The notes under the pieces are model-generated. The model did not search any database, was not told where the DNA came from, and worked only from the letters and a program-made list of their open reading frames with translations. DNA of 64,000 nucleotides from an uncultured Gammaproteobacteria bacterium (GTDB taxonomy: Bacteria; Pseudomonadota; Gammaproteobacteria; Steroidobacterales; GCA-2729495): assembly GCA_937921935.1 (NCBI GenBank), contig CAKZWQ010000026.1:1-64000 (forward strand). Reading direction: 5' to 3'. The translations under genes were made by a program, and so were the position numbers. Below are positions 1-64,000 of the stretch, one piece after another (within the stretch, counting starts at the first letter, position 1; each line of letters starts with the position of its first letter).

Positions 1-374
1 CCCCATAAGATGTGATCCTTGATGCCGACAGCACCCATGTCGGGAAATGAAATCACCGCGACGTAGTTGAGGATGAACAAGCCCAGCGCGCCCAGGCGGG
101 TGGCAAAACCAATAAGCAGCAGCACCGGCAAACCCAGTTCAGCGGTTGTCGCCAGTAACGCGGCAACTTCCGGTGGCAGCACGGGCACTGAATAAACATT
201 GCCGAACAGGAATACCGTGCTGTCCCAGTTATCTATCTTGGTCAGGCCGGATTTGAAAAAAACCTGGGCAACCCAGATTCTTATGCCCAGATCAAATATC
301 GTGCTGAGCCAGGCCAATCCCATGCGCGTCTTTTCTACGGATTCCCACAAGGGGCTTAGTGCGTTTGTATTCAT
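1..374 (-). CDS. DoxX-family membrane protein (3' end outside window)
   Basis: The reverse strand encodes an open frame starting MNTNALSPLWESVEK and running off the left edge after about 124 residues. It contains the DoxX-type opening amphipathic segment (residues 17-40, with RIWVAQVFFKSGLTKI) followed by hydrophobic segments around residues 62-110. DoxX proteins are small four-helix inner-membrane proteins of poorly defined, often redox-linked function. The ATG at 374 is preceded by a strong GGAGGAG ribosome site about 9 bases upstream. An in-frame ATG at 533 would add a low-complexity, non-membrane extension and is less likely. The gene is truncated only by the window edge. No partner gene (such as a DUF692/DUF2063 pair) is visible upstream. 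Confidence 0.8.
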   Translation of the reverse strand, partial: MNTNALSPLWESVEKTRMGLAWLSTIFDLGIRIWVAQVFFKSGLTKIDNWDSTVFLFGNVYSVPVLPPEVAALLATTAELGLPVLLLIGFATRLGALGLFILNYVAVISFPDMGAVGIKDHILW

Positions 375-848
375 GTTGTCCCGCTCCTCCTGCGCCCCGC
401 TCCCCGCGCGGCTGTCGGAACGGGTAGACAGGCCCAGTTTCGCGAAGTTCCCCGTTGTCGGGGTGATAGCCGGAATGCTCTCTCTCTCTCTGGTGGGCGC
501 GCATCCCGGATCACTCGTCAGGAAACCAGACATCGTCTACCCAGTCCGGTGCCTCAGTGAGAGAAGATGCCAGAAAGGCGGGGCGCGCGTCGGCGTGGGA
601 CTGCGGTTTATAGCTATTCTCCTCCCCCGGGCCCGGGCCCCGGGGCATTGCCTTCGCGTCCGCCCATGTTCATGAACCGCAGTCAGGTGGACATCGTAAT
701 GGAGGGATATCAACTTGGGGCGTTGACGATCTTAGGATCGCATACCGATTTCAGGCTGCTATTTGGTGCGCTGACAGCCTGGGGGTGGGCCGGCCATTCC
801 CGGCGCCAGTCATGACTGGTAGGCTCTCGTGAACTGGCGAGGATTGTT
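375..848. other. Intergenic region without a convincing gene
   Basis: This 474-base stretch separates the DoxX gene from a divergent lipoprotein gene. It holds a (CT)7 dinucleotide run at 478-491 and a very GC-rich self-complementary block around 625-645 containing CCCGGGCCCGGG. A 45-codon reverse-strand frame (648 to 511) ends in an acidic, aromatic tail (APDWVDDVWFPDE), which looks protein-like. However, it lacks a ribosome site and I recognise no family, so I do not call it. Promoters for both flanking genes probably lie here, but no clear -35/-10 pair stands out. Confidence 0.5.
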
Positions 849-1232
849 ATGAACGCGATACGTAATTTTGTCTGCTTGGCTGCTATTGCCTGCGCGGGTT
901 GTGCCGCTAATCGAGATTCCCCGGATTTTGAGCGACATCGGGAGACCCGTCTGACAGTGCCCTACGAGCGTAATGATGTAGTTTATTACGATGCTAAATT
1001 TACGCCGGAATTTCCCGACGATAACGCGGCCGCCGAGGCCAAGCGAATGGAGTGGCTGGAGGTTTGGCTGGATACCAAAAGCATGTGTGCTGACGGCTAC
1101 GAGATTGTTGAGCGGCGAGCTTTTCGTTTCGAGGAAAGTAATCCCGGCCGCTATGACGTGCGCTATGAAGTTGCCTGTTATACGCCTGCCCCAGAGGCAG
1201 CTGATCCGGGGACCGCAGAAGCCGAAGGCTAG
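849..1232 (+). CDS. Small hypothetical lipoprotein (127 aa)
   Basis: The protein starts with a short basic N-terminus and hydrophobic stretch (MNAIRNFVCLAAIACAGC). Cys18 is the likely lipidation site in an AGC lipobox, so it should be a periplasm-facing lipoprotein. The mature part is mostly hydrophilic, with two further cysteines near residues 81 and 116, and ends in an acidic Ala-rich tail. I recognise no domain. It converges on the DUF192 gene, and the two stop codons overlap by 4 bases, so no terminator separates them. Function is unknown. Confidence 0.65.
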   Translation: MNAIRNFVCLAAIACAGCAANRDSPDFERHRETRLTVPYERNDVVYYDAKFTPEFPDDNAAAEAKRMEWLEVWLDTKSMCADGYEIVERRAFRFEESNPGRYDVRYEVACYTPAPEAADPGTAEAEG

Positions 1233-1711
1233 TCAGTCAGCAGCAGTCGATCACCTGCACGCAGTTGCCAGCGCGAGGCAAAGCCGGCATTGAGCTCAAG
1301 CACGCTGCTGATGGGCTGGCCGCTGGAAATGCGTTCCTCGGAAAACGGCTGGGTTGAATACGCGATACGGCCGATTTTCTGATCGCCGCGAATAAACAGC
1401 ATGTCCAGGGAGATGTATGTGTTGCGCATCCACATGTTGATGGCACGGGGTTGTGCGTAGCGAAACAGCATGCCCTCGAATTCATCCATTGCAGTGACGA
1501 ACATCAGGCCCTGGGATTGCTGCGCCGGCGTGTCGGCAAAGTAAACCAGGATGCGCAGACAACGGTCTGCAGAAGTTTCCAGAATCAGGGTGCCTGTATC
1601 CAGGCCGGCGATCCGGTCGGCGGGCTCGATAGCCTGGACTGTCGGTGCCGGACCCAGGCTCAGCAACAGACTCGCAGTTGCCAGCAATCCGGCTTGCCTC
1701 CCGGGGTTCAT
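1229..1711 (-). CDS. DUF192 family exported protein
   Basis: This 160-residue protein has an N-terminal signal peptide (hydrophobic region about 8-27, cleavage after VQA) and a DUF192 domain over about residues 40-158. The family signature is visible as QGLMF (67-71), GMLF (80-83), MWMRNT (93-98) and SLDMLF (101-106). DUF192 proteins form a small beta-rich fold, are exported in bacteria, and have no settled biochemical role. The start codon overlaps the stop of the upstream gene (ATGA, 1708-1711), so the two are translationally coupled. Recognition of the family is firm; the function is open. Confidence 0.85.
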   Translation of the reverse strand: MNPGRQAGLLATASLLLSLGPAPTVQAIEPADRIAGLDTGTLILETSADRCLRILVYFADTPAQQSQGLMFVTAMDEFEGMLFRYAQPRAINMWMRNTYISLDMLFIRGDQKIGRIAYSTQPFSEERISSGQPISSVLELNAGFASRWQLRAGDRLLLTD

Positions 1712-2352
1712 TCGTCGTTTACCGTTAGTCGGCCGGCGAACTCAAATTCACCCGGGGTCAGGGTGCCGGGCCCGTTCACCTCGGCAAGGGCACCGGCGCA
1801 GTAAAATCGGCCTACCAGCCGATAATTCCGGCCGCCGGAAAATTGGCTGACATCAATGCGGGTCGTGCGTGTCCAGCAACGCTCGCCGTCACCCGTGTTG
1901 AAGAAGCGACCGCTGCGTTGATCAACGATGGTCAGGTTAGTCACGACTTCACGATCCAGAACGTCCTCCAGGCTGCCGGCCAGGCCGAGCACAAACAACG
2001 GGCCGGTCTCCCGGCTTGTTGGCTCAAACAGCAGCCGCAGCCCCGCATTATCCGGGCGCAGCATGCCGTCGCATCGCAGACGCTGTTGCTCCCAGTCGAC
2101 ATCCGCCTGAATATCGCCATACAGCTGGCCTCGCAGGTATCCGCCGCCTTCAGGGTCACAGGCGGGTAATTCGGGTGGGGTGAAATCGGTCACCGTGCCG
2201 GCTGGTTCAGTTCGCGGCTGCAGCGCGACCATCATGGCCAGGAATACGGTGACGCCCGCGGCCAGGACCTCGGTCAGGATGGAGAGCCAGGCCGGAGTGG
2301 GTGCCGGTGAAGTGTTTGAATCTGCTTGCATGGCGATAAGGGCGCGAAGCAT
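1708..2352 (-). CDS. Hypothetical single-pass membrane protein
   Basis: This 214-residue protein has one probable transmembrane helix at about 24-44 (WLSILTEVLAAGVTVFLAMM), a Pro-rich linker and a C-terminal periplasmic domain of about 150 residues. Four cysteines (near 65, 94, 159 and 184) could form disulfides. I recognise no family. It is the first gene of a two-gene operon with the DUF192 gene, coupled by a 4-base overlap. Its start is close to, and divergent from, the ogt gene. Met8 is an alternative start; neither start has a clear ribosome site. Confidence 0.6.
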   Translation of the reverse strand: MLRALIAMQADSNTSPAPTPAWLSILTEVLAAGVTVFLAMMVALQPRTEPAGTVTDFTPPELPACDPEGGGYLRGQLYGDIQADVDWEQQRLRCDGMLRPDNAGLRLLFEPTSRETGPLFVLGLAGSLEDVLDREVVTNLTIVDQRSGRFFNTGDGERCWTRTTRIDVSQFSGGRNYRLVGRFYCAGALAEVNGPGTLTPGEFEFAGRLTVNDE

Positions 2353-2445
2353 AGCGCACAGTGCAGCATCGCAGCGAAACCCTTGCGCCGGGACCAGGCT
2401 CGCCCGATTATGTTCCTGTCACCAGTGACTCGAACAGGTGCCGTC

Positions 2446-2943
2446 ATGGCGCAGGGAACCAGCGTGGTCGAATACGATATTTGTAATACCGACTTCGGGG
2501 ACTGTTTGTTTGCCCGGACCGCGGCAGGCTTTTGTCGGATCGACTTTAGCGATGCTGGACCGGAGGTGGCTGTGGAGCGCTTGCGGGCCGACTGGCCCGG
2601 GGCCCAGCTGCGTCGGGTTTGCCTGAGTGATAGCGCCCGGGCGATTTTTTCCGGGTCTGAGCAAGGCCAGGTGAACGTGGCGCCGGCCGGTACCCCTTTC
2701 CAGCATCGGGTCTGGCGCGCCTTGCAGCGCATCCCTCGCGGTGTGACCCGGACCTATGGCCAGGTGGCTGCTGACATCGGTCAGCCCCGGGCTGCCCGTG
2801 CGGTGGGCCAGGCTGTCGGTGCCAATCCCTTGGCCGTGCTGGTGCCCTGTCACCGGGTTTTGCCGGTCGCCGGCGGAACCGGAGGCTACCGCTGGGGAAC
2901 CGAGCGCAAATCGGCTCTCCTCGCCGCAGAAAGGCTGCGCTGA
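2446..2943 (+). CDS. ogt: Methylated-DNA--protein-cysteine S-methyltransferase
   Basis: This enzyme repairs O6-alkylguanine by irreversible transfer of the alkyl group to its own cysteine. The C-terminal domain (about 80-165) shows the helix-turn-helix region (TRTYGQVAADIG) and the active-site motif PCHRV with acceptor Cys135, followed by the GGYRWG segment. I chose the ATG at 2446 because AGGTG lies just upstream and the 165-residue product matches the usual Ogt/AGT length. The in-frame start at 2326 would run into the divergent gene's coding sequence. The N-terminal domain lacks the four-cysteine Ada-type zinc site, so this is a stand-alone Ogt. Confidence 0.92.
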   Translation: MAQGTSVVEYDICNTDFGDCLFARTAAGFCRIDFSDAGPEVAVERLRADWPGAQLRRVCLSDSARAIFSGSEQGQVNVAPAGTPFQHRVWRALQRIPRGVTRTYGQVAADIGQPRAARAVGQAVGANPLAVLVPCHRVLPVAGGTGGYRWGTERKSALLAAERLR

Positions 2944-3077
2944 AGACTTGGCCTCATTTGGGATTATTCGCCCATATACGGTAAGCTAGAAGGCCTTTCA
3001 TTAAAATTGTGACCATCGACGCAGCCGCGTCGCGGCCACCCCGCTAGTTTTCATGCTTCAACTCATCGCGCCTGGCG

Positions 3078-4313
3078 ATGTGGGAGTACGGGGATTCCGG
3101 CGTGGTCACGGTTAGCAGAACACAGCTTAATTCGCCGTTTGCCGAACAGCGTCAGCATGGTTTCCGCTGGCTGAAATTCTCGCCCTTCGTAGAAGAGGAA
3201 TTCCGTCAGTCTTACTCCCGCGGCACCGCTGGGCGCGCGCGCCTGCTAATTGGACTGGCTGTTGCAGCCCTGCTGGTGCTGATCGGCTCGAAACTGTCCC
3301 AGCCCGGACCGCCGGGCATGATGGTGGCCTTCGAGGTATTAATCACCCTGCCGATCTTACTGGGGACCCTGTACTTTTCCCTGGTTCCTGCCCGGCACCG
3401 TGTTTACTTATGGATGCTTGCAGCCAGCCTTTTGTTGCTTGGGCTGATGATCAACTCCGTGGTCACGCGGGCCTCCATGCAAGGCATGCCCTATTACTTC
3501 GCTGCCACGGTTGCCTGGCTATTTGTTGTCTGGCTGATTTGCGGCTTACCATTTCGCGCCGCTGCGCTGACAGCAGCCCTGATTTCCTCCACCTACTTGT
3601 GGGGTATGCAGCACTGGAACTTCGAGCCATCGGAACGCTACTTTGGGACCGCAACACTTGCCTTCGTGAACCTGATGGGAGCCTTTTGCTGTTATCAGCT
3701 TGAACACGCCCTGCGCCGGTCGTTTCTGGAGTCCAAGGTTCTCAGTCAGCTGGCTGAGCGAGACGGCCTGACTGGTTTGTATAACCGTCGTAGCTACGAT
3801 CAGCATTTGGAACGATTGTGGCGCCAGTCCCGGCGGGAGCACAGCCAGTTGACCCTGATGCTTATCGATATCGATAACTTCAAGGATTATAACGATCTGT
3901 ATGGCCATCAGGCCGGCGACGATGCCCTGAAGAAGGTTGCCGAGGTGATCAGACAGGCCGCACATCGGCCTCTGGACATCGTGGCACGTTTCGGTGGGGA
4001 GGAATTCGCTTTGGTGCTTTATGGCCCGGACACCAGCTATAGCCGTGAGTTGCCTGAGCAGTTACGCGAATCGGTCCTGGCCCTGAAGGTTCCCCATCAG
4101 GGCTCCATGACCGGTCCCTATCTATCCGTCAGCATTGGGGTGGCCAATGTGATGCCCGATGCCGATCGCAGTTTGGAAGGGGCGGTGCAAATGGCCGACG
4201 AAGCCCTGTACCAGGCAAAAGAAGAAGGCCGCGATCGGGTTGTTGTGCGGGACTCACCCAATACCACCGTGCAGACGGGGCGCTTCCGCGTGAAACGTCG
4301 CTTCACAGCCTGA
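3078..4313 (+). CDS. Membrane-bound diguanylate cyclase (GGDEF)
   Basis: The enzyme should condense two GTP into cyclic di-GMP. The N-terminal half holds about five or six transmembrane helices (roughly 52-208) with a cytoplasmic lead of about 50 residues. A short linker leads to a GGDEF domain (about 225-390). The active site is GGEEF at 306-310, the metal-binding DIDNFK is at 264-269, and the RxxD product-inhibition site (RPLD, 297-300) lies exactly five residues before GGEEF. The catalytic site therefore looks intact and feedback-inhibited. A GTG at 3102 with upstream GGGG is an alternative start. The membrane sensor part does not match an input domain I can name. Confidence 0.9.
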   Translation: MWEYGDSGVVTVSRTQLNSPFAEQRQHGFRWLKFSPFVEEEFRQSYSRGTAGRARLLIGLAVAALLVLIGSKLSQPGPPGMMVAFEVLITLPILLGTLYFSLVPARHRVYLWMLAASLLLLGLMINSVVTRASMQGMPYYFAATVAWLFVVWLICGLPFRAAALTAALISSTYLWGMQHWNFEPSERYFGTATLAFVNLMGAFCCYQLEHALRRSFLESKVLSQLAERDGLTGLYNRRSYDQHLERLWRQSRREHSQLTLMLIDIDNFKDYNDLYGHQAGDDALKKVAEVIRQAAHRPLDIVARFGGEEFALVLYGPDTSYSRELPEQLRESVLALKVPHQGSMTGPYLSVSIGVANVMPDADRSLEGAVQMADEALYQAKEEGRDRVVVRDSPNTTVQTGRFRVKRRFTA

Positions 4314-4314
4314 C

Positions 4315-4734
4315 TTACCAGTGACCGGTGTTCGGCATGGACACCCACGGTTCGGCAGGTTCCTTGGGCGAGCCTGCCTGCAGTAACTCCACCGAAATAT
4401 TATCGGGTGACCGGACAAAGGCCATGCGGCCGTCTCGCGGCGGTCGGTTAATGGTGATGCCGTGGTCCTGCAGGCGTTTGCAGGTGGCGTAGATATCTTC
4501 CACCTGGTAGGCCAAATGGCCGAAGTTCCGACCCTCGCCATACTCTTCGGGATCCCAGTTGTGCGTCAGTTCTATGCACGCGGTCTCATCGCCGGGTGCC
4601 GCCAGGAAGACCAGCGTATAGCGGCCACTCTCATCGTCCCAGCGACGCAGTTCGCGCAGTCCGAGTTGTGTGCAATAGAAATCCAGGGACTTGTCGATAT
4701 CAGTGACACGCACCATGGTATGTAGATACTTCAT
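4315..4734 (-). CDS. gloA: Lactoylglutathione lyase (glyoxalase I)
   Basis: This enzyme converts the methylglyoxal-glutathione hemithioacetal to S-lactoylglutathione. The 139-residue VOC-fold protein opens [10 protein letters not shown] and carries all four metal ligands expected for GloA: His5, Glu55 (CIELTH), His73 (GHLAY) and Glu116 (SVELLQ). The ATG at 4734 has GAGGAG immediately upstream and gives the usual family length; an upstream in-frame ATG at 4773 would add 13 unconserved residues. It lies tail-to-tail with the diguanylate cyclase gene, with their stops adjacent. I see no operon partner. Confidence 0.93.
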
Positions 4735-4846
4735 GGGACTCCTCGGCCGGGCCTGAATAAACCCTTCTTGCATTACTTGTTGCCTAAACCTAACGTTCCC
4801 GGTCTATCGACTCAAGTTGAATTGCGGAGCAGGCCACGGCCCTGAC

Positions 4847-5752
4847 ATGAGCGGCGCAGAACGTATCATTCTTTACGTGCCCGGCCTTAAGCCGAAGCCG
4901 CCGGCGGACGTGCATCGGTTTAATCTGCTGCGCTGCCTGTCAGCAAGTCTGCTCCGGACCAATCCCCGGGTTGCCGAAGAACTGGCCGCGCAGCCTGACT
5001 GTCTGCGTATCGTTTCGTGGCCGCACCTGTTTTATCCGGAGCCCAGTGATGCCGGCCCCGATGAGCCAGGCCTGCAAAGGCTGCTGGCGCTGGAAGGCCC
5101 TGAGCAGCGCGATATCGAGGAAGCTCGTCATTGGCACAAGAGCATGCTGCGCCTGACCTATCTGGTCTGCGATGCCTTTCCCATGCTGATTGACTGGGTC
5201 GCCGATCCCGCCCTGAAAGCAAGCTTGCATGACAGTCTGCGCTACCTGCGCAACGAAGAGGGTATCGCCACGCGGATCCGGTCGCTGGTCAAGGATGCCA
5301 TCGTGGATGCCTGCGCCCAGGGTAAGCGCGTCCTGCTGATTGCCCACAGCATGGGCTCAGTCGTGAGCTGGGATGTCTTATGGGAGCTGAGTCGTCAGGA
5401 CGAGCATCCCTTGCGTATCGATACTTTTATGACCCTGGCCAGTCCCCTGGGCTTGAACTTCATGCGTCATCGTTTGCTCAACCTGCGTGCCTCGGGCGCG
5501 GCGCGTTATCCCGACAATATTCGTCGCTGGCACAACCTGGCGGCAGTCGGAGATCTGACCGCCCTGCAGCGCCGCTTTGCCGTGGACTATCGCCGCATGC
5601 TGGACCTGGGTCTGGTCAGCGAAATTCGTGACGAGGTGGAATTGCACAACTATTTCCGGGGCCCGACGGGCCTTAATGTGCATAAGTGCTACGCCTATAT
5701 GATTAATTCCCGCGTGGCCGACGGGGTAGCCGACTGGTGGCAAGGCAATTAG
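4847..5752 (+). CDS. Putative serine hydrolase, alpha/beta fold
   Basis: This 301-residue cytoplasmic protein shows a nucleophile elbow AHSMGS (166-171, Ser168) after the strand RVLLI, typical of alpha/beta-hydrolases. A second lipase-like segment (TFMTLASPLGL) follows and a late His lies in NVHKCYAY. The opening RIILYVPGLKPKPP resembles the first strand and oxyanion loop. No signal peptide or membrane segment is seen. The substrate is unknown; it resembles the hypothetical hydrolases and lipases annotated in proteobacteria. I chose the ATG at 4847, and an upstream TTG at 4817 is possible. It is a single gene converging on the OmpA-type gene. Confidence 0.7.
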   Translation: MSGAERIILYVPGLKPKPPADVHRFNLLRCLSASLLRTNPRVAEELAAQPDCLRIVSWPHLFYPEPSDAGPDEPGLQRLLALEGPEQRDIEEARHWHKSMLRLTYLVCDAFPMLIDWVADPALKASLHDSLRYLRNEEGIATRIRSLVKDAIVDACAQGKRVLLIAHSMGSVVSWDVLWELSRQDEHPLRIDTFMTLASPLGLNFMRHRLLNLRASGAARYPDNIRRWHNLAAVGDLTALQRRFAVDYRRMLDLGLVSEIRDEVELHNYFRGPTGLNVHKCYAYMINSRVADGVADWWQGN

Positions 5753-5764
5753 GGCTGTTGCCGG

Positions 5765-7198
5765 CTAGCCACGTTCCTGCAGTTGCGGCACGATCACGAC
5801 ATCGATGCGCCGGTTCTGGGCGCGTCCTTCACCGGTGCGATTAGTGGCAATGGGGCGGCTGTCGCCGTAGCCTGAAGCCTGCACGCGAAAAGCCTGGATG
5901 CCGCTGCTATCAACCAGGTAAGAGGCTACCGCCTGCGCGCGTTCCTGTGACAGTGACTGATTAAGCTGGGGGCTGCCTGATGAGTCTGTGTGTCCTTCCA
6001 CGACGATTTCGCTGCGGGGGAAAATTTCGATGGCGGTTTCCAGGCGTTGCAAAAGCTCCTGGGCTTCCACGTCCAGCTCGGCGGAGTTGCTGGCAAAGCG
6101 CAGGCCCACCAGCCGCACGATGAGCCTGTCGCCATCGCGCAGCACGTCGGCGTCCTGCGGTGTGAACAGCGTCTGGACCACATCGAACTGCTCGCGGACC
6201 CGGGCATCGGCCTCAAGTTGCCGCACCAGGTCACGGCGTTCTGCATTGGCGCCCCCCAGGCGGGTATCGAGTTCGCGAATTTCCTCTTCAAGGCCAGCCA
6301 CCTGGCGGGACCTTTCGGCTAATTCGTTCTCCAGCCGTGGCAAGCGTTCCAGTTCTGCCTGCAGTTCGCCCTCAGCTGCCTGGAATCCGTCCGCCAGGTC
6401 GGTGCTGGTACCGGCAGTTTGCGCCAGCCGGGTCAGAGGCTGTTGCCACTCCAGCAGCAAGTCCTCGACCGTCGCTTCCCCGGCACGGACCCGCTGGGCC
6501 TGGCCGGCAACCCGCACGGCCAGCCGTGCCTGGTAGCGAGCCGCGGCGGCGAGCCGGCTGGGCGCATCAGTCTGGTAGCGGTCCTGCTCCAGGGCGCTAT
6601 CGGCTTGTGCCAGCAGTTCCTGGGCGCGGGCCAGGCTGCGGGGCGCCAGCTTGCCGGCCCGGCTGGCTTCCGCTTCGACCAGTGCGCTGCGTGCAGCGCT
6701 CAGCAACCGGCCCTTGATGGCGACCAGTTCGGCGCCGCGATAAATTTCCTGCGCGTCGGCCCCGCGGTCAACCGCAGCGTCCACTTTGCCGCGCTCCAGC
6801 TTGCGGATCGCGTCGGCCAGAATTTTTTCTCCGCGTGCCCAGTCTGTTGGCGCGAATCTGAACGCCTCGGCCTGATTAGCGGCATCCCGCGCCGCCAGGG
6901 GTTGGCTCAGCTGCGCCCGGGCCGTGGCGGCATTGGCCAGGGCCGTCTCAAAAGCTTCTGTGGCCTGTACCAGGTCCCCCTGGCGGGCTTCCCCCGGTGC
7001 TTCATCCCGCGCCTGCTGCAGGGCCTCACTGCCCCGCAGGTAGCTTTGCGGGGACAGCAATGCCGCCCGGGCAGCTTCAGCCTCGATCTGCAGGCTTGTG
7101 ACGTCATCAATAGAGGTTGCAGAAACCGGGCTGCTGAGTAGCAGCAGCAGGGCGCAAAGTGGGCTTGCGCGCATTGAGTGCCTAATCATGGCGGGCAT
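5765..7198 (-). CDS. OmpA-family protein with long coiled-coil region
   Basis: This 477-residue exported protein has a signal peptide (about 10-27), a long Ala/Glu/Arg-rich helical region (about 30-330), including a DUF4398-like segment and a coiled coil just before residue 330, and a C-terminal OmpA/MotB domain (about 345-473). In that domain VEGHTDSSG and NQSLSQERAQAV are the peptidoglycan-binding signatures, with the terminal RRIDVVI strand. It should bridge the outer membrane or periplasm to peptidoglycan. Starts at 7198, 7189 and 7174 are all possible, and the last has AGG at good spacing. It has no operon partner. Confidence 0.87.
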   Translation of the reverse strand: MPAMIRHSMRASPLCALLLLLSSPVSATSIDDVTSLQIEAEAARAALLSPQSYLRGSEALQQARDEAPGEARQGDLVQATEAFETALANAATARAQLSQPLAARDAANQAEAFRFAPTDWARGEKILADAIRKLERGKVDAAVDRGADAQEIYRGAELVAIKGRLLSAARSALVEAEASRAGKLAPRSLARAQELLAQADSALEQDRYQTDAPSRLAAAARYQARLAVRVAGQAQRVRAGEATVEDLLLEWQQPLTRLAQTAGTSTDLADGFQAAEGELQAELERLPRLENELAERSRQVAGLEEEIRELDTRLGGANAERRDLVRQLEADARVREQFDVVQTLFTPQDADVLRDGDRLIVRLVGLRFASNSAELDVEAQELLQRLETAIEIFPRSEIVVEGHTDSSGSPQLNQSLSQERAQAVASYLVDSSGIQAFRVQASGYGDSRPIATNRTGEGRAQNRRIDVVIVPQLQERG

Positions 7199-7346
7199 CT
7201 ATAGCACCACGCCTTTCGTCAGCGCAAGGCGCCCAGACAGGGCGGGCGCTGCAGCCGTTATGTGGCCTGCGTCACATAAGTTTCCAGAGCCCGGTTTTGT
7301 GGACCGTCTCACAGAAAAGGCTGTGTTATGACCATAGTCTTGGCCC

Positions 7347-7544
7347 ATGCGTAAGAAGTTCTACACCCGCTTTCTGATGCGTTCCGAGGACGAGGGATTT
7401 TCGGACGAGTACAGCGGCGTTGTGGAAGTAAGCGCCCCGCAGGACCAGGTGCTGGATCCTATCGAGATCGAAGTGCTCCTGGCCAAGAATTTTCAGATGG
7501 AGGCGGATGACATTGAGTTGCTCAACTGGTCCCGCCTGCATTGA
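7347..7544 (+). CDS. Conserved small acidic protein (65 aa)
   Basis: The 65-residue product (opening MRKKFYTRFLMRSEDEG, ending LLNWSRLH) is compact and acidic, with no signal or membrane segment. Its sequence has the look of a conserved gammaproteobacterial small protein, but I cannot name a family. The gene has its own promoter region opposite the OmpA-type gene and its own intrinsic terminator (7598-7623). It therefore forms a monocistronic unit just upstream of lipA. No clear ribosome site precedes the ATG. Function is unknown. Confidence 0.65.
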   Translation: MRKKFYTRFLMRSEDEGFSDEYSGVVEVSAPQDQVLDPIEIEVLLAKNFQMEADDIELLNWSRLH

Positions 7545-7597
7545 TGGCTTCTGATTGATGTCGAACGTGTAAACGTCAATAGGCTTCCCCCTGTATT

Positions 7598-7623
7598 GCC
7601 CGGCCTTGTGCCGGGCTTTTTTT
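7598..7623 (+). terminator. Intrinsic terminator of the small-protein gene
   Basis: A perfect 7-base stem (GCCCGGC / GCCGGGC) with loop CTTGT is followed by seven T residues. This is a textbook rho-independent terminator 54 bases after the stop of the 65-aa gene and before lipA. It also argues against a lipA start at 7637. Confidence 0.9.
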
Positions 7624-7675
7624 GCCTTGAGCCCGCGTGCGAGAATACGCGCCCCTGAAGGACATCCGGATCCTC

Positions 7676-8686
7676 GTGAACGAATTCAAAGGCATCGCTA
7701 TCGTCCGCAGCGGCGAGAAGTACCGCACAGAGACGGGCTTTACGGCCGTCAAGAACGGCGTTAACGGCAAACGTGGCTGGGCCGAGGTACCGACCCAGCG
7801 CAAGCCGGACTGGCTCCGGGCGCAGCTGCCCTCCGGCGCGGGCTTTGCTGCCGTGCGTCGCAACGTCCGGGAGCACAAGCTCAGCACGGTCTGCGAGGAG
7901 TCTATCTGCCCCAATATTGGCGAATGCTGGAACAGCGGCACCGCCACCCTGATGCTCATGGGCAGTGTCTGCACGCGGGCCTGTCGCTTCTGTGCCGTGG
8001 ATACGGGCAATCCGGCCGGCTGGCTGGACGCCGCTGAGCCCGAGCATGCCGCACGCTCAGTGGCTCTGATGGGTCTGAACTATGTGGTGCTGACCTCCGT
8101 TGATCGCGACGATCTCGGCGATGGCGGCGCCGCCCATTACGCGGCCAGCATCCAGGCCATCAAGGCCCGCAGTCCCGGCACGGCCGTGGAAGCCCTGACA
8201 CCCGATTTCCAGGGCAACCTGGACGCAGTCCGTACCATCGCCCTGACTGAACTGGAGGTCTTCGCCCACAATCTGGAAACCGTGCGCAGGCTGACCCCTA
8301 AGGTGCGTGATCCGCGCGCCGGCTACGATCAGTCCCTGGCCGTGCTGCGCGCAGCCAAGTCGACGCGCGGCGACTTGCTGACCAAAAGCAGCCTGATGCT
8401 GGGTCTGGGCGAGACGGAAGCTGAGATCTGCACCGCCATGGATGATCTGCGGTCTGCGGGCGTGGATATTCTGACTTTCGGGCAATACCTGCGACCGACG
8501 GTGAATCATCTGCCGGTCGTTCGTTTCGTGCCGCCGGAAGAATTTCTCCATTACCGCCAGCTTGGCCTTGAACGCGGCTTCCTTGAGGTGGTATCGGGTC
8601 CCCTGGTCCGTTCCAGTTATCGGGCGGAACGCGCCCTGGAAAAGAACAATGCCGGCCTCGGCGCGGCCGCGGAGACGTCTGAATGA
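7676..8686 (+). CDS. lipA: Lipoyl synthase
   Basis: This radical-SAM enzyme inserts two sulfurs into protein-bound octanoate to make the lipoyl cofactor of 2-oxoacid dehydrogenases and the glycine cleavage system. With the GTG start at 7676 (336 aa), the auxiliary cluster cysteines are C73, C78 and C84 ([12 protein letters not shown]). The SAM-cluster cysteines are C99, C103 and C106 (CTRACRFC), and the C-terminal RSSYRAER supplies the serine ligand. A GTG at 7637 is possible but sits within 15 bases of the terminator T-run and lacks a ribosome site. No lipB lies next to it. The stop overlaps the sohB start by 4 bases. Confidence 0.95.
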
Positions 8687-9702
8687 GTCAGTTTTTTGCA
8701 GAATACGGCCTGTTCCTGGCCAAGACCCTGACCCTGCTGGTGGCCCTGGGCCTGGCGCTGGCCATGATTGCCAGTTCCTCGCGACGTGGTTCGCCCGACA
8801 CCGGCATCAAGGTTGAGAAGATCAATGATCGGTTCAGGGATCTGGGACGTCAGATTCGTCGTGCCGCGCTCAGCAAGAAAGCCTACAAAAAGTTCGAGAA
8901 GGAAGATAAAGAAGCGCGTAAAAAAGAACAGAAAGCGGCCGGTGAAGAAGAGCATCGCAAGCGCTTTTTTGTGCTCGACTTCAAGGGCGACATCCGGGCC
9001 TCGGCAGTCGCTCATCTGCGTGAAGAGATCAGCGCCGTGGTCAGTATCGCCAATGGCGAAGATGAGGTAGTGCTGCGCCTGGAGAATCCCGGCGGTGCGG
9101 TGCACGAGCACGGGCTGGCAGCCTCCCAGTTGCTCCGTCTGAAGAGTCGCGGTATTCCGCTGACTGTGGTGGTCGACAAGGTGGCAGCGAGCGGCGGTTA
9201 CATGATGGCCTGCATCGCAGAGCGAATTGTTGCGGCACCCTTTGCTGTTATTGGCTCCATCGGCGTGCTGGCCCAGTTGCCGAATTTCAATCGTGCCCTG
9301 AAGGAAAAAGGCGTCGACTGGGAGGAGGTCACCGCCGGCAAGTACAAGCGTACGGTGACCATGTTCGGTGAAACCTCCGATGAGGATCGTCAGAAACTGC
9401 GCGAAGAGCTGGATGAAGTGCATTACCTGTTCAAGCAACTGATCACCGAACAGCGCCCCAGCCTGGATGTCGAAGCGGTGGCGACCGGCGAGCACTGGTA
9501 CGGTACGCGCGCGCTGGAGCTTGGCCTGGTGGACGAACTCGGTGCCAGTGATGATTACCTGCTGAATGCCGTTGAACAGGGCGATGTCTATGCGGTCAAA
9601 TGGAAAGGCAAGCAGTCTCTGCAGGAGAAGTTCTTTTCCATGCTGGAAAGTGCCCTGCAGCTCGGCCCCCTCGGCGCCTGGTTACGCGGGGCCGGGCGCT
9701 AA
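8683..9702 (+). CDS. sohB: SohB-type membrane serine peptidase (S49)
   Basis: SohB is an inner-membrane peptidase of the S49 (signal peptide peptidase A) family. The sequence has an N-terminal transmembrane helix (about 10-31) and a highly charged Lys/Glu-rich linker (60-93). The S49 catalytic domain follows (about 95-320), with nucleophile Ser170 in AASGGY and a general-base Lys near 220 (AGKYKRT). At 339 residues it matches SohB. The start overlaps the lipA stop (ATGA), so the two are coupled. The function in quality control of envelope proteins is inferred from the family. Confidence 0.9.
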
Positions 9703-9746
9703 TTGTTGGCGATATAATCGCTATCTGGAAGGAGTTTCTGAACGCT

Positions 9747-10493
9747 ATGCACTGGTTCATTCGCGTTTTAGTTATGGTTGCGCCCCTGACGATAACAGCT
9801 TGCGTCACCGAGCAGCAGGCTGTCAGGGAGGGTGAGGGCGCCTTCGATTCGATGCGCCAGGAGATGCTCGAGACTAATGATCTGGCGACCCGGGCGTATG
9901 TGACTTGTATCGCGCAAGCGATCGTTGCAGAAATCGGCCCGCCGTATGACAGTCTCGATTGGGAAATCGTCGTTTTTGAAGACGCAAGCGTCAATGCTTT
10001 CGCGTTACCCGGGGGCAAAATCGGGGTATTCACCGGAATTCTGAGCGTCGCCGAGACGACGGATCAGCTGGCCGCCGTCATCGGCCACGAGGTTGCGCAC
10101 GTAACAGAGCGACACTCTGTTGCCCGCATGAATCGGGCGATGGCTGCCAATGTGGGTGTCACCGTTGCCGATATTTTTAACCCGAATGCCGGCACCGCAG
10201 CGGGCCTGTTGGCTCAATACGGAATCTTGTTGCCCTACGGACGCGGGCAGGAAAGCGAGGCCGACGTCGTAGGCTTGAAGTATATGGCCAAGGCCGGCTT
10301 CGATCCTCGCGCCAGTGTCGATTTGTGGAAGAACATGGAAAGCAACAAGTCCGGGGCACCACCGGAATTCATGTCGACCCACCCCTCAACCAGCACCCGC
10401 ATCAGTGATCTGATTGGTGAGTTTCCGATCACCCTGACCCTGTTTAATGAGGCTCGCGCCGAGGGGAAACGTCCTGCCTGTCGTCGTCCCTGA
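9747..10493 (+). CDS. M48-family metallopeptidase lipoprotein
   Basis: This is a zinc metallopeptidase likely anchored to the outer membrane. The start at 9747 has GGAAGGAG upstream and yields 248 residues with a lipobox ending ITAC (Cys19). The HExxH zinc motif is HEVAH at 114-118, and the third ligand lies in ESEAD (about 169-173). The closest families are LoiP/YcaL-type peptidases that handle damaged outer-membrane proteins. It overlaps the start of the downstream L,D-transpeptidase gene by 47 bases, which suggests coupled translation. The longer frame from 9600 lies within sohB and is not the real start. Confidence 0.9.
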   Translation: MHWFIRVLVMVAPLTITACVTEQQAVREGEGAFDSMRQEMLETNDLATRAYVTCIAQAIVAEIGPPYDSLDWEIVVFEDASVNAFALPGGKIGVFTGILSVAETTDQLAAVIGHEVAHVTERHSVARMNRAMAANVGVTVADIFNPNAGTAAGLLAQYGILLPYGRGQESEADVVGLKYMAKAGFDPRASVDLWKNMESNKSGAPPEFMSTHPSTSTRISDLIGEFPITLTLFNEARAEGKRPACRRP

Positions 10494-11574
10494 TCTGTTC
10501 CGTCCCTGCCTTGTCCTGGCTGCAGCGGCCTTGCTGGCCGGATGTGGCACGCTAGGCTTGGGGAGCGGCGACCAACCGGCGGTGGACAGGCAGGACTCGA
10601 CTGTTTCTGCCGAGCCTCAGCCGCCGTTGGATGCCAATCTGTTTGTCCTGGATGCCAACCGGGGTGTCGTGGGCGAGTTACAGGTCACCGTGGCCCGGGC
10701 AGAAGACACTTTCGTTGAATTTGCCCGGACCTATGGCCTGGGCTTCGACGAACTGGAAGCCGCGAATCCCGATGTGGATCCCTGGCTCCCCGGCGCCGGT
10801 ACGAAAATCGTTCTGCCGACGCGCTTTTTGTTGCCCAGGGCACCCCGCGAGGGCATCGTGCTGAACGTTGCCACGAAGCGGCTGTTCTATTTTCCGCCGG
10901 CGGTGCCCGGTGTGCCGGCGATTGTGCAGACTTATCCCATTGGGATAGGTCGGACCGGCTGGTCTACGCCCACTGGTGAGACCAGCGTCACGGGCAAGGC
11001 CCGCGATCCTGTCTGGTATGTGCCGGCCTCCGTACGCGAAGAACATGCGGCTATGGATGATCCGCTGCCCGCGCAGGTTCCACCCGGGCCCGATAATCCC
11101 CTTGGCAACCGGGTCATGCAGCTGGGTTTGCCCGGCTATCTGATTCATGGCACCAACAAGCCGGCCGGCGTCGGGATGCGTGTCAGCCATGGCTGCGTGC
11201 GGCTGTTTCCTGAAGATATCGAGTACCTCTTTGACCAGGTGCCTACCGGTACTGCTGTGCGTATCGTCAATCAACCGGTGCTGCTGGCTCGCGACGACAC
11301 TGACCTGCTCCTGGAGGTGCATCCGCCCCTGGAAGAGAATGCGGATACCTGGCTCGACGATTTACCGCCCCGTCTGCAACGAGCCCGGGCATCCCTGGGA
11401 GACAGTCAGGCAGCTATCGACTCTTCGCGAGTGGATGAGATCATCGCCCAGGCCCGTGGCTTCCCCGTTTCGATACTGGCGGGCGGGTCGGATGCTGATG
11501 CCCAGCTTCGTCGTGCGCGCCGTGCGCAGAACGTGATCGTTCACCAAGAGCTTGCCGAAGTCGCTGATCAGTAG
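10447..11574 (+). CDS. L,D-transpeptidase lipoprotein with LysM-like module
   Basis: YkuD/ErfK-type enzymes form 3-3 cross-links in peptidoglycan or attach lipoproteins to it. This 375-residue protein has a lipobox (LLAGC, Cys33), a LysM-like segment (about 78-125) and the YkuD catalytic domain (about 135-275). In that domain lie the upstream His234 (IHGTNKP) and the SHGCVRL motif (247-253) with nucleophile Cys250. The C-terminal about 90 residues are acidic and helical. It follows the M48 peptidase gene with overlap. The tail-sheath homologue starts 57 bases downstream on the same strand. Confidence 0.92.
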   Translation: MRLAPRGNVLPVVVPDLFRPCLVLAAAALLAGCGTLGLGSGDQPAVDRQDSTVSAEPQPPLDANLFVLDANRGVVGELQVTVARAEDTFVEFARTYGLGFDELEAANPDVDPWLPGAGTKIVLPTRFLLPRAPREGIVLNVATKRLFYFPPAVPGVPAIVQTYPIGIGRTGWSTPTGETSVTGKARDPVWYVPASVREEHAAMDDPLPAQVPPGPDNPLGNRVMQLGLPGYLIHGTNKPAGVGMRVSHGCVRLFPEDIEYLFDQVPTGTAVRIVNQPVLLARDDTDLLLEVHPPLEENADTWLDDLPPRLQRARASLGDSQAAIDSSRVDEIIAQARGFPVSILAGGSDADAQLRRARRAQNVIVHQELAEVADQ

Positions 11575-11631
11575 GTCGAACCGCGACAGCTGTTTTATCC
11601 CGCCGCTCTCCTGCTAGTATCCCCGGCAGGG

Positions 11632-13179
11632 TTGTTGGGTTGCGGTGAGCTGGAATTGTCAGACGCTGCGTCAAGTGGGATTTTCGTGGTCGAGGGAGCG
11701 CCGGCAGGTGCGCCTATTGAGCTGTATCGTGAGACCGTGGCGGCCTTCATTGGCCCGACGCCCCGGGGCCCGGCGGACATGCCCGTGGCCGTGCGCAGCG
11801 TGGGAGAATATCTGCAGCGCTTTGGTTCCCCCGACAAACCGAGCCGGCTTGAACAGTATCTGACACGCTTTTTTGACAATGGCGGTACGCTGGCCGTGGT
11901 GGTTCGGGTCTGCCCCACCTGCCGCCCCAACGAAATTCATTTGCCGACGGCAAGCGGCGACATCATTCTGGAGGCCCTGCACCCGGGTCCTCTGGAGCAT
12001 CTTCGCGTCGCCGTCGACTACGATCAGATTCCTCTGGACGCCGACAGTCATTTCAACCTGACTATCCATCGTCTGGCGGGGTCGAACCAGCGTATGGTGA
12101 TCGAGCAGGAAATCTTTCCGGCTGTGTCGGCGGATCCCGAAACCGCCGATTTTGTCGGCCACGCCTTGCTGCGATCCGCCTTGTTGCGCCTGCGCGAGGA
12201 GGGTCCCGGCGAGCGCCCCCAACTGACCCTGGGCTCCGGCGCGAGCACAGGCAGTGACTATGTCTATGCCGATGGCGTTGGCGGCACGCCGCAGTCGCCG
12301 TCGGACTATGACCTGATCGGCAGCATTAGCGAAGGCACGGGCCTGTACGCGCTGGAGCAACTGCCCCGCATTGATTTACTTTGCATCGTGCCCCCGGAAC
12401 CAGGCCGCAGCCTGGGCCCGGTGGCGCTGTTCGCCGCTGAGCGCTACTGCCGCGAACGCCACGCCCTGCTGCTGACTGGGCCCCCGGCTTCCTGGCAACT
12501 GCCCTGCGACGTACTGGCCGATCAGCAACGCCGGGAATTCGCCAGCCCCAATGTGGTCACCTGTTTTCCTGCGCCAGGTGACGGCAGTGTGCTGGGGGCG
12601 CTGGCCGGTGCACTGGTTTCCCGTGATGCAGCCGGCGCAGTCTGGTCATCGGTGACTTCAGAACCCCTGAACCTGCGCTGTCCCTGGCAGTCACAGCTGA
12701 AACTTCATGACAGTGATGTGTCGGCGCTGATTCGTGCCGGGGTGAACCCGCTGACCGTCGCCGGCCCCGGCCGGATTCAACTGCATGGTGGCGTGACGAT
12801 GGCACGCGGTTCCGGCCTGCCACCTGAATGGGGTGAACTGCGGTGGCGTCGCACGGCTTTATTCATTGTTGCGGGCATTGTGCACAAGAGCCGCTGGATG
12901 TTGTTCAGCGATATGGGCACCGATGACGCCATGGAGCTCTATGACAAGGCGCAGAATTTTTTCCGCGGCTTGCATGCCGCGGGCGCGCTGGTGGGCAACG
13001 GTTCAGGCGATGCATGGTTCTTAAGGCGCCCGCTGATCAGTGAGGGCCGGATCGACATGGATTTTGGTCTGGCCTTGCGCCGCCCGGGAGAATTCGACAG
13101 TTACCGGCTGACCTGGGTAGGTGGCGTCTGCAAGCTTCGTGAACTGGGTTGGCAGCCAGCCCTGGCAACGGCCAGCTGA
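11632..13179 (+). CDS. Orphan phage-tail-sheath-like protein
   Basis: The approximately 515-residue protein matches contractile tail sheath proteins along its length. The N-terminal insertion/beta domain reads SGIFVVEGAPAGAPI, then TVAAFIGPTPRGP, then a steering segment ending in LTRFFDNGGTLAVVVRV. The C-terminal domain contains the RRTALFIVAGI...FFRGLHAAGALVG and SEGRIDMDFGLALRRPGEF segments typical of the sheath core. The start codon is uncertain (TTG at 11632, 11635 or 11656, no ATG). No tube, baseplate, spike, ClpV or terminase gene lies near; upstream is a cell-wall transpeptidase. It has no frameshift and looks maintained. A role as a domesticated sheath, filament or regulatory protein is speculation. 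Confidence 0.8.
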   Translation: MLGCGELELSDAASSGIFVVEGAPAGAPIELYRETVAAFIGPTPRGPADMPVAVRSVGEYLQRFGSPDKPSRLEQYLTRFFDNGGTLAVVVRVCPTCRPNEIHLPTASGDIILEALHPGPLEHLRVAVDYDQIPLDADSHFNLTIHRLAGSNQRMVIEQEIFPAVSADPETADFVGHALLRSALLRLREEGPGERPQLTLGSGASTGSDYVYADGVGGTPQSPSDYDLIGSISEGTGLYALEQLPRIDLLCIVPPEPGRSLGPVALFAAERYCRERHALLLTGPPASWQLPCDVLADQQRREFASPNVVTCFPAPGDGSVLGALAGALVSRDAAGAVWSSVTSEPLNLRCPWQSQLKLHDSDVSALIRAGVNPLTVAGPGRIQLHGGVTMARGSGLPPEWGELRWRRTALFIVAGIVHKSRWMLFSDMGTDDAMELYDKAQNFFRGLHAAGALVGNGSGDAWFLRRPLISEGRIDMDFGLALRRPGEFDSYRLTWVGGVCKLRELGWQPALATAS

Positions 13180-13235
13180 AGGCAGGGGGCAGCAAAAGTA
13201 CCCGGCAACAGGCTCCCGCCCAGGTACACGTGGCT

Positions 13236-13736
13236 ATGGCAGCACTTTATTTCGCCTACGGTTCGAATATGCATCCTGGTCGTCTGCGAACCCGACTTGG
13301 CTCAGCCTTTGCTATAGATACAGCCCGTCTGATCGATTATCGACTGGCATTTCACAAACGCGGTGCGGATGGCTCCGCTAAGGGTGATGTTGTGCCGGCC
13401 GTGGGCGAAGAAGTATGGGGCGTCCTGTACCGGCTACATCCCCGCGATGCAGTCATGCTGGATCAGATCGAGGGGCCTGGTTATAGCCGCTGCAGCGTCG
13501 TCGTAGAAAGCAGCACGGCAGACGGGCAGGTTGAGGCCTTCGCTTATCGGGCTCGGGCCACTGCAATTGCTCTTGGTCTGCAGCCTTTCAGCTGGTATCT
13601 GGACTTTCTTCGCGAGGGCGCCCGGCATCATGGCCTGCCGCGTCTTTACACCGCGGCCCTGGAGGAAATCCCGGTCATTTCGGATCCGGACCCGGTGCGT
13701 CATCGCCGTGCCCGCTTGTTGCTGGAATCAGCCTGA
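13236..13736 (+). CDS. Gamma-glutamylcyclotransferase-like protein
   Basis: This 166-residue protein has the cyclotransferase nucleotide-loop-like motif YFAYGSNM (5-12) and the catalytic glutamate in QIEGPGY (Glu79). It belongs to the GGCT/AIG2 superfamily, whose members release 5-oxoproline from gamma-glutamyl compounds or modify amine adducts. The substrate cannot be told from sequence. I start it at the ATG at 13236 because the YGSN strand normally begins within the first few residues. It lies 56 bases after the tail-sheath gene on the same strand, so co-transcription is possible. Confidence 0.82.
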   Translation: MAALYFAYGSNMHPGRLRTRLGSAFAIDTARLIDYRLAFHKRGADGSAKGDVVPAVGEEVWGVLYRLHPRDAVMLDQIEGPGYSRCSVVVESSTADGQVEAFAYRARATAIALGLQPFSWYLDFLREGARHHGLPRLYTAALEEIPVISDPDPVRHRRARLLLESA

Positions 13737-13791
13737 CTGCCGGGTCAGGGGCGCAGGTGACTGGTAACGTGACGCGGTTCTCAAACCATTT

Positions 13792-13810
13792 TTATTAAAT
13801 GAGTTAATAA
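13792..13810. promoter_or_regulatory. AT-rich perfect inverted repeat, candidate operator
   Basis: TTATTAA and TTAATAA arms (7 bases, perfect) are separated by ATGAG and end 7 bases before the ATG of the next gene. The site sits in a short AT-rich island in otherwise GC-rich sequence. It could be a repressor site or part of the promoter; no regulator is identified. Confidence 0.4.
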
Positions 13811-13817
13811 CATAAGC

Positions 13818-14453
13818 ATGAGTACCGGGCCCCAACAGGTCGATGGGCTCCAGCCTGTCGCCAGTCTCCAGGAGTTCTTTAGGGACTCCGTCGATTCCGC
13901 CATGGCCGCCAATCGGGTGGTGCTGGATGAGCAGGCGTCCCACTATGTTGTTTGCCTGCTGACACTATTCGCCCGCTCCGAAGACTTCTACGAAGTGGGC
14001 GAAGATGGTCTGCAACTACGTCCGCTAGCATTGATGCTTGCCGACGCGGCGGACGCGCCCACCGATGAAGCTCGTTGCTTCGCTTTGCAACGGGTCGGCG
14101 ATGTCGCTCTGTTCATTGCTGGTTTCTTTGAGGATTTTCTGCAACGTGCCCCGGTGGATATTGGCTACTACGTAAGAATGGGTGGCAGCGCCTATTGCAC
14201 CCTGTCCGGAAGCATTCGCGGGACATTGCGCGGGCGCGTGATGGGCGAGGTCTTCGCCGAGCTCGGCGCGAAATTCACTCCGATGGTGGATGTGCTGAAC
14301 GAAGTCCGTGACTCCGCCCGGGGTACCCGGGCCGAAGATGCCCTGCGCTGGTATGAAGCCTGGGTTCGCACCGGCAGCCCGCGCGCGGCGCGACTGTTGC
14401 GTGAGCAGGGAATTCATCCCCTGGACTCAGCCCGAACGGGCTACGAGCACTGA
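13818..14453 (+). CDS. Conserved hypothetical protein (211 aa)
   Basis: I do not recognise this soluble, mainly helical protein. It has no signal peptide or membrane segment. Conserved-looking features are a helical N-terminal region (VVCLLTLFARSEDFY), a central SAYCTLSG segment with a Gly-rich turn, and a C-terminal helix ending in RAARLLREQGIHP. The gene is preceded by an AT-rich inverted repeat and followed after 9 bases by another unknown gene, with which it clearly forms a pair. It could be cytosolic and part of a two-protein system, but nothing in the sequence fixes a role. Confidence 0.65.
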   Translation: MSTGPQQVDGLQPVASLQEFFRDSVDSAMAANRVVLDEQASHYVVCLLTLFARSEDFYEVGEDGLQLRPLALMLADAADAPTDEARCFALQRVGDVALFIAGFFEDFLQRAPVDIGYYVRMGGSAYCTLSGSIRGTLRGRVMGEVFAELGAKFTPMVDVLNEVRDSARGTRAEDALRWYEAWVRTGSPRAARLLREQGIHPLDSARTGYEH

Positions 14454-14462
14454 GCGTAAAGC

Positions 14463-15116
14463 ATGCTCTGCGCCTTGCAGGATTTTCTCACTCGCCTCTA
14501 CGGCATTGATGCACCAGCCAACGTGCTGGACTATCTCATTACTGACGAACGTCAGGCTCGGGCACTGGAGGGCGAGGGCGGGCGAGCCACGGAAGAAAAA
14601 CTCCTGCTGACGGAGCAGGATGACGAACTGCACCTGTCCCTCTACCTGGATGCGGCTTTACTGGAACGCCTGAGTGAGCGAGATCCTCTTGAAGAGTTGG
14701 GTGTGGCGAATCTCGAAGACTTCTGCAAGGTGCTGGAAGGTCTGAGTCACTTTAACTATATGACCTGGAATGCGTCGGCGGATCGTCGCGTCACCCTGCT
14801 TGAACTGGAGTTGCAGGCAGAGATCGACAAATATCTGGGTGCGCGCACCCTTGCTACCCAGCAGCAGCGGCCGGAGCTGGCCGCTGCCCTGTTACCCCTG
14901 ATGTTCGAGTCGCCCCAGTTTCAGCCCGGGCTGTCCGCCGAGGAGCAGGAGCGCTACGAAAGCGCCGCCCGCTTTGCCGGCTGGTACTGCCGAAGCCTGG
15001 AGGCCCGCTTTGCCGCGGGCCTGCCGGGCGGCGACATGCTGCGCGAACTCAGAACTTTCTATCGCCTGCCCCAGCCGGGCAAACTCAGCCACATCCATAC
15101 CACCGCTTTCGCCTGA
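14463..15116 (+). CDS. Conserved hypothetical protein (217 aa), pair partner
   Basis: This soluble, acidic, helix-rich protein has no signal or membrane segment and no family I can name. Its N-terminal half contains ELHLSLYLDAALLERL and a following LEDFCKVLEGLSHFNYM segment. The C-terminal half has an RRVTLLELELQAEIDKYL helix and ends in RTFYRLPQPGKLSHIHTTAF. It starts 9 bases after the preceding unknown gene, so the two are probably translated from one message and may form a complex. The paired layout is seen directly; any function is unknown. Confidence 0.65.
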   Translation: MLCALQDFLTRLYGIDAPANVLDYLITDERQARALEGEGGRATEEKLLLTEQDDELHLSLYLDAALLERLSERDPLEELGVANLEDFCKVLEGLSHFNYMTWNASADRRVTLLELELQAEIDKYLGARTLATQQQRPELAAALLPLMFESPQFQPGLSAEEQERYESAARFAGWYCRSLEARFAAGLPGGDMLRELRTFYRLPQPGKLSHIHTTAFA

Positions 15117-15197
15117 GTCCCGTCCAGCGTGGCAATAGCCAGACTGATGTTCTACAGTCTGGCCTCGTTTTGGCTGCCACGACCGACGGAGATCTCG

Positions 15198-16082
15198 ATG
15201 GGCCATCGCCTTTCCCTGTACCTGACTTTCCTGTTTGCTCTTGGGCTGGCTGCATGCGGCGCGCCTGAAAATACGGCCGAGCCTGCGGCAGCGGCCCAGG
15301 AGGCAACGCCACCGACAGCGGCGCCCGTCCAGTCTGCCGGTCCGGACCTGGCCACGGTGGCTGAGGGCGATCATCGCAGCGCAGAGAATCGTGCCCGCGA
15401 TGTCTATCGTCACCCGGTGGAAACGCTCGAGTTTTTCGGTATTGAGCCTGATATGACGGTGGTCGAGATCTGGCCGAGCGGCGGCTGGTACTCGGAGATC
15501 CTGGGGCCTTATCTGAACAAAGAAGGCACCTTTATCGCGGCTCACTGGGACCCCAACTCCGAGATGGAATTCGTGCGAACAGGCGTCACCGCCTACCAGG
15601 AAAAGCTGGCAGCACGACCCGATCTGTATGGCAACACACAGATGGGTGTACTTATGCCGCCGGAAATCTGGGCGATCGCCCCTGAAGCTTCCGTGGACAT
15701 GATCGTGACCTTTCGCAGTATCCATAACTGGATGCCGCGTGGCTATGCCGATAGCATGTTTGCGGAGTTCTACAAGGTTCTGAAGCCGGGCGGCGTGCTG
15801 GGTGTGGTAGAGCATCGAGGCGATCCGGCCGTGGAGCAGGATCCGAAAGCAGCGTCGGGCTATGTGAATGAGGCCTACGCTATTGCCCTGGCCGAGGCCG
15901 CGGGCTTTGTGCTTGAAGAGAAGTCGGAGATTAACGCCAACCCGGCCGACACCAAGGATTACGACACCGGTGTCTGGACGCTGCCGCCGACGCTGCGCAA
16001 GAAAGATGAAGACAAGGACAAGTATCTGGCAATCGGCGAAAGTGATCGCTTTACGCTGAAGTTCCGTAAGCCGGCAGCATAA
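15198..16082 (+). CDS. Methyltransferase-like lipoprotein (COG4798 type)
   Basis: The protein resembles class I SAM-dependent methyltransferases of the COG4798 kind but carries an export signal. The start at 15198 has GGAG upstream and gives a signal with lipobox LAAC (Cys20), followed by an Ala/Pro/Glu-rich linker. The Rossmann motif I region is VVEIWPSGGWYSEIL (88-102), and the late strand motif KVLKPGGVLGVVEH is also present. Because SAM is not expected in the periplasm, the substrate and even the activity are doubtful. The next gene, also a lipoprotein, starts 13 bases after the stop, so they form an operon. Confidence 0.8.
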   Translation: MGHRLSLYLTFLFALGLAACGAPENTAEPAAAAQEATPPTAAPVQSAGPDLATVAEGDHRSAENRARDVYRHPVETLEFFGIEPDMTVVEIWPSGGWYSEILGPYLNKEGTFIAAHWDPNSEMEFVRTGVTAYQEKLAARPDLYGNTQMGVLMPPEIWAIAPEASVDMIVTFRSIHNWMPRGYADSMFAEFYKVLKPGGVLGVVEHRGDPAVEQDPKAASGYVNEAYAIALAEAAGFVLEEKSEINANPADTKDYDTGVWTLPPTLRKKDEDKDKYLAIGESDRFTLKFRKPAA

Positions 16083-16095
16083 GGGGTCCAGACTC

Positions 16096-16680
16096 ATGCG
16101 GGTTTGTATGTCGGGTTGTTTGGCTGTTCTGGTCACCAGCTTTTTACTGGTGGCTTGTGAGCCTCCTGCTCCCCGCCCTGCTGCTGTCGTCCCGCCGCCG
16201 GGTACCGATGTCATTGAGCGGCCGCGGGACAGATTGCCGGCCCGGAGCCTGCAGCGGCTCCCTCTATCCTTCGGACAGTCGGTCTATGTGCCGGTCTACT
16301 CTACGGTGCAGACCATGACGGCAAAACGATCTTATGCGTTGACAGCTAATGTGGTCGTTCGCAATACCGATCCGGATCACCGCATTCAGGTGGATTCTGC
16401 CCGCTACTACAACAATGAAGGCGCCCTGTTGACTGAGTACCTGGAGCAGGCCCTGATCTTGCCGCCGCTGGCTTCAAAGGCTCTTGTTGTCGATCAGTTA
16501 GACCGGGAGGGCGGCATCGGTGCCAATTTCATTGTTGACTGGACAGCATCTCGCTCAGTGAGTGCCCCGGTTATCGAAGCGGTGATGATCGGCGAGGCAG
16601 GTACCCAGGGTGTTGCCTTCATCAGCGCCGGGCGGGTTATTAAAGAGTTCTCCGGGGCCAAGCCAACTGACCAGCCTTGA
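16096..16680 (+). CDS. DUF3124-like lipoprotein
   Basis: The 194-residue protein has a signal with lipobox LLVAC (Cys21), a Pro/Ala-rich linker, and a domain (about 60-190) that matches DUF3124. Diagnostic segments are VYVPVYSTVQT, LTANVVVRNTDPDH and the ending GVAFISAGRVI. Members are small exported proteins of unknown function. AAGGGG precedes the ATG at good spacing. The gene directly follows the methyltransferase-like lipoprotein gene, so both likely serve the same envelope process. Confidence 0.75.
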   Translation: MRVCMSGCLAVLVTSFLLVACEPPAPRPAAVVPPPGTDVIERPRDRLPARSLQRLPLSFGQSVYVPVYSTVQTMTAKRSYALTANVVVRNTDPDHRIQVDSARYYNNEGALLTEYLEQALILPPLASKALVVDQLDREGGIGANFIVDWTASRSVSAPVIEAVMIGEAGTQGVAFISAGRVIKEFSGAKPTDQP

Positions 16681-16773
16681 TGACGTACTTGACCTGGAGG
16701 GCTATTGGCGGATCAAGGCTGCCCATGACGCCTGGGTGAGCCTGGTCTTTGGGTTGCACTGCGACCGCGCCTG

Positions 16774-17535
16774 ATGATCATCGAGAATCCCAGCCTGTCG
16801 TTGGTCCTGTCCTTTCTGGGCATGATCCTGCTGGTTTGCGCGCATCTGTTTACGCCCAGGTTTCGTTTCATCCACGGGCAGGCCGGGCCCTGGATATCCG
16901 CCTCGGCCGGCGTTGCCATCGCCTACGTATTCATTGATATCCTCCCATTGCTGGCTTCCCAGCAAGCCAAGCTCATGCAGACGCCGCACACTGGCTGGCT
17001 GCGCTACCTTGAGCGCCATGCCTACCTGGTTGCCATGGCGGGCTTTATCTTTCACTACGGTATCGCCCTGAATCGACGTGCCATGCTGAGCCAGCGCCGG
17101 GAGCCTGCCGGCAATGTGTCGGACTTTTCCCGCTCCGGATTCACAATCCTCAGTTCGCTGGCCTACAGTTTGCTCATTGCCTACTTGTTGGGCGAGAAAT
17201 GGGATCATGGGTCAGAGCCGGGAATTGTTTTTGCCTTTGCCATGTCCCTGCACTTCGTCGGCCTGAATTATTTGTCCTATGAAGATGATCCGGTTTTGTA
17301 TCGCCGATGGCTGCGCTACGAACTAGCAATTGCAACAGTGATCGGGTGGTCCCTCGGGATTTTCACTGTGGTTTCTGACCAGGTATTCCTGCTGGCTTTT
17401 TCTTTCCTGGGCGGGGGCATCATCGTCGTAGCCATGGCGGTGGAATTGCCGCGGATTCGACCCTCTCCCATCGATTTTCTGGCTTTCCTGGGCGGCGCCC
17501 TGGCCTTCTCCGGGCTGTTGCTGGTGGCCGAGTAA
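16774..17535 (+). CDS. Hypothetical multipass membrane protein
   Basis: This 253-residue protein has about seven to eight transmembrane helices, including LVLSFLGMILLVCAHLF (10-26), an YLVAMAGFIFHYGIAL helix, and a final LAFLGGALAFSGLLLVA. Polar positions inside helices (HYG, SLHFVGLNYLS) recall transporters or metal-binding membrane proteins, loosely like ZIP proteins, but no motif is decisive. A cytoplasmic or periplasmic loop is rich in Arg and Gln. It stands alone between the DUF3124 gene and pcm. Function is unknown. Confidence 0.65.
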   Translation: MIIENPSLSLVLSFLGMILLVCAHLFTPRFRFIHGQAGPWISASAGVAIAYVFIDILPLLASQQAKLMQTPHTGWLRYLERHAYLVAMAGFIFHYGIALNRRAMLSQRREPAGNVSDFSRSGFTILSSLAYSLLIAYLLGEKWDHGSEPGIVFAFAMSLHFVGLNYLSYEDDPVLYRRWLRYELAIATVIGWSLGIFTVVSDQVFLLAFSFLGGGIIVVAMAVELPRIRPSPIDFLAFLGGALAFSGLLLVAE

Positions 17536-17612
17536 TGACCGGTCACGGGCAATATCGATTATTCGGCTGAGGCCCATCCTGCAGGCGCCGCAGCCTGCCT
17601 TTGTGCCGTGAA

Positions 17613-17643
17613 ACAGCATGCTGCGTACAACTACGCATGCTGT
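17613..17643. other. Bulged inverted repeat upstream of pcm
   Basis: ACAGCAT pairs with ATGCTGT and GCGTA pairs with TACGC, giving 12 pairs with a 3-base bulge and a CAAC loop. No T-run follows, so it is not a simple terminator. It lies about 53 bases before the pcm start and might act in the 5' untranslated region or as a protein site. Confidence 0.35.
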
Positions 17644-17695
17644 GCTCTGCCGCGAAGAGCGATAATCTCAGCTGCGCGCATTTAAAGGTTAGGAA

Positions 17696-18466
17696 ATGGT
17701 GGGCGTTCGAAGGCCTTTGGCAAATCTGGGTAACATGGTTGCGATGATTATCGGTTCCCTGTTCTTTGCTGTCTCCGGCCCCTTAGCGGCCGGGGAGGAC
17801 GCACAATTCAGTCAGGCGCGGGCCGAGCTGGTGGCCACGATCGCCGATCGAGTGCAGGAAACGCGCAGCTATCTTGGCAAGAGCAAACTCGATCCGCGTG
17901 TGATGGCGGCCATGGCGGCTGTGCCGCGGCACAAGTTCGTGCCAAAGAATCTGCAAAGCGCTGCCTACGAGAATCGCCCCCTGCCTATAGGTCATCAGCA
18001 GACCATTTCGCAGCCGTCCCTGGTGGCCATGATGACGGACCTGATGGAGCTGCCGGCAGACTGCCATGTTCTGGAGGTCGGCACCGGATCCGGCTACCAG
18101 GCTGCCGTGCTCGCAGAGTTTTGCGCCAGTGTGCATACCATCGAAATCGTTGCGCCCCTGGGTGAGCGCGCCGCCGAAGTGCTGGCCGAGCTGGGCTATG
18201 ACAACGTGCAGGTGCGCATCGGAGATGGCTTTGCAGGCTGGCCGGAGCATGCGCCCTACGATGCGGTGATTGTGACCGCTGCCGCGACCGATCCGCCGGC
18301 GCCGCTGCTGGAGCAGTTGCGCCCCGGTGGCCGCATGGTCATTCCCCTTGGGGGTCGCTGGCGCACCCAGGAACTGGTTGTGATCGAGAAAGCTGCCGAT
18401 GGCTCCCTGTCACGGCGTGAGGTTTTCCCGGTTCGCTTCGTCCCCTTCACGCGCGACGAAGACTAA
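17696..18466 (+). CDS. pcm: Protein-L-isoaspartate O-methyltransferase with export signal
   Basis: PIMT methylates isoaspartyl residues in damaged proteins as the first step of repair. This 256-residue version has an N-terminal hydrophobic signal (about 13-32, ending SGPLAAG) before the catalytic domain. The domain carries the family segment GHQQTISQP (99-107), motif I VLEVGTGSGY (125-134) and the late PLGGRW segment. The extra N-terminus makes it longer than the usual 210-residue cytosolic enzyme and suggests a periplasmic location, where SAM supply is a puzzle. TTAGGA lies just before the ATG. It meets the amino-acid permease gene tail to tail with a 4-base overlap. Confidence 0.88.
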   Translation: MVGVRRPLANLGNMVAMIIGSLFFAVSGPLAAGEDAQFSQARAELVATIADRVQETRSYLGKSKLDPRVMAAMAAVPRHKFVPKNLQSAAYENRPLPIGHQQTISQPSLVAMMTDLMELPADCHVLEVGTGSGYQAAVLAEFCASVHTIEIVAPLGERAAEVLAELGYDNVQVRIGDGFAGWPEHAPYDAVIVTAAATDPPAPLLEQLRPGGRMVIPLGGRWRTQELVVIEKAADGSLSRREVFPVRFVPFTRDED

Positions 18467-19782
18467 GGGCGTGTGCCCGGTGCGCGGTAGTGGCGACGCG
18501 CGATCCCCAGCGCAAGCAGGACGATGGCCAGGGCCGCCAGTGCGGACAGGGGCCGTTCCTGCAGGGCCATGATAAGGACTGTGCCGCTGACACCGGCAAA
18601 GACCAGCGGTGTCGCCGGATAGCCCCAGGTTTTCCAGGGCCTGGGCAGTTCGGGTTCCCGGATCCGCAAGACAATCACGCCCATGGCGGTCAGGGCCGCC
18701 ATCAGGGTCAGGGTAAAGCCGGCGAAGCTCAGGACAGCATCGAAGCTCGCCGTCGCGACCAGTAACAGGGCAATGACCTGCTGCAGCAGGATGGCCCGGG
18801 CGGGCGCACCTCGCCGAGTCAGTTTTGCCAGGCTTCGGAGCAGGGCGATATCTTCTCCGGCAACCTGCAGGACTCTGGGTCCCGCCATGACCATGGCGCT
18901 GATGGTGGAGATCAGCAGCAGGCAGAGCATGCCGCTCAGGATCGCGCCGCCCCGGACACCGAAAATCGCCTCGGCGGACAAGGCGCCTATTTCCACCGTA
19001 CCGGCCAGTTGTGAAAGGGGTACCGTGTTGAGAAAAACCAGGTTCAGCAGCAGGTACGCGGCTGTTACCACGCAGGTGCCGTGCAGCAGGGCCCGCGGCA
19101 AAACCCGTTGGGGTTGTTCGATCTCATCCGTGACATAAACAGCCGCGTTCCATCCGGAGTAGGCATAGAACACAAATACCAGGGCCAGGGCCATACCGGA
19201 CGTGGTGACTGTCGCTTCGACGGGGGGCGCCGTATCCGTTACGGGCATTACCCAGAGCCCCGCCGCGATGAAGACAACGATCAGCAGCAGTTTCATGGCC
19301 GTGGTGATGATCTGAAACTTCTGGCCGATGCGCACGTCCCTGACATGAAATAGCGTCACGCCGACCAGAGCGGTCACCGCGGTCCAGGTCGGAGACACGG
19401 GCAGGATCGCTGCCGCGTAGCGACCAAAGGCCATCGCGGCCAGCGCCACTGGTGCGGCGAAGCCGACCGTAACGGAGATCAGCCCGGCCGCCATGCCAAG
19501 TATCGGGTGATAGATGCGGCCCAGAAAATGATACTCACCGCCGGAGCGGGGCAGGGCCGCCGCGAGCTCGCCATAACAAAGCGCACCGCACAGCGCGATC
19601 AGGCCACCGATCAGCCAGATGACCAGCAAAAGGCCCGGCTCGGGGATCAGTTCCGCCTGCAGACCGAGGGTGGCAAAGACGCCGGTCCCCACCATGTTGG
19701 CAACAACAATGGCGGTAGCGGAAAAGTAGCCGACTACGCGTCGCGGCTGGTCTGTGCTGACTGGCGGCACTTGGTATTCCAC
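18463..19782 (-). CDS. APC-family amino acid permease
   Basis: This 439-residue integral membrane protein has about twelve helices. Helix 1 carries the APC consensus IVVANMVGTGVFATLGL, and LCGALCYGELAAALPRSGGEY matches the conserved helix 2-3 region. It should import amino acids or related amines by proton or antiport coupling; the substrate cannot be assigned. A C-terminal hydrophobic pair ends in the basic tail RRHYRAPGTRP. The gene is monocistronic, converges on pcm, and has a long upstream gap before the cold-shock gene. Confidence 0.88.
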   Translation of the reverse strand: MEYQVPPVSTDQPRRVVGYFSATAIVVANMVGTGVFATLGLQAELIPEPGLLLVIWLIGGLIALCGALCYGELAAALPRSGGEYHFLGRIYHPILGMAAGLISVTVGFAAPVALAAMAFGRYAAAILPVSPTWTAVTALVGVTLFHVRDVRIGQKFQIITTAMKLLLIVVFIAAGLWVMPVTDTAPPVEATVTTSGMALALVFVFYAYSGWNAAVYVTDEIEQPQRVLPRALLHGTCVVTAAYLLLNLVFLNTVPLSQLAGTVEIGALSAEAIFGVRGGAILSGMLCLLLISTISAMVMAGPRVLQVAGEDIALLRSLAKLTRRGAPARAILLQQVIALLLVATASFDAVLSFAGFTLTLMAALTAMGVIVLRIREPELPRPWKTWGYPATPLVFAGVSGTVLIMALQERPLSALAALAIVLLALGIARRHYRAPGTRP

Positions 19783-20102
19783 CGGGGAAACACAAGCATT
19801 ATCGCCCGAAGTGCTGGTCTTTGGCGGCGTGCGGGCGCCTTGATGTTGTCAGGAGCGCTACACAACAGCTTGCCCGGCTGTCTGATGGGCCACGCCGGCA
19901 GAGGCGCGAGCCGTTGTATGCCTGCCCGGACCGGCACTATCAGCCTGCATGACCTTGCCGTGCTGATCCTCGGCTAGCTCAGGATGACGGCCGCCGGATG
20001 CCATCCGGTCAATTGAGCAAATGCAAGGCAAAAAAATAGCGGCCCGTTAAGGCCGCTATTCTTGTTGCAATCAGGGTGCCCAACGGGCACCTGTCGCATG
20101 TA
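19783..20102. other. Intergenic region between permease and cold-shock genes
   Basis: About 320 bases hold the cold-shock terminator (20030-20060) and the permease promoter region. A short inverted repeat, CCGGA-TGCCA-TCCGG, lies near 19992-20007. No credible coding frame was found. Confidence 0.5.
20030..20060 (-). terminator. Intrinsic terminator of the cold-shock gene
   Basis: On the reverse strand, a perfect 10-base stem (AATAGCGGCC / GGCCGCTATT) with loop TTAACG is followed by a run of T residues. It lies about 40 bases after the stop of the cold-shock gene. Confidence 0.93.
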
Positions 20103-20306
20103 TCAGGCTGCTTTCAGATTGCCAGCAGCTGATCTGCCGCGCTCTTCCACAACGTCAAACTCAACACGCTGACCTTCGGTCAGGGTGCCCAGTCCAGCCT
20201 GCTCGACTGCACTGATATGAACAAAGACGTCTTTTTCGCCGGACTCGGGCTGGATGAATCCAAACCCTTTTTTGGTATCAAAAAACTTGACGGTTCCTGT
20301 AGCCAT
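20103..20306 (-). CDS. Cold-shock (CspA-family) nucleic-acid-binding protein
   Basis: The 67-residue protein is a single cold-shock domain. RNP1 is KGFGFI, RNP2 is VFVHI, and the opening [10 protein letters not shown] is standard. It should bind single-stranded RNA or DNA and act as an RNA chaperone; whether it is cold-induced cannot be told. The ATG at 20306 is preceded by GGAGG at ideal spacing, so the longer frame from 20360 is rejected. The gene is monocistronic with a strong terminator. The upstream 500 bases could include a long regulatory leader, as known for csp genes. Confidence 0.95.
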
Positions 20307-20825
20307 GATAGGCCTCCACAATAGACAAGCCACGCACAAATCGGGCGCGGATTCGAACAATCTGGTCGTAGTGGGTGACTTGAACCTGTGGCCCTGAATC
20401 GGGCGGGTAGCTTAAAGGCAGGCCAAAACGGAGATCGCGGGCGGATATTGACTGCCAGAACTCCAAAAGGCAAGGTTTGGCTGGCCCTGGTGAGGCATGG
20501 ATTCGGCCAGTTCAGAGGCGGACCCGGCAATTTTTCCGGCCTGGCCGCTTTTCGATAACCAGAATTCCTGCGCCTGCAAAGCAGGCCCCGCGGGGCGGGG
20601 CCTGCTGCAGAGGTTTTTTACGCGTCCTTAGCGAGCCGTATGGTCACGGCTTTCCATCTGATCTCTGGTGGGTGGCCAGGCCCTTTCGCGAGGCGGGCGG
20701 GGCGGGTCTGCCGCTTTGCTGCCAGCAGGTCGGCGCTGCTAGGGTCGGGGTCCAAGGCCGGCGGACAGGGGTTTCGCCGGTCGCCCGATTCCTCCGGGGT
20801 GTCGGGCCCACAACGGAGTGCCTCC
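20307..20825. other. Intergenic region between csp and SDR genes
   Basis: This 519-base divergent region should contain the csp promoter and leader and the SDR promoter. The notable element is the GC-rich hairpin at 20581-20605, listed separately. A forward frame through the right half is an upstream extension of the SDR frame without a credible start. A GATTCGAAC string near 20352 superficially resembles a tRNA T-loop, but its stem does not pair. Confidence 0.5.
20581..20619 (+). terminator. GC-rich hairpin followed by T-run
   Basis: A perfect 9-base stem (GCAGGCCCC / GGGGCCTGC) with loop GCGGGGC is followed, after 8 bases, by six T residues. It resembles a terminator, although the gap to the T-run is long and no forward gene ends just upstream. 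It could end an unannotated small RNA or be a protein-binding or insulating hairpin. Confidence 0.4.
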
Positions 20826-21644
20826 ATGCCCGCGAAAATCACCGTCGTCCGTTCTTGCCTGATTGCCTTGCTGTGCCTGATTTTTCTCTTGCCCGGGCCG
20901 GCTGTCGCGGACTTCAATCCGGAGCAGCCCACGGTGCTGATTACCGGGAGTAATCGCGGCATCGGCCTTGAGTTCGTGCGTCAGTACGCGGCTCTGGGCT
21001 GGAACATCATTGCCACCTGCCGTCGGCCTGCCGAAGCTGAAATCCTGAACGCACTTGCCGAGGAATATCCGCACATCAAGGTGGAGCAGCTCGATGTCCT
21101 GCGGCACGACATGATTGATTCGCTGGCTAAAAAATATAACAAGCAGCCCATCGATGTGCTGTTGAATAACGCAGGTTTTTTCGGTGACAGCTTGCAGTTA
21201 CGCGGCTCATTTTTCGGCCGGCTGAACTACGACCTGTGGGACCTCTATGTGCAGACCAACGCTATTGGTCCGCTGAAAATGGCTGAGGCTTTCTTCGACA
21301 GCGTGGCCATGAGCGATCAGAAGAAAATAATGACCGTGTCCAGCCTGCAGGGCTCTATCGAAGACAGCTATGGCCCCGGCAGTTTCTTCTATCGCGGCAG
21401 CAAGGCGGCCCTGAACATGTTCATGCACACGCTGTCAGGGCAGAGCAAGGTGCAGAAGTCCGAGGTGATGATAGGACTGTTTTCGCCGGGTCTGATCATT
21501 GATGACCGGACCCGAAACCTGCCGCTGGATGGCAAGGTGGAGCGACCTGTCTCTGTCAGCGGTATGATCGAAGTCATCGGGAACTTCACCCCGGAAATGT
21601 CGGGGGGCTTCTACAAGTACAGCGGCAAGACCGTGCCCTGGTAG
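20826..21644 (+). CDS. Short-chain dehydrogenase/reductase with signal peptide
   Basis: This 272-residue SDR has the cofactor motif TGSNRGIG (40-47), the structural NNAG (114-117), and catalytic Ser172/173, Tyr189 and Lys193 (YRGSK). It is unusual in having a clear N-terminal signal (hydrophobic 8-24, cleavage after AVA), which implies export of an NAD(P)-dependent enzyme type. The ATG at 20826 has GGAG upstream. Two terminal residues, PW, end the protein soon after a GGFYKYSG segment. The substrate is unknown. The gene stands alone apart from the TonB-like fragment downstream. Confidence 0.85.
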   Translation: MPAKITVVRSCLIALLCLIFLLPGPAVADFNPEQPTVLITGSNRGIGLEFVRQYAALGWNIIATCRRPAEAEILNALAEEYPHIKVEQLDVLRHDMIDSLAKKYNKQPIDVLLNNAGFFGDSLQLRGSFFGRLNYDLWDLYVQTNAIGPLKMAEAFFDSVAMSDQKKIMTVSSLQGSIEDSYGPGSFFYRGSKAALNMFMHTLSGQSKVQKSEVMIGLFSPGLIIDDRTRNLPLDGKVERPVSVSGMIEVIGNFTPEMSGGFYKYSGKTVPW

Positions 21645-21655
21645 CTGGCTCGGCG

Positions 21656-21847
21656 GTGCCGCGGGAGGCGTTAGTGGATAGCTGCCTGACAGTCGGCAGC
21701 ACTCGCCCGGGGACCTGCATTACCGCGGGCTTTCGTTGGCAGGGTTGTGCGGTGAGACAGTTTCGCTATGCGCCGCGTTTTGTCGACGGACAACCGGTAG
21801 CGAGACCCGGCGTTCGGCGCAAAATAACTTTCGAGTTAGACGACTAG
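21656..21847 (+). pseudogene. Remnant of a TonB-type C-terminal domain
   Basis: The last about 35 residues of this 63-codon frame (AVRQFRYAPRFVDGQPVARP, then GVRRKITFEL) closely match the end of the TonB C-terminal domain, where the alpha2 helix leads into the final strands. The usual upstream parts (membrane anchor, Pro-rich linker, first half of the domain) are missing, and the preceding codons are Cys- and Thr-rich without family character. The frame has a stop right after FELDD. I read it as a decayed or truncated energy-transducer gene, or the end of a gene lost by deletion. It converges on the DUF4340 gene. Confidence 0.5.
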
Positions 21848-21854
21848 CCGGGCC

Positions 21855-22934
21855 TTACTCAGGCGCCGCCAGCAAGTCGTTCATGCGACGGGTGAATTGG
21901 TCGCTCTTGAAGCTGGGGACGGTATAGATCCAGCGCCCCAGTCTTTTCGTGATATCGGCCGCTTCGTCCGCGATCCGTGCGACCTCGGCCGCGTCCACTG
22001 GCCCCGCTTCGGCTGCTTCGGTCTCCGCCGGTGCTGCCACTTCAGCGGGAGCCTGGGCTGTGGCTGCGAATGCCACCCGACGTTCGCCATCGGCCAGTTC
22101 CCAGGTCTGCACATCCACGCGCAGACCGTCGAAGGTTTCGAAGCTCGCCAGCACGGGTTGCACCTCACCAGGTTCGAAATCACCGGTCGGCTCCACGTCA
22201 TCCAGTGTTAGCCCCGCGAGAGCTGCGCCAATAGAGTTGGCGGCGCCCTCGTAGCTCAGGCTGCGGCCTGCCGGGATATCTGCCACGGTGTAATTGACGG
22301 AGTCGCTGCGCGGTTTGGCAACGGCCAGAATCTCGCCATCGGGGTGTCGAATCTGTGCCGAGCGAATTCGGGTAGAGGGAATGTCCAGCAACGCCGAATC
22401 CAGCCAGTCGTTCGGGCCCTGGCCCGGATCCAGGCTGGCTTTGACCAGGTAGCTTTGCTCTTCACCGGTTTTGCGCACGTAGGCCAGTTTGCCTCCGCCT
22501 TCATCGGTGCGCCCGACGATTACCTGGGCGCTGACAGTCGGTGAGGTAATGGTGAATTCCGTCCCGGTCGCAAGGCTATCGTTAATGTCCCGCACGCCGA
22601 GTCTTTCGTAGAACTCCGGGTTCGACGTTTTTGACTCGAAAATCCGGGCTTCGGCCAGCCCGCGCAGATTCTGGCGCAGGCGGCTGAAATTCGCGGGGTA
22701 GTTACCCCGGTCACTGACGACCCAGCCGTCTGCCGTCTGCGCCAGGGTTACCATCACTGCATTACCGCTGCGCCGGAGCACGACCTCGGAGACATCGTTC
22801 AGGCTCTCCGACAGGCCGGGCAGCAGCAGGTCGCCCTCGTCCAGTTGTCTCTGCCCGCCGCGGTCTAACAGCAGGACTGCCAGTGCAACCAGCGCCAGCG
22901 CCCCAACAAGGATCAATAAATTGCGCTGATTCAA
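21855..22934 (-). CDS. DUF4340 protein, ABC-system accessory
   Basis: The 359-residue protein has an N-terminal transmembrane helix (LLILVGALALVALAVLLL) and an exported DUF4340 region, recognisable by repeated segments such as WVVSDRGNYPAN and the LRVDVQTW strand, with an acidic Ala/Glu-rich insertion near residues 290-315. I start it at a TTG (22934) preceded by GAGGAG 9 bases away; the frame continues upstream, but that part overlaps the previous gene. It is the last gene of the Gld-type ABC operon, and DUF4340 proteins typically follow GldG homologues. Role: an unknown partner of the exporter. Confidence 0.8.
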   Translation of the reverse strand: MNQRNLLILVGALALVALAVLLLDRGGQRQLDEGDLLLPGLSESLNDVSEVVLRRSGNAVMVTLAQTADGWVVSDRGNYPANFSRLRQNLRGLAEARIFESKTSNPEFYERLGVRDINDSLATGTEFTITSPTVSAQVIVGRTDEGGGKLAYVRKTGEEQSYLVKASLDPGQGPNDWLDSALLDIPSTRIRSAQIRHPDGEILAVAKPRSDSVNYTVADIPAGRSLSYEGAANSIGAALAGLTLDDVEPTGDFEPGEVQPVLASFETFDGLRVDVQTWELADGERRVAFAATAQAPAEVAAPAETEAAEAGPVDAAEVARIADEAADITKRLGRWIYTVPSFKSDQFTRRMNDLLAAPE

Positions 22935-22947
22935 GCTTAAGCGCTCC

Positions 22948-24816
22948 TCAACTGGATCGGCGACGCAACAAAACCAGCGCCAGCCCAAAGCCGGCGAAAA
23001 GTACCGGAATGAAAAAGATATTGATGAGCTTCAGGCGCATGCCCAGATCTTCGATACTCTTATCCAGTTCGCGCTGGACCTGACGAAGGTCCTTGCGAAT
23101 ACGCAGGCGCTGTTCCTGGAATCTATCCAGCTCGGCTTCCTGCTCGGGACTCATTAGCACGGAGCCGCCATCGGCTCGCTGCGCCTGTAGTTCTGACAAG
23201 GCCGTTTCAAGCTCGTTGAGCTCCTGCTGCAGACGTTGTTCTGTCAGTCGGAATTTGTCCTCGGCATCGCGTCGCAAGTCCTGCACCCGGGTAAAGGGCC
23301 GGGTGTAGGCAGCGCGCCCCCGGATGCTGATCAGATCGTTGCTACCGGTCAGGTTATCCAGAGCGTTGACCAGGAAGTCACCATTGCCGGCAAATGCAGA
23401 CGCCAGCTGTTGGCCCAGAAAATTCTGTACCTGCACCCAGAGGCGATCCGTCAGTATGTCTGTATCTGCCACCAGCACGACGTTGATGGGGCCGTCAGAG
23501 GCAGCGAGGTGAGCGCTGCTCTCCACCGTAGCGCCGCTGTTGGGCAGGGGCGGCGGGCCATCGGCAAAGGCGCTGGGTACCTCGCCCTGCAGGCGGGCGG
23601 CAAGCACATAGATTTCGCCCGTTGGGTTGAACATGTTGCGCAGGGTGTCCGGATCCTGAACGAAGGCGAGCTCTTCGGCGGCCAGAATGCCGGCCAGATC
23701 GCTGGACTGGATCAGTGGCGTTACCTGAGCGCTCGCTCCATCAGCCACGTCGATGTAGCCCGAGAAGCCAAGATTAAGATTCTTGGTGCCCGCGGTGATG
23801 ACGTCATCCGGATCAATGCTGGCCTGGGTAATGCCCAGCAGAGGCAAAAAGCGCATCGGCCGGCCACCGAAGCCCGTGACAGACAGCGCATAGCGATCAT
23901 CACCAATGACTTCGCCGGGCGGGATGGTGACTCCCCAGGGCGCCAGCAGACGGTTCAGGTCCGAGGCACCGCCGCCGGGCTGAGTCATGCCGGGTACAGC
24001 CGGTGGGGTTGAATCTGCCTGAGCATAGGGGTCGACAAACAATAAGGCCCGCCCGCCGCGCATGATGAACTGGTCAATGGCGTACAGGGTCCCTTCACCA
24101 AGATCCTTCGGATGCACCACCATCAGCACATCGACATCCTCGTCGATGCTATCGGTGCCGGCTGGTAAAGAGCGCAGTTCGAACAGCTGCTGCACCTGTT
24201 TTGTCGTTGCCCAGGGCTGGGACAGCTGTTGAGTCGCCGGATCAAAGCCGGCTGTCATCTGCAAGGGCGTCAGCAGGCCGATGACGGGTTTTTCGGTAAC
24301 TGACAGAGTGTAAATCAGCTTTGCCAGTTCGTACTCCAGGAACGCTTCTTTGCTGGGGTCAAGAAAGCTGATGACTTCTTCATCGCCAATGCTGTTGGTC
24401 CCGGCGATCCCCATGAATACCGGATCACTGCCGGCGCGCAGGTCAACGCTTTGCAGTCCGAATTCGCTGGCCCGATCTTCATCCTCAGAGAAGGGCAGCG
24501 GATCGACAAAGCGGACATTCAGTCGGCCATCGGAGTTTTCCGCGAACTCTTCCAGCATTTCCCGCACCCGATCAGCGTAGGTACGCAGCTGCGGAATATC
24601 GGTGGTGCCGCGCTCGGAGAAAAAGAAATACAGATTGATGGTTTCCGGGATTCGCTCGAGCACGGCATAGGTGCCTTCGGACAGCGTGTACAGGCGATTT
24701 TCAGTGAGGTCCAGGCGAATGCCGCGCAGAGAGAAGTTGCTCAATACCACCGCCACCAGAAACAGGGCAGTCAGGGCAATCAGGCCCAGACGTCCGCGAG
24801 TGTCCATTGCGCTCAT
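22948..24816 (-). CDS. GldG-family ABC transporter auxiliary protein
   Basis: The 622-residue protein begins with a transmembrane helix (LGLIALTALFLVAVVLS) and the GldG signature IRLDLTENRLYTLSEGT. It continues as a large periplasmic region and ends with a coiled coil (about 520-600) and a C-terminal helix (FFIPVLFAGFGLALVLL). In gliding Bacteroidetes GldG works with GldA/GldF; proteobacterial homologues belong to uncharacterised export systems. It follows the permease gene closely and is followed by the DUF4340 gene. The role of this four-gene system in this organism is unknown. Confidence 0.87.
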   Translation of the reverse strand: MSAMDTRGRLGLIALTALFLVAVVLSNFSLRGIRLDLTENRLYTLSEGTYAVLERIPETINLYFFFSERGTTDIPQLRTYADRVREMLEEFAENSDGRLNVRFVDPLPFSEDEDRASEFGLQSVDLRAGSDPVFMGIAGTNSIGDEEVISFLDPSKEAFLEYELAKLIYTLSVTEKPVIGLLTPLQMTAGFDPATQQLSQPWATTKQVQQLFELRSLPAGTDSIDEDVDVLMVVHPKDLGEGTLYAIDQFIMRGGRALLFVDPYAQADSTPPAVPGMTQPGGGASDLNRLLAPWGVTIPPGEVIGDDRYALSVTGFGGRPMRFLPLLGITQASIDPDDVITAGTKNLNLGFSGYIDVADGASAQVTPLIQSSDLAGILAAEELAFVQDPDTLRNMFNPTGEIYVLAARLQGEVPSAFADGPPPLPNSGATVESSAHLAASDGPINVVLVADTDILTDRLWVQVQNFLGQQLASAFAGNGDFLVNALDNLTGSNDLISIRGRAAYTRPFTRVQDLRRDAEDKFRLTEQRLQQELNELETALSELQAQRADGGSVLMSPEQEAELDRFQEQRLRIRKDLRQVQRELDKSIEDLGMRLKLINIFFIPVLFAGFGLALVLLRRRSS

Positions 24817-24817
24817 C

Positions 24818-25549
24818 TCAATCCGCCTTCTTCAGTTCAAGCGCGATGGTCGTTGCATAAAGCCAGGCCACGATCACCAGCAGGAAATACATCACATCGC
24901 GCAGGTCGATCACGCCCTTGCTCAGGGCGTTGAAGTGAGTGAGGAAGCTCAGGCCCGCCACTGTCTCGGTGACCACCTGGGGCGCACCTGCAAGGAAATC
25001 CAGCACCAGGGGAAAGCCGCTCAACAGAAAGATAAAGCAGATCACCACCGTAATGATGAAGGCGACCACCTGGTTGCGATTGGCCGCGGAGATGCAGGAG
25101 CCGATTGCCAGAAAGGCGCCGGCCATCAGCAGGCTGCCGAGATAGGCGGTGATGATCACGCCATTGTCCGGTTCGCCCAGGTAATTGACCGTGATCCACA
25201 TGGGGAAGGTCAGGCCCAGGGCCACAGCAGTGAATAGCCAGGCCGCCAGGAACTTGCCGACGACCGCATCCCAGGCGGAGACGGGCAGGGTCATCAGTAG
25301 TTCGATGCTGCCGGACTTGCGCTCTTCGGCCCACAGTCTCATGGAGATGGCGGGCACCAGAAACAGATAAAGCCACGGATGGAAGCCGAAGAACGGTTGC
25401 AGGTCTGCCTGTCCCCGCTCGTAGAAGCCGCCGAGGTAGAACGTGAAGACGCCGCTCAGCGCCAGGAAGATCACGATGAAGACGAAGGCCACGGGGGTCG
25501 CAAAGTAGGCTTTCAGCTCCCGGGCAGCGATGACCCTGATGGCGCTCAT
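24818..25549 (-). CDS. ABC-2 type permease (GldF-like)
   Basis: This 243-residue protein has six predicted helices. It opens with the amphipathic MSAIRVIAARELKAYFATP characteristic of ABC-2 permeases and includes the SMRLWAEERKSGSIELLMT segment typical of GldF-type subunits. It should form the membrane channel with the ATPase encoded immediately upstream (4-base overlap at 25546-25549). The ending helix leads to a short ELKKAD tail. Substrate unknown. Confidence 0.9.
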   Translation of the reverse strand: MSAIRVIAARELKAYFATPVAFVFIVIFLALSGVFTFYLGGFYERGQADLQPFFGFHPWLYLFLVPAISMRLWAEERKSGSIELLMTLPVSAWDAVVGKFLAAWLFTAVALGLTFPMWITVNYLGEPDNGVIITAYLGSLLMAGAFLAIGSCISAANRNQVVAFIITVVICFIFLLSGFPLVLDFLAGAPQVVTETVAGLSFLTHFNALSKGVIDLRDVMYFLLVIVAWLYATTIALELKKAD

Positions 25550-26484
25550 GGGCGTGCCTCCGTGGTCGTGATGGTTCTGAAAACCTCGTCCAGGCGCCCC
25601 GATTCCAGCTGCAACTGCTCCAGTGGCCAGGCTTGGGCGCCGGCGAGATCGCCGATCGCCGTAAGAATCTGCGCATCGGCCTGGGGGAATGCCGTGACCA
25701 CGCGACCGTCGCTGGCCGTCTCTACCTGAGCAACGCCGCTGACCTTGCCCAGGGCGGTAGCAATGGCTTCCATGTCGGCATCCCGACCCAGCTTCACGCT
25801 TACGGCATTGTGGTAGCGAGAGCGGTTGATCAGGGCCTCCGGGGTTTCGTCAGCCAGGATACGGCCGTTGGCGATGATGATGGCGCGGTTACAGACCGCG
25901 TCCACCTCTTCCAGGATATGGGTGGAAATCACGATGATCTTGTTAGCTGACATGTCGGCGATGAGTTGCCGGACTTCGTGTTTCTGATTCGGGTCCAGGC
26001 CATCGGTGGGCTCATCCAGGATCAGCACCGGCGGATCGTGAATAATGGCCTGCGCCAGCCCGACACGACGCTTGAAGCCCTTGGACAGGGTTTCGATTTT
26101 CTGCTTCACCACGTCCCGGATGTTCAGGCGGTCGATGACTTCCTCGACGCTGTTCCGGGCAGCGCTGCCGCGCAGGCCGCGGATGGCCGCAATAAAGTCG
26201 AGAAACTCACCCACAGCCATTTCACCGTAGGACGGTGCCCCTTCCGGCAGGTAGCCAAGCCGGGATTTGGCTTCCCGGGCCTGGGTGCTGATGGAATAGC
26301 CGCAGATCTCGGCGTGGCCTGCCGAGGGCGGGACAAAACCCGCGAACATGCGCATGGTGGTGGTTTTACCGGCCCCGTTGGGACCCAGGAATCCCAGGAC
26401 CTCGCCCGGTTCAACTTTGAATGAGATGCCATCGACGGCTTTCAGAGCGCCGTAGTGCTTGGTCAGTCCCTCGGCCTTGATCAT
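25546..26484 (-). CDS. ABC transporter ATPase (GldA-like)
   Basis: The 312-residue subunit carries Walker A GPNGAGKTT (34-42), a signature LSKGFKRRVGL, Walker B VLILDEPTDGLD and the switch His in STHILEE. The C-terminal approximately 90 residues form the extra domain common in GldA/CcmA-like ATPases of ABC-2 exporters. It heads the operon ATPase-permease-GldG-DUF4340. The ATG at 26484 is preceded by AAGGA. It energises the exporter of unknown cargo. Confidence 0.93.
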   Translation of the reverse strand: MIKAEGLTKHYGALKAVDGISFKVEPGEVLGFLGPNGAGKTTTMRMFAGFVPPSAGHAEICGYSISTQAREAKSRLGYLPEGAPSYGEMAVGEFLDFIAAIRGLRGSAARNSVEEVIDRLNIRDVVKQKIETLSKGFKRRVGLAQAIIHDPPVLILDEPTDGLDPNQKHEVRQLIADMSANKIIVISTHILEEVDAVCNRAIIIANGRILADETPEALINRSRYHNAVSVKLGRDADMEAIATALGKVSGVAQVETASDGRVVTAFPQADAQILTAIGDLAGAQAWPLEQLQLESGRLDEVFRTITTTEARP

Positions 26485-26587
26485 TCCTTTTCCTCACGCA
26501 GCGGTTCTGTCCGCACGATCCCCGCGCAGGTGCTGCGAGGCCGGTATTTTGCACAGCTGAGTGATCCGCGCAAGCGGGCAGGACAGC

Positions 26588-27853
26588 TTAGTCGCTGGCC
26601 TGCACCGGGCGGATGAACAACACATTGATAACCCCGAACAGCGCCACCGCGGCGATCACCCCAAAGGGCAAAAGATAGCTGCCCGTGGCAGTCCGCATCT
26701 GGCCGCTGAGAATGGTTCCGGCAAAGGCGCCCAGCGCATCGATCAGGGTGATGAAGCCGAGAATTTTGCCCAGGGAACGCTGACCGAAGCTCTCCACTGC
26801 CACCAGCTGGATCATGGTAAAGCTGCCACCAAAGCCCAGCCCGAAAATCGCCGCGAAGCTGGCAAGCCGCGGCAGACTGGAGGTCAGCGCAAGGCCATCC
26901 GCGCGGGGTTCGAACAGGATAAGGCAGCCACTGAACAGGATCAGGCTGGCTATCAGCATGACCCTTCTTTTCGGCAGGCGATCACTGATTGCGCCGAACA
27001 GGAACTTGCCAGCGAAACTGCACCAGAAGATCACCGAGTACAGCAAGGTGGCGCGCACCGGGGTGAGCCCGCCTTCCTGTTCAAAATATATGGTGACCTG
27101 GCTGTTCATGGCCTGAATGGAATACCACAGGGCTGCCGAGCCCAGGGCCAGGCACCAGAAGGTGCGTGAGCCCAGCGCCGTGCGCAGGCTGACACCGCTG
27201 GCTGCGGATTGCGCCGTGCGCGGGGGCGTGGCCGCGCCATCAGCGTGCAGCCCCATGTCGCCCGGGCGTTCACGCAGAATCGTAAAGCCGGGTAGCAGGG
27301 CGAACAGAATGAAGCCGACGGTCAGCGCGCCCACACCCCAGCGCCAGCCGAAGTCCGGGTTATTGACCAGGGGTGCGATCGCCACGGGCATTAGCGCACC
27401 AGCCGCACTCGAGCCGGCGGCCAGCATGCCGATCACGAAGCCCCGGCGGGCCACAAACCAGTTGGACAGCAGCACGACGTTGACCAACAGGCCTGACAGC
27501 GCCAGGCCCAGGGCCAGAAAGGCATGCAGTATGTACAGGTCAGTGAGGCTGCGTGCGAAGGGGTACAGGCAAAAGCACACGGCCATGACCACCAGCCCGG
27601 CCCGGATCACCCGCAGGACCCCGGCCCGGTCCACGATGACACCGATAAACGGTGCGATCAGGGCGGCCAGACCCAGGGAGGTCGCCGTCATGTAGCTCAC
27701 TTGTGCCGGCGTCGCGTTGAAGGTCTCGATGAAACGCGGAAACAGATTCTGCGGCACGAACAGGGTCATGCCGTTGGTGAAGAAATAGATGGCCACGGAC
27801 GCGGCGGCGACGTACCACCCGTAAAAAGTCTTCGAATCCCGGCGGCTATTCAC
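26588..27853 (-). CDS. MFS transporter, monocarboxylate/OFA-like
   Basis: The 421-residue protein has twelve predicted helices with the MFS loop motif GVIVDRAGVLRVIRAG after helix 2 and the matching GAISDRLPKRRVM after helix 8. The FYGWYVAAASVAIYF start resembles oxalate/formate and monocarboxylate transporters. The substrate is uncertain. It begins 8 bases after the stop of the M16 peptidase gene, so they are probably co-transcribed. It ends about 100 bases before the GldA-like gene. Confidence 0.87.
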   Translation of the reverse strand: MNSRRDSKTFYGWYVAAASVAIYFFTNGMTLFVPQNLFPRFIETFNATPAQVSYMTATSLGLAALIAPFIGVIVDRAGVLRVIRAGLVVMAVCFCLYPFARSLTDLYILHAFLALGLALSGLLVNVVLLSNWFVARRGFVIGMLAAGSSAAGALMPVAIAPLVNNPDFGWRWGVGALTVGFILFALLPGFTILRERPGDMGLHADGAATPPRTAQSAASGVSLRTALGSRTFWCLALGSAALWYSIQAMNSQVTIYFEQEGGLTPVRATLLYSVIFWCSFAGKFLFGAISDRLPKRRVMLIASLILFSGCLILFEPRADGLALTSSLPRLASFAAIFGLGFGGSFTMIQLVAVESFGQRSLGKILGFITLIDALGAFAGTILSGQMRTATGSYLLPFGVIAAVALFGVINVLFIRPVQASD

Positions 27854-27861
27854 TCTGTGGC

Positions 27862-30621
27862 TTAGTTGCCGGCGGCCTGGTCCGACACAGGCTGGCCATC
27901 GGTGTTCAGCTCCTGGATGGCGTCAAAGCCCAGTTCCTTGAGATCTGCCTCAAGGCGTTGCCGGTCGCCGACCACGACCCAGGTCAGTTCATCGCTCCGG
28001 ATCACCTGGCGAGCGACGCGATCCACCTCCGTGAGGTCTAGCGACTGGACCCGGCCGGGATAACTCGACCAGTAATCATCCGGCAAGCCGTAGCGCACGA
28101 TTTCACCGATAGAGCTCAGTACAGCCCCCGAAGTTTCCCAGCGCCCGGGCAAGGACAGGGTGGCGCTGTTCACCACTGTCTGTAGTTCTGCCTGGGTGGG
28201 CGGCTCGTCAGAGACGATGGCGGCGAACTCGCGCTGTATCTCAACGATCGACTCTCGGGTCTTGTCCGACTGCACGGGTGCATAAGCCAGCAAGGGCCGC
28301 TGGCCGCGCGCATCGAGGATGGTGCTGTAGGCCCCGTAGGACCAGCCTTTGTCCTCGCGCAGGTTCATGTTGATACGGGCCGTGGATTTGCCGCCGAGGA
28401 TATTGTTGGCGGCGCGAATCTCAATCTCTTCAGGGTTGTCGCGGGGTGGGATCAACTGGCCCACGAAGATGACGGACTGATCCGCATCGGGTTTGTCGAC
28501 GATATAAAGCGTCTTGCTGCGGCTGCCCTTGGCCCCGCCGAGTTTCTTGACCGGGGTATCACCCGGTTGCCAGCTACCGAAGAGTCGATCGAGTTTTTTC
28601 AGCAGCGCATCGGGATCCAGATTGCCGACCACTACCAGCGTTGCCTTGTTGGGTTTGAACCAGGTGGTGTGAAAATCCACCAGGTCATTGCGCTGCACAG
28701 CCAGCAAATCGGCTTCCGTGCCCGAGCCCGTCAGGGGCTGGGCATAGGGGTGGCCCTCGCCGTAGAGCAGTCTGGGCAGCACGCGCAGGGCCATGGAATT
28801 GGGCCGGTTCTTCTCCTGCTGAATTCTGGCGATCCCCAGTTTGCGCAGGCGATCCAGTTCTCCGTCCGGGAACACCGGGTTGAGCACCACATCGGCAAAA
28901 ATATCCAGGGATGGGTCCAGGTTCTCGGCCAGGGCGGACAGGCGCACCGAGGAGGTGTCCAGCCCGGAGCCGGCGCTGAGACTGGCTCCCTGCATGGCGA
29001 GCGCTTCGCTGATTTCCAAAGAGGAGCGCTTCTTTGTGCCCTCATCCAGCATGGACATCGTCAGGCCCGCAATGCCCGGCCGGGCGAATTGATCCGCCGC
29101 GTAGCCGGCGTCGATTTGCAGGGACATCTCAACCAGGGGCTGATCCGGTCGCTGGGAGATGATGACCTCAAGACCATTGTCCAGGCGCTGGCGGCTGAAG
29201 GCCGGGAAGTCGATGGCGGGAAAAGCCGCTGGCGCTGGCGGTCCGGCTGACCGGTCAAAGCCCGCTGTATCTGCCTGCAAGGCCGGCTCGGGTTTGACGG
29301 ACAGCACAAAGGCGCCCTCACTGAGCCATTGCGCGACGACTTGCTGCAGATCCTCGCGGGTGGCGCTGGCGACATCGTCCAGTTCGCGTTGCCAGGCGTC
29401 GGGGTCACGAGCGTAGACGGCACTCTGCGCCAGGACTTCTGACTTGCCGCCAAAGCCGCCGATTCTTTCAATGCCGCGCAGGAAATTGGCGCGATGCTGA
29501 GCCTGGGCGCGCTCCAGTTCTCGCTCGGTGGGCCCGTCCTTGATGAAGCGGGCCAGTTCTTCGCGAGCGGCCGCTTCCACGGCGTCCAGTTCCGTGCCTG
29601 GCTGGGCCGAAGCCACCAGGTAGGTGATACCGGAGATCTCCAGGTTCAGGGGTGCCAGGGCCGAGTCTGTGGCGATCTGGTCGGTGTAGACGAGCCTTTC
29701 GTACAAGCGGGAGTTCTTCCCGCCGCCGATGATGTCAGCGGCCAGGGCTAGCAGGTGCGCATCCCTCGAGCCCCAGGCCGGGCCCGTCCAGGCCATGTAG
29801 ACGCGCGGCTGCGGCACCCGGTCTACCATTTCCAGGCGGCGCTCACCCGTGTGGCGTGGGATCCATTCCCGCGCCCGGGTCAGGGCAGGGCCTGGCGGAA
29901 TATCGCCGAAGAATTTCTCGACCCGGGCCAGGGCATCGTCGGTATCCACGTCGCCGGCAATGACCAGGACAGCATTGTTCGGTCCGTACCAGGTGGCGAA
30001 CCAGTCCCGCACATCTTCCAGGGATGCGGCCTCCAGGTCGGCCATGGAGCCGATAGTTTCCCAGGAATACGGATGCCCGCCCGTGAACACGCGCGGCAGC
30101 AGCGTTTCAAAAACTTTCCCGTAAGGCTGGTTCTCGCCCTGCCGTTTTTCGTTCTGGACCACGCCGCGTTGCTCGTCCAGCTTTTCCTGGGTGATGGATC
30201 CGGCGAAGTGCCCCATGCGATCCGACTCCAGGAATAACACGGTATCCAGGGCGTTCTTGGGCACCGTCTGAAAATAGTTAGTCCGGTCAAACCAGGTCGT
30301 TGCATTCAGGTCCGTGGCGCCGATTTCCTGCAGATAGGACAGATACTCATCGTCGAAATTCTCACTGCCCTGGAACATCAGGTGCTCAAACAAGTGCGCA
30401 AATCCTGTGCGACCCGCCGGCTCGTTTTTGGACCCGACGTGGTACCAGATATTGACCGCCACCACCGGTGCCTTGCGGTCCTCGTGCACGATCACCGTGA
30501 GGCCGTTGTCCAGGACCCGGACGGTACGGGGAATTTCGACCTCGGCCTGGGCCGGGGTGAGCTGAACTGCCAGCAGCAGGCTGACAAGGGCGGATCGCTT
30601 GAGGATGGAGCTGAGTGACAT
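27862..30621 (-). CDS. Two-domain M16 zinc peptidase, exported
   Basis: This 919-residue pitrilysin-family protein has a signal peptide (about 8-26, ending AQA) and two M16 halves. The first half has the inverted zinc motif HLFEH (76-80), with the distal Glu in the RGVVQNEKRQGEN helix. The second half (about 480-910) lacks the zinc motif and should be the structural half. Such proteins degrade peptides in the periplasm or at the outer membrane. The gene is divergent from the dihydroorotase gene with a 93-base gap and is followed by an MFS gene, which could suggest uptake of breakdown products, but that is inference. Confidence 0.92.
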   Translation of the reverse strand: MSLSSILKRSALVSLLLAVQLTPAQAEVEIPRTVRVLDNGLTVIVHEDRKAPVVAVNIWYHVGSKNEPAGRTGFAHLFEHLMFQGSENFDDEYLSYLQEIGATDLNATTWFDRTNYFQTVPKNALDTVLFLESDRMGHFAGSITQEKLDEQRGVVQNEKRQGENQPYGKVFETLLPRVFTGGHPYSWETIGSMADLEAASLEDVRDWFATWYGPNNAVLVIAGDVDTDDALARVEKFFGDIPPGPALTRAREWIPRHTGERRLEMVDRVPQPRVYMAWTGPAWGSRDAHLLALAADIIGGGKNSRLYERLVYTDQIATDSALAPLNLEISGITYLVASAQPGTELDAVEAAAREELARFIKDGPTERELERAQAQHRANFLRGIERIGGFGGKSEVLAQSAVYARDPDAWQRELDDVASATREDLQQVVAQWLSEGAFVLSVKPEPALQADTAGFDRSAGPPAPAAFPAIDFPAFSRQRLDNGLEVIISQRPDQPLVEMSLQIDAGYAADQFARPGIAGLTMSMLDEGTKKRSSLEISEALAMQGASLSAGSGLDTSSVRLSALAENLDPSLDIFADVVLNPVFPDGELDRLRKLGIARIQQEKNRPNSMALRVLPRLLYGEGHPYAQPLTGSGTEADLLAVQRNDLVDFHTTWFKPNKATLVVVGNLDPDALLKKLDRLFGSWQPGDTPVKKLGGAKGSRSKTLYIVDKPDADQSVIFVGQLIPPRDNPEEIEIRAANNILGGKSTARINMNLREDKGWSYGAYSTILDARGQRPLLAYAPVQSDKTRESIVEIQREFAAIVSDEPPTQAELQTVVNSATLSLPGRWETSGAVLSSIGEIVRYGLPDDYWSSYPGRVQSLDLTEVDRVARQVIRSDELTWVVVGDRQRLEADLKELGFDAIQELNTDGQPVSDQAAGN

Positions 30622-30714
30622 TAATGGCCTCGTAGGGGCAGGGTCGGGAAGGCGGTTGAGTATACTGGTGACCTAACGGCTATTCGTTGCCTTTGTTCTG
30701 GTTGGATCCCACCT

Positions 30715-32061
30715 GTGGCTAAAGATTCTCTGCTGATTACCAATGCCCGTCTCGTTAACGAAGGGCGGATTACCGAAGCCGACCTGCGGGTGCAGGACGG
30801 GCGGATCGGCGCCATCTCGCCCTCACTGGCTGCGCAGGCCGGTGAGCAGGTGATGGACGCAGCGGGTCGTTACCTGGTGCCGGGCTTCATTGATGATCAG
30901 GTGCACTTTCGCGAGCCGGGCCTGACCCACAAGGGCGACATGGCGACGGAGTCGGCCGCGGCCGTAGCCGGCGGCATCACCAGTTTCATGGAAATGCCCA
31001 ATGTAAAACCGGCGACCACCAACCGGGAGGCAGTGGCGGATAAATACGCGCGCGCCGCCGGTCGGGCGCGGGCAAATTTCGCCTTCTACCTGGGGGCGAC
31101 CAATGACAACCTGGATGAGCTGCGGGCGATCACGCCTGCGCAAGCCTGCGGTATCAAGGTGTTCATGGGTGCCTCCACAGGCAACATGCTGGTCGACGAT
31201 CCGGCTACCCTGGAGCAGTTATTTGCCGATGCACCGCTGCTGATCGTCACCCATTGCGAAGATTCACCCATGATTGAGGCCAATGCAGCGGCCGCACGTG
31301 AGCGCTACGGCGAAGACGTGCCAATGGCCGAGCATCCGGCCATTCGCTCAGCAGAGGCCTGTTACAAGTCATCGTCTTTCGCCGTCGACATGGCCACGCG
31401 CCACGACGCCCGGCTGCATGTGCTGCACCTCACCACAGCCCGGGAAATGGAGCTGTTCAGCACCGGGGCCGTAGCTGACAAGCGGATCACCGCGGAAGTC
31501 TGTGCCCACCATCTGTACTTTTCGGCTGATGATTACGCGCGGCTGGGTGCGCGAATCAAGTGCAACCCGGCGATTAAGACTGCGGCAGACCGCGGCGCTT
31601 TGCTGGCCGCCTTGCAAGAGGATCGAATCGATGTGGTGGCCACGGATCATGCGCCGCACACCTCAGAGGAGAAGGCAGCCAGCTATTTCAAGGCGCCCGC
31701 AGGCTTGCCCCTCGTGCAGGACGCGTTACTTAGCGTCCTTGAGCACTATCACGAAGGCGTGCTGCCTCTGGAGCTGGTGGTGCGCAAAACCAGTCATGCC
31801 GTGGCGGATCTGTTCGGTATTCCCGATCGCGGCTATTTGCGCGAAGGCTACTGGGCCGACCTGGTCCTGGTGGATCTGGAGTCGCCAACGCGGGCCAGTG
31901 ATGCCACCGCGTTGTACAAGTGTGGCTGGACGCCTTTCGACGGCGTCAGTTTCCGGTCCAGCATCGCGGCGACCCTGGTCAATGGCCAGGTGGTCTGGCG
32001 CGATGGTGAGCTGACGGGTGTCATCGCCGGCCAGAAGCTTGACTGCCACGCCGCTCGCTAG
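30715..32061 (+). CDS. pyrC: Dihydroorotase-type amidohydrolase
   Basis: This class I dihydroorotase relative (448 aa, GTG start) should close carbamoyl-aspartate to dihydroorotate in pyrimidine synthesis. Metal-site elements seen are DDQVHFRE (60-67), the likely carboxylated Lys148 in IKVFMGASTGN, His in VTHCEDS and LHVLHLT, and Asp in VATDHAPH. The first His of the usual HxH is Gln62. A subgroup of bacterial dihydroorotases with DDQVHF is known, so this may be normal. Allantoinase-like or hydantoinase-like activity is the alternative. It is convergent with the nitrilase-fold gene, with a 4-base overlap. Confidence 0.8.
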   Translation: MAKDSLLITNARLVNEGRITEADLRVQDGRIGAISPSLAAQAGEQVMDAAGRYLVPGFIDDQVHFREPGLTHKGDMATESAAAVAGGITSFMEMPNVKPATTNREAVADKYARAAGRARANFAFYLGATNDNLDELRAITPAQACGIKVFMGASTGNMLVDDPATLEQLFADAPLLIVTHCEDSPMIEANAAAARERYGEDVPMAEHPAIRSAEACYKSSSFAVDMATRHDARLHVLHLTTAREMELFSTGAVADKRITAEVCAHHLYFSADDYARLGARIKCNPAIKTAADRGALLAALQEDRIDVVATDHAPHTSEEKAASYFKAPAGLPLVQDALLSVLEHYHEGVLPLELVVRKTSHAVADLFGIPDRGYLREGYWADLVLVDLESPTRASDATALYKCGWTPFDGVSFRSSIAATLVNGQVVWRDGELTGVIAGQKLDCHAAR

Positions 32062-33164
32062 ATAAGCCCTTTGCGGGCGAGTCGCTCGATATCCGAGAGC
32101 TGGCCGGCCACGAAATCAGCCCGCTCTGGCACCCGGACCCCGTTTTCTCCCAGCAAGCCGTTAGGGGCGCGAAACTCAGCCTGCGCATAACTGGCGGCAT
32201 AAGCCTGGAAGGGTTGCCGGGACAGCATATTGGTCAGGCCTGTCTGCCGTCGCGTGGACCGCAGGGCGGCAAGATCGATGGTCGCATTGGCCACCATGGA
32301 TTCCCCGCCCGGCATAGCCTCAGCCATCACGTGCCCGTGGTAATCCACCACCTTGCTCATGCCCGTGGTGGATTCCGCCGGCACCGGGATGTCCGTCAGG
32401 GCCGCAGAATTTGCCGAGACGACATACGCCAGGTTTTCCAGGGCCCGCGCCCGGCGCGCAGTTTCCTTGATGGAGTCCTGGGCCATGCCGGCCTCGCTGG
32501 TGGAGTGAATGAAGATCTCCGCGCCGCGCATAGCATGGCAGCGGGCGATTTCCGGGTAGAGGATCTCCTCGGAGGCGATGGCCGCAATCCGGCCAATGGG
32601 CGTATCAGCCACGGGGAAGACGCCCTCCAGGCCGTGGATTTCCAGGTAGCGGTCCCAGACGTCGTAAGGCGTCGGGCCGCTCAGGGAGATCATGCGTCGA
32701 TACCTCAGCACCACATCCCCTGAGGGGGCAAGCAGGAAACAGCACTGGAAATAGAGCTCCGGGAAGTGGGGGTCTACTTCGTAGGCGTTTCCGGCCAGGT
32801 ACAGACCGAAGTCCGCCGCAATGGCACCCAGGGCCTCATATTCGGGGCCGGCGATTTCCAGGGCAGCCTTGTCCCGCCAGGCAGCCACGGAGTCTCCCAT
32901 GGGGAAGCCCGTCAGAAAGTACTCCGGCAGGACCACCAGCCGGGCTTCCTCGCCGCTGTACTGACGGATAAAGGCTTTGCTGCCAGCGACTTTCTGGCGC
33001 ACCCGGGCGATGTTGTCCGTCATCCGGGCCCGCGCGGACTCCCGGTCGGGACAGGCATTGACGCAATGGGTCGTCAGCTGCAGGGCCAGGGCGGCGTATC
33101 TTTCGGGGGCGGGCTGGGGGCTCATGGGTGCGTCCGTGGCTAGATCCAGCGGTGATTCTTTCAT
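32058..33164 (-). CDS. Nitrilase-fold protein with altered catalytic residues
   Basis: This carbon-nitrogen hydrolase-family protein (368 aa) keeps the catalytic Glu (LPEYFLTG, Glu81). However, the position of the usual Lys reads RYRRM (Arg156/157), and the usual Cys before EIxxPE is Ser198 (IASEEILYPE). Canonical nitrilases and amidases need Glu-Lys-Cys, so this protein may be inactive, use another chemistry, or belong to a sub-family with a Ser. The remaining fold (TPYDVWDRYL, ARCHAMRGAEIF) is well preserved. I start it at 33164, although Met14 is possible. It is divergent from the flavoprotein-Kor operon. Confidence 0.8.
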   Translation of the reverse strand: MKESPLDLATDAPMSPQPAPERYAALALQLTTHCVNACPDRESARARMTDNIARVRQKVAGSKAFIRQYSGEEARLVVLPEYFLTGFPMGDSVAAWRDKAALEIAGPEYEALGAIAADFGLYLAGNAYEVDPHFPELYFQCCFLLAPSGDVVLRYRRMISLSGPTPYDVWDRYLEIHGLEGVFPVADTPIGRIAAIASEEILYPEIARCHAMRGAEIFIHSTSEAGMAQDSIKETARRARALENLAYVVSANSAALTDIPVPAESTTGMSKVVDYHGHVMAEAMPGGESMVANATIDLAALRSTRRQTGLTNMLSRQPFQAYAASYAQAEFRAPNGLLGENGVRVPERADFVAGQLSDIERLARKGLI

Positions 33165-33296
33165 CCTGCAACGGTCCGCTGTCAACCCGACGCACACGGG
33201 CTGGCCAAATGTATAATCAATCGCTTAGGCTCGACCCGTGGTTGCCTGCAGCCACCGGACGCGTATAAACACCACAAAGCCAATAAATTCCCGCTG

Positions 33297-35114
33297 ATGA
33301 AACCCACGGATACTTCCAACCCGGACTACTTTCATAAAGTCGTCGATTGCCAGTGGGCCTGTCCGGCCCACACGGACGTGCCCGGTTATATCCGGCTCAT
33401 TGCTCAGGGCCGCTTCACCGACGCTTATATGCTTAACCGCAAGTCGAACGTGTTTCCGTCCATCCTGGGTCGGGTTTGCGATCGACCCTGCGAACCGGCT
33501 TGTCGTCGCGGACGGGTAGAGGACAAGCCCGTTGCCATTTGTCGTCTGAAGCGTGTCGCTGCAGACAATCGGGGCGATGTATCAGAGCTGCTGCCCACGG
33601 CGCCCAAGGTGAAAAACGGCAAGCGGGTCGCTTGCATCGGTGCCGGATGCGCGTCCCTGGCAGTGGCTAACGACCTGATCCCCCTGGGTTACGAAGTTGT
33701 CATGTACGAGGCCCTGGACAAGCCCGGTGGTCTGATGCGGACCAATATTCCGTCTTTCCGGCTTCCCGTGGACGTGCTCGACGAAGAAATCAGAATGATT
33801 GTCGACATGGGCGTCGATCTGCGGCTGAGTTCCCCCATCGAGAGCATGACCCAGCTGTTGTCTGAAGGTTATGACGCAGTTTTTGTGGGTAGCGGTGCCC
33901 CCAAAGGCAAGAATCTGGAAATTCCCGGCCGCTATGACGATCCGGACCATGTGCATATCGGCATTAACTGGCTTGAATCCGTGGCTTTCGAGCATATCGA
34001 CAGTATCGGCGAGAAGGTTCTGATCATCGGCGTGGGTAATACGGCTATGGACTGCTGCCGAACCTCGCTGCGTCTGGGCGCGAAAGACGTGAAGGTCATG
34101 GCGCGCAAGCCACGGGATTTCTTCAAGGCTTCGGACTGGGAACTGGAAGACGCTGAGGAAGAAAACGTCGAAATCGTCATCAATCGCTCGCCCAAGGCTT
34201 TCGTGATGGAAGACGGCAAGCTGGCCGGAATGCTCTTCGATGTCATGGAGTACGACCTGGACGAGCGTGGCCGGATTACTGACACGCGGACCACCGGCGA
34301 GGAGTTCTTCCCCGCAACGGATGTTGTTCTGGCCATTGGCCAGGAGAACGCCTTCCCCTGGGTTGAACGGGATATTGGTATTGAGTTTGATCAGTGGGAT
34401 GTTCCGGTCGTCGATCGCAAGACGCACGAGGGCACCCGCAAGGGTGTATTTTTCGGCGGCGACGCGGCCTTTGGTCCGGAGAACATTATCTGGGCGGTTG
34501 AACATGCCCATCAGGCTGCGATTTCCATTCACAAGCATTGTCAGGGTGAAGACGTTGCCGACCGCTTGCCGGATGGCCAGAACCTGGCCAGCGCGAAAAT
34601 GGGCATCCACGAATGGAGTTACAGCAACGACTACGACACCAGCGAACGGAAGATTGTGCCCCATGTTGATCTGGCCACCCGCTTCCGCGAATTAAACATC
34701 GAGGTAGAGCTCGGCTTCAGTGCAGAGCAGGCCGCGGAGGAAGTTGAGCGCTGTCTGAACTGCGATATCCAGACTGTCTTCGCCACTAATCTTTGTATTG
34801 AATGTGATGCCTGCGTCGATATCTGCCCGGTTAATTGCCTGACAATCACCGCCGATGGGTCGGAAGAAGACTTACGCACACGCCTGAGTGCGCCCGCCGA
34901 AAACATTGAGCAGGATCTCTACGTGTCTCCCGGCTTGCCCCAGACGGGTCGGGTAATGGTCAAGGATGAGGATCTTTGCGTTCATTGCGGGTTATGCGCG
35001 GAGCGCTGTCCTACTGCCGCCTGGGACATGCAGGAGTTCAGCTTGCTTCACCCCCACGTGGGCCATGAAGCTGAACCAGATACGGCGCAGGTAGTTCGCA
35101 AGTGGGGCACCTGA
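33297..35114 (+). CDS. GltD-like NAD(P)/FAD oxidoreductase with ferredoxin domains
   Basis: The 605-residue protein has an N-terminal Fe-S domain (Cys18, Cys22, Cys61, Cys65, Cys69), as in the glutamate-synthase small subunit. A two-dinucleotide FAD/NAD(P) core follows (GAGCASLAV near 115-123 and GVGNTAMDCC near 245). A C-terminal region carries two [4Fe-4S] motifs, CIECDACVDICPVNC and CVHCGLCAERCPTAAW. It can move electrons between NAD(P)H and the Kor Fe-S clusters. The KorA gene starts 83 bases downstream on the same strand, which implies a dedicated electron-transfer subunit for a 2-oxoacid oxidoreductase. No glutamate-synthase large subunit is nearby. Confidence 0.88.
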   Translation: MKPTDTSNPDYFHKVVDCQWACPAHTDVPGYIRLIAQGRFTDAYMLNRKSNVFPSILGRVCDRPCEPACRRGRVEDKPVAICRLKRVAADNRGDVSELLPTAPKVKNGKRVACIGAGCASLAVANDLIPLGYEVVMYEALDKPGGLMRTNIPSFRLPVDVLDEEIRMIVDMGVDLRLSSPIESMTQLLSEGYDAVFVGSGAPKGKNLEIPGRYDDPDHVHIGINWLESVAFEHIDSIGEKVLIIGVGNTAMDCCRTSLRLGAKDVKVMARKPRDFFKASDWELEDAEEENVEIVINRSPKAFVMEDGKLAGMLFDVMEYDLDERGRITDTRTTGEEFFPATDVVLAIGQENAFPWVERDIGIEFDQWDVPVVDRKTHEGTRKGVFFGGDAAFGPENIIWAVEHAHQAAISIHKHCQGEDVADRLPDGQNLASAKMGIHEWSYSNDYDTSERKIVPHVDLATRFRELNIEVELGFSAEQAAEEVERCLNCDIQTVFATNLCIECDACVDICPVNCLTITADGSEEDLRTRLSAPAENIEQDLYVSPGLPQTGRVMVKDEDLCVHCGLCAERCPTAAWDMQEFSLLHPHVGHEAEPDTAQVVRKWGT

Positions 35115-35197
35115 GAAGAATTGAGAATAACGAGCCATAAGGCCACCGCCCCTTCATTAATTAATTTTCTATTTTTACTTTAAGAGTAAGGCCTGGG

Positions 35198-37009
35198 ATG
35201 AGTACCCGACCCGGAAACAATGACTTTACGGTCAAGATCGCGAATGTAAACGGCACTGGTTCTGCCAGCGCTAATGCATTGTTGATGAAGACTTTCTTCC
35301 GCATGGGGATTCCCGTGGTCGGCAAGAATTATTTCCCCTCGAATATCCAGGGCTTGCCAACCTGGTATGAGATTCGCGTCAGCGGAGAGGGCTATCTGGC
35401 TCGTTCCGGCCGCGTCGATGTCATGGTGGCCATGAATGCGGAAACCTATCAAAAGGATCTGGAGGAGGTCGCCCCTGGCGGATATCTGATCTATGACTCT
35501 ACCTGGCCAAGGGCAAAGACCTTGCATCGCGATGACATCAGCGTCATCGGGATTCCGCTGGCCAAAATGTGCAACGAGCACTTCGATACTGCCCGCTCCC
35601 GGGTATTGATGAAGAACGTGGCCTACGTGGGCGCGATAGCAGGTCTTCTGGATCTTGATCTTGATGTGATTCGCGATTCATTACGCCAGACTTTTGCGGC
35701 CAAGGCGCATCTTGCTGATGCCAATCAGCAGGCTATTGAGCTTGGCTATAACTACGTCAGGGAAAACTATCAGTGCCCGCTGCCGTTCCAGGCTATAGCC
35801 GATAATAAAACTTCAGATCACGTGATGATTGACGGTAATACCGCCACAGCTCTGGGTTGCCTGTATGCCGGCGCAACCGTGGGTGCCTGGTACCCGATCA
35901 CCCCATCCACCTCCGTCATGGATGCTTTCAAGGGCTTTTGCGAAAAGTATCGGGTTGATCCGGATACGGGTGAGAATAATTACGCAATTATCCAGGCTGA
36001 AGACGAGCTGGCTGCTGCCGGCATGGTGCTGGGCGCGGGTTGGAGCGGAGCCCGGGCCTTTACGCCGACCAGCGGGCCGGGCATTTCGCTGATGAATGAA
36101 TTCCTGGGCTATGGCTACTTCACCGAGATTCCGGCTGTCTTTATCGACGTGCAACGCTGCGGTCCGTCCACAGGTATGCCAACCCGGACCCAGCAGGCTG
36201 ACGTCATGTCGTGTGCTTATGCATCACACGGTGATACCCGGCATGTATTGCTGTTCCCGGCCAACCCCGAAGAATGCTTTTATATGGCCGTGCAGGCCTT
36301 CGACCTGGCTGAGCAGTTGCAGACACCGGTCATCATGCTCACGGATCTCGACATCGGGATGAATGACTGGATGGCGGCGGACTTCAAGTGGGACGATGCC
36401 TACAAGCCCAGTCGGGGCAAGGTGCTTGGTGAGAAGGAGCTGCAGGAAATCGAACAGTTTCATCGCTATCTGGATTCAGACGGCGATGCCATCCCGTACC
36501 GGACACTGCCTGGCGTGCATCCCAAGGGTGCGTATTTCACGCGTGGCTCCGGGCACAATATGTATGGTGCCTATACTGAAGATGCCGGCGAGTATCAGGA
36601 GATTGTTGATCGCCTTCGGCGCAAGTGGGAGACCGCCAAGTGCTACGTGCCCCAGGTTGAGCAAGAATATTCCGAGCAATACCGCACCGGGATCATTGCT
36701 TACGGCAGTTCCGATGGGGCTGTGCGTGAAGCGCGTGATCAACTGCATAAAGCCGGGGTGGGGACCAACTATCTGCGGGTAAAAGCATTCCCCTTCACAG
36801 ATGACGTACAGGAATTTCTTGATGCGCATGACCGGATTTATGTCGTTGAGCAAAATCGTGATGCCCAGCTGCACAACTTGCTGTTGCTGGAAACCCGAGT
36901 GTCACAGGAAAAACTGATTCCGATCCTGCATTACAACGGCTTGCCCATTAATGCGGCTGTCATCACCGATCGAATTAGTCAGGAAGTCGACAAAGTGGTG
37001 GCTGCATGA
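35198..37009 (+). CDS. korA: 2-oxoacid:acceptor oxidoreductase, fused gamma-alpha subunit
   Basis: The protein (603 aa) joins the gamma domain (about 10-195, opening NDFTVKIANVNGTGSASANA) to the alpha domain (about 205-590). The alpha domain holds the segment GATVGAWYPITPSTSVMDAF and a central TSGPGISLMNEFLGYG loop. It forms, with KorB, the enzyme that oxidatively decarboxylates a 2-oxoacid such as 2-oxoglutarate to acyl-CoA, or runs in reverse. The fused gamma-alpha form is common in Kor-type enzymes. Substrate preference cannot be told from sequence. Its stop overlaps the KorB start by 4 bases. Confidence 0.88.
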   Translation: MSTRPGNNDFTVKIANVNGTGSASANALLMKTFFRMGIPVVGKNYFPSNIQGLPTWYEIRVSGEGYLARSGRVDVMVAMNAETYQKDLEEVAPGGYLIYDSTWPRAKTLHRDDISVIGIPLAKMCNEHFDTARSRVLMKNVAYVGAIAGLLDLDLDVIRDSLRQTFAAKAHLADANQQAIELGYNYVRENYQCPLPFQAIADNKTSDHVMIDGNTATALGCLYAGATVGAWYPITPSTSVMDAFKGFCEKYRVDPDTGENNYAIIQAEDELAAAGMVLGAGWSGARAFTPTSGPGISLMNEFLGYGYFTEIPAVFIDVQRCGPSTGMPTRTQQADVMSCAYASHGDTRHVLLFPANPEECFYMAVQAFDLAEQLQTPVIMLTDLDIGMNDWMAADFKWDDAYKPSRGKVLGEKELQEIEQFHRYLDSDGDAIPYRTLPGVHPKGAYFTRGSGHNMYGAYTEDAGEYQEIVDRLRRKWETAKCYVPQVEQEYSEQYRTGIIAYGSSDGAVREARDQLHKAGVGTNYLRVKAFPFTDDVQEFLDAHDRIYVVEQNRDAQLHNLLLLETRVSQEKLIPILHYNGLPINAAVITDRISQEVDKVVAA

Positions 37010-38061
37010 GTTACATATCAAAGCCTCGAATTATTCATAAAGGCCTTGCTCAGAATCAGCTGGGGCTTACTGTGCGAGATTACGAGGGTGGCATGTCGAC
37101 GCTTTGCGCCGGCTGTGGCCATGATTCGGTCACCGGCGCGCTGGTGCAGGCGGCCTTCGAGCTTGATATTCCGCCGCACCGTATGGCCAAGCTCAGCGGC
37201 ATCGGTTGCTCGTCCAAGACGCCTGCCTACTTTCTTCGCCAGTCCCACGGTTTTAACTCTGTGCATGGGCGGATGCCATCTGTTGCCACAGGGGCCAATG
37301 CTGCTAACGGCAGCTTGTCTTATGTGGGTGTATCAGGGGATGGCGATACTTTATCGATTGGCATGGGGCAGTTTACCCACGCCGTTCGTCGCAACCTCAA
37401 TATGCTGTACATCATTGAAAATAATGGTGTTTATGGCCTGACCAAGGGCCAGTTTTCGGCTTCTGCTGATCTGGGCAGCAAGGCTAAGAAGGGTGATGCG
37501 AATCAGCAGCCCCCGATCGATCCATGCCAGGTAGTTCTGGCGCTGGGTGGCAGTTTCGCCGCACGTAGTTTCTCCGGGGATAAACAGCAGCTTGTGCCGC
37601 TGATTAAGGCCGGGCTTGCCCACCGCGGTTTCGCTGTCATTGATGTGATATCGCCTTGTGTCACCTTTAATGACCATGAAGGGTCAACCAAAAGCTACAA
37701 GTTCACCCGCGATCACTACCACCCGGCGATCCATGCGGACTATGTGCCGCCGAGCCAGGAGATTCTGGCTGAGTACGATGAAGGCTCGGCCATGCCCGTC
37801 GAGTTGCACGATGGCAGCAAGATCGTACTGCGGAAAATTGATGAATATTATGATCCGACGGATCGTTCTGCCGCGTTGACCCAGATTCAACAGGCCCAGA
37901 CTGACGGTGAAATCATTACCGGCTTGCTTTATATCGACGAGAGCAAGCCGGAGATGCAGGAAATTAACCGGATGCCGTCAGTGCCCCTGGCAACCATGAG
38001 CTATGAAAAGTTGTGTCCGGGTAACGACAAGCTGCAGGCCTTGCAGGACCGCTTCCGCTAG
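37006..38061 (+). CDS. korB: 2-oxoacid:acceptor oxidoreductase, beta (TPP) subunit
   Basis: The beta subunit (351 aa) binds thiamine diphosphate (GDGDTLSIG, 111-119, with IENNGVYG) and one [4Fe-4S] cluster, for which Cys34 and Cys37 (CAGCGH), Cys68 and a later Cys near 213 are candidates. It completes the KorA-KorB core. At 351 residues it is of the longer Kor type known from actinobacteria rather than the short ferredoxin-linked type. Coupled translation with korA (ATGA) and the upstream flavoprotein define one operon. It is convergent with the glycosidase-like gene. Confidence 0.9.
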   Translation: MSYISKPRIIHKGLAQNQLGLTVRDYEGGMSTLCAGCGHDSVTGALVQAAFELDIPPHRMAKLSGIGCSSKTPAYFLRQSHGFNSVHGRMPSVATGANAANGSLSYVGVSGDGDTLSIGMGQFTHAVRRNLNMLYIIENNGVYGLTKGQFSASADLGSKAKKGDANQQPPIDPCQVVLALGGSFAARSFSGDKQQLVPLIKAGLAHRGFAVIDVISPCVTFNDHEGSTKSYKFTRDHYHPAIHADYVPPSQEILAEYDEGSAMPVELHDGSKIVLRKIDEYYDPTDRSAALTQIQQAQTDGEIITGLLYIDESKPEMQEINRMPSVPLATMSYEKLCPGNDKLQALQDRFR

Positions 38062-38090
38062 TCCGTTCACAGGGATTTCCCCCGCTGCAG

Positions 38091-39338
38091 CTACAACTCT
38101 GCGCAGGGCGCGAGCATGATTGCCGCTTCCCGCGCTTCCAGGTTCAGGGTACCGGTCTTTCTGCCGTCCACTCGCCGCTGCCCGCTTGGCACGGATAATC
38201 TGACGATGGGGGACTCGGGTCCGTTGACCAGGACCTGACCGCAACGAAATCTTCGCCGCAGCAGGCCCCGCCATTCTTCCCGCGGTCCCAGGGCCGGGCC
38301 AAGGTCCAGCCCATAGCCGCGCCAGAATGATCCGGGGGCCGACCAATCCAGCTTGCTGGTGTTCATCAGGTCATTGCCGTTGTTGATTAAAAACCAGCTC
38401 GCCAGCCCAAACTCGCGATCCGAATCCTGCTTTCCGTAGTCCATCATGATGACTTGTCGTTGCCGGCTATGCACAAGGTCAACGAAGTTCAGGAATCTCC
38501 GGAAGCTGTATTTGCCGGTGCCACCCGTCAGGCCCTTGTCCGTCGCTCCACGCTCCAGGTTGATGTAGTCCGCCGCGTCGATTTGCCTGAGTATGCTCGG
38601 ATTATCGAAATCACCGGCATACCATATGGAGTTATGCGCTAACTCCGCGTCGGGAAATGCAGCCCTGATTGCTTCGACGAACTCAGCGAAATATCGCTGC
38701 CAGTCTTCCAGCCGCATGCTTTTGCCGGTGCGAGGGTCTATGGGTTTGACATGCTTGCCGTCGCCATTGCCCACTCGCCAGGCCAGGTTCACATCATCTA
38801 CCCAGATCCCCCGGTATCCCTTATCCAGCAGCTCGCGCGCCTGACCGATCCACCAGGCACGGAAGGCCTCGTTGCCGGGGTCGCCGGCAAACTGGGGGCA
38901 GGTGCCTCTTTTGCAGCCCCAGGGAATGTAGAGTTTTTCGCCGTCCTTATCTTTCAGGATCCACTCGGGATGTTCTTTGTAGATGTCCCAGCTCGGCTTG
39001 ATCGCGTAAATATCCTTGTATGCCCAGGCGTTCGGAAACCATTGCAATCGCTTGTCAAAATACGGGCTATAAGTCTGCATGCGTACGTAGTTCTCTCGCA
39101 TCCAGGCCTGGGTTTCCCTGTCGGGATTCTTGGAATAAACGTCAAAGGGCGAGTCGGCCTTGTTATAGAAGCGGACTTTGCCCTCATTGGGTGTGGCTGG
39201 CTTTTCCTCGGCACTGGCGATTATTGCCACACACAGCAGAATAAGGCCGATATAGCGCCATGCGCTAAGCAGCCATGCCGGACCCGTACGGGCCTCGGCC
39301 GAGATCTGCCGCCCTGGTTTGAATTTCGATTCGCTCAC
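38091..39338 (-). CDS. GHL15-like hypothetical glycoside hydrolase
   Basis: This 415-residue protein has an N-terminal hydrophobic segment (about 28-43) that could be a signal or anchor. It is followed by a TIM-barrel-like domain resembling hypothetical glycoside hydrolase family GHL15. The acidic strand end GYRGIWVDDVNLAWR (Asp181/Asp182) and a later LAHNSIWY are the main signatures. The C-terminal part is a small beta domain. It should act outside the cytoplasm on a polysaccharide. As the last gene of the polysaccharide arm it may trim or turn over the polymer made here; the substrate is inference. Confidence 0.7.
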   Translation of the reverse strand: MSESKFKPGRQISAEARTGPAWLLSAWRYIGLILLCVAIIASAEEKPATPNEGKVRFYNKADSPFDVYSKNPDRETQAWMRENYVRMQTYSPYFDKRLQWFPNAWAYKDIYAIKPSWDIYKEHPEWILKDKDGEKLYIPWGCKRGTCPQFAGDPGNEAFRAWWIGQARELLDKGYRGIWVDDVNLAWRVGNGDGKHVKPIDPRTGKSMRLEDWQRYFAEFVEAIRAAFPDAELAHNSIWYAGDFDNPSILRQIDAADYINLERGATDKGLTGGTGKYSFRRFLNFVDLVHSRQRQVIMMDYGKQDSDREFGLASWFLINNGNDLMNTSKLDWSAPGSFWRGYGLDLGPALGPREEWRGLLRRRFRCGQVLVNGPESPIVRLSVPSGQRRVDGRKTGTLNLEAREAAIMLAPCAEL

Positions 39339-39453
39339 TCGTGTAATTCCATTGCCGCGCCTGTGCGGAGACTACTGTCATCATTGATGATGCACCGGCC
39401 AGACGCCCTGGCGCTATATGCGGATGCTGATGCGAGAAACTTCGGGCGAGTTG

Positions 39454-40212
39454 TCACCTGTCGCCAGAAAACTCGCCACTGAGCAGTGACTTCCTTGTCT
39501 CACTGCTTTCTTCCGGATTTTTTCCGGCCATTGCCGTTCGAATGGCAGCCAGGTCCCACGGCGTAGTGACCTTAATATTCCCGCTCTCTGCTTTCACGGT
39601 GCTGATGTTCAGGCCAATGGCAAAGGCCACATCAATGGTCGAGTCGCCCACCAGTTCCTCTGACTCCATGTGATCAACAATGCGTTTGAGTGCTTCGGCC
39701 CGGTAGACCGTGGGATCACAGGTCACCCCAAGGCTGTTGCGATCCGGAACGCTGACCACGCCGTCGGCGCCCAGCTGGATCTGGGTTCTCAGCTGAGGCG
39801 TGAAAGCCTGGACCAGGTCGGCGTCCCTCACTCCGTCAATGCACTGTTGAATCGTCCTGACAGACACATTAGGTGACGCAGCGTTATGGAGGATCATGGT
39901 GTCTGTCGGGCTAATCGGCCAGTGATCACAAGCGAAATGATAGGCGGCCTTAATCGACTCCTGCCGGGTAGCGCCCCCTGGCGCGATTTCGACTTTCCCT
40001 GCCATGCCATAGCGAGAAAGTTGGGCTTCGGCCCCGCTCATATTGGCCGGATCCAGCGCCAGTACAACTTCTGCGGCCACCGCTGCATCCAGATACTGGC
40101 GCACCGCGTAGATAAACATGGGCACGCCGTTAATCAGCTCAAATTGTTTGCGCACGGGCCCGGCCGAGAAGCGTTCCCCCCGGCCAGCCGCCAGTATCAG
40201 GGCAACAATCAC
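39454..40212 (-). CDS. IspD/TarI-like cytidylyltransferase
   Basis: This enzyme family makes CDP-methylerythritol (IspD) or CDP-ribitol and related CDP-polyols (TarI). The 252-residue protein opens with the nucleotide motif LAAGRGERF (7-15) and has the downstream KQF and GGATRQES segments. It starts at a GTG that overlaps the epimerase stop (GTGA). I start it there because the longer frame from 40254 has no better site. Its place beside a CDP-glycerol-type phosphotransferase favours a polyol-phosphate role for the polymer over isoprenoid synthesis; that is context-based. Confidence 0.82.
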   Translation of the reverse strand: MIVALILAAGRGERFSAGPVRKQFELINGVPMFIYAVRQYLDAAVAAEVVLALDPANMSGAEAQLSRYGMAGKVEIAPGGATRQESIKAAYHFACDHWPISPTDTMILHNAASPNVSVRTIQQCIDGVRDADLVQAFTPQLRTQIQLGADGVVSVPDRNSLGVTCDPTVYRAEALKRIVDHMESEELVGDSTIDVAFAIGLNISTVKAESGNIKVTTPWDLAAIRTAMAGKNPEESSETRKSLLSGEFSGDR

Positions 40213-41120
40213 CCGCCGGCTGCCCGTTGCGCCGGAATCCGGGACTGGAACCACTCCAGGGTTTCAGGCAACCCGGTTTGCAGGTCAATCATGGGCTGGT
40301 AACCGAACAGTTCAAAGGCTGTAGCCATGTCACCGCAGCTTCGCGTCAGAGTCCCCGCGCCCGGTTTGCGGAAGCTGGTCTGGATCCGTTCCTCACTCAG
40401 ATCTTGAGTGATTCTGACGAGGTCATCCAGACGTGTGGCCTGACCGCTGCCTGAGTTCAGGACAGAAAATGGCGGTAGTGGCGCAGTTGCGGCAACCGCG
40501 CAAAGTCGAGCGACATCACTTATATGCACAAAATCCCGAAGGAAATCACCTGCACCTGGTAGCTGGGTCGGTGTGCCGTTCAGCAGGCTCTCTATTAACA
40601 TCCCAATGTAGCCAGTGTGCAGGTCCTGCCCAGGCCCGTAGACCGAAAAGGGGCGGATCGACAAGCATTCCAGCCCGTGCTTGCGGGAAAAATTCTCCAG
40701 GTAATACTCGCCGGCAAGTTTGGTTAAGGCGTATTGTTCTCTTGGACGGGGTAGATCGCTTTCCCTGGATGGCCGATAAGATGCATCTCCGTAGATTTTT
40801 CCCGTAGAAAGATAAATGAAACGTTGCGCCCCCTCCGAGACCGCCGCGGTCAGCATATTGGCTGTCCCATCGATGTTCAGTCCGACCATGTCTGTCGGGT
40901 CAGCGCTGATTGTTGCGGCATTATGAATGGCAGCACTATGAATGACGACATCGGCGCCCCGACAAATATGAGCACAGTCGTCTGGTATGAGGACATTACG
41001 AATATGCCGCGCATCTGCTCCGGCAATATCCGTGGCTTTTACACTATGGCCTTCGTTGCGCAACGCCTTTGCGACTGCAGCGCCAATAAACCCATAGCCT
41101 CCGGTAATAGCTATTCTCAT
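40209..41120 (-). CDS. NAD-dependent epimerase/dehydratase
   Basis: The 303-residue extended SDR has GGYGFIG (7-13), catalytic Ser105 region (LSTGKIYG) and Tyr130/Lys134 (YALTK), and the conserved FSVYGPGQ. It should modify a nucleotide sugar for the polysaccharide; the exact sugar is unknown. It lies in an arm with CDP-polyol genes, so it may make a CDP- or UDP-linked derivative. It sits between the phosphotransferase and cytidylyltransferase genes with tight spacing. Confidence 0.85.
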   Translation of the reverse strand: MRIAITGGYGFIGAAVAKALRNEGHSVKATDIAGADARHIRNVLIPDDCAHICRGADVVIHSAAIHNAATISADPTDMVGLNIDGTANMLTAAVSEGAQRFIYLSTGKIYGDASYRPSRESDLPRPREQYALTKLAGEYYLENFSRKHGLECLSIRPFSVYGPGQDLHTGYIGMLIESLLNGTPTQLPGAGDFLRDFVHISDVARLCAVAATAPLPPFSVLNSGSGQATRLDDLVRITQDLSEERIQTSFRKPGAGTLTRSCGDMATAFELFGYQPMIDLQTGLPETLEWFQSRIPAQRAAGG

Positions 41121-41161
41121 TTTAAAATTTCTCCGCCGATGGGCTCTTTCTGGCCCCTAAC

Positions 41162-42397
41162 CTAAAGCTTCTCTTTTTGCGCGAAGCGTTGATGTATTAC
41201 TGAATAAGTTCTTTGGCAGGACTCAGCATCCCGATATTGATGAAATCTGTCCAGAGCCCGATCATACTCTAGCTTCCACGCGGCATTGCCTTTCGCGATG
41301 GCCGTCTGCAGTGCCGTCTTCAGCTCCGCAATATTTCGTGTACGCGGCCCGGGGCGAATTTCATCAAAATCGTAGTAAAAGCTCCGTGAGTGTTGCTGAA
41401 ATTCATCCATGTCCGGGGTAAATAGAATTACCGGGCTGCCAGTGAGGATGAAATCGAAAGGCGCGCTCGAATAATCGCTGATCAAGCCATCTACTAGTGT
41501 GTAGAGCGATTGAGCATCTACTCTTGGGTCAACGTAATGAAAATTGTCTGAATGACCTGCCCGACGGTATTTATTTCTCTCCCCGTCGACAAAGTGCAGT
41601 TTGATCAGCAATAGCAGATCCAGGTCTTCGGCAATGCTTTCCATCTCTGCCAGCGGCAGCTGCGTTCCACTGGCGTCATCTCTGAAGGTTGGCATGTAAA
41701 GCCACACAGGCTTTCCGGCATCTCTGCCCTGCCTTATCGTTGCCTCCAGATCACTGGCGATCTTTTCATTTCGTCGAGAGACCAGCCGATCATTTCTGGG
41801 AAAGCCCGTAATGACTATCCGATCATCGCTGATACCGAAATTGTCCTTGCCTTGTATCGCATGATCGGCGGAGGTCGCTATGCACAGGGTTGGCTTGACG
41901 CTATGCCAGGGGATCAGCAGCCACCAGAAAAATTGCTGGAGCGGATTGCCTTTGAAAAGCTTATACAGCCGGTGGTTCGGGTTATCGATTGTGCGCTCAA
42001 TCTTTTTGATGCCGATACCGTGGCGGAGCAGTACCTTATTGGCCCCACGCGACAGCCAGTGATTGATGTCCTTGGTAAGGCCGTCATAAATCAGTACGCC
42101 AGAGCGTGAGACCGCTCGCAATCCCGCCAGGGACCATGCGAGGTAGGCCTCGTGGCCACCGGCTCGCAGCTGATCAACAATGCTGGGATCGTGGGTAATC
42201 CAGATCGGAGTGATATCAGATTGCGGCAGGGAGGCCGTATATTCGAACAATGCGGCCGAATTATCGGCAAATCGCTGTCCGCTCCAGCTGCCGAATACCC
42301 AGATCTTCGGGTCGCGCCGGAACAGACCGGATATCCCATAGAGAAGAAATAGAAATGGCCGGGCAATCAGGCCAAGAATTTTCCTGGCATTAGGCAT
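41162..42397 (-). CDS. CDP-glycerol-type polyol-phosphotransferase
   Basis: This 411-residue protein belongs to the CDP-glycerol glycerophosphotransferase family (TagB/TagF-like). Signatures are the region with RHGIGIKKIER and the C-terminal GLISDYSSAPFDFIL segment. An N-terminal amphipathic/hydrophobic segment suggests membrane association. It should transfer glycerol- or ribitol-phosphate from a CDP-polyol to a lipid-linked or growing saccharide. Such enzymes are best known for wall teichoic acids but also occur in Gram-negative capsules. It overlaps the SMP-30 gene by 8 bases and precedes the epimerase gene. Confidence 0.85.
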   Translation of the reverse strand: MPNARKILGLIARPFLFLLYGISGLFRRDPKIWVFGSWSGQRFADNSAALFEYTASLPQSDITPIWITHDPSIVDQLRAGGHEAYLAWSLAGLRAVSRSGVLIYDGLTKDINHWLSRGANKVLLRHGIGIKKIERTIDNPNHRLYKLFKGNPLQQFFWWLLIPWHSVKPTLCIATSADHAIQGKDNFGISDDRIVITGFPRNDRLVSRRNEKIASDLEATIRQGRDAGKPVWLYMPTFRDDASGTQLPLAEMESIAEDLDLLLLIKLHFVDGERNKYRRAGHSDNFHYVDPRVDAQSLYTLVDGLISDYSSAPFDFILTGSPVILFTPDMDEFQQHSRSFYYDFDEIRPGPRTRNIAELKTALQTAIAKGNAAWKLEYDRALDRFHQYRDAESCQRTYSVIHQRFAQKEKL

Positions 42398-43337
42398 GGG
42401 CAGAGGCTCGCTGAGTAAAGGTCACGCCTGGCCACGGTGTGCGAAATCGATACAGCGATGTGCGCGCACAGATGAAGAGATCCCGGCCATCGTCGCCTCC
42501 GAACTCAAGATTGGCCGGCCGCTCGGGGAGGGGAAGCTGTCCCAGGTGACTGCCATCAGCGCGAAAAATCTCAACGCCATTCAGACCGGCAATCCAGATG
42601 TTTCCCTGGATATCCAGCCGAATACCATCGGGCCTTGGCGTCTCGCAAAATGTTACGGCTTGATTCTGTTTGCTGTCGCCAGTGAGCTGCAGGACACCGA
42701 TTTGTCCTGCCTCCGTATCAGCAACAAAAAGCTTCTTCTCATCGGCTGAAAGTGCGAGTCCATTGGGTTTGATGAACTCGCTGGAGACCAGTTTCAGCTG
42801 TCCATCAGGGCTTAGCTGGAAAACTCCCTGGAAGGGCAGTTCCCGTTCCTCATCTTTGACGCCATAAGGCGGGTCTGTGAACCAGACACTGCCATCCGAG
42901 CTGACGACAAGATCATTTGGGCTATTAAGACGTTTACCCTGGTAATGACTTATAAGGGTTCCTGGGCGTCCATCCGAGTCTACCCTTGCTACGCGACGAC
43001 CTCCGTGTTCACAGCAAACGAGCCCTATGCCCAGGTCGAAAAAATTGCCGTTGGCTTGCCCGTTATCGCCTCGGAAGACAGTACAGTCTCCATCGGCGAA
43101 ACAATAGGTTTTGCTGACGGGAATGTCATTGAATAGCAACGTGCCACACTTGTCGTTGCTTTCAAGCTGTTTTGATGCCTGCGGTATCCAGACAGGGCCC
43201 TCAACAAACTCAAAGCCCGTTGCCAGGCGTTCCAGAGCCTGTGAGCTTCTCCATGAGCGCCATTCGAATGAGTCGGCGGGGCTTATACAGGGCTCACTGG
43301 CGCCTTCAGGCAATTTCTCGGCCTTTTCACATAACAT
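42390..43337 (-). CDS. SMP-30/gluconolactonase-like beta-propeller
   Basis: This 315-residue protein has the SMP-30 metal-site segments: EGPVW, NSPNDLVV and RPDGIRLD. Such enzymes hydrolyse sugar lactones, with a calcium-type metal. No signal peptide is evident. Its gene is the first of the polyol arm and overlaps the phosphotransferase gene, so it is part of the polysaccharide operon. A role in sugar-precursor turnover is possible; the substrate is unknown. Confidence 0.8.
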   Translation of the reverse strand: MLCEKAEKLPEGASEPCISPADSFEWRSWRSSQALERLATGFEFVEGPVWIPQASKQLESNDKCGTLLFNDIPVSKTYCFADGDCTVFRGDNGQANGNFFDLGIGLVCCEHGGRRVARVDSDGRPGTLISHYQGKRLNSPNDLVVSSDGSVWFTDPPYGVKDEERELPFQGVFQLSPDGQLKLVSSEFIKPNGLALSADEKKLFVADTEAGQIGVLQLTGDSKQNQAVTFCETPRPDGIRLDIQGNIWIAGLNGVEIFRADGSHLGQLPLPERPANLEFGGDDGRDLFICARTSLYRFRTPWPGVTFTQRASAHA

Positions 43338-43456
43338 TATGTTTTAATTATCGTTATTTATATGAATGGTGTTATCTTATAGAATCTAAAGACAAAACCC
43401 CAGCCCCTCGCTAGAGTATTTTCGCAGGGGGCGTAGCCCAAAAAAATTAACTAGAA

Positions 43457-44923
43457 ATGGCTATAAAAACTGAAGCAGTTAAAAGCGCTACCCCAGGTAT
43501 TCACGCCAGTGACGCTGCCCTGTCCACACGTCTTGTTGCTTCCGTGTGTGCGTTCATGGATGCCATACAGATTATTGGCTCCGGGCTGCTGATTTTCCTC
43601 TTTTATGTCGCGCCAGATGACCCGGGGAAATCTTCAATCTACCTGGTCACTATCGGATTGGTCGCTTTGCTTAGCTTGCAGGCGTTTCAGTTAGGTGGTC
43701 TCTACCGTTTTACCAGTATTACTGCACCGATCAATCATGTTTTTCGCCTTGGGATTACCGTGGCCGTGATTCTCATGGTGATGCTGGTTGTAGGCTTTGC
43801 GTTGAAAATCTCCGACCAGTTTTCCCGAATCTGGCTGTTTAGCTGGTTCCTGAGCATGCTGATTTTGCTGATCGGCGAGAGGTTTGCCCTTGCTGCCATG
43901 GTTCGGCGCTTTGCCGAGACGGGTCGCATGGGCCGAAATATTCTTATTTACGGGGCCGGCGACCATGCGGAACAGTTAATAAAGCACCTGGATGACCTGA
44001 ACGAGCCCTGGAACAACATTGTGGGTGTTTTCGATGATCGCAATCTCCAACGCGTGGGCCATGACATACGTGGTTATCCCATGCTGGGAGGGCTGGAGGA
44101 ATTACTGCATTGGGCGCGTAAACATCGGGCCGACGATATCCTTGTTGCCATACCCTGGGGAGCTCAGGACCGGATTCTTGAGCTGCTTAGCCAGGTTTCC
44201 TCGCTCCCTGCGAATGTTCGACTGAGTCCGGAGTTTGTAGGCACCAAGCTGCTGCATCGCCAGATCAGTCATCATTACGACGTGCCAATGCTCACCGTTC
44301 TCGATAAGCCTTTGGACGGGCTTGCAGTGCTAAGCAAGCTGATTGTCGATTATGGCTTTGGTGCTGTGGGCTTCCTGCTTGCGCTTCCGACGATGGCTTT
44401 AATAGCCATCGCTATCAAACTGGAGAGTCCCGGGCCCGTTCTTTTCAGGCAAAAGCGCTATGGTTTCAACAATCAGCTCATTGATGTACTGAAGTTTCGC
44501 ACCATGTACATTGATCAGCAGGACGCAGACGCCGAAAAATTGACCGAGCGAGATGATCCGCGTGTGACCCGGGTTGGGGCGATTCTCAGGCGCTTTAGCC
44601 TGGATGAGCTGCCCCAGTTGATTAATGTACTGCGCGGCGAAATGTCGGTCGTCGGCCCACGGCCCCACGCGATAAGAGCCAAAGCGGGAGGCCGCCTGTA
44701 TGAGGAAGTAGTCGACGAGTATGCAGTACGGCACAAGGTAAAGCCTGGTATTACCGGCTGGGCGCAGGTTAACGGCTGGCGTGGTAATACAGAAACGGAA
44801 CAGGATATCCGCGGCAGGGTGGAGCACGATCTTTATTACATTGAAAACTGGTCGTTGATGCTGGACCTGAACATTATTGTCCGAACGTTCTTTACAGTTT
44901 TGGGCGGCCGCAATAGCTTCTAG
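43457..44923 (+). CDS. wcaJ: Undecaprenyl-phosphate glycosyl-1-phosphate transferase (WcaJ-like)
   Basis: This enzyme starts polysaccharide synthesis by moving a sugar-phosphate (often glucose) to undecaprenyl phosphate. The 488-residue protein has an N-terminal group of about four to five membrane helices and a Rossmann-like middle domain (YGAGDHAEQLIKHL). A final reentrant helix and catalytic domain follow, with FRQKRYGFN, LKFRTM, DELPQLINVLRGEMS and VVGPRPHAI. It is convergent with the glycosyltransferase gene. The upstream about 120 bases are AT-rich and divergent from the SMP-30 gene, probably the shared promoter region of both arms. Confidence 0.92.
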   Translation: MAIKTEAVKSATPGIHASDAALSTRLVASVCAFMDAIQIIGSGLLIFLFYVAPDDPGKSSIYLVTIGLVALLSLQAFQLGGLYRFTSITAPINHVFRLGITVAVILMVMLVVGFALKISDQFSRIWLFSWFLSMLILLIGERFALAAMVRRFAETGRMGRNILIYGAGDHAEQLIKHLDDLNEPWNNIVGVFDDRNLQRVGHDIRGYPMLGGLEELLHWARKHRADDILVAIPWGAQDRILELLSQVSSLPANVRLSPEFVGTKLLHRQISHHYDVPMLTVLDKPLDGLAVLSKLIVDYGFGAVGFLLALPTMALIAIAIKLESPGPVLFRQKRYGFNNQLIDVLKFRTMYIDQQDADAEKLTERDDPRVTRVGAILRRFSLDELPQLINVLRGEMSVVGPRPHAIRAKAGGRLYEEVVDEYAVRHKVKPGITGWAQVNGWRGNTETEQDIRGRVEHDLYYIENWSLMLDLNIIVRTFFTVLGGRNSF

Positions 44924-44933
44924 GCCTAAGGCA

Positions 44934-46238
44934 TCAACTTGTGGCGTTTTTCCTTTTGATCGCGTCGATATACACGCCCAGTATCTGATCAACCATTGCT
45001 TCCGCGGTCATTGGCGCAGCCCGCAGCGCTGATCGTGCGCCCATTTCTTTTCGCAGCTCGGTGTTTCCCGCCAGGGTCGCAAGTCTGGAGGCCATTTCAG
45101 ACAGATCATCCTGCTTGACGATAAAGCCCGTCTGGCCGTCTTCGACCATGGCCGAAGCGCCGCCAACCTCTGTCATGACAATGGGCAGTCTGCAGGAGGC
45201 GGCCTCAAGCAGAACATAGGGGAACCCTTCATAGCGGCTGCTCAGGGCAAAAATATCGAAAGCGGGCATCAGGGCAAGGCCATCCTCGGCGCCCGCAAAG
45301 ATCACTCGTCTGGAGATCCCCAGGTTACAGGCAAGATCCTCTGCAGCCTTGCGATCCGGGCCGTCACCGATAATGACCAAGGCCAGTTTTGCCTGGCCTG
45401 GCGCAATCATGGCGAAGGCTCTGATGAGTCGGTCAAAGGCCTTTTGGTGGCCGAGCCTGCCGACGGTCCCGATGACTATCAGATCGTCCTTGAGCCGAAG
45501 GTAATTTCGCGCCCAGTGGCGATCCAGCGATCTCGGCTCCTTGCCTTCCAGCGAGATCCCATTGTGTACAACAGTCAGAGTCTGTGCGGGGATTCCGCAA
45601 AGCATTGCGTGAGTTCGCTCTTCCTCAGAAACGCAGAGGATCTGGTCGGAATACTTTCCCAGATAGCGCTCAATTGCTGCGTACAGCGCGCTTTTGGCGA
45701 ATCCAAGTTCAGGATCCAGGGTCACCATTGCATGGGGTGTATAAAAACAGCAACCCGTAAGTCCGCGGTGCGCGAGCCGAAGCAGAGCGCCCGCTTTGGA
45801 GCTGTGACCATGAAGGATATCAAAGGGGCCATTTTCCTTGATGAGCTGACGTAATTGGCGAACGCTATTAATGTCCCCAAGGCCCGGGTTCCGGCTCATT
45901 GGCAGCTGCAGCAGTTCAATGCCATGCATATTTTCAACGGCAGTCCGAAAGGAACCCTCCGCACGATCCGGCGAGTAGACCAGGCACACGTTGTGATTTC
46001 TCTTTATCAGGCCCTCGGCCAGGTCAATCACGTGTCTCCCGGTTCCACCGCCGGCGGCTTCCAGCACGAGCAAAACTCTCAGGCGCTGCTTCGTTGCCAG
46101 GGGGAGCTTCGGGTCATTGGAATGGAGTGCGGCAAATCGCGGCCTGGACAGCCCATCAGGATCTTCGGCCGGGCGTGCCTGAAGATCAGCCGGCGTAGTA
46201 TTTTTCGAGGTTCCCAGCGTAGACACCCGAATCACCAT
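44934..46238 (-). CDS. Glycosyltransferase family 4
   Basis: The GT4/GT-B enzyme has a glycine-rich N-terminal loop (EAAGGGTGRHV), the DILHGHSSKAG segment and the C-terminal donor-site pattern SSRYEGFPYVLLEA. It probably adds a sugar to the lipid-linked repeat unit. I start it at the ATG at 46238, which overlaps the co-polymerase gene by about 50 bases; GTG at 46226 is also possible. It is the last gene of the polymer-export arm. Confidence 0.85.
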   Translation of the reverse strand: MVIRVSTLGTSKNTTPADLQARPAEDPDGLSRPRFAALHSNDPKLPLATKQRLRVLLVLEAAGGGTGRHVIDLAEGLIKRNHNVCLVYSPDRAEGSFRTAVENMHGIELLQLPMSRNPGLGDINSVRQLRQLIKENGPFDILHGHSSKAGALLRLAHRGLTGCCFYTPHAMVTLDPELGFAKSALYAAIERYLGKYSDQILCVSEEERTHAMLCGIPAQTLTVVHNGISLEGKEPRSLDRHWARNYLRLKDDLIVIGTVGRLGHQKAFDRLIRAFAMIAPGQAKLALVIIGDGPDRKAAEDLACNLGISRRVIFAGAEDGLALMPAFDIFALSSRYEGFPYVLLEAASCRLPIVMTEVGGASAMVEDGQTGFIVKQDDLSEMASRLATLAGNTELRKEMGARSALRAAPMTAEAMVDQILGVYIDAIKRKNATS

Positions 46239-48369
46239 AGCCGTATTGGGCATGCTTGCGAGCATCAACTGCCGAGAGCAAGGTCCCTGCGATAGGCACG
46301 CCCGTTGCATCCAGTTGTTGCACAGCAAGCCGCACTGTCTGCCGGCGAGTTTTGGCCCACCGCACGACGACAAATGCTGCATGGGCGTGTTTGGCGAGTA
46401 TTCTGGCATCGGCCGCGGCCAAAATCGGCGGTGAATCGATGACGATCAGGTCGTATTCCCGGTCCAGCACATCCAGTAGTGCTTCGAGTTTGCTGGAGGC
46501 GAGCAAATTGGAAATATTTGGTGTAGGCCGTCCGGCCGGCAGCAGGGTCAGTCCCGACCACTCGCAAGTCTGCAAAGCATCGTCCAGCTGTGCATTGCCC
46601 ATCAGCACGTCGGTCAGGCCAGGATCTCTGTTCAGGTTCAGCAGGCCATTGCAGGAAGGCCGGCGGGTATCTGCATCAATCAGCAGGACTCTTTCCCCGG
46701 CGGAACTCTGAACAGAGGCCAGGCAGGTAGCTATCGTCGTTTTCCCTTCCTCGGGCACGGCAGAGCTGACCAGGATTCGCTGTGGTCGTCCTTCTGAATA
46801 GGCCAGACCGAGGGTCCAGTTCAAGGTGCGTATTGACTCAGCAAAGGCCGTGTTTGGGTGGCTGGCCACATAGCTGGGCAGGCTATCGAATTCCTTGGGT
46901 AATCCTGCTTTGGGGATGAAGCCTAGGCTGGGGATACCGGTTACTCGCTCAAGTTGTTCGCTGCTGCGGAAGCCTCCGTCCAGCAGCTCCAGAATCAGGA
47001 TTACCATCATTCCGATGATTGTTGCTGCAAGGAAGACCAGGCCAAGCGTAATCCCCGTCTGTGGGAAAGATGGTTCAATTGGGGTATCGGCAGGAGAGAT
47101 AATCCGAGCATCCGGTTGTTGGAAATCTATATCTTCCTGGGAGATGGTTTCTTTCTGGCGAGCCAGCATTGTGGTAAGCAGAGAGCGTCCTGCATCCGCT
47201 TCTCGTTCCAGTGCTCGTAATTGAATTTCGTTTTGATTGGAATCCGCAGCCCGATTTTTTAGCGACCGGAGGCGTTCTTCAACGGCCCTTTCTCTGGCTT
47301 GAGCGGAACTCGCCTTGTTGCGCAGTCCGGCCACAATTTTTCGGACTTCTTCCTCAATACGAAGCTCGAGATTCTCGGCTTCTGCCCGAAGCTGGATCAT
47401 TTTCGGGTGCTTGTCGCCATATTCAGAAGAAAGTTCAGCAACTCTCCGCTGAACTTCGGATTGCTGCTCTCGCAGTCGTTGAATCAGCGTCGAATCAAGA
47501 ACGTCATTTGCGGTGGCCGCGCCACCGGAAGTCGCAAGTAGTCGGTCCACTAGTTGCAGCTCCACCTCCGCCTCCGCCCGATCTGTTTTTGCGATGATAA
47601 GCTGGCTGTTTAGCTCACCGAGTTCTTGCGCAGTCAGGGTGTAGCCCTGGCCCTCAAGCAGGCCAAACTCGCGCCTTGCTTCCTCCACTCGCTGTTCGGC
47701 GACTTCTACTTTCTCGCGCAGTTCATTGACTCTTTCACTCAACCAGCCGCTGGCGCGTTGCGTCCCTTCATACTTTGCCTCCAGTCGGGCAAGAATGTAT
47801 TCCTCCACCAGCGCATTAGCTCCGAGTGCAGCCTTCTGAGGGCTCTCGGATGAAAAGCTAACGGTTATAACGCGCGATTTGTCCTGGGGGAGTACCGAAA
47901 GCCGTTTTAGAAATGCATCAACGACACCGGTGTACTCTAAATCCGGTGCAATGGCGTCGGGTTTCCGTTTGCCGGTATCCGGGTCTAATGCCGAGTTGAA
48001 TTCAGGATCCTGGTCTAAAGCAAGTTTCTGGATGACCCTGTCAGCAAGTGCCCTGGAGGTAAGGACATAGGATTCACTCTTTACTGATTCAGCATCACCT
48101 GAAAGACCGCTGATTACGCTGTCAAACGTCGCGACCGATTGCTGCGGAGTCTCAATCAGTATCATGGTCTCCGCTGAATAGCGTGGCGTCACGATCATCA
48201 AGGCCACGGTAGCCAGAACGAGAGCGGGACCAATTATCCACAGCAGTACGTTCCTTCGCCGACTGATGACAGACAGGATTTCGCCCAGTCCAAGTCCGAG
48301 CTCCTCCTCCCCTGGCCCAAGCATATTCATGGATCTCCCGTCCCTGTTAGAGGCCAGACTATTAAGCAT
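46186..48369 (-). CDS. wzc: Wzc-like polysaccharide co-polymerase/tyrosine kinase
   Basis: The 727-residue protein combines a chain-length (Wzz) domain with two membrane helices (about 40-62 and 440-460), a long coiled coil, and a C-terminal BY-kinase. The kinase Walker A is SSAVPEEGKTT and the second acidic motif is LIVIDSPP. The C-terminal tail has a Tyr cluster (HAQYGYGDSGVY, then EKYY) for autophosphorylation. It should control chain length and export with the Wza-like protein. The start overlaps the upstream stop by one base (TGATG). Confidence 0.93.
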   Translation of the reverse strand: MLNSLASNRDGRSMNMLGPGEEELGLGLGEILSVISRRRNVLLWIIGPALVLATVALMIVTPRYSAETMILIETPQQSVATFDSVISGLSGDAESVKSESYVLTSRALADRVIQKLALDQDPEFNSALDPDTGKRKPDAIAPDLEYTGVVDAFLKRLSVLPQDKSRVITVSFSSESPQKAALGANALVEEYILARLEAKYEGTQRASGWLSERVNELREKVEVAEQRVEEARREFGLLEGQGYTLTAQELGELNSQLIIAKTDRAEAEVELQLVDRLLATSGGAATANDVLDSTLIQRLREQQSEVQRRVAELSSEYGDKHPKMIQLRAEAENLELRIEEEVRKIVAGLRNKASSAQARERAVEERLRSLKNRAADSNQNEIQLRALEREADAGRSLLTTMLARQKETISQEDIDFQQPDARIISPADTPIEPSFPQTGITLGLVFLAATIIGMMVILILELLDGGFRSSEQLERVTGIPSLGFIPKAGLPKEFDSLPSYVASHPNTAFAESIRTLNWTLGLAYSEGRPQRILVSSAVPEEGKTTIATCLASVQSSAGERVLLIDADTRRPSCNGLLNLNRDPGLTDVLMGNAQLDDALQTCEWSGLTLLPAGRPTPNISNLLASSKLEALLDVLDREYDLIVIDSPPILAAADARILAKHAHAAFVVVRWAKTRRQTVRLAVQQLDATGVPIAGTLLSAVDARKHAQYGYGDSGVYAGNLEKYYAG

Positions 48370-48929
48370 CAGAAGAATCTCTCTGGTACGTTGATAACGT
48401 CGCCTGGTTTTAACTGAGTATCAAACTCGACCTCAAGTTCCTTGGCGCCGTCGCTGGTTTCTCTGACGATTGTAATTCGTCCTTTACGTGCGCGATACGT
48501 AAATCCGCCGGCCACGGCGACAGCGTTTACAACCGTCATACCCTTTACGAATGGATAACTGCCCGGCTGAGAGACTTCACCCATGACGTAATACGGGCGA
48601 TAGCTCAGAACCTCCGTACTCACCCTGGGGTTCTTCAGGTAATCTGGTTTGAGAGCGTCTGTAATAGCCAGGCTTAGCTCCTTAGTGGTGCGATCCTTGG
48701 CCTTCATATCACCCACAAGGGGCAGGGATATTCCGCCATCGGCATCGACGGAGAATTCACCTGACAGGTCTTCGTGCCCATATACAGTCACACGAATCTG
48801 GTCCCCGACAGATAGCCTGTAGTCCCCGTTGTCAGTCTGAGCCGTCAGTAGCGGGGACCAAAGGAGGCAAAAAAGAAGTGGCAGGAAGTGAACTGGGCCC
48901 AGACGATTTTTTGATTGCATGGTGTTCAT
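48369..48929 (-). CDS. wza: Short Wza-like polysaccharide export protein
   Basis: This export protein is only 186 residues, half the length of classic Wza (about 380). It has a signal peptide (about 14-31), the Poly_export domain (DYRLSVGDQIRVTVYGHEDLSG) and a single SLBB-like region. It lacks the C-terminal helix that forms Wza's outer-membrane pore and has no lipobox Cys. It therefore needs another outer-membrane channel, likely the beta-barrel encoded directly upstream in the operon. Start and stop overlap neighbours tightly, supporting one operon. Confidence 0.88.
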   Translation of the reverse strand: MNTMQSKNRLGPVHFLPLLFCLLWSPLLTAQTDNGDYRLSVGDQIRVTVYGHEDLSGEFSVDADGGISLPLVGDMKAKDRTTKELSLAITDALKPDYLKNPRVSTEVLSYRPYYVMGEVSQPGSYPFVKGMTVVNAVAVAGGFTYRARKGRITIVRETSDGAKELEVEFDTQLKPGDVINVPERFF

Positions 48930-48942
48930 TCGATCCTCGTTC

Positions 48943-50223
48943 TCAGAGGCTGCCCGTCAGGCTCAGGAATACATCCTGTGCGGTATAGGTTCTGCCGCCG
49001 GCAGAGTCTGGAGATGTGTCCCGGTCGCGGAGGCGGTAACCCAGGTTGACCCGCAAATAGCGGTTCATTTTGTATTCACCGCCAATTTCCAGAAGCCAGA
49101 TATCGTCCTCACGATCGATTCCTTCGAAATCTTCATTGGTGTATTCAAGATCGGCGCTGAGTATCAGATTGCGCGAAAGCTCGTGGTCGCCGCTTACCCC
49201 AAAATTTGTTACGTCGATTCCGGATGCGCCTACAATTGTGGTGCTATCAACTGTTCTGCCACCGCTGAACTCAAGCGTGGTGAGCTGGGTGACGTTCCAT
49301 GTAATCGCGCCTCCGAAAGTGAGCCCATCTGCCTTATCGAACCTGTTGTCGTCATAGTCGCGCTCCAGGTACCCGGCATACACCTCGCCGAAAGTTTTTC
49401 CGGACAGATCCAGCTGGGTTCCTCCGACAAACTCGAAAGCATCCGAGCTGCGCTCAAATCCATCGTTATCGAATTTCTGGTCGTAATCGATTTGATCGAA
49501 GCGAACTTCAGCAAAAACTATATAGTCAGGATTAACCTTGTAGCCCGCTCTGAGTCCCAGCTCGGTTTTGTCGCGGTCTCGATCATCGTTATTAACTTTA
49601 CCGGTATTCGTATCCGTATCGTCGTAGTCCAGTGCCCTGAATCCCGCATCGCCTTTGAGCATTATTCTGCCGGGCATGTAGGTGTAGGCGCCGGTAATGG
49701 CATCCACGGAATATTCAGTTAGCTCAGAGCCTCTGGCATCATCAACAGAGGTCCGATCTTCATGCAGTCGATAGTGCCACGCAGCTCCTTCGATCTGACT
49801 GTCTCTCAAGTCATAGCGCCCGTCTGTCCTGATACGATAATCATCGTATTCTTCTGAAAAATTGTCGCGATACCGTGCGCTATCTGCACCGCCGACTACG
49901 CTAAGACGGTGCCGGGACCAGTTCGAGCGAAGCTCCAGCTCCGGTGATACGACAGTACTCCGGTCTCCGGTTTCGATCTCGTCGTCGGCAAATATATTGT
50001 CGTCGTACCGCGCTGCAACACCAACGCTTGGAAACAAGGTGAATCCACCAAGGGGCAGGCCCTTGGCGTCGAATTCAGGTCTATCACGTGTTGCAACCGT
50101 CTCCGGCCTCTCAAGATCCTGTGCCTGCGCCGTCATAGCGGATGGAAGGCCAAACAGGTAAGCCAGCACACATGCGATGGCGGTGCCTAAGTGTCGTGTT
50201 CTTAGAGTGAGGTGCTGATCCAT
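48943..50223 (-). CDS. Outer-membrane beta-barrel of the polysaccharide locus
   Basis: This 426-residue protein has a signal peptide (about 15-35) and alternating beta-strand patterns along its length. Asp/Arg-rich turns abound, and a terminal strand DVFLSLTGSL ends in a hydrophobic residue. It matches outer-membrane beta-barrel proteins found in exopolysaccharide clusters. It should form the outer-membrane exit for the polymer together with the short Wza-like protein, whose gene follows after 13 bases. Strand count was not computed. Confidence 0.8.
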   Translation of the reverse strand: MDQHLTLRTRHLGTAIACVLAYLFGLPSAMTAQAQDLERPETVATRDRPEFDAKGLPLGGFTLFPSVGVAARYDDNIFADDEIETGDRSTVVSPELELRSNWSRHRLSVVGGADSARYRDNFSEEYDDYRIRTDGRYDLRDSQIEGAAWHYRLHEDRTSVDDARGSELTEYSVDAITGAYTYMPGRIMLKGDAGFRALDYDDTDTNTGKVNNDDRDRDKTELGLRAGYKVNPDYIVFAEVRFDQIDYDQKFDNDGFERSSDAFEFVGGTQLDLSGKTFGEVYAGYLERDYDDNRFDKADGLTFGGAITWNVTQLTTLEFSGGRTVDSTTIVGASGIDVTNFGVSGDHELSRNLILSADLEYTNEDFEGIDREDDIWLLEIGGEYKMNRYLRVNLGYRLRDRDTSPDSAGGRTYTAQDVFLSLTGSL

Positions 50224-50369
50224 AGCCTTCTTGTTATTTTTTTGTCAGAACCCGGTTGGTCAACTCGTGGCCTGTGCCTGTGCTGTACCAGTGGCCACCA
50301 ATCGGGCCTTTCGGACTCAGTGACTAATAGCAATCCTTGCTTTTCAATATCTTATCGTGTGTTTTGTAA

Positions 50370-51623
50370 TTAGAATCGACTTTTGGACATAAGGCGCAAT
50401 TGATTCTGCCTCCTGTCCCTGCGTTCGCTCAGTGCGAGGGAGCATAACAAAGCCAGCAGCAACCATAGATGGCGCCAATGCGTGCTATCGATAAAAAAGC
50501 TTTGCAGCAGGGTACCGGCCGTGCATGCCAGGATCACCGTTGCGTGGGGCCGCAAGGGCCAGTTTCGCGAAACCGTGCTCAACCCACCGATCATGACCCA
50601 GCCAAGGAAAGCGAGCAGGCTCAGTCCGGCCAGCCACCCGCCTTCGGTCAGGGAGTGCAGGTACAGGTTGTGGGTTTCCAGCCCGAATACCTCTTTGCTT
50701 CGTCCCGGCCCAACGCCCAGGGGGTTCTGGCCGATCATTGCCAAGGCCTCAAGCTGGGTGTCGAAACGTCCTCCCTCAGCGGTATCGTACTTTTGCACAA
50801 GTGTCGCCCGCTGGAAAAAACGGTCGCCCACAACATCTGTCGACACCGCCGCAATAATGGCTAAAGCAACGATGGCGCACATGACCGTCCCGGCAAGTAA
50901 CCAGGTGATACGTTGACGATGGGCGGTCGCGGTCCACACGGTGATGCTGACGAACAGCATGAAGCTAACCGAGAAATTAACCCAGGCACCACGCGAGAAA
51001 CTCAACAGGACGCCCATGACGAAAAGCAGGAACAGGGAAAAATAGATAGCAACCTTGCGCCATGGTTGCCCAAGGATCTGGCTAAGGGCATAAATCGCAG
51101 CCGGCACGAGAAAAGGTCCAAAGACGTTTGCGTCCTTGAATGGCCCCTTGGCCCTCAGTCCTCCCTGCCATTGCTCGCCAGGTATCAGGCCCAGGTACTC
51201 CAGTCCGCCCCATAGGGTCGCTATCACGGCAGCTACCATGTATCCCAGCCATATGGCTCTTAACATTTTTTGCGGGTCGATGAGAATGACACTAACCAGC
51301 AGTAGCCAGGTAAGTACCATGTAGAGGCGGATTGAGAGAGAGCGCACCGTCGCGCCTGGATCTTCGCAGGCGATCGCCGCGAGAATATTGCCAGCCACGA
51401 AGCATCCCAGCAGCAGTACCGGAATCTGAAGATCGCGAGGAAACCGATGACCATTCACAAGCACCAGCGCCAGCAGCGCTCCTGCAATCAGGTCATAGGG
51501 TGCGGGCTCTATGAAGACGACAGAGCTCGTCGCCAGCAGGATTGTCACGCAAATTGCTATCCACCCGCTGCGAGGTTCCGCCGATTCGTATTGCCACACT
51601 GAATCGATTGGCTTGCCGGTCAT
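50370..51623 (-). CDS. Wzy-like O-antigen polymerase/ligase
   Basis: The 417-residue membrane protein has about ten to twelve helices and a large periplasmic loop (about 265-320, with GPGRSKEVFGLETHNLYLHSLTEGG). That loop and its HNLYL motif are typical of the O-antigen polymerase/ligase superfamily. It should join repeat units into the polymer. It leads the export arm (Wzy, barrel, Wza, Wzc, GT) and is divergent from the flippase gene. Polymerase is preferred over ligase from context. Confidence 0.85.
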   Translation of the reverse strand: MTGKPIDSVWQYESAEPRSGWIAICVTILLATSSVVFIEPAPYDLIAGALLALVLVNGHRFPRDLQIPVLLLGCFVAGNILAAIACEDPGATVRSLSIRLYMVLTWLLLVSVILIDPQKMLRAIWLGYMVAAVIATLWGGLEYLGLIPGEQWQGGLRAKGPFKDANVFGPFLVPAAIYALSQILGQPWRKVAIYFSLFLLFVMGVLLSFSRGAWVNFSVSFMLFVSITVWTATAHRQRITWLLAGTVMCAIVALAIIAAVSTDVVGDRFFQRATLVQKYDTAEGGRFDTQLEALAMIGQNPLGVGPGRSKEVFGLETHNLYLHSLTEGGWLAGLSLLAFLGWVMIGGLSTVSRNWPLRPHATVILACTAGTLLQSFFIDSTHWRHLWLLLALLCSLALSERRDRRQNQLRLMSKSRF

Positions 51624-51769
51624 TTCGATATTCTTTTATTAGCGGCGCCCTGTAGCTGGGAAAAGAGGCGCAGCTGCCAACTAAGTAGTATTACACTGTG
51701 GACCGTTTCTTTAGAATTGCAAAGTCAACGGACTTAAGTAAAGCATATTGTCTGGCGGCTTTCTAGATT

Positions 51770-53095
51770 ATGACTACTGATGGGCCTGAGCCAGAAAGCG
51801 ATGGCGGTACGCGCTATGCAGAGTTCCGTAATCTGTTGCGCGGATCCGCGTTTATTTTTGGCTGTCGACTCGCTGGTGCTGTAGCGACATTTCTGACCCA
51901 GGTTTTTCTGGCGCGCTGGATGGGCGCGACAGAGTTGGGTTTTTATGTTCTGGCCTTTGCCTGGTGTTTGCTTCTCAGTACCCTGGCAGCAGTTGGTTTG
52001 CAGGTCGGCGCCGTTCGATTTGTTGGCGTTGCAGCAGAAAGAAACCAGCCAGAGGTGATCCGGGGGTTCGTCTACCGCGCGGGGCAAATTACGCTTGGTG
52101 TTGGATCCCTGCTTGCGGTTGTTGGCATTTTCAGCTTGCTGTCAATCGAACAAGTCGTTGATGACGGCATTCTTGTCGCGCTTTGCATTGGCCTGCTGGC
52201 AGTGCCCCTCTTGGGATTGATGTCCCTGTTGACGGGCGTCGCGAATGGTTTCTCAAGTCTCTTGCTTGGTTTTTTTCCATCCAATGTCATACGCCCGCTG
52301 ATTTTTCTTTCTCTTTGCTCCCTGGCCTGGCTATTAACAGAGGACCTGGGTGCCAGCGATGTCATGCTTTTGCAATTGCTGGCCATCGGCAGCGTCAGTC
52401 TCTATATGGTTTGGGGCGTTGGGCGCTTGCTGGCCCGACGCGCCCCCGGACCGGCGGCCACTTACGACACGCGCCACTGGCTAAGGTCATCCGCGCCCCT
52501 GGTGGGCGTGGCGTTGTTTGGCGGCTATTTTCCGGAATTCGTGGTGATTGTCTCCGGTGGCCTGATGAGTCCCGCGGAGATTGCTGTCCTGCATGTCAGC
52601 TACCGGGTGGCCTTGCTGATTACATTTGGCCTGTTTGCCATTGATGCCTATGTTGGACCGAAGATAGCGCAAATGGCTGCGGCTGGAGACATGGAGGGCT
52701 TGCAGAGAGTGACCGTCACGGCTACCAGGTTACGTGCGTGGCCAGCCCTGGGTGCCGTAGTGCTGCTATTTTTCGCCGGCAGACCAATACTCGGATTATT
52801 TGGCCCGGAGTTTTCAGCCGGGTTCCCGGCATTGATTATCCTGGCATGTTCGCAATTGTTGCTTGCCGGCTTTGGTCCCACGACCCGGTTGCTTAGTGTC
52901 ACGGGACATCAGGATCGCTTGTTGCCTGTTTTTGGTCTGGCTCTGCTCATGCTTGTTGTACTGGCCTGGATTCTGGTTCCATTATTCGGCGTTGTTGGAG
53001 CGGCCCTGGCGGTATTTGTTGATACCCTGATGTGGGCCGCCTGGATGCGCCTGATAGTGGTTCAGCAATTGGGGGTTCGTCCGACACCATTCTGA
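51770..53095 (+). CDS. Wzx-type lipid-linked polysaccharide flippase
   Basis: This 441-residue MOP-superfamily protein has about twelve to fourteen helices. It opens with a helix ([20 protein letters not shown]) and has the matching late segment [20 protein letters not shown]. It moves lipid-linked repeats across the inner membrane. It is divergent from the Wzy gene across a 146-base gap. The final helix ([18 protein letters not shown]) is followed by a short tail. Confidence 0.87.
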
Positions 53096-53166
53096 TTGTC
53101 TCCATATTGCATTCGGTAACGCAGGCTGCGAGCATCAGGGGCGAATTTGCACTCGGATTTTCGTTA

Positions 53167-53487
53167 GTGATAGTAACTACAACCCCGGAAATTATGGGGC
53201 GAAATATTCAGGACTATCTTGGGATTGTGACGGGCGAAGCCGTCATGGGCGCAAATATTTTTCGTGACATGTTTGCTGGCTTGCGGGACATTGTTGGCGG
53301 GCGGTCCGGGTCTTACGAAAAGGAGCTGCGCAAGGCCCGCCAGGTGGCGCTGGATGAAATGACGCAGTGTGCCCGGGACCTGGGCGCGGACGCCGTTGTC
53401 GGCGTTGATCTAGACTATGAGGTCCTTGGTGGCCAGAACGGCATGTTGATGGTCAGTATCAGTGGAACGGCAGTAAAACTGGGGTAG
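53167..53487 (+). CDS. YbjQ/UPF0145-family protein
   Basis: The 106-residue protein is a YbjQ-like heavy-metal-binding-type domain. It opens VIVTTTPEI and includes the [17 protein letters not shown] helix and the ending strand [19 protein letters not shown] start it at the GTG at 53167, as family members begin at this VTTT strand; the longer frame starts inside the flippase gene. Function in bacteria is unclear. It lies 4 bases before the dienelactone hydrolase gene, so the two are in one unit. Confidence 0.82.
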
Positions 53488-53491
53488 AACG

Positions 53492-54334
53492 ATGCGGGTA
53501 ATTATCGGCTTGAGTTTTCTTTTTATCTTCATGCTTGCGGGCGGCGCGCAAGCCGATGACGACGTGGCTGCCATGGCCCGGGCCCATGCAGACGACGTGC
53601 CAATAACAACGCCAGTAGCGAGCACCCGGCCTGTGCAGGCTGTGGAGTCTCAGACCGTTCAGTACGGAGAACAGGATGGTGAGGCGCTGACAGGTTTTCT
53701 TGCCGTGCCGGCGGGTGCGACCGGTGATTTGCCAGCTGTGATCGTGATTCATGAGTGGTGGGGGCTGAACGACAGTATTCGCCAGGTCACGGAGAGGCTC
53801 GCCGGCGAGGGTTACCGGGCATTGGCTGTGGACCTGTATCGCGGCGAAGTGGCAGACGAGCCCAAGACGGCAATGGGACTAAGTAGAAATTTGAGTGAAC
53901 AGGGCGAGCAGGGCGAGGACAATTTACTGCAGGCTTATGCATTCCTCAGCGAAGGCGGCGCACCTCGGGTAGGCGTTATCGGCTGGTGCCTGGGTGGCCG
54001 CTGGTCCCTGCGCACAGCTTTGCTGCTACCTGACCAGGTAGACGCGACAGTTATTTATTACGGCAGACTGATTACTGATCCCGAGCAACTCGAGACTTTG
54101 CAAATGCCTGTACTGGGCAACTTTGGCGGTGCGGATCCCATAATTCCTCAGGCTAACATCGAGGCCTTTGAAGGAACCATGCGTGAACTGGGCAAAGAGG
54201 TTGATATAAAAGTCTATCCGGGTGCCAAGCATGCCTTTTCGAATCCTTCGGGCACGGCCTACGATGCTACGGCCGCCGAAGATGCATGGGCTCGCAGTCG
54301 GGACTTTCTGGCGGCGAATCTGAAGCAGCCCTGA
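53492..54334 (+). CDS. Exported dienelactone hydrolase-family protein
   Basis: This 280-residue alpha/beta-hydrolase has a signal peptide (about 3-20, ending GGAQA). The catalytic triad is a Cys in GWCLGGRW (nucleophile), an Asp in GGADPIIP and a His in AKHAFSNPSG, as in dienelactone hydrolase. HEWWGLNDSIR is another family mark. Export is unusual for the classical cytosolic enzyme, though exported members are common. The substrate is unknown. It follows the YbjQ gene closely. Confidence 0.85.
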   Translation: MRVIIGLSFLFIFMLAGGAQADDDVAAMARAHADDVPITTPVASTRPVQAVESQTVQYGEQDGEALTGFLAVPAGATGDLPAVIVIHEWWGLNDSIRQVTERLAGEGYRALAVDLYRGEVADEPKTAMGLSRNLSEQGEQGEDNLLQAYAFLSEGGAPRVGVIGWCLGGRWSLRTALLLPDQVDATVIYYGRLITDPEQLETLQMPVLGNFGGADPIIPQANIEAFEGTMRELGKEVDIKVYPGAKHAFSNPSGTAYDATAAEDAWARSRDFLAANLKQP

Positions 54335-54358
54335 GGGCTGTTCATCCCTGCCAGGGGC

Positions 54359-54865
54359 TTATTCGTCCTTGAGGCTTTCCTCGCCGGGACGGGGCTGTGC
54401 CGGTGCAGCCTGATCTCCGCAGTCGGCCCAGACATCCAGCGATTGGCTGATGGTGGACGTTTGTGCCGTGCCGTCAGCGCTGCGACAAGTGAGCGTGCCA
54501 AATGCCGTTAGCTGATCGCGGAGCAATTGCTCACCAGGTCTTGCGCAGGCCAGTGACTCGCGGATTCCGCGCAGTTGTTGCGGCGGAATGGTGAGCTGAA
54601 TGGCTTGAGGCGAGATGACTCGCGGAGCTGACACGACAGAATCAGCCACGGATACAAACAGGCCGGCCTGGGCATCAGGATCCCCGCACTCAAAGCGGGC
54701 CTCCAGCCGAATTTTCAGGCTTGACGGCCCGTCCACCGGCAGCAGCGTTTCGCCATCCGGCTGCGCAATTACCTGGGCAAGTTCCAGCTGAGGGTTATCG
54801 GCGGCCGCACTTGGCAAAAGGCTGCCGATAGCCGAAAGCAGGATTAAAAGTTGGGCAATGGACAC
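54359..54865 (-). CDS. Small exported hypothetical protein (168 aa)
   Basis: This protein has a signal peptide (about 2-22, ending SAAA) and a mature domain with five cysteines (near 55, 102, 122, 133 and 153) that could pair into disulfides. The C-terminus is acidic and Pro-rich. I recognise no family. It is convergent with the dienelactone hydrolase gene and is preceded by the structured intergenic segment. Confidence 0.6.
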   Translation of the reverse strand: MSIAQLLILLSAIGSLLPSAAADNPQLELAQVIAQPDGETLLPVDGPSSLKIRLEARFECGDPDAQAGLFVSVADSVVSAPRVISPQAIQLTIPPQQLRGIRESLACARPGEQLLRDQLTAFGTLTCRSADGTAQTSTISQSLDVWADCGDQAAPAQPRPGEESLKDE

Positions 54866-54984
54866 GAGTGATAGACAGATCTGGCAGGAAAGTTGCAGAT
54901 TCTATCAATCGGCGCGAAAGAAAGGCGGGGGCAACATGGCTGGGGGAGATATCTTCAGTCCTGACACGAAGTCCGATACTGGCC

Positions 54985-55090
54985 ATGCTGCCCCCGCAGG
55001 GGGTGCTCCGGACCCAAGGGGGGTAGGTCCGGAGCGGTTGGCGTCGCCTTGCGTGACGCCATGGATTCCGCCGCCTGGGTTGGAGGATCT
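54985..55090. ncRNA. Candidate structured RNA or leader
   Basis: Four stems lie in series over about 105 bases: CCCCC/GGGGG with loop GCA, GCTCCGGAC/GTCCGGAGC (55005-55013/55027-55035, perfect 9 bases), GGCGTC/GACGCC (55038-55043/55055-55060) and GCCGCC/GGCGGC near 55068-55090. Such density is more than chance GC content usually gives. I cannot match a named RNA family, and the strand is uncertain. It could also be the 3' region of the 55123-55434 gene. Confidence 0.35.
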
Positions 55091-55122
55091 TTCGGCGGCG
55101 GGATCCGCTTGCGACTAATTAC

Positions 55123-55434
55123 TTAGCCTCGTTTGCGCCAGCCCCGGTCTCGGCTCGCGAGCCGGTAGGCTCGCCGCTGACCGTTCAGTCGGGCGCTCAG
55201 TTTCGACGCAACGTTCACCTGCGTGTGCCAGGCCGCGCCCTGCGCGGTTGACTGCATATCGTTACGAAGGTCTCTTGCAGTTGTGTAAACCAACGGCTTC
55301 GCCGTGATGGTTATTTCCTGCAGGACTTCCTCAGCTTGCCCGACCGATGCGAGGCCGACACTTAGTGCCAGCGAGAGCACAGCGGTGGGCAGCGACGGGA
55401 ATCGCGATTCGCGATTTATCGTCAATCTATTCAT
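55123..55434 (-). CDS. Small exported hypothetical protein (103 aa)
   Basis: The 103-residue protein has an N-terminal signal (hydrophobic about 17-33, ending VGQA) and a short mature part opening EEVLQEITITAKPLVYTT. Its end is Arg/Lys-rich (RLASRDRGWRKRG). The ITITAKP string is frequent in small secreted proteins of proteobacteria, but I cannot name a family with confidence. It is divergent from the sigma54 regulator gene across an AT-rich region with operator-like palindromes. Confidence 0.55.
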   Translation of the reverse strand: MNRLTINRESRFPSLPTAVLSLALSVGLASVGQAEEVLQEITITAKPLVYTTARDLRNDMQSTAQGAAWHTQVNVASKLSARLNGQRRAYRLASRDRGWRKRG

Positions 55435-55557
55435 GATTTCTGCCTCACCAGCTTGGATAGTTGTCTTCTTGAGTCACATGACTCGGGATCTATATAGCAG
55501 GAACTGTGCCAAGTATTCTTTATCAATAAATACAATAACTTATTAGATTTAAAGATC

Positions 55558-55641
55558 ACGGAATATCGTAATATACGGAAAACCGTAGCCAGATTGACGG
55601 AAATCCGCGTAGAATCTGTGACCATGATCACGGTAGACCGT
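55558..55641. promoter_or_regulatory. Four-copy palindromic operator array
   Basis: Four ACGG-N4-CCGT-like 12-base palindromes lie at 55558-55569 (ACGGAATATCGT), 55575-55586 (ACGGAAAACCGT, extended by flanking T and A), 55597-55608 (ACGGAAATCCGC) and 55630-55641 (ACGGTAGACCGT). Two are perfect and two have one or two mismatches. They flank the start of the regulator gene, and the last lies in its first codons. This is a strong candidate for autoregulation, or for control by another factor shared with the divergent gene. Confidence 0.6.
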
Positions 55642-57429
55642 AACCAGCAATTATTTCGGAAGCTGCCTGTGCTGGCTTGTCTGATGGATGGTGAAGGCCA
55701 CCTCACCGAGGCGACTGATGCCCTGCTCGAGCGCCTGGGCTTCGCCCGTGACGACTTGATCGGGCGCCGCCCCGAGGAACTCGCGACAGAAGCCAGCGCG
55801 CGTCGAATTCAGGAAGAACATCTGCCGTGTCTGCGCCGCACCGGCCGATTGGACAACGTGCCCGTGGCGTTTCGCGATCACGACGGAGCGCGCGTTTCCC
55901 TGCTGGCGACCACCGTGGTGAATCGTGACCACGACGGCTCCTTCCTCAATACCATGTCAGTTTTCACCGAGATCGCAGACAGCGCCCGTCTTGAGCGCCA
56001 GTACCGGGATCTATACCAGTCCACCCCTGCCATGCTGCATACAGTCAATGCGGAGGGGCGGATCACGGCGGTTAGCAATCACTGGCTGGAGAAGCTCGGC
56101 TACAGCCGCGATGAAGCGATTGGCCGGCCCATCATGGATTTTCTCACCGACGAATCTAAGGTCTCAGCCATGCGCTGGACGATCGAGGAGGTCATTGCCT
56201 CAGGCGATCAGAAAAATGTGCCACGCCAGATGGTGACGCGTGACGGCCAGATCCTGGACGTGCTCATGTCGACTCGTGCTGAGCATAACCCCGTGGATGG
56301 GGCGCTTACTTTGCGGGTTGCCAGTAAGGACATGACCGAACGCAACCAGGCGGAGGCACAATTGCGCGCGGCCTATGACCAGATTGCCGAGCTAAAGGAA
56401 GAGCTTGAGCGGGAGCGTGATTATCTTCGTGAAGAAGTCAGTGTAGCCATGAACTTTGGCTACATCATTGGAGAAAGCCCGGCGCTCAAGTCCATGCTTG
56501 CCCGGATCGAATCCGTGGCGGCGACGCCCGCCAGCGTATTAATTATCGGAGAAACGGGTTCTGGTAAAGAGCTGGTGGCGCATGCGATCCACGCTCGCAG
56601 CGGGCGCGCTGATGGCCCGCTGGTCAAGGTCAACTGCGCATCAATTCCGGATGAATTGTTTGAAAGCGAGTTTTTCGGTCATGTGCGAGGTGCTTTTACT
56701 GGCGCGCACCGGGACCGTGTCGGCCGTTTTGAGCTCGCTGACGGGGGTACGATTTTTCTTGATGAGGTGGGCGAGATCCCCCTCAGTCTGCAGGGTAAAT
56801 TGCTGCGCGTGCTGCAGGAGCGCGAGTTCGAGCGAGTCGGAGAAGAGCAATCCAGGACCGTTGACGTGCGTGTGATAGCCGCAACCAATAAGGATCTTGA
56901 GAGGGCGGTTGAGGCTGGCGAGTTTCGGGAGGATCTTTATTATCGTCTTAGCGTTTTCCCGGTACAGGTCCCCCCGCTGCGGCGACGCGGCGACGATGTG
57001 GTTATGCTGGCCGTCCATTTTCTTGAGCAAACCTGCCGGGATTTCGGTCGTCCCCTTCCTTCTTTCACTCAGGGTCAGGTTGAACAGCTAAGGCGTTATG
57101 ACTGGCCGGGTAACGTGCGGGAGCTAAAAAATGTCATCGAGCGTGCGGTCATTCTTTCCCACGGTGATACCTTGCGGCTGGACCTGGCGACATCTGACAC
57201 AGACCTGGTGCCCGACAATGATGAACCGGCTATGCCGCGGGCCGAGCGAAGCTATCTGACGGAAGCCGAAATGAAGGCACAACAAAAAGCCAATCTTCTG
57301 GCGGCTCTGGACGCCGCCGACTGGCGCGTGTCGGGCGCGGGTGGCGCCGCTGAGATGCTGGGGATCAAGCCCAGCACGCTGTCTGACCGTATTCGGTCCA
57401 TGGGCCTCACGCGTCCTGCCAGCCATTAG
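55624..57429 (+). CDS. PAS-containing sigma54-dependent activator
   Basis: The 601-residue regulator has two PAS domains (about 12-120 and 130-245), a coiled coil, an AAA+ domain (about 280-510) and a Fis-type helix-turn-helix at the end ([16 protein letters not shown]). The AAA+ part has Walker A GETGSGKE, the sigma54-contact loop GAFTGA and Walker [13 protein letters not shown]. It should activate sigma54-RNA polymerase in response to a PAS-sensed signal. I use the ATG at 55624; a TTG at 55594 would extend it by ten residues. Targets are unknown, although four palindromes surround its own start. Confidence 0.92.
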
Positions 57430-57439
57430 ACTGGGATCC

Positions 57440-58885
57440 ATGCGAATTCTCCGTTACCTGGCCTATGCCCTGAAGTGCCTGCTGATGTCGCTTCTGGTGC
57501 CCGGTGTTGGTCTGGCAGAAGTCTTGAGCGAGCCACCGGCATCAGTCGCCCGGATTCTGCAGGCCTATAACCTGCCATCGCACAGCTACAGTGCCTGGGT
57601 ACAGCCTTTGGATGCTGACGAGCCTGTGCTGGCTATCAATGCCGACGTTCCGCGGAATCCGGCATCTACCATCAAACTACTGACAACTTTTCTTGCCCTT
57701 GAAGATCTTGGCCCGGCCTACACGTGGCGAACACAAGCCTACCTGGGCGGCAGCCTGGACAATGGTCGTCTGTCCGGCGATCTGTACCTGAAAGGCTATG
57801 GCGATCCGTATCTGGTGACGGAGCGAGTCTGGCTCTTGCTGAGAGCTTTGCGGCAGCGGGGCTTGCAGACCATCGCCGGGGATCTGGTCATCGATAATAG
57901 CTATTTTGATTTGCCAGATATGAATTCGGGGGACTTCGATGGCCAGCCCTATCGCGTTTATAACGTGGTGCCTGATGCCTTTCTGATCAACTTTCGGGCA
58001 ATAAATTTCGTATTTCGCCCGGACCCGGCAGCTAACACTGTGCAAATCGTCGCGGACCCAGCGCCGGCCAATCTTGAGATTCGTAATCAGTTGAGTCTTG
58101 GTCGGGGGCGTTGTGGCGGCTACCAGGGCGGCATTCGCGTCTCCCCGGGTGAGGTGGAGAGTGGTGGTGTCGTCACTTTTTCGGGTCGATTTGGTCGGGA
58201 CTGCCCCGAGTATCGTCTGTCACGCTCGGTGATGAGTTCCGGTGAATTCTCTTATGGCGTTCTACGTGGCCTATGGGAGGAGAACGGCGGTGAGCTGTCG
58301 GGTGGTTATCGGCAGGCGCCGGTACCCGAGGAGTGGGATGCTTTCTACGAGTTCGATTCGCCTCCCGTGAGCGAAATTATCCGCCGCGTGAATAAATGGA
58401 GTAACAACGTCATGACGCGGCAAATTTTTCTGACCATGGGGGCAGAAAAGTTTGGTGCGCCTGCCACCATCGAAAAGGCGCGAGATGCGGCCGCCTCCGC
58501 GCTGGCTAGCCGCGGTCTGGATTTTCCTGAGCTCACCCTGGATAACGGCGCTGGCTTGTCGCGGGATACACGGATCTCCGCCCGTAATCTGGGGCGCCTG
58601 CTACTGGCTGCCCACGATAGTCCCTTTAAGGCGGAGTACGAGTCCTCCCTGGCCCTCTCAGGCCTGGATGGCACCATGCGGCGACGCTTTCGTAATGATG
58701 AATTAACGGGCAAGTCTCATCTGAAAACAGGTCGTTTGAATGGCGTGTTCGCTATGGCGGGCTATTTGCAGGCGCGATCCGGCCGGGAGTTTATTGTGGT
58801 CGCTATCCAGAATCATCCCCAGGCACATCGTGGCCCAGGTGAAGAGGCGCATAGTGCCCTGATGCGCTGGGTCTACACGCAATGA
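57440..58885 (+). CDS. dacB: D-alanyl-D-alanine carboxypeptidase/endopeptidase (PBP4)
   Basis: This S13 peptidase (481 aa) trims peptidoglycan stem peptides or cross-links. The signal peptide is about 8-26. The active motifs are SxxK as STIK (Ser76/Lys79), SxN as SNN (KWSNNVMTR) and KTG (LKTGRLNGV). The insert domain between SxxK and SxN has the usual length. I start it at the ATG at 57440; the longer frame lies in the regulator gene. The downstream SH3 gene overlaps by 4 bases. Confidence 0.93.
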   Translation: MRILRYLAYALKCLLMSLLVPGVGLAEVLSEPPASVARILQAYNLPSHSYSAWVQPLDADEPVLAINADVPRNPASTIKLLTTFLALEDLGPAYTWRTQAYLGGSLDNGRLSGDLYLKGYGDPYLVTERVWLLLRALRQRGLQTIAGDLVIDNSYFDLPDMNSGDFDGQPYRVYNVVPDAFLINFRAINFVFRPDPAANTVQIVADPAPANLEIRNQLSLGRGRCGGYQGGIRVSPGEVESGGVVTFSGRFGRDCPEYRLSRSVMSSGEFSYGVLRGLWEENGGELSGGYRQAPVPEEWDAFYEFDSPPVSEIIRRVNKWSNNVMTRQIFLTMGAEKFGAPATIEKARDAAASALASRGLDFPELTLDNGAGLSRDTRISARNLGRLLLAAHDSPFKAEYESSLALSGLDGTMRRRFRNDELTGKSHLKTGRLNGVFAMAGYLQARSGREFIVVAIQNHPQAHRGPGEEAHSALMRWVYTQ

Positions 58886-59481
58886 TCCGACGACTGTTGC
58901 TGCTGGCGCCGTTCGCCTGTCTGGTCATGCTGCAGGCAGTTGCTGAGACGGCCTACGTGACAGACCGACTGCAACTAGGCGTGCATGCAGCGCCTGACAC
59001 CAGTGATCGCGCCTTTACCTCTTTGAAGAGCGGAGAGGCCATGGACGTCCTGGAGCGAAACAGATCCTTTGTGCGCGTGCGGCTCGCAGATGGCCGGGAA
59101 GGTTGGGTACGGGGCGCATTTCTACTGGATGAAGAGCCTGCCGTCCTGCAGGTGGCCAAGCTCACAAAAGAGCGCGACCGACTCGCAGCTGAGCTGGATT
59201 CTCGCCAGGGCAACGGCGCTGATCAGGCTGTCGTGATGAACCAACTGCGCCGGGAAGCTCAGCAGGCTCGCGGCCAGGCAGAGACAGCCCGGGCGGAACT
59301 GGCCGATTTGCGCAAGGCAACGGTTGAGCTGCGCGCTGAGGCTGCCCGCTATCGGTTCAGCGTGCCCATGGTGTGGCTGTTCATCACGACTCTCGGCGCA
59401 TTACTGCTAGGTGGCTTGATTGCCTGGCGGTGGTTTGATCGGCGCAGCCGCCGCCGCCATGGCGGATTTCGCATATATTGA
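58882..59481 (+). CDS. SH3-domain membrane protein (TIGR04211-like)
   Basis: This 199-residue protein has a signal peptide (about 4-21), a bacterial SH3 domain (about 23-85, with GREGWVRGAFL), a coiled coil (about 90-160) and one C-terminal transmembrane helix (VWLFITTLGALLLGGLIAW) with a basic tail. That layout matches TIGR04211-type proteins. The SH3 domain likely binds peptidoglycan in the periplasm. Its gene overlaps dacB (ATGA), which fits a cell-wall role. Confidence 0.87.
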   Translation: MIRRLLLLAPFACLVMLQAVAETAYVTDRLQLGVHAAPDTSDRAFTSLKSGEAMDVLERNRSFVRVRLADGREGWVRGAFLLDEEPAVLQVAKLTKERDRLAAELDSRQGNGADQAVVMNQLRREAQQARGQAETARAELADLRKATVELRAEAARYRFSVPMVWLFITTLGALLLGGLIAWRWFDRRSRRRHGGFRIY

Positions 59482-59503
59482 GGCGCCGCGTGGGCTTGCA
59501 GGG

Positions 59504-59518
59504 TGGCGCGCTTTTCGC
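59504..59518 (+). promoter_or_regulatory. Candidate sigma54 promoter of glnK-amtB
   Basis: TGGCGCG-CTTT-TCGC fits the sigma54 consensus TGGCACG-N4-TTGC at 9 of 11 defined positions, with the invariant GG and GC pairs 10 bases apart. It lies about 55 bases before the glnK start. A sigma70-like -10 (TAGAAT, 59521-59526) with a poor -35 is an alternative in the same place. The sigma54 reading is favoured by the usual control of glnK-amtB. Confidence 0.5.
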
Positions 59519-59532
59519 GCTAGAATGCTTAA

Positions 59533-59910
<378 letters not shown>

Positions 59911-59946
59911 CGCGTGCGGCTTGCAGGCCGCACCGGGGGGCAGACA

Positions 59947-61245
59947 ATGAAAGGGTTGATTCGGGCAATCACCGTGTTGCCGCTGTGCCTGTTATCAGGC
60001 ATTGCATTTGCTGATTCCGTGGACTCCGGGGACACCGCATGGATGCTGACGTCCACTGCGCTGGTCCTGTTCATGACGCTGCCTGGTCTGGCGCTTTTTT
60101 ATGGCGGCCTGGTGCGCGGGCGCAATGTTCTTTCGGTGCTGATGCAGTGTTTTGCCATTGCCTGCATGGTTACGGTGCTTTGGGTATTGGCCGGCTATAC
60201 CTTGTTTGCTACCGATGGTGGTGGTGCTCAGAATTTCATTGGCGGTCTGTCCAAGGTTTTTCTGGCCGGCGTTACCGCTGACTCTGTCGAGGGCACGATG
60301 CCCGAGACGGTATTCATCATGTTCCAGCTTACCTTTGCGATTATCACACCCGCACTGATCGTGGGTGGATTTGCAGAGCGTATGCGTTTTAGCGCAATGA
60401 TGCTGTTCTCGGCCCTGTGGCTGTTTGTTGTTTATCTTCCTGTTGCCCACTGGGTCTGGGGCGGTGGCTGGCTTGCAGAACGCAATTTCATGGACTTCGC
60501 CGGCGGGGCTGTCGTACACATTAATGCGGGAATAGCGGCCCTGGTGGCGGCCCTTGTTATGGGTAATCGGCGTGGCTTCCCGACTACACCCATGCCGCCC
60601 CATAGTCTGCCCCTGACGGTGACCGGTGCCTGCATGTTGTGGGTCGGCTGGTTTGGCTTCAATGCAGGCAGTGCTCTGGCTGCGGACGGTGCAGCGGGCA
60701 TGGCCATGCTGGTCACGCATGTCGGTGCTGCTGCCGGTTCCCTGGCGTGGATGGGCCAGGAATGGATCAAGTTTGGCAAGCCTAGCGTGCTTGGCATTGT
60801 TACCGGCATGGTGGCCGGCCTGGGCACGATTACCCCCGCTTCGGGTTTCGTTGGCCCCGGGGGCGCATTGCTCATCGGCCTGATTGCCGGCGTCGTGTGT
60901 TTCTGGGCGACGCAGTTCATCAAGCGCAAACTCAAAATCGACGACTCCCTGGATGTTTTTCCCGTCCATGGCGTGGGTGGATTCCTGGGCATCCTGCTGA
61001 CCGCCGTATTTGCTTCCAGTGAACTGGGCGTATTCAGCGGTCTTGGCTTGCCCGAGGGCCGCGGTATTGCTTCGCAGTTTTCCATGCAGGCGGTCGGTGC
61101 AGTGGCGACAGCCGTCTGGTGCGGCGTTGGTACTTTTGTGATCCTGAAGATCGTGGGCGCGCTGGTTGGTCTGCGGGTTGAGAAAGATGCGGAGACCGAA
61201 GGCCTCGACATTGCCCTGCATGACGAACGGGGCTACAACCTGTAA
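59947..61245 (+). CDS. amtB: Ammonium transporter
   Basis: This 432-residue Amt/MEP/Rh channel has a cleavable signal (about 1-22) and eleven predicted helices. Signatures include LPGLALFYGGLVRGRN and the pore-His segments DFAGGAVVHINAG and FPVHGVGGFLG, with the twin His that conduct ammonia. The C-terminal tail (GLRVEKDAETEGLDIALHDE) is the P-II contact region. The ATG at 59947 has GGGGGG upstream. It is co-transcribed with glnK. Confidence 0.95.
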   Translation: MKGLIRAITVLPLCLLSGIAFADSVDSGDTAWMLTSTALVLFMTLPGLALFYGGLVRGRNVLSVLMQCFAIACMVTVLWVLAGYTLFATDGGGAQNFIGGLSKVFLAGVTADSVEGTMPETVFIMFQLTFAIITPALIVGGFAERMRFSAMMLFSALWLFVVYLPVAHWVWGGGWLAERNFMDFAGGAVVHINAGIAALVAALVMGNRRGFPTTPMPPHSLPLTVTGACMLWVGWFGFNAGSALAADGAAGMAMLVTHVGAAAGSLAWMGQEWIKFGKPSVLGIVTGMVAGLGTITPASGFVGPGGALLIGLIAGVVCFWATQFIKRKLKIDDSLDVFPVHGVGGFLGILLTAVFASSELGVFSGLGLPEGRGIASQFSMQAVGAVATAVWCGVGTFVILKIVGALVGLRVEKDAETEGLDIALHDERGYNL

Positions 61246-61253
61246 GTCGTGCT

Positions 61254-61883
61254 TCAGCTGGTTGTGGGGCCCGTGGTTTTGACCCGTGCTCCGCGCCGAT
61301 TGTGCCAAAGCCGGGCGCCCAGCAGCAGGATCAATAGCCCGACATAAATGAGCGGTTCGGTGGCGTCTTTCTTGACCTGCCACCAGAAATGCCAGCAGAC
61401 GAGGATCGTGGCCGGGTAAACCAGTTTGTGCAGCCGAATCCAGCGCTTGCCCAGTCGGCTTTGCCAGCCCCGGGTTGAAGTGATGGCCAAAGGCACTAAC
61501 AACATCAAGCCAACGAAGCCCACGGTGATAAACGGTCGATCCAGGATGTCTTCCAGGATCAGTGCCCAGTCAAATTGCTGATCCAGGACCAGGTAATTGG
61601 CGAAATGCAGCGTGGCATAGCTGAATGCGAACAGGCCCAGCATGCGCCTGAAGCGAATGGGCCAGGCTTTTCCCAGCGCGTAGCGCATGGGTGTCATGGC
61701 CAGGGTCGCCAGCAGCAGGCGCAGGGTCCAGATTCCGAATTCATCCTGCAGGACTTCCACCGGATTTGGGCCCAGGGAAGGACCGAAACCAATCACGCGC
61801 AGGCCTATCCAGGCTAGCGGAGCGGTGCACGCGAGAAATACCAAGGGCTTCAGGAAGAACCTGATTTGCCTGTTGCTGGGCAT
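61254..61883 (-). CDS. msrQ: Heme-containing membrane subunit MsrQ
   Basis: MsrQ supplies electrons to MsrP for repair of oxidised methionines in the periplasm. The 209-residue protein has about five to six helices and conserved His residues (ATLHFANY, RLHKLVYPATILVCWHFWW) that bind heme. It follows msrP in the same operon, 32 bases after its stop. Its 3' end is close to the amtB stop, and no terminator is obvious in between. Confidence 0.9.
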   Translation of the reverse strand: MPSNRQIRFFLKPLVFLACTAPLAWIGLRVIGFGPSLGPNPVEVLQDEFGIWTLRLLLATLAMTPMRYALGKAWPIRFRRMLGLFAFSYATLHFANYLVLDQQFDWALILEDILDRPFITVGFVGLMLLVPLAITSTRGWQSRLGKRWIRLHKLVYPATILVCWHFWWQVKKDATEPLIYVGLLILLLGARLWHNRRGARVKTTGPTTS

Positions 61884-61915
61884 GTCCTGCTGTGTCCGGT
61901 CTCGTCAGCTAAGCC

Positions 61916-62887
61916 TTAGTAGAATTTTCGCAGATCCATGCCTTCATAGAGGCTGGCGACCTGCTCACCGTAGCCGTTAAACATGAGGGTCGGTTTTTTC
62001 TCGCCGAAGAAGCCGGTACCGATAGTCCTTTCCTTGGCCTGACTCCAGCGAGGATGGTTAACTTCGGGGTTTACGTTCGCATAGAACCCATACTCGCGTG
62101 GCGCAGCCAGGTTCCAGGTTGTGGGGGGCTCTTTTTCAGTGAAGCTGATGCGCACGATGGATTTGATGCTCTTGAATCCATACTTCCAGGGCACCACCAG
62201 CCTGATGGGGGCTCCATTCTGGTTGGGCAGCGAGACACCGTAGACCCCGAGGGCAAGAATGGACAAGGGGTTCATGGCTTCCGCCATGGTAAGCCCTTCA
62301 ACGTAAGGAAAATCCAGTACGCCGCGACGCTGGCCGGGCATTTCCTCCGGCCGGACAACGGTTTCAAAAGCCACATACTTGGCTCGAGACGTAGGTTTGA
62401 AGCGCTTGATCAGGTCCCCGAGAGCAATGCCGTTCCAGGGCACAACCATGGACCAGGCTTCAACGCAGCGCAGTCGATAGACCCGCTCTTCGATGGGGTG
62501 CGGACGAATAAAGTCGTCAAGATCAAAGGTGCCGGTTAGCTCCGCTTCACCATCCACCGTCACCGACCAGGGGCGGGGCCGGAAATCTCCGGAGAGTCGC
62601 GCAGGATCACTTTTGTCCAGGCCAAACTCGTAGAAGTTGTTGTAGCTCATGATGTCTTCAAGGGAGTTCGGCTCCGCATCCGTGCTGTATGGGCTGCCGC
62701 TGGCCACCTCCAGTTTGCTGAGCGTGCCCGGATCCTCGGCCGGGTCTTCCTCGGCCGCGCAGCCGCTGCCCGCCAGCAGCCCGGTTCCCGCCAGGCCTGC
62801 CCGACGCAGGAACTCCCGGCGACCATGAAAGACTGACTCCGGCGTAATTTCCGAAGGATTGATATCTGCAGGCTTGCGAATGATCAT
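61916..62887 (-). CDS. msrP: Protein-methionine-sulfoxide reductase, catalytic subunit MsrP
   Basis: This periplasmic molybdopterin enzyme reduces methionine sulfoxide in exported proteins. The 323-residue protein has a twin-arginine signal (GRREFLRRAGLAG, 22-34) and the sulfite-oxidase fold. The molybdenum ligand is Cys141 in RLRCVEAWSMV, and VVPWKYGFKSIKSI is another family mark. A Cys at the end of the signal (SGCAAEED) could even be lipidated. It heads the msrP-msrQ pair. Confidence 0.92.
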   Translation of the reverse strand: MIIRKPADINPSEITPESVFHGRREFLRRAGLAGTGLLAGSGCAAEEDPAEDPGTLSKLEVASGSPYSTDAEPNSLEDIMSYNNFYEFGLDKSDPARLSGDFRPRPWSVTVDGEAELTGTFDLDDFIRPHPIEERVYRLRCVEAWSMVVPWNGIALGDLIKRFKPTSRAKYVAFETVVRPEEMPGQRRGVLDFPYVEGLTMAEAMNPLSILALGVYGVSLPNQNGAPIRLVVPWKYGFKSIKSIVRISFTEKEPPTTWNLAAPREYGFYANVNPEVNHPRWSQAKERTIGTGFFGEKKPTLMFNGYGEQVASLYEGMDLRKFY

Positions 62888-62958
62888 TGTTGGCTTCTCT
62901 TGGGACCGCCAGTGTATTCGGCGGCATCATGCCGGCGGTTTTCGGGGAGCTGTCTGGC

Positions 62959-63720
62959 TTAGCGACTGAAGCTGCCGTTGAGGCTCCAGTCATAGTCGTC
63001 AAAGCGGAGCTCAAAGCCCTCGCTGCGGAGAATTCGGGCACTTGACTGGTCGTTCACAAAGCGCGCCATATAGGGCTGCAGGGAGCCGGCTACGGCTGTG
63101 AAGTCTTCATCAAACCAATCGAAGATCCGGGAGACAAAGGCGACCTTTTGGTCAGGGTCAAAGCGATTCCGGGTCGGATCATTTAGGAATCGTTCAGCAG
63201 CCGCATTGAGTTGCCCATCCAGCAGGCCCGCCCGGTAGGCACGATTGGCCAGGCGGGGGCAAGACAGGGACGCGCAAACTATGGCGAAATGAATGCGCGC
63301 ATCTCCCAGGGGCCGGAGGCGACCATGTTCGATATCTTCCAGGCTCATGGCTTCGCCGAGCACCTGCACCCGCATCCGTTTGAAAAAGCGCCAGCGACCA
63401 AAGCTGCCGGCGGGAGACTGGCCAGCCAGAATGCCCTGCAACACGATGGCGTTATAGGCATTGATATAAAAGGCTTTCAAAGCCTCCGGGGATATGAGTT
63501 CCGTGGGCGAGGTTTCGCCCAGCTGACTGACGAAATCGTCCAGGCGCGGATCCAGTGCGAGGCCATCGTAGTCGACGAAGCCGTCGCGCACGTGTGTCAG
63601 GAGCAAATCATCGAGCAGTTCATAGTCCGGCAGGGCGAACGCTGCGCCGGGCAGGCTCAGTAACAGGAAAGTTGCGCAAGCCATGCCTTGCCAGAGGCTA
63701 AAAATCTGCTTGTTTGCCAT
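62959..63720 (-). CDS. DUF547-family exported protein
   Basis: This 253-residue protein has a signal peptide (about 12-29, ending AFA) and a DUF547 domain (about 60-225). The segments AFYINAYNAIVLQGIL, IEHGRLRPLGDARIHFAIVCASLSCP (spanning about 133-158) and FLNDPTRNRF are typical. DUF547 proteins have a papain-like look with a conserved Cys, but their role is not settled. It precedes the msrPQ genes on the same strand by 71 bases and could be co-transcribed with them. Confidence 0.85.
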   Translation of the reverse strand: MANKQIFSLWQGMACATFLLLSLPGAAFALPDYELLDDLLLTHVRDGFVDYDGLALDPRLDDFVSQLGETSPTELISPEALKAFYINAYNAIVLQGILAGQSPAGSFGRWRFFKRMRVQVLGEAMSLEDIEHGRLRPLGDARIHFAIVCASLSCPRLANRAYRAGLLDGQLNAAAERFLNDPTRNRFDPDQKVAFVSRIFDWFDEDFTAVAGSLQPYMARFVNDQSSARILRSEGFELRFDDYDWSLNGSFSR

Positions 63721-63803
63721 AAGAATCCTTGCTGGTGCTCACTGCCAGAGCGACATGGGCGACACTCTAGCCTGTCCGCCACGCTTTGAGGCAACATTTA
63801 GCC

Positions 63804-64000
63804 ATGAAAGTTTCCCAGGTTTTGCTGTTGATCCTGATTGCTCTGTTGACCGCGTGCGGCAGCAGCGAGTCGCCGGACACACAGGATGCGGCCGCCGGGC
63901 CGCTGGTAGTCACCATCGGCGGGACCTCGACGCCGAATACGCCGGGTTCCGCCATGTGGCTGAAATTCAAGGACTCGGCGGAGACGGCCGCTGAGGGGCG
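63804..64000 (+). CDS. Probable TRAP-type solute-binding lipoprotein (5' part)
   Basis: The open frame starting MKVSQVLLLILIALLTAC has a lipobox ending LTAC (Cys18) and continues to the right edge without a stop. After a short Ser/Ala-rich linker, LVVTIGGTSTPNTPGSAMW leads into KFKDSAETAAEG. This resembles the first strand and helix of DctP-type (TRAP) solute-binding proteins. Only 65 residues are visible, so the family is tentative. Confidence 0.5.
   Translation, partial: MKVSQVLLLILIALLTACGSSESPDTQDAAAGPLVVTIGGTSTPNTPGSAMWLKFKDSAETAAEG

Follow-up and report, generated by a model that had tools for sequence, protein, structure and literature searches.

An order of Gammaproteobacteria encodes a lone, intact contractile-sheath homologue in which the pattern of constraint is the reverse of that in CIS sheaths: the domain that faces the tube and forms the mesh is relaxed. 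That this orphan sheath is non-contractile is well supported. We favour, with modest confidence, the overall explanation that it is a domesticated, non-contractile sheath acting through its outer and middle domain, with a job in the cell envelope as the weaker element. Judged by where its sequence is conserved, the orphan would most likely be a non-polymeric binding or scaffold protein that works through its outer domain.

An intact sheath gene and its predicted fold

The orphan sheath gene is complete. The window, the 64,000-nucleotide stretch analysed here, covers the start of a 105-kb contig from a draft assembly (3.04 Mb, 79 contigs, 94.5% complete). On its forward strand, an open reading frame of 515 codons with a TTG start runs intact from 11632 to 13179, and its product scores 3.1e-16 against PHROG 23 'tail sheath'. 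The preliminary description had called it an intact sheath-like protein of about 515 codons, and that holds. The real start may lie slightly downstream: close orthologues begin SDAASSGIF... near an in-frame TTG at 11656, and these orthologue starts together with the surrounding sequence suggest that this TTG is used, giving a protein of 507 residues.

Profile searches place the protein among CIS sheaths. The single window protein matched no Pfam or NCBIfam model, and among 34 sheath relatives PF17482 was matched by 15 and PF04984 by 7 (E<=0.01). A profile of 34 orthologues aligned near full-length with solved CIS sheaths, with its best match at 2e-69 to 8bky, which like 8BL4 is a structure of the Streptomyces Cis2 sheath (PMC10066040).

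Structure prediction gave the same answer. The AlphaFold2 model of the orphan (59 orthologues; pLDDT 89.1, pTM 0.89, residues 1-16 at low confidence) matches contractile sheath folds. VIA-align scored it at Z 31.1 to 9gts, the injection-system sheath of Streptomyces coelicolor, and at Z 28.4 over 423 residues to the H. borinquense sheath (9ezm), and all 50 structural matches listed were contractile-tail or CIS structures. Because profile, PHROG and structure matches agree, the orphan counts as a sheath protein in both descent and fold, and in its predicted form the complete sheath fold is retained. The AlphaFold2 models are of monomers and are uninformative on oligomers.

Partner genes and inheritance across the order

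The orphan status extends well beyond the window. The preliminary description had found no tube or baseplate gene in the window; family searches uphold this and extend it to the entire 3.04-Mb genome. The tube families PF06841 and PF04985 and the tube of the closest CIS type (L132) gave no match in any of the 37 genomes of the window's taxonomic family, its own included, and gp25 (PF04965) was likewise found in 0/37. Baseplate_J/gpJ (PF04865) occurs in two of the 37, as does T6SS Hcp (PF05638), which reaches 6/60 genomes across the order; the window's genome has neither. Three family genomes (G001, G007 and G014) are single contigs with the same absence of tube and gp25, so missing contigs cannot account for the missing tube.

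The same searches recover real injection systems where they exist. Genomes G042 and G044 have CIS clusters that include sheaths and tubes of their own, and tube matches were found at the true CIS clusters L048 and L145 but at none of the orphan loci. G042 carries both an orphan sheath (L035, contig G042:C34) and a CIS cluster (L145, contig G042:C12) that encodes two sheaths and two tubes along with baseplate proteins; since the two lie on different contigs, the orphan is separate from the injection machine. In G056, a second sheath gene (L046:8188-9708, contig G056:C3) encodes a protein that groups with CIS sheaths at 51% identity and has a canonical C-terminus, despite which no tube or baseplate match was obtained in that genome. 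It is possibly an independent, younger orphan or the remnant of a lost CIS.

A working contractile system, with tube and baseplate encoded elsewhere or too diverged to detect, is very improbable. Although G042 pairs an orphan with a genuine CIS and Hcp turns up in a few genomes of the order, that CIS has its own sheaths, searches for tube, gp25 and Baseplate_J were negative in the window's genome and in nearly all relatives, and tube-facing residues are not conserved among orphans. The tube encoded elsewhere that had been proposed for this protein is not supported: apart from Hcp in two genomes, no tube appeared in the window's genome or the 37 of its family.

The orphan is a near-universal, single-copy gene of its lineage. 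It is present in 36/37 genomes of the window's family, missing only from an assembly that is 78% complete, and in 50/60 of the nearest genomes, which represent the order; 51 genomes matched, and G044 was excluded because its matches are CIS sheaths. In a tree, one branch separated 35 orphans from the CIS sheaths (SH-aLRT 94, quick method), and beyond the order the closer relatives sampled in the class were CIS proteins. At E<=1e-15, a phylum sample yielded matches outside the order in only two Gammaproteobacteria. A contig search with a 10-row alignment found relatives in named records that include Steroidobacteraceae, Nevskiales and Chromatiales MAGs and Thioalkalivibrio sp. XN8; the single window protein found no relative in the contig search. 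Phage records gave no match to the orphan sheath. Plasmid matches were set aside: at 22-27% identity they were weaker than the CIS sheaths. The parsimonious history would be one capture followed by vertical inheritance.

Selection has kept the orphan intact. The median dN/dS over 60 close orphan pairs is 0.17, indicating purifying selection, as the preliminary description had supposed from the open frame. That the gene is a non-functional prophage or CIS remnant is barely conceivable: the lack of known partner genes would fit, but frames are intact across the order, substitutions are constrained and the outer domain is conserved. A conserved sheath without an injection machine, under purifying selection, probably does have a new role, as had been proposed. 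Searches of open-access papers turned up no description of this family; one may exist elsewhere.

Constraint on the orphan and on CIS sheaths

Conservation along the orphan runs opposite to that along CIS sheaths. Our comparison set comprised 15 CIS sheaths of one broad CIS type, 14 with a verified adjoining tube gene and L149 as the fifteenth. In identity-matched pairs (overall identity 40-55%), residues 401-498 are the most conserved part of CIS sheaths (78%) and residues 101-200 the least (28%), whereas in orphans the same segments stand at 40% and 52%. C-terminal minus middle identity is +0.50 in CIS sheaths (0.40 to 0.62) and -0.12 in orphans (-0.29 to 0.10), with no overlap, and these exact figures may shift with wider sampling because they come from 15 sequences, one CIS type and non-independent pairs. 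The dN ratios agree: C-terminal over middle comes to about 1.05 for orphans and, for CIS sheaths, mostly to 0.2-0.4.

Residue retention draws the same boundary. Orphans keep 72-94% of CIS-invariant residues within residues 41-300, falling to 29% in the N-terminal arm (1-40), 31-47% across the segments spanning 301-500 and 36% in residues 431-460, the attachment-helix region as mapped by alignment. The middle and outer part (residues 41-300; 11752..12531, forward strand) is thus the most constrained region among orphans by both identity-matched comparison and residue retention. Residues R147, Q159, Y226 and D227 are specific to the orphan family. The C-terminal domain (residues 341-498; 12652..13125, forward strand), where CIS sheaths have the elements that face the tube and form the mesh, is relaxed. 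This pattern points to the middle and outer region as the putative working part of the orphan.

Elements that bind the tube have changed in kind as well as in rate. In known sheaths, the attachment helix of domain I touches the tube. It is alpha-10 of the sheath protein (PMC6088184), and subunits swap their N- and C-terminal strands to weave the mesh (PMC8894135). In the orphan, the ranges of helix and arms were taken from sequence alignment and the secondary structure of the model, not from a superposed complex; they put the helix equivalent within the C-terminal domain, on the forward strand, at about residues 430-449. Its conserved positive charge is lost, the net value going from +0.87 (sd 0.34) in CIS sheaths to a scattered -0.38 (sd 1.57) in orphans.

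The C-terminal arm has been extended throughout the orphan family. After F488, 13/15 CIS sheaths have 14 residues, whereas 99/100 orphans have at least 20 (median 36.5). In the window protein, this extension past the canonical sheath end (13126..13176, forward strand) is predicted to form a strand at 499-508 and a short helix. Hydrophobic residues at extension positions 502, 505 and 507 are kept in 92-97% of orphans, and models of two distant members predict an extra strand directly after that of the C-terminal arm, consistent with a strand that folds back as a hairpin within the same chain. Many family orthologues end in a WQPG-x-ALA-[SG]-like sequence (13159-13176 in the window), a candidate short linear motif or C-terminal degron. 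An A-[LV]-A-x ending occurs in 20/100 orphan sheaths, and we rejected it as a general degron on account of this restriction.

The N-terminal arm is better preserved in form than in sequence. The arm (residues 15-38; 11674..11745, forward strand) has largely lost its canonical residues and retains its hydrophobic alternation: positions 17, 19 and 29 are hydrophobic in 97, 89 and 96% of orphans, and arm length is kept in 74/100. Because length and a strand-like pattern are kept, arm exchange and some form of polymer could still occur. The loss of helix charge, the C-terminal extension and the relaxed residues argue for lost tube binding in the orphan family, and less strongly against sheath-type polymerisation.

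A polymer that dispenses with the tube is unlikely, though still credible. The orphan would then form polysheath, either as empty tubules of the contracted type or as a structural cytoplasmic filament. Recombinant phage sheath proteins form polysheath with no other viral protein present, and FV3 gp053 withstands the loss of up to 25 N-terminal residues (PMC6357053); a complete fold and the surviving N-arm pattern would suit such assembly. However, divergence within the orphan family is greatest in the mesh-weaving arms and domain I, and the C-terminal arm has outgrown the length common to CIS sheaths. The self-assembling filament of the preliminary description is weakened by the same features, as the arms and core that would build a mesh are least conserved and the C-arm is predicted to carry an extra hairpin strand from its own chain.

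The domesticated, non-contractile sheath that we favour would have arisen in a few steps. An ancestor of the order may have captured a CIS sheath gene once, and the captured gene would have lost its tube and baseplate partners and become a single-copy, vertically inherited chromosomal gene. Its product would no longer surround a tube as a contractile sheath. It could instead exist in the cytoplasm as a monomer or small oligomer and bind a cellular partner through the conserved outer and middle domain, leaving the former tube-facing and mesh-forming domain as mere structural support, capped by the added C-terminal strand. A job in envelope or peptidoglycan maintenance is a weaker inference.

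Gene neighbourhood and comparison with known systems

One neighbour accompanies the orphan across the order. Upstream lies an L,D-transpeptidase (LDT; 10447..11574, forward strand) with a YkuD domain (PF03734, 2.3e-20), a lipobox-like N-terminus and a sub-cut-off match to the NCBIfam LdtE-like model. Downstream on the same strand are a GGCT/AIG2-like protein (13233..13736; PF13772, PF06094) and two uncharacterised proteins without a family match, UnkA (13818..14453) and UnkB (14463..15116). These neighbours had been named correctly in the preliminary description, which also raised the conservation of their order. The full arrangement holds only within the family, where the GGCT-like gene is often missing all the same; the unknown pair is linked to the sheath only there, and across the order it is the LDT-sheath pair alone that recurs.

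The LDT linkage outlasts its surroundings. Family members largely share the order lipA-sohB-M48-LDT-sheath-(GGCT)-UnkA-UnkB-methyltransferase, and some genera lack GGCT and UnkA/UnkB; in other families the surrounding genes change and the LDT-sheath linkage persists. Of the 87 orphan loci whose upstream sequence reaches 1.6 kb or more, 69 have a same-strand LDT within about 1.4 kb upstream and none has one on the opposite strand. We rejected UnkA/UnkB and the GGCT-like protein as functional partners, their linkage being limited to the family or patchy, with GGCT mostly missing from other genera. A rhomboid-like intramembrane protease gene, recognised by eye, lies near the sheath at L056:4594-5307, with equivalents at L063, L066, L067, L070, L074 and L096; in several loci it sits between LDT and sheath.

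The linkage hints at an envelope role, as the LDT is the one durable neighbour of the orphan. It may reflect function, shared expression or slow decay of an old arrangement. Judged by eye, the N-terminus of the LDT resembles that of a periplasmic lipoprotein and no signal peptide is apparent on the sheath, which makes direct contact between the two hard to picture. The LDT-sheath interval showed no sigma-70 promoter-like site, a result that is weakly informative for this organism. We hypothesize that the orphan serves envelope or peptidoglycan maintenance. The fuller version, in which an order-wide core protein uses its once-variable outer domain as a functional surface and acts with the LDT in envelope maintenance, is a tentative proposal.

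A defensive role fits the neighbourhood poorly. In an anti-phage or anti-tailocin decoy, a defective subunit would poison the assembly of invading contractile tails, for which a retained sheath fold and a presumably cytoplasmic location, where tails assemble, would be suitable. We judge this improbable: the interfaces for co-assembly are largely rewritten, and the gene is linked to an LDT and not to a defence island. Defence genes are patchy, unlike a single-copy, vertically inherited gene in all but one family genome. PADLOC returned no match for the sheath, the LDT or UnkA/UnkB.

Sheath proteins are usually viewed as springs around a tube. A lone, single-copy sheath with inverted conservation across an order indicates that the fold can be retained for another job and offers a clean natural case in which to ask which one. 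For genome surveys, a sheath gene by itself is weak grounds for calling an injection system. If the orphan is a core envelope protein, it would put the sheath fold to use without an injection function; the LDT linkage is the best lead and offers a specific starting point on function.

The orphan shares its architecture with known sheaths and departs from them in context. CIS sheaths of Gammaproteobacteria (such as L132, L135 and L140) are homologous to it over their full length, at about 30% identity and with the same domain order, yet they adjoin a tube gene (14/15) and are conserved in the opposite pattern. The corresponding CIS type (L132, L133, L135, L137, L139, L140) has tubes 82-93% identical to that of L132, in clusters with sheath, ATPase-like and baseplate-like genes, and represents the closest machine relatives of the orphan. 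The T6SS sheath, TssB/TssC (VipA/VipB), is likewise a sheath, with a distantly similar fold, and consists of two cluster-encoded subunits; the window's genome lacks the PF05638 Hcp. The S. coelicolor Cis2 sheath (8bky/8bl4/9gts) and the H. borinquense sheath (9ezm) are among the orphan's best structural matches but, unlike it, are contractile, surround a tube and are encoded within a full gene cluster. Cis2 likewise carries a surface domain, domain 3, which is flexible and unresolved (PMC10066040), whereas in the orphan constraint is strongest in the matching region. Phage polysheaths of T4 gp18 and FV3 gp053 show that sheath proteins can be polymers without a tube (PMC6357053), but they are assembly products of phage proteins, whereas the orphan is a conserved cellular gene.
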